Assembly: GCA_003577005.1 (NCBI GenBank)
Contig: QEUW01000314.1
Location: forward strand, 1 to 9,294
DNA length: 9,294 bases
Source: Chloroflexota bacterium
GTDB lineage: Bacteria; Chloroflexota; Anaerolineae; Caldilineales; Caldilineaceae
Direction of reading: 5' to 3'
Shown: in pieces, positions 1-9,294 of the stretch
Position numbering within the stretch: position 1 is the stretch's first letter
Layout of the letters: the number at the start of each line of letters is the position of its first letter
The notes under the pieces: model-generated
The model's database searches: none
What the model was told of the DNA's origin: nothing
The model's input: the letters and a program-made list of their open reading frames with translations, nothing else
Position numbers and translations under genes: made by a program

Positions 1-60
1 ACGATAGTCCGGAACGAACCAGAAACGGACGGCGCAACTCATTTCAAAACGAAAGAAGTT
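1..60 (-). pseudogene. Orphan FGE/C-type-lectin variable-region fragment, partial at window edge
   Basis: Read on the minus strand from 60 to 1, this stretch encodes NFFRFEMSCAVRFWFVPDYR. It aligns without gaps to residues 973-992 of the large NLR (5564-5623) at 45 of 60 bases. Shared anchors include Cys981, Val983-Arg984-Phe985, Pro989 and Arg992. Third codon positions are almost all identical while positions 1 and 2 differ, the pattern left by adenine-directed mutagenesis of a common template. The expected upstream RGGSW core of the FGE fold is missing: similarity stops at about position 60 and the next 118 bases up to the preceding gene's stop match nothing I recognise. I infer a displaced remnant of a diversified sensor tail. 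It could instead be the start of a longer cassette continuing past the left edge. Confidence 0.6.
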
Positions 61-1130
61 ATACCAAGCGTACAGGCGTGCGCACTGCCTCAGAAGTTCA
101 AAACCGCATTTTGTCCATACACACTCTGGATGAATCTTATTGAGGAGTATACACAACCTTCATACGCATAAGTGAGCGCTAAAGTACTAGACAGACTACT
201 CTAAATCCTAGTCCATCATTTCTATGATCAGGTTTGGGACGTTCCCGATGAGCGCACGCGATGTACTCGCTATCACTCCCAAATGAACCCCCGCGAATAA
301 CTCTCAGCACAGTTTCATCTACATCCAAATTCTCACGACCGTCGAATGGATCGTATGGATAGCCAAAGTCCGGTTTTTCATAGGTCTTGCCCCATATGCT
401 CCGTGTCCATTCATACACATTACCAGCCATATCTAGACAACCGTATGGGCTGGCGCCACTGGGAAAAACGCCCACGGGTGTTGTACTCAGTAGCCGCAGA
501 TCGCGGTAGTTACATCGATTCGGCGCATTTTCATTGCCCCAGGGATACTTACGCTTATCCTGGTCACCCCGCGCTGCCTTTTCCCATTGGGCCTCGCTTG
601 GCAGGCATATAACCTTATTCGTAACGTGGCTGAGCCACCTACAATAAGCTATGGCGTCACTCCAGTCGATTCCAACAACTGGATGGCTCTCCTGCTCTTT
701 AGGTGGCCGGTCATCATCCCAAAATATAGGTGCGCTGTGCCCGGTAGCTTGTGTAAAACGGTAATACTGGGTATTTGTGATCGGTACAGGGGAGATCAGA
801 TACGTGGCTAGGTGTAGCCTATGTACCAAATTATCTTTACCGATCCAAAATTCTCCAGCAGGAATCATTATCCAATTGGGTTCACCGTACGGCATAGTCC
901 AATAATTCTGACCATTGATGCGTACGAGCGCAATGGCAGCCGCGATACGCCGACTGACAACACTCCTATAACCTATCCCTGTTGGGCCCTTTATCCCAAG
1001 AAGCTGCCTAAATACTCGAAAAAGAGGGTAACGATGGTTAATTTTCAGCAGCATGGACGTCATTTTGGGACCAACAGTTACGCGAAAGGGGCCAAAACGT
1101 TCTCTAATAGTGGCCGTCTCTAATTCGGTA
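61..1130. other. Low-GC block covering the C-terminal sensor of the soluble NLR and its 3' flank
   Basis: Base composition changes abruptly near 1130. Hand counts give 23/60 G+C for 181-240 and 25/60 for 1021-1080, against 42/60 for 1201-1260 and 47/60 for 2101-2160, although all lie in one uninterrupted reading frame. The block encodes roughly residues 632-947 of the NACHT-FGE protein plus 118 non-coding bases, and it uses A/T-ending codons (AGA, CTA, GTA, ATA) that are rare in the neighbouring genes. Its left edge abuts the orphan variable-region fragment. I interpret it as a sensor module acquired from a lower-GC source. No repeats or integrase sites are visible at either edge. Confidence 0.6.
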
Positions 1131-3022
1131 TGCAACTGTCTTTGAATACGTTGCTCGAGCTCAGTCTCCACCCGGCTGCCCCCCACATCGCGCAGACACT
1201 CCGCCGCCAACACCAGGTTGTGATAGGGCTCCGGCTCCTGCGCCTGGTCCGCTATGGCCCGGATCAGGCGCGCCGTCCGCTCCTTGCTCTGCGTGCTCAA
1301 ATAGCCGGCGCTCAACAAGATCACCTCGCGCCACCACGGATCGGCTGTATGCCCCAACGTATAGGCCACATAATCGTCCCGCCCGGCCACTGCCCGTGCC
1401 ACCAGGTACTCCTGGAAGGTCAAATGCGAAAAAGCATAGACCCCCTCACCCCGCGCCACCAACAGCCCGGTGCGCTCCTGGATCACAGCCAGAAAACGCG
1501 CCACCGCCGACTCGCTGGCCCGCCGCTCACCGGTGATGGCGTCAAACAGCGTCGCCAACAGCGCCTCCAGCTCGCCGGCGTCGATCTCCTTCTGGCCCGC
1601 CTCGTGCATGGCCAGCGCCACATGTTCCAACAGCAACCGCTTGTCGTTGGTCTCGAACGGCTGCTCCGGCAGGATCGCCGGCTCCTGCACCCCCTTGGCC
1701 TCCTCCCACTTGCCCAGCAACACATCCACCGCCTCGGCATAGAGTTCGGCCCGGCGGTCCGGCAACTTCACCCGGTCGCGATGCACCATGGCGATCACCG
1801 TCAGCATCAGCGGGTTGATGGCCAGCTCACGGATACGCTCGTTGCCCGTGATCGCCTCGACCAACTGCTGCGTCTGCGCCGCGGCGTAACCCTCGGCGCT
1901 TTCACTGCCTCCCATCTGCGCCACCGCCAACATGCGGTGCCACTGGGTCAGAAACTCCCGCACATCCGCCAGGCTGAAGTCGCGCACTGTGGTGACAGCA
2001 TAGCCCTCCCCCAGCCGCGCCGCCCCGCTATAGCCCACGATCCGGCTCGTCACCACATACCGGCAATCGGGATAGGCCAGCGTAAACCGCTCGACCACCC
2101 GCGCCACCCGCCGCCGCAGGTCGGGGTCAGCCACCTCGTCCAGCCCGTCGAGCAGGAGCGCCGCCCGCCCGCTGCCCAGCCACTCGTCAAAGAAATCAGC
2201 CGGCACGTGGATGCGCTCTTCGCCCAACGACCGCACCAAAAACTCCAACAGCCGCACGTGCCCTTCCACGCTCTCGTCGGCATATTTTTGCAGATAGCCC
2301 GCCACCTGGCGCATGGGCAACAGGATCGGGAGCCGCGCCGGCTCCGCCGCCAGTTTGCTCTGGACCACCGCCGTCGCCTCGGCCAGGTCACGCGCATAGA
2401 GCAACGTCAGATAGCGCAACAGCGTGGTCTTGCCGCTGCCCGGGTCACCCAGCACTACCAGCCGCATATGGGCCGCCAGCGCCTCCTCCACCGTCACCGT
2501 CACCGTCTCGGTGACCAGGTGCGCCTCACCGCCCTGCCTCAGCCCACGCACCCGCTGTCCTTCGCCCGGCGCCAACGTGGCCTCCGCCGCCAGCCAGCGC
2601 TCTTCCGCCTCCACCAGCCGCTGCTGGGTCGCCCGCAGCCGGACATAGATGCGGTCCAGTTCGATCTGCACCAACCGCCCCCCCGAGCGGATGCCCTGCA
2701 AGTGCAGATAGCGGTTGCGCCCGATCACATGCTGCAAATAACGCCCCAACGCCGTCTCACGGTCTACGGCCGGCATGGGAATCTCCGCCTCGCCGACCAC
2801 CACCATGGCCCCCTGCCCGGCGATGACCACATGGTCGCCGGTGACGATGGTGTTGTCACGCACGTCTCTGCCGGCAGCCACCCCCCGTTCATCCACGGCC
2901 ACTTCTTTGGCAGCCTCTCTCCCCAACGCCGCCAGCGCAGCCCGGTAGGTGTCCTCCTGCAGAAAACCACCCTCAAACGCCCGCCGCAGCTCCTCCACCC
3001 GCCTGGCCCCATCCCCACCCAT
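179..3022 (-). CDS. Soluble NLR-like protein: NACHT ATPase with C-terminal FGE-sulfatase (C-type-lectin fold) domain
   Basis: STAND-type NTPase expected to oligomerise on sensing a ligand. I chose ATG 3022 (947 aa) because GGAG at 3034-3031 lies 8 bases upstream; an in-frame GTG at 3040 lacks a Shine-Dalgarno. Order, numbered from ATG 3022: SHOCT-like helical segment 6-34; Gly/Asp-rich motif 51-77 (AGRDVRDNTIVTGD) also present in the CHAT protein; NACHT with Walker A GDPGSGKTT 192-200 and Walker B LLLDGLDEV 289-297; winged-helix/helical part to about 615; FGE-type domain 715-947 with IPAGEFWIG 720-728, HPVVGIDW from 780, LPSEAQWEKAARG 807-819, YPWG 826-829, MAGNVYEWT 865-873, RGGSF 910-914 and GLGFRVV 937-943. 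The two catalytic cysteines of true formylglycine-generating enzymes are absent (Ser and Ile there), so a ligand-binding role is likelier. No TM segment is seen. The start is 21 bases after the CHAT stop, so the two are probably cotranscribed. Composition shifts near residue 632, marking a chimeric gene. Confidence 0.9.
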   Translation of the reverse strand: MGGDGARRVEELRRAFEGGFLQEDTYRAALAALGREAAKEVAVDERGVAAGRDVRDNTIVTGDHVVIAGQGAMVVVGEAEIPMPAVDRETALGRYLQHVIGRNRYLHLQGIRSGGRLVQIELDRIYVRLRATQQRLVEAEERWLAAEATLAPGEGQRVRGLRQGGEAHLVTETVTVTVEEALAAHMRLVVLGDPGSGKTTLLRYLTLLYARDLAEATAVVQSKLAAEPARLPILLPMRQVAGYLQKYADESVEGHVRLLEFLVRSLGEERIHVPADFFDEWLGSGRAALLLDGLDEVADPDLRRRVARVVERFTLAYPDCRYVVTSRIVGYSGAARLGEGYAVTTVRDFSLADVREFLTQWHRMLAVAQMGGSESAEGYAAAQTQQLVEAITGNERIRELAINPLMLTVIAMVHRDRVKLPDRRAELYAEAVDVLLGKWEEAKGVQEPAILPEQPFETNDKRLLLEHVALAMHEAGQKEIDAGELEALLATLFDAITGERRASESAVARFLAVIQERTGLLVARGEGVYAFSHLTFQEYLVARAVAGRDDYVAYTLGHTADPWWREVILLSAGYLSTQSKERTARLIRAIADQAQEPEPYHNLVLAAECLRDVGGSRVETELEQRIQRQLHTELETATIRERFGPFRVTVGPKMTSMLLKINHRYPLFRVFRQLLGIKGPTGIGYRSVVSRRIAAAIALVRINGQNYWTMPYGEPNWIMIPAGEFWIGKDNLVHRLHLATYLISPVPITNTQYYRFTQATGHSAPIFWDDDRPPKEQESHPVVGIDWSDAIAYCRWLSHVTNKVICLPSEAQWEKAARGDQDKRKYPWGNENAPNRCNYRDLRLLSTTPVGVFPSGASPYGCLDMAGNVYEWTRSIWGKTYEKPDFGYPYDPFDGRENLDVDETVLRVIRGGSFGSDSEYIACAHRERPKPDHRNDGLGFRVVCLVL

Positions 3023-3043
3023 CACCCTATCTCCACCCACGCA

Positions 3044-4240
3044 TTACGTATCACGCCTCACCAGCCGCACCTGCGCCGGGTCCGCCTTGCCAAAGAGCCG
3101 GGGCAGCTCCGCAGCGGTTGGCTGCTGTGGGCCTGTCTGCGCTGGGTCCGCTCCAACGCTCTTGAGGTGGCGGGCACTGCCTGGGGCGCCATCCCCCTCC
3201 ATCCTCAGTTGCGAGAGGCCCAGTTCAAAAGCCGTCTCGACCATGCGACCATAGGCCAGCGCCCGGTAAAAGGCCACGGCAAAGTGCAACGCTGCCTTAT
3301 CTGGTATCGCATCCGACATGCCGACCCCACAGTCGATTTGCTCGCCAATCGCCGCCGCCTGCTGCGCCGAATAACAGGCATTGAGCACCACACAGCGCAC
3401 ATCGTCCTTGAAAATGCCAAACAGATGGCTCAACGCCGCAGCCGGCACCGGGGCGCTCCGCCCCTGCGCATCCTGCAAGATGATCTCACCGGCCTGGCTG
3501 CCGTGACCGCTAAAATGGACAATGGCCGGACGGTAGCGCAACAACAGCTCGTGCAGATCCTCCACCCGCACCGCCCAGTGCGAACGCAGGTCAAAGCGAT
3601 CCCGAAACGCCCCCTGCCGCATGGCCGCATCGATGGCCCGCACCTCTTCGTCCAGCCGCAGCCGCACCGTGTCGCTGGGATTAGCCGCCAGGAAGAGCAG
3701 CGAGATGACGGGCGGCTTCCCCTCGACCGCCGCCGGCGCCTGAGCGCCCGAACTGACCGGCCCCTGCACCTCCCTGGCCACCACGTTGCCCTGCCCCACC
3801 ACATTGCGGTCACCCGTGACAATGGTGTTGCCACGCATGTCACGCCCGGCGACCACCGCCCGCTCGCCGCCGGCCACAGCACCCGGCCCCTGGGCAATCG
3901 CCCCACTCCCGCTCAACGTGGCGCTGTAGGTGGGCCCTACCGCCTCTCCCTGCTGCGCCAGCAGCTCCAACAACCGCCGCGCCGCCGCCACCACCGCGGC
4001 ATCCCGGTCAGCCCGCACCCGCTCCAGCTCCTCTTGCAGCGCATCCTGGCGCGGCTTCGACTCCGGGCGCTGCTCCACCTTCGCCACCGCATCCGTCACA
4101 TCGGGATTGGCGCCAAACCGGCGCTCAATTAGCCCTTTGAGCGCCGCATAGCCATCCTTGACCGCCTGCGCCGCCACCTCCTTTCCGGCCGCCACTGCAC
4201 CAGCCACCACCGCCGCCACGATCATCGACACTGGTTCCAT
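3044..4240 (-). CDS. CHAT-domain caspase-like cysteine protease, candidate NLR effector
   Basis: A 398-aa protein. ATG 4240 is preceded at 5 bases by AGGAGG (4251-4246), which decides the start over an in-frame codon 12 residues upstream. Order: small-residue hydrophobic helix about 6-19 and a helical/coiled region to about 98 (KDGYAALKGLIERRFG, then an Ala/Glu/Arg-rich coil); a glycine-rich stretch 110-155 with spaced G-A-I-A-x-G repeats resembling a beta-roll and ending in AGRDMRGNTIVTGDRNVV; then the CHAT domain about 177-345. The catalytic dyad is visible as His246 in VHFSGHGS and Cys289 in VVLNACYS, and a late GVGMSDAIPDKAALHFAVAFY segment is typical of the family. CHAT proteases cleave protein targets, and in bacterial conflict systems they execute cell death or activate a partner. 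It lies directly upstream of the NACHT-FGE gene and shares its glycine motif, which suggests that they work together. The substrate cannot be inferred. Confidence 0.9.
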   Translation of the reverse strand: MEPVSMIVAAVVAGAVAAGKEVAAQAVKDGYAALKGLIERRFGANPDVTDAVAKVEQRPESKPRQDALQEELERVRADRDAAVVAAARRLLELLAQQGEAVGPTYSATLSGSGAIAQGPGAVAGGERAVVAGRDMRGNTIVTGDRNVVGQGNVVAREVQGPVSSGAQAPAAVEGKPPVISLLFLAANPSDTVRLRLDEEVRAIDAAMRQGAFRDRFDLRSHWAVRVEDLHELLLRYRPAIVHFSGHGSQAGEIILQDAQGRSAPVPAAALSHLFGIFKDDVRCVVLNACYSAQQAAAIGEQIDCGVGMSDAIPDKAALHFAVAFYRALAYGRMVETAFELGLSQLRMEGDGAPGSARHLKSVGADPAQTGPQQPTAAELPRLFGKADPAQVRLVRRDT

Positions 4241-4257
4241 GATTCCCTCCTGGGAGC

Positions 4258-4274
4258 GCAGACCTCTGGTCTGC
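4258..4274 (-). other. 7-bp perfect hairpin in the CHAT leader
   Basis: GCAGACC (4258-4264) and GGTCTGC (4268-4274) form a perfect 7-bp stem with a 3-base loop. It lies between the VapC stop (4288) and the Shine-Dalgarno of the CHAT gene (4246-4251). No T-run follows it on the minus strand, so it is not a convincing intrinsic terminator. It could modulate translation of the CHAT gene, act as an RNA-processing site that unlinks toxin from protease, or be an operator. Function is inferred from position only. Confidence 0.45.
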
Positions 4275-4287
4275 AATGACCTACGGG

Positions 4288-4680
4288 CTAAACAATCAAG
4301 CGGCCAGCCAATTCAGGGTAGTCGGCAAAATGACCGTCGACGCTGGCCAAGCGGCCATCCATTTCCAGTGCGGTGGCGATAATGATGCGGTCAAAGGGAT
4401 CACGATGAATCTCTGCCAATTCGACCGCCCGCGCGGCGATGGCCGGCGTAAACGGCAGCAATTCCACCCCCGAACCGGTCGGCGCCAATGCAAGCCACTC
4501 CCGTACCGGCAGCGGTAGGGTAAGGCGGCCACGACGAGAGGCTAACGCCAGCTCGAAACAGGAGACTGGCGAAACACCAACACGCGGCGCGGATTCAATT
4601 TCAGCGAGCAGCGCAGAGGGCAACCGCTGGTGTTCGAGGTTGATCCACCAGAACCAGATGTGGCTATCCAGTACGATCAT
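4288..4680 (-). CDS. vapC: PIN-domain ribonuclease toxin (VapC family)
   Basis: A 130-aa single-domain PIN protein, normal length for VapC. Acidic active-site residues are visible: Asp5 in MIVLDSHIWFW, Glu43 in SCFEL, Asp94/Asp97 in HRDPFDRIIIATAL, and Asp115 in LASVDGHF. PIN toxins are Mg2+-dependent endoribonucleases that cut tRNA or rRNA when the antitoxin is lost. I chose ATG 4680 because it overlaps the antitoxin stop as ATGA (4680-4677), the coupling typical of TA pairs; a TTG at 4695 is in frame but would lie inside the antitoxin gene and adds non-conserved residues. The CHAT gene starts 47 bases downstream of the stop, so the pair probably heads that operon. The targeted RNA cannot be told from sequence. 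Confidence 0.9.
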   Translation of the reverse strand: MIVLDSHIWFWWINLEHQRLPSALLAEIESAPRVGVSPVSCFELALASRRGRLTLPLPVREWLALAPTGSGVELLPFTPAIAARAVELAEIHRDPFDRIIIATALEMDGRLASVDGHFADYPELAGRLIV

Positions 4681-4916
4681 TGCAGGCACGCCCAATCCGC
4701 CTCATCGACGATCGGGCTGATCAGATCGCCCAACGTTTGGCCTTTTCCCGCAATATCGGGGTGGGGACGGCGTCGCTTCGTCCGCTTCGGGCGTTTGGGC
4801 TTATCTTCATCGACCGTCAGGGTGATCACTTCAACCCGACGATTGAGAAAAGTCTCGGGCAATTCAATCACCACCTGACGCTGCTTGACTTCTATGAACT
4901 GGCGGTTGACCTGCAT
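4677..4916 (-). CDS. Antitoxin partner of the PIN toxin (VapB-like / DUF2281-like)
   Basis: A 79-aa protein starting at ATG 4916, with GGAG a few bases upstream. The N-terminal part (about 7-37) has the short beta-strand pattern of small AbrB/DUF2281-like antitoxins (IEVKQRQVVIELPETFLNRRVEVI). A very basic linker (KPKRPKRTKRRRP, about 39-51) follows, then a C-terminal segment (IAGKGQTLGDLISPIVDEADW) of the sort that wraps around and blocks PIN toxins. It overlaps the toxin start by four bases. Such antitoxins usually repress their own promoter, and the inverted repeats upstream (5013-5117) could serve that purpose, but I see no specific operator match. Family assignment rests on architecture and pairing rather than a diagnostic motif. 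Confidence 0.8.
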   Translation of the reverse strand: MQVNRQFIEVKQRQVVIELPETFLNRRVEVITLTVDEDKPKRPKRTKRRRPHPDIAGKGQTLGDLISPIVDEADWACLQ

Positions 4917-5012
4917 ACAGTCTCCAAATCACTGGTACATACGGGGAGGCAGCCCCCTGAATCCGCTTCGCTTTACGTTGGATTGTTATCCGCGTGCGCC
5001 GTAATTAAACAC

Positions 5013-5117
5013 TATCGGGATTAAGAGAGCTTCGTAGACAGGGACACAGGTACACAGGTGATGCCTACCTGTTTCCTTGTCTACCTGTCTACCACTTGCA
5101 AAAGCTTATTCCCGATA
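5013..5117. repeat. 105-bp palindromic element with terminal inverted repeats (MITE/REP-like)
   Basis: Outer arms TATCGGGATTAAG (5013-5025) and CTTATTCCCGATA (5105-5117) are inverted copies with 12 of 13 matches. Inside, 5034-5059 and 5067-5092 form a second, 26-base inverted repeat (21 of 26 matches) around a 7-base loop, built from ACAGG/ACCTG units. It encodes no transposase. This architecture fits a small non-autonomous repeat, and the folded transcript could also stop or slow transcription. Copy number in the genome is unknown. Confidence 0.6.
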
Positions 5118-5169
5118 AACTCTATTATACTATCAGATTGAGTGCGCCGAAAACCCCTTCCTCACCGCC

Positions 5170-5291
5170 GGGTGCGTCCAGCAAAAGGGGCGGGTTGACC
5201 CACGTCCCCGGCACTGGCGGGCGAGACGTACGGGGGCGAACCAGTTGCTCGCCAGTGCCGGGGACGTTTGCCCCAAAATTTGGACGCACCC
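5170..5291. repeat. 122-bp nested inverted repeat
   Basis: Outer arms GGGTGCGTCCA (5170-5180) and TGGACGCACCC (5281-5291) are perfect inverted copies. Inner arms ACGTCCCCGGCACTGGCG (5202-5219) and CGCCAGTGCCGGGGACGT (5250-5267) are a perfect 18-bp pair around a 30-base loop that itself holds GGGGCGAACC-type sequence. The whole unit would fold into a long cruciform. No open frame with coding character is present. It is probably a mobile intergenic repeat, independent of the element at 5013-5117 because the arms are unrelated. Confidence 0.65.
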
Positions 5292-5341
5292 TCGCCGCCA
5301 TGTTCCTTCCCTATGAGGCAGCCGGGATGCGACAGTCGCCC

Positions 5342-5408
5342 GCCTTCCGGGAGGTGACCGCTGCCAATCTTGGCCTTAAAATCAGCTTCCGGTCACCTCC
5401 CCGAAGGC
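5342..5408. repeat. 67-bp inverted repeat with 19-base arms
   Basis: Positions 5342-5360 and 5390-5408 are inverted copies with a single mismatch (core GGAGGTGACCG against CGGTCACCTCC), separated by 29 bases. This is the third unrelated palindrome in the same gap. No T-run flanks either side, so an intrinsic terminator is unlikely. A REP-like repeat or a dyad protein-binding site are both possible. Confidence 0.6.
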
Positions 5409-5443
5409 TTGTGAAATCGATCACCTTCGGTGGGCCGCTGGCC

Positions 5444-5478
5444 GGCGCCTGCGGCGCCGCTGGGGGCACAGCCCCCAG
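5444..5478 (-). terminator. GC-rich double hairpin downstream of the large NLR gene
   Basis: Two stems lie just past the NLR stop codon on the minus strand: CTGGGGGC / GCCCCCAG (5460-5467 and 5471-5478, 8 bp, 3-base loop) and GGCGCC / GGCGCC (5444-5449 and 5453-5458). They would form strong RNA hairpins 44-78 bases after the stop, a suitable place for 3'-end formation. No U-tract follows, so they would be a non-canonical terminator or an mRNA-stabilising repeat. Confidence 0.4.
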
Positions 5479-5521
5479 ACCCCAGAGAGGCAGAGCGACA
5501 GAGCTTCCAGAGGCCAGAGTT

Positions 5522-8500
5522 TCAACGGCCGGGGGCCACAACCCGAAAACCAACAAGGTTGAGACGATCGCCCGGATCGTTCCCGAAACGGACGACGCAA
5601 CGCACGTCAAGACGAAGGTCGTCCCACGAACCGCCACGCAACACGCGACGTACGCTCGCTGGCGCTCGGGTCTCTTCTCGGCCATCACCTGCATTGTAGG
5701 GGTATCTCCAATCTTCTCCCCACAAGCTCTGTGTCCACTCCCACACATTACCGGCCATTTCCTCGACGCCACACGGGCCGGCCCCGTGCGCAAAGCAGCC
5801 GGCGGCGCTGGTGGCACCGATGCCTGTATCGTCATAGTTGGCCCGCTCTGCGTCATCTTCGTCCCCCCACGGGTAGATGCGTGCCGGTCGTGGATTCTCC
5901 ACCAGTGACAGCAGCGGCGTTGGTCTCAGACTCGTCGCTTCGACAATGAGCGCATCAGGCAGAACATGCAGTCCCCCTCTTGCCACCTTTTCCCACTCGG
6001 CCTCGCTCGGCAGCCGCACCGACTGTTCCGCTCCCAACACGCCCTGCTGGCGCAAATGGACGGTCAACCAGCGGCAAAAGGCCAGCGCCTCATACCAACT
6101 GACGCCCACCACCGGGTGATTAGGCAGATGGTGCGGGTCCCCAAGGTTGATGGGCGCCGAGCGCCACCCCTGCTGGCGGCGAATGAGCTCTCGTTTGTCA
6201 TCCAGAGCGTAAATAACATCTTGCACTCGACCCTCGCTCCAGAAGCCAGCTTCGATCGCCTCCGCCCAGTACGCCGGCTCGGCATAGCCACCGGCCACGA
6301 CAAAGGCCTTATACTGCGCATTCGTCACCGGATAGCGGCTCATCCAGAAGTCGTAGGGGATCTCGACCGTGTGCTCCTCCTCGCCTTCCCCCATGCGGAA
6401 CGGCCCCGCCGGTACATAACAGAACTGCATTGCTTCGACCGTCATCACCTCCGGTCGCGGGTCGCCCAGTTTGCCCAATGCCCGCCCCGCCGCCGCCCGC
6501 AGGGGCGCTCGCACCTGGGCCGGGTCCGTCATCGTCGCCAGCAGCGCCTGCACCACGGCCGTCTGGCAGGCCCGCGTCACCCCGCCCGGCCAGGCGTCCA
6601 CCACCGCTTCGCCGGCGCGCACGGTCGCCGCCCCCGGCTCACCGGCCCCGCTCTGCACCAACCGCTGCACCACCTCGCCGGCCGCCTCGTCCCGCTGCTG
6701 GATAATGCCCATGTAGCCCACCGCCAGCAGTGTCACCTCGTGCCAACTGGTGTCGTCCACATGGGCAGCCAACAACTCGGCCACTGTGCTCACATCCCGC
6801 TGGCCTTGCTGGGCAATCGCCACCGCCGCCAGATACTCCTGAAAGGTGAGGTGGATAAAGCCATATTCCCCGGCGCCCCGTTCCAGCAACAGCCCGGCGT
6901 ACTCGCGGGCATCGGCCAACAGTTGCTGCGCCGCCACCTCGGGGTTGGGCTCCTCGCGGGCGGCGTAGATCTGCTCCAGTTGGCGCCGCATCTCTTCTCG
7001 CTTGACCAAGCCGATGCCGGGGCTGCTCTCGTGCATCCACAACGCCAACGGCGCCAACACCCGCAACGTCTCCACCACGTCCAGGTCCCGGCTGGGCGGC
7101 CGGTCCAGCCCGCGCGCAAGGTTCCAGTGGCGCAGCAGCGTCTCGATGTACTTCTGGTAGAGTTCCACCCGCCGCTCGGGCAAGGTCACCCCCTGCCGCT
7201 TCATCAGCGCCAAGATCGTCAGCAAAAGCGGGTTGGCCGCCAGTTGCCGCACGCCCGGATTGTTGCGCGTCGCCGCTATCAGTTCGGCCTTCTCTTGGGC
7301 GGCATCGGCCAGCGCCGCCGCCGTGGCGCCCTGGGCTGCTTTTTCCAGCGCTGCCGTCCAGCGGTCGACAAAGGCCTCGATCTCCTCGTCGCCAAAATCG
7401 ACCAGCGTACACTCCGCCAGCCCTTCCGCCGTCGGCCGCACCTCACGGTAGCCCACCACCCGGCTGGTGAGGATAAACTTGTTGCCGCGCAGCCGGTGGT
7501 AGGCAAAGAACTCTACCACCCGGCTCACCACCAGATGGCGCTGCCCCAACTCCTTGACCTCGTCCAGCCCATCCAACAGCAACAAGGCGCCCCCCTGCGC
7601 CAGCGCCTCCTCGAACATCTCCTCCACCGGCAGATGGATGCCCCGGTCGTGAAAGTAATCCCCCAGAAACGCCTGCAAGGATACGTCCCGCTCCGCCAAC
7701 GCATTGGCATACGCCGACAGCGGCGCCAGGATCGGCAGCCGGCCCGCCAGCCCCAGCGCCTGCCCCTGGCCGAGCGCCACACAGAGCGTCACAAACTTCA
7801 AAAAAGTTGTCTTGCCAGAGCCTGGGTCCCCCAGCACGATCAGCCCGTCCTGTCTGGCCAGCAGCTCGATCAAGGGCGTTGGCTTGCTCAGCCGCTGCCC
7901 CATGGCTGCCGCCTCCTCGTCGCTGACGGCCCGCCCCGCCAGCCGCAACTGTCTCGCCCACGTTTCGCCCTCCGGCAGCTCAATATGCGCTTGCAGCGGC
8001 ACATACATCTCCAGCAAGGGCAGTTGCAGCGCCACCCGGTCGGCCATCCCCATACCTTTGAAATCCAGATACCGGTAGCGGCTCACCAGAAAATTCAAGT
8101 AGGCCTGGGTCGTCTGCTCTAGAGCCGCCGCATCCAACCGCCGCGTCCCCACCCGGCGCCAGAAATCCGCCGCCACCTCCTGCGTCACCACCACCACATT
8201 CTGGTCACCGGGGATCACGATGCTGTCACGGATATCCCGCCCGGCGCCGGCGCCTCGCTCCCCGGTAGAAACGGCGGGCTGTGCCTGGTCATCCGAACGC
8301 TGGTGGGCAATGGTCTGCGGAGTGCGCCGGTTGCGCCACCAGCCGATCACCACCACAGCGCCAGCGCCAACCCACAACACCAGCTGCACCAGGTCGGTGA
8401 GCCCCTGGATCATCTCCGTGTTGGCGCCGACAAACGACAACAACAGCGGCGCCCAGCGGTGCGCGGTCAGCGCCAACGCCACGCACGCTGCAACCACCAA

Positions 8501-8539
8501 TAGCAGGGGCACCAAAGGCAGCAATTTGACTTTGTTCAT
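5522..8539 (-). CDS. Membrane-anchored NLR-like protein: 2 TM + NACHT ATPase + FGE/C-type-lectin sensor
   Basis: A 1005-aa protein from ATG 8539; AGGA lies about 12 bases upstream. Hydrophobic segments at about 5-25 and 50-67, followed by WWRNRR, predict a two-pass anchor with the bulk on the cytoplasmic side. Residues 94-118 carry the ERGAGAGRDIRDSIVIPGD motif also found in the CHAT protease and the other NLR. NACHT: Walker A GDPGSGKTT 237-245, Walker B LLLLDGLDEV 319-328, sensor-like TSR 358-360, HLTFQEYL 563-570. After a helical spacer the FGE-type domain runs 705-1005: VPAGPFRMG 709-717, HPVVGVSWYEALAFCRWL from 808, LPSEAEWEKVARGG 843-856, YPWGDE from 889, MAGNVWEWT 928-936, RGGSW 968-972, VGFRVV 996-1001. 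The FGE catalytic cysteines are replaced (Asp974, Val979), so it should bind rather than oxidise. Residues 973-996 look like a DGR variable region. It has its own promoter and is separated from the other NLR operon by 600 bp. Confidence 0.92.
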   Translation of the reverse strand: MNKVKLLPLVPLLLVVAACVALALTAHRWAPLLLSFVGANTEMIQGLTDLVQLVLWVGAGAVVVIGWWRNRRTPQTIAHQRSDDQAQPAVSTGERGAGAGRDIRDSIVIPGDQNVVVVTQEVAADFWRRVGTRRLDAAALEQTTQAYLNFLVSRYRYLDFKGMGMADRVALQLPLLEMYVPLQAHIELPEGETWARQLRLAGRAVSDEEAAAMGQRLSKPTPLIELLARQDGLIVLGDPGSGKTTFLKFVTLCVALGQGQALGLAGRLPILAPLSAYANALAERDVSLQAFLGDYFHDRGIHLPVEEMFEEALAQGGALLLLDGLDEVKELGQRHLVVSRVVEFFAYHRLRGNKFILTSRVVGYREVRPTAEGLAECTLVDFGDEEIEAFVDRWTAALEKAAQGATAAALADAAQEKAELIAATRNNPGVRQLAANPLLLTILALMKRQGVTLPERRVELYQKYIETLLRHWNLARGLDRPPSRDLDVVETLRVLAPLALWMHESSPGIGLVKREEMRRQLEQIYAAREEPNPEVAAQQLLADAREYAGLLLERGAGEYGFIHLTFQEYLAAVAIAQQGQRDVSTVAELLAAHVDDTSWHEVTLLAVGYMGIIQQRDEAAGEVVQRLVQSGAGEPGAATVRAGEAVVDAWPGGVTRACQTAVVQALLATMTDPAQVRAPLRAAAGRALGKLGDPRPEVMTVEAMQFCYVPAGPFRMGEGEEEHTVEIPYDFWMSRYPVTNAQYKAFVVAGGYAEPAYWAEAIEAGFWSEGRVQDVIYALDDKRELIRRQQGWRSAPINLGDPHHLPNHPVVGVSWYEALAFCRWLTVHLRQQGVLGAEQSVRLPSEAEWEKVARGGLHVLPDALIVEATSLRPTPLLSLVENPRPARIYPWGDEDDAERANYDDTGIGATSAAGCFAHGAGPCGVEEMAGNVWEWTQSLWGEDWRYPYNAGDGREETRAPASVRRVLRGGSWDDLRLDVRCVVRFGNDPGDRLNLVGFRVVAPGR
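5552..5623 (-). other. Candidate DGR variable region (VR) at the C-terminal tip of the large NLR
   Basis: Residues 973-996 sit after the conserved RGGSW and before GFRVV, the exposed ligand-binding loops diversified in C-type-lectin-fold DGR targets. 21 of 24 codons end in C or T, as expected if AAC/AAT codons in a template were mutagenised at their adenines. Aligned to the fragment at 1-60, 13 of 20 codons differ, none synonymously. The template repeat and reverse transcriptase are not in this window, so VR status is inferred from the pairwise pattern. Confidence 0.6.
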
Positions 8540-8601
8540 CGCTGGCAGAATCCTGGGGTAAGTCCGAATTGGCTCGACGCGTGGTACAAACAGCGATCTC
8601 C

Positions 8602-8630
8602 ATCATACCGGTTGCCGGCCAATTTGGCAA
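8602..8630 (-). promoter_or_regulatory. Sigma70-type promoter of the large NLR gene with overlapping dyad
   Basis: On the minus strand TTGCCA (8630-8625) and TATGAT (8607-8602) are separated by exactly 17 bases, close to consensus at both boxes. This predicts transcription starting near 8595 and a 5' leader of about 56 bases before ATG 8539. The -35 box and spacer lie in a dyad, TTGCC...GGCAA (8612-8630), so a regulator binding there would block polymerase. The small LuxR-type protein encoded just upstream is an obvious but unproven candidate. Confidence 0.6.
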
Positions 8631-8667
8631 CCACCTTCCAAGTCACAACTTTCTGCGACAGCACAAA

Positions 8668-8700
8668 AGTGCGTAGCTGACCGCACTCCAGCTACGCACT
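8668..8700 (-). terminator. Intrinsic terminator after the LuxR-type gene
   Basis: AGTGCGTAGCT (8668-8678) and AGCTACGCACT (8690-8700) form a perfect 11-bp stem around an 11-base loop. On the minus strand the stem is followed by TTT then GTGC, a short U-run. It lies 44 bases after the stop of the LuxR-type gene and just upstream of the NLR promoter, so it would insulate the two units. No T-run exists on the plus-strand side. Confidence 0.7.
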
Positions 8701-8744
8701 CGAAAAGGTTATCAGGTAGGCCATCACTTTTGTCACCGCCGCGA

Positions 8745-8960
8745 TCAGCCCGCTCTTTCTTGCTCGCGTGCCAATACCACCACCGCCTCCATCACGGTCT
8801 TTACACCCACCTTCTCACACACCCGGCGCACATGCACATACGCCGTCCGCCGTGAGATCACCAGCTCCCTGGCAATCTCCCGCTGTGGCTTGCTCTGCGC
8901 CAGCAAACCCGCCACCTCCCGCTCCCGCGGCGTCAACTGATTCTTGCGACAGCCCATCAT
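8745..8960 (-). CDS. Small stand-alone LuxR/GerE-type helix-turn-helix regulator
   Basis: A 71-aa protein that is essentially only a GerE DNA-binding domain. LTPREREVAGLLAQ (residues 9-22) is the diagnostic start, followed by the HTH REIARELVISRRTAYVHVRRVCEKVGV and a closing helix ending in VVVLA. There is no receiver or ligand domain, so it either binds DNA constitutively or is gated by a partner. The start is ATG 8960 or the adjacent ATG 8957. A GAGGAG Shine-Dalgarno overlaps the TGA of the upstream gene (TGAGGAG, 8972-8966), giving translational coupling. It is a plausible regulator of the NLR gene whose promoter is 115 bases downstream of its stop. Domain identity is secure; its target is inference. 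Confidence 0.85.
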   Translation of the reverse strand: MMGCRKNQLTPREREVAGLLAQSKPQREIARELVISRRTAYVHVRRVCEKVGVKTVMEAVVVLAREQERAG

Positions 8961-8969
8961 GCTAACTCC

Positions 8970-9294
8970 TCAATCGACAGCAACCTCAGCTTCTCCATCC
9001 ACCAGCCACACCGGCGGCAGATCCAACGGTCCATCCTTGGCTGCGGCCAACGCCCCCTCGCCTGCGCCCGCCCACACCTGCGGTCGCGCCAATTCGGCCA
9101 GCGTGCCCACTACCTTGCGCTGGTGCTCGTCTGACCCGTTCGGCAGCCGCCGCCAGCGCACATCCACCACCGCATCATCGCTACACGCCCCACTCCGATA
9201 GGCGGCCACCGCCAGTTGCACCTCCGGCAGCGATCGCAGCGCCTCCATGTCATCGTGCGTCTCGGTCTTGGCTTCCTCTTCCGAGGTCCATTCC
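8970..9294 (-). CDS. Unidentified protein, 3' part only (runs off the right edge)
   Basis: The frame is open from the window edge to TGA 8972-8970, giving at least 107 residues. I do not recognise a family. It begins in the window with an acidic stretch (EWTSEEEAKTETHDD), continues with an Ala/Val-rich part (LPEVQLAVAAYRSG) and ends in an acidic tail (VDGEAEVAVD). An internal ATG at 9248 lacks a good Shine-Dalgarno, so the true start is probably outside the window. No signal peptide or TM segment is visible. It is coupled to the LuxR-type regulator (9 bases apart), so the two are likely expressed together. Confidence 0.6.
   Translation of the reverse strand, partial: EWTSEEEAKTETHDDMEALRSLPEVQLAVAAYRSGACSDDAVVDVRWRRLPNGSDEHQRKVVGTLAELARPQVWAGAGEGALAAAKDGPLDLPPVWLVDGEAEVAVD

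Follow-up and report, generated by a model that had tools for sequence, protein, structure and literature searches.

The locus raises two questions: whether the 3' end of a NACHT-FGE gene, here called gene 2, has been diversified by a DGR, and what the fragment resembling this tail at the end of the same contig may be. The window, that is, the whole stretch of DNA that was analysed, comprises 9294 bases and is apparently the whole contig. The minus strand carries all of its named genes, namely gene 1, a CHAT protease gene, a PIN protein gene with a small ORF, gene 2, and a gene for a LuxR-type HTH protein, and the features referred to below are as follows.

1..63, minus strand: orphan variable-region-like fragment, truncated by the contig end, recognized by alignment to the gene 2 tail
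64..178, minus strand: spacer of 115 nt (47% GC) between the gene 1 stop codon and the fragment
179..3040, minus strand: gene 1, 953 aa, with NACHT (residues 194-369) and FGE (residues 721-949) domains
3044..4276, minus strand: CHAT (caspase-like) protease gene, carrying a GRDMRGNTIVTGD motif that resembles the motif of genes 1 and 2
4288-4916, minus strand: PIN-domain protein and small upstream ORF, between the sensor genes
5522..8539, minus strand: gene 2, NACHT-FGE protein of 1005 aa, from Pfam and a structure model
5552..5623, minus strand: apparent variable region of gene 2, 24 codons from the end of GGSW to the start of GFR, from codon and template-site statistics

Gene 2 encodes a NACHT domain at residues 233-396 (PF05729, E 3.6e-12) and an FGE/C-type-lectin-fold domain at residues 706-1001 (PF03781, E 1.6e-43), and its N-terminus contains hydrophobic segments, as judged by eye, together with a GRDIRDSIV motif. 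A structural model of residues 689-1005 (pLDDT 86, pTM 0.90) matched FGE proteins in the PDB and placed the variable codons within the C-terminal loops of the FGE fold, where model residues 285-290 (gene 2 residues 973-978) had pLDDT values below 50. The best solved-structure matches overall were FGE enzymes, PorK/GldK, and EgtB-type proteins. With its NACHT and FGE domains, gene 2 appears to belong to the NACHT/STAND (NLR-like) type, its N-terminal portion presumably being the effector or adaptor part; its protein cluster comprises five member sequences. The NACHT domain of gene 1 was likewise recognized by PF05729 (E 5.1e-9), and the CHAT protease is a candidate effector partner of the sensors. 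A motif of the form AGRD(V/M/I)R(D/G)(N/S)..IV.GD..V lies ahead of the main domain in gene 1 (around residue 55), the CHAT protease (around 142), and gene 2 (around 99), and a repeat search of the window indicated that it is encoded by DNA repeat D1. When 240 homologue proteins were searched with a regular expression for this motif, the window's own two proteins matched and no others did; the motif may be a shared adaptor or an amyloid-type signalling link from the sensors to the CHAT protease. The PIN protein and its small ORF are possibly a toxin-antitoxin pair, and a 21-nt inverted repeat, with arms 95% complementary and 24 nt apart, lies downstream of gene 2 at 5202-5267.

The initial annotation had aligned positions 1-60 with 5564-5623 and interpreted their differences as a footprint of adenine mutagenesis. 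Recomputation gave exactly the reported identity of 45/60 and the same 15 differences in 13 codons, with nine, five, and one at the first, second, and third positions of the gene 2 codons, respectively; each of the 13 changed codons alters the amino acid, none is synonymous, and a recount agreed that one copy carries A at 9 of the 15 mismatch sites. Over the longer alignment of 1-70 with 5564-5633 the identity is 51/70. The local alignment score is 64, whereas 1000 shuffles of the bases reached at most 36, and the pair was recovered as repeat D3 in the repeat search of the window. The argument that A at 9 of 15 sites implies adenine mutagenesis proved not to be diagnostic, as random mismatches include A about half the time and the share of A is thus a weak test. 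The distribution of the differences over the codon is more telling, since they affect 1 of 20 third positions versus 14 of 40 first and second positions (one-sided Fisher P 0.009).

Neither a template repeat nor a DGR reverse transcriptase, the pair proposed as a check of the DGR reading, was found in the 9294 bases of the contig, and none of the seven proteins scanned against Pfam is a reverse transcriptase; the DGR question was therefore put to relatives. In one Chloroflexi contig, L001, a template lies between two FGE targets and is accompanied by a reverse transcriptase with the sequence GNLTSQ; both targets deviate from the template solely at A, and the match of the second target to gene 2 covers residues 135-1003. 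The L001 reverse transcriptase was matched in 24 of the 52 genomes of its Chloroflexi family at E <= 1e-20, a few of these matches being partial or weak, and gene-2-like proteins were found in 11 of the 52 at E <= 1e-60. A pair finder that allowed at most one non-A mismatch per 60 bases and required at least six mismatches, and so selects A-type differences by design, detected template/variable-region pairs in 22 of the 32 loci scanned and none in 10 (L150 being the same locus as L001). In a control in which the mutable base was exchanged, and in which at least eight mismatches were demanded rather than the six of the main run, A or T gave 22/32 loci, G 0/32, and C 2/32, T counting as A on the opposite strand. 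After leaving out L150, one opposite-strand match in L159, and an antisense match in L160, 24 extended pairs were obtained, of which 16 had no difference away from template A, six had one, and two had two; the bases found at template A were A 288, T 154, G 150, and C 61.

Searching three whole genomes, a small set, with template patterns yielded one template with three variable regions in G003, one with two in G059, and one with three in G001. All eight variable regions lie in FGE reading frames, with no orphans, and have no mismatches at specified bases. The seven same-template pairs that can be formed from these eight sequences, which are not independent of one another, contain 91 mismatches distributed 48/41/2 over the codon positions, with 0 of 65 changed codons synonymous and A in 67 of the 91. 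The pattern of gene 2 versus the fragment (9/5/1; 0/13 synonymous; A in 9/15) fits that of these pairs. Compared with relatives that carry a template, a reverse transcriptase, and same-template sister regions, the NACHT-FGE tail of gene 2 resembles a DGR variable region, which supports this part of the initial interpretation. A search for the cognate-template pattern with up to three mismatches gave no matches in 396 genomes of the class, none of them known to be of the window's species. Reading the fragment as plus-strand coding sequence, where the frame is open and first-position changes would be wobble changes, was ruled out, since the pattern is accounted for by gene 2's FGE match on the minus strand, by the tails of homologues, and by the 48/41/2 distribution of the same-template pairs.

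Wider scans returned at least 80 loci in genomes with query A1, where most among the matches listed cover the FGE part only, and 31 loci in viral sequences, while a plasmid tblastn search gave 274 records, every one below 60% identity and none reaching 80% query coverage. One of the viral loci, L084, is an IMG/VR contig in which positions 10702-12638 contain a motif resembling that of an RT, along with an A-rich template from which a variable region departs at 19 sites, all of them A.

Most of the best 120 homologues listed have tails that vary at the same columns as gene 2. A strict tail pattern, which itself fixes R/G/P columns, fits 135 of the 240 proteins fetched, gene 2 among them, and a looser pattern fits 199 of the 240, gene 1 being excluded. 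Within the 135 strict-pattern tails the entropy of the variable columns reaches 3.58 bits. No NNC or NNT codon encodes K, E, Q, M, or W, and at 12 AAC/AAT-like columns selected by the analyst these residues account for 23/1620 (1.4%), versus 20.8% in the 250 residues upstream in the same homologues. Columns 18 and 24 contain R, G, or W in 114 and 115 of the 135 tails, respectively, as a mutated AGG would yield, with column 18 being GGG in gene 2 and TGG in the fragment. At the level of sequence, these column statistics look like traces of adenine-directed mutagenesis. Seven homologues (P0011, P0015, P0021, P0024, P0025, P0027, and P0030) have the near-identical tail DYSGKNLRCxNRYRYDPDDRF, and in this group the variable region seems fixed.

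Of 21 templates from relatives, nine fit the geometry of gene 2 and were used as the reference; in a separate anchoring of all 21, six had no anchor, L153 was mis-anchored, and 14 rows were valid, so the conclusions rest on the nine-template set. Within the first 60 nt of the gene 2 variable region, changes affect 18 of the 25 sites at which the majority of templates have A versus 12 of 35 others (P 0.004), and in the fragment they affect 20 of 25 versus 14 of 35 (P 0.002). The tail of gene 1, changed at 15 of 25 versus 23 of 35 (P 0.77), has no DGR signature and was ruled out as a variable region of the same template. Codons ending in C or T make up 21 of the 24 in the gene 2 variable region versus 41.5% gene-wide (P 4e-6). 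When gene 2 and the fragment were compared directly, differences fell at 11 of 24 A-majority sites versus 4 of 36 others (P 0.003). The proposal that a DGR made all 15 differences is not supported: 11 lie at A sites of the relatives' templates, and the remaining four, at the third base of codon 6, the first bases of codons 7 and 8, and the second base of codon 10, do not, although the organism's own template could carry A at some of these. The informative features are the constant third bases and the position of the changed sites on the relatives' templates, which are stronger than the share of A. The gene 2 tail looks like a DGR variable region, its membership being inferred from the relatives.

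We consider it likely that gene 2 is a DGR-diversified NACHT sensor and that the fragment is a relic variable region of the same template type. RNA from a template located, like its reverse transcriptase, beyond the contig would be copied with random bases incorporated at template adenines, and the mutated cDNA would overwrite the gene 2 tail, altering mostly the first and second bases of AAC/AAT/AGG-type codons; this scheme is proposed for gene 2 because template, enzyme, and targets occur together in relatives. The protein would be anchored in the membrane, with its C-terminal FGE/C-type-lectin domain ending in the variable region, and its presumed role would be sensing of a ligand or antigen, followed by NACHT oligomerization and activation of a death effector, perhaps the membrane segments of gene 2 itself or the neighbouring CHAT protease. 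The fragment at 1-63 would have retained most of the fixed template bases, with decay begun elsewhere and no sensor gene ahead of it, and would most likely be the 3' end left from an earlier target tail beside gene 1, which now has an AT-rich FGE tail that is not diversified.

The composition of gene 1 bears on this history. Computed in blocks of 50 codons, its GC3 lies at 0.70-0.94 as far as codon 600 and at 0.32-0.60 beyond codon 650; the drop, from roughly 0.85 to roughly 0.45 around codon 620, divides a GC-rich NACHT half from an AT-rich FGE half (window 179-1200). The NACHT half is closest to P0215, P0180, and similar proteins (about 70%), whose tails are of the variable type, and the FGE half is closest to P0126 (63%), which shares with P0129 the tail pattern H-R/K-x-RP-x-P. 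This suggests that the sensor tail of gene 1 was replaced by a non-diversified one, possibly through a sensor-domain swap, and the orphan fragment could be a leftover of that replacement. P0126 and P0129 resemble gene 1 in its NACHT half as well as in its FGE half (60/63% and 64/54%), so the pairing of this NACHT domain with this tail may be old. A further point against the relic being gene 1's old tail is that the homology starts at the start of the variable region, which would be a coincidence under a random breakpoint; the spacer at 64-178 had no detectable similarity to the gene 2 tail (score 24; shuffle 99th percentile 28).

The fragment's reading frame contains no FGE domain and is preceded by no ATG or GTG, with one in-frame TTG that may open a short frame running some 50 codons to the end of the contig. 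Three of the four differences at non-A sites lie in the run GAA ATG AGT (GAC GTG CGT in gene 2), which encodes M-S where homologues have V/A/L (181/199) and R (189/199). With its departure from this V-R pair, the missing FGE domain, and differences at 4 of 36 non-A sites, the fragment could not be upheld as a second working copy of the tail. The eight variable regions of relatives had 0 mismatches at specified sites compared with these 4/36, the relatives being scored on cognate templates and the window's 36 sites being taken from templates of other species. At the fragment's mismatch sites the non-A bases are nine T and one C (P 0.003 under the relatives' spectrum), placing its T share outside the range of 0.07-0.71 seen per variable region in the 24 pairs; this T bias is not well explained by the DGR spectrum. 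The T-heavy changes give an F/Y/W-rich reading. DNA from positions 1-420 had four short, weak matches in 396 genomes, none covering the fragment. The most plausible reading of the fragment is a variable-region relic in decay and not a working copy.

The fragment might instead have arisen as an assembly chimera or tip, with variable-region reads of another target joined to the 3' flank of gene 1. The contig does end inside repeat-like hypervariable sequence, probably a common failure point of assemblers, and the 8/8 variable regions within FGE genes in three relatives, with no orphans, point the same way, whereas the 115-nt spacer between gene 1 and the fragment and the changes at conserved codons, which suggest genuine decay, argue for real sequence; we regard a chimera as unlikely. 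When 180 sequences were screened by regular expression for variable-region-like stretches lacking an FGE frame, the 177 matches were, by eye, mostly chance translations and some templates; as the expression requires the conserved R, it misses the window's fragment and is no measure of orphan frequency.

Quite improbable, in our estimation, is that the fragment is a former template repeat whose adenines were lost when mutagenic cDNA or mutation overwrote it. Its location, 115 nt past the gene 1 stop, is near the template position of compact DGRs, the distance from stop to template being 144-190 nt in five of the 18 pairs that could be placed and 476-1699 nt in the remaining 13 (21 same-strand pairs tried, three unplaced), and its homology starts at the variable region, as that of a template would. 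Its composition speaks against this origin: A accounts for 9 of 63 bases (0.14), versus 0.22-0.34 in 96-nt stretches, chosen by eye, around relatives' templates, so the fragment is not an A-rich template; it has no A at sites where gene 2 differs; and it is without the GGSW-type codons that the nine reference templates retain. The fragment was ruled out as gene 2's present template, having no A where needed, and we agree with the initial annotation that neither copy is the template. There is very little probability that a repeat at the template position was overwritten by its own mutagenic cDNA, or that the fragment serves beside gene 1 as a silent cassette, stocking variable-region sequence for recombination; if true, the DGR would be editing or archiving its own repertoire. 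Ordinary duplication under positive selection with no DGR involved, which would account for the lack of synonymous changes and for the location of the differences in the C-terminal loop region of the FGE fold, is hardly credible given the constant third bases, the 1.4% of K/E/Q/M/W at AAC/AAT-like columns, the R/G/W residues at AGG-like columns, the DGRs carried by relatives, and what looks, from sequence, like ordinary divergence between gene 1 and gene 2 outside that region (71/51/120 differences at the three codon positions, with synonymous changes in 49 of 141 changed codons).

A DGR-diversified gene 2 would have several counterparts among known systems. TvpA of Treponema denticola (PDB 2y3c), a DGR variable protein, was matched over the whole sequence (E 5.2e-8), most strongly across the variable region, although no stretch by itself passes the limit; TvpA is not known to have a NACHT module. 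Parts of Doré et al. 2024 (PMC10907252) present proteins with NACHT and CLec domains as antigen sensors that are DGR targets and vary almost solely at first and second codon positions, with filamentous Chloroflexi among the hosts, shuffling of tail domains, and protease effectors nearby. As far as those parts describe them, gene 2 resembles these NACHT/STAND-CLec sensors in its NACHT and C-terminal FGE/CLec domains, its first- and second-base variation, its protease neighbour, and its Chloroflexi setting, and the window differs in that its template and reverse transcriptase lie off the contig and a decayed orphan variable region adjoins a non-diversified paralogue. Sections of Kaur et al. 2020 (PMC7159879) report DGR-linked FGS domains in NTP-dependent conflict systems; there too the FGE/FGS C-type-lectin domain is the variable part in a conflict-system setting, although the cases in those sections are mainly MoxR-vWA ternary systems, whereas gene 2 is a NACHT protein with a CHAT neighbour. 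Portions of Roux et al. 2021 (PMC8144416) report enrichment of nonsynonymous variants in variable regions, and portions of a 2026 study (PMC12875486) report that the surrounding sequence affects misincorporation opposite template adenine. Gene 2 fits best in the published class of DGR-diversified NACHT-FGE sensors, a type of system that is already known.

The locus extends this class by a probable DGR-type NACHT sensor that has Chloroflexi proteins among its nearest homologues. It also indicates that a variable region may be recognizable when its template is absent from the sequence at hand, through C/T-ending codons, R/G/W columns, and the near-absence of K/E/Q/M/W in homologues. Finally, the position of the relic next to a paralogue that is not diversified is a hint that the tails of sensors may be exchanged between diversified and fixed types.
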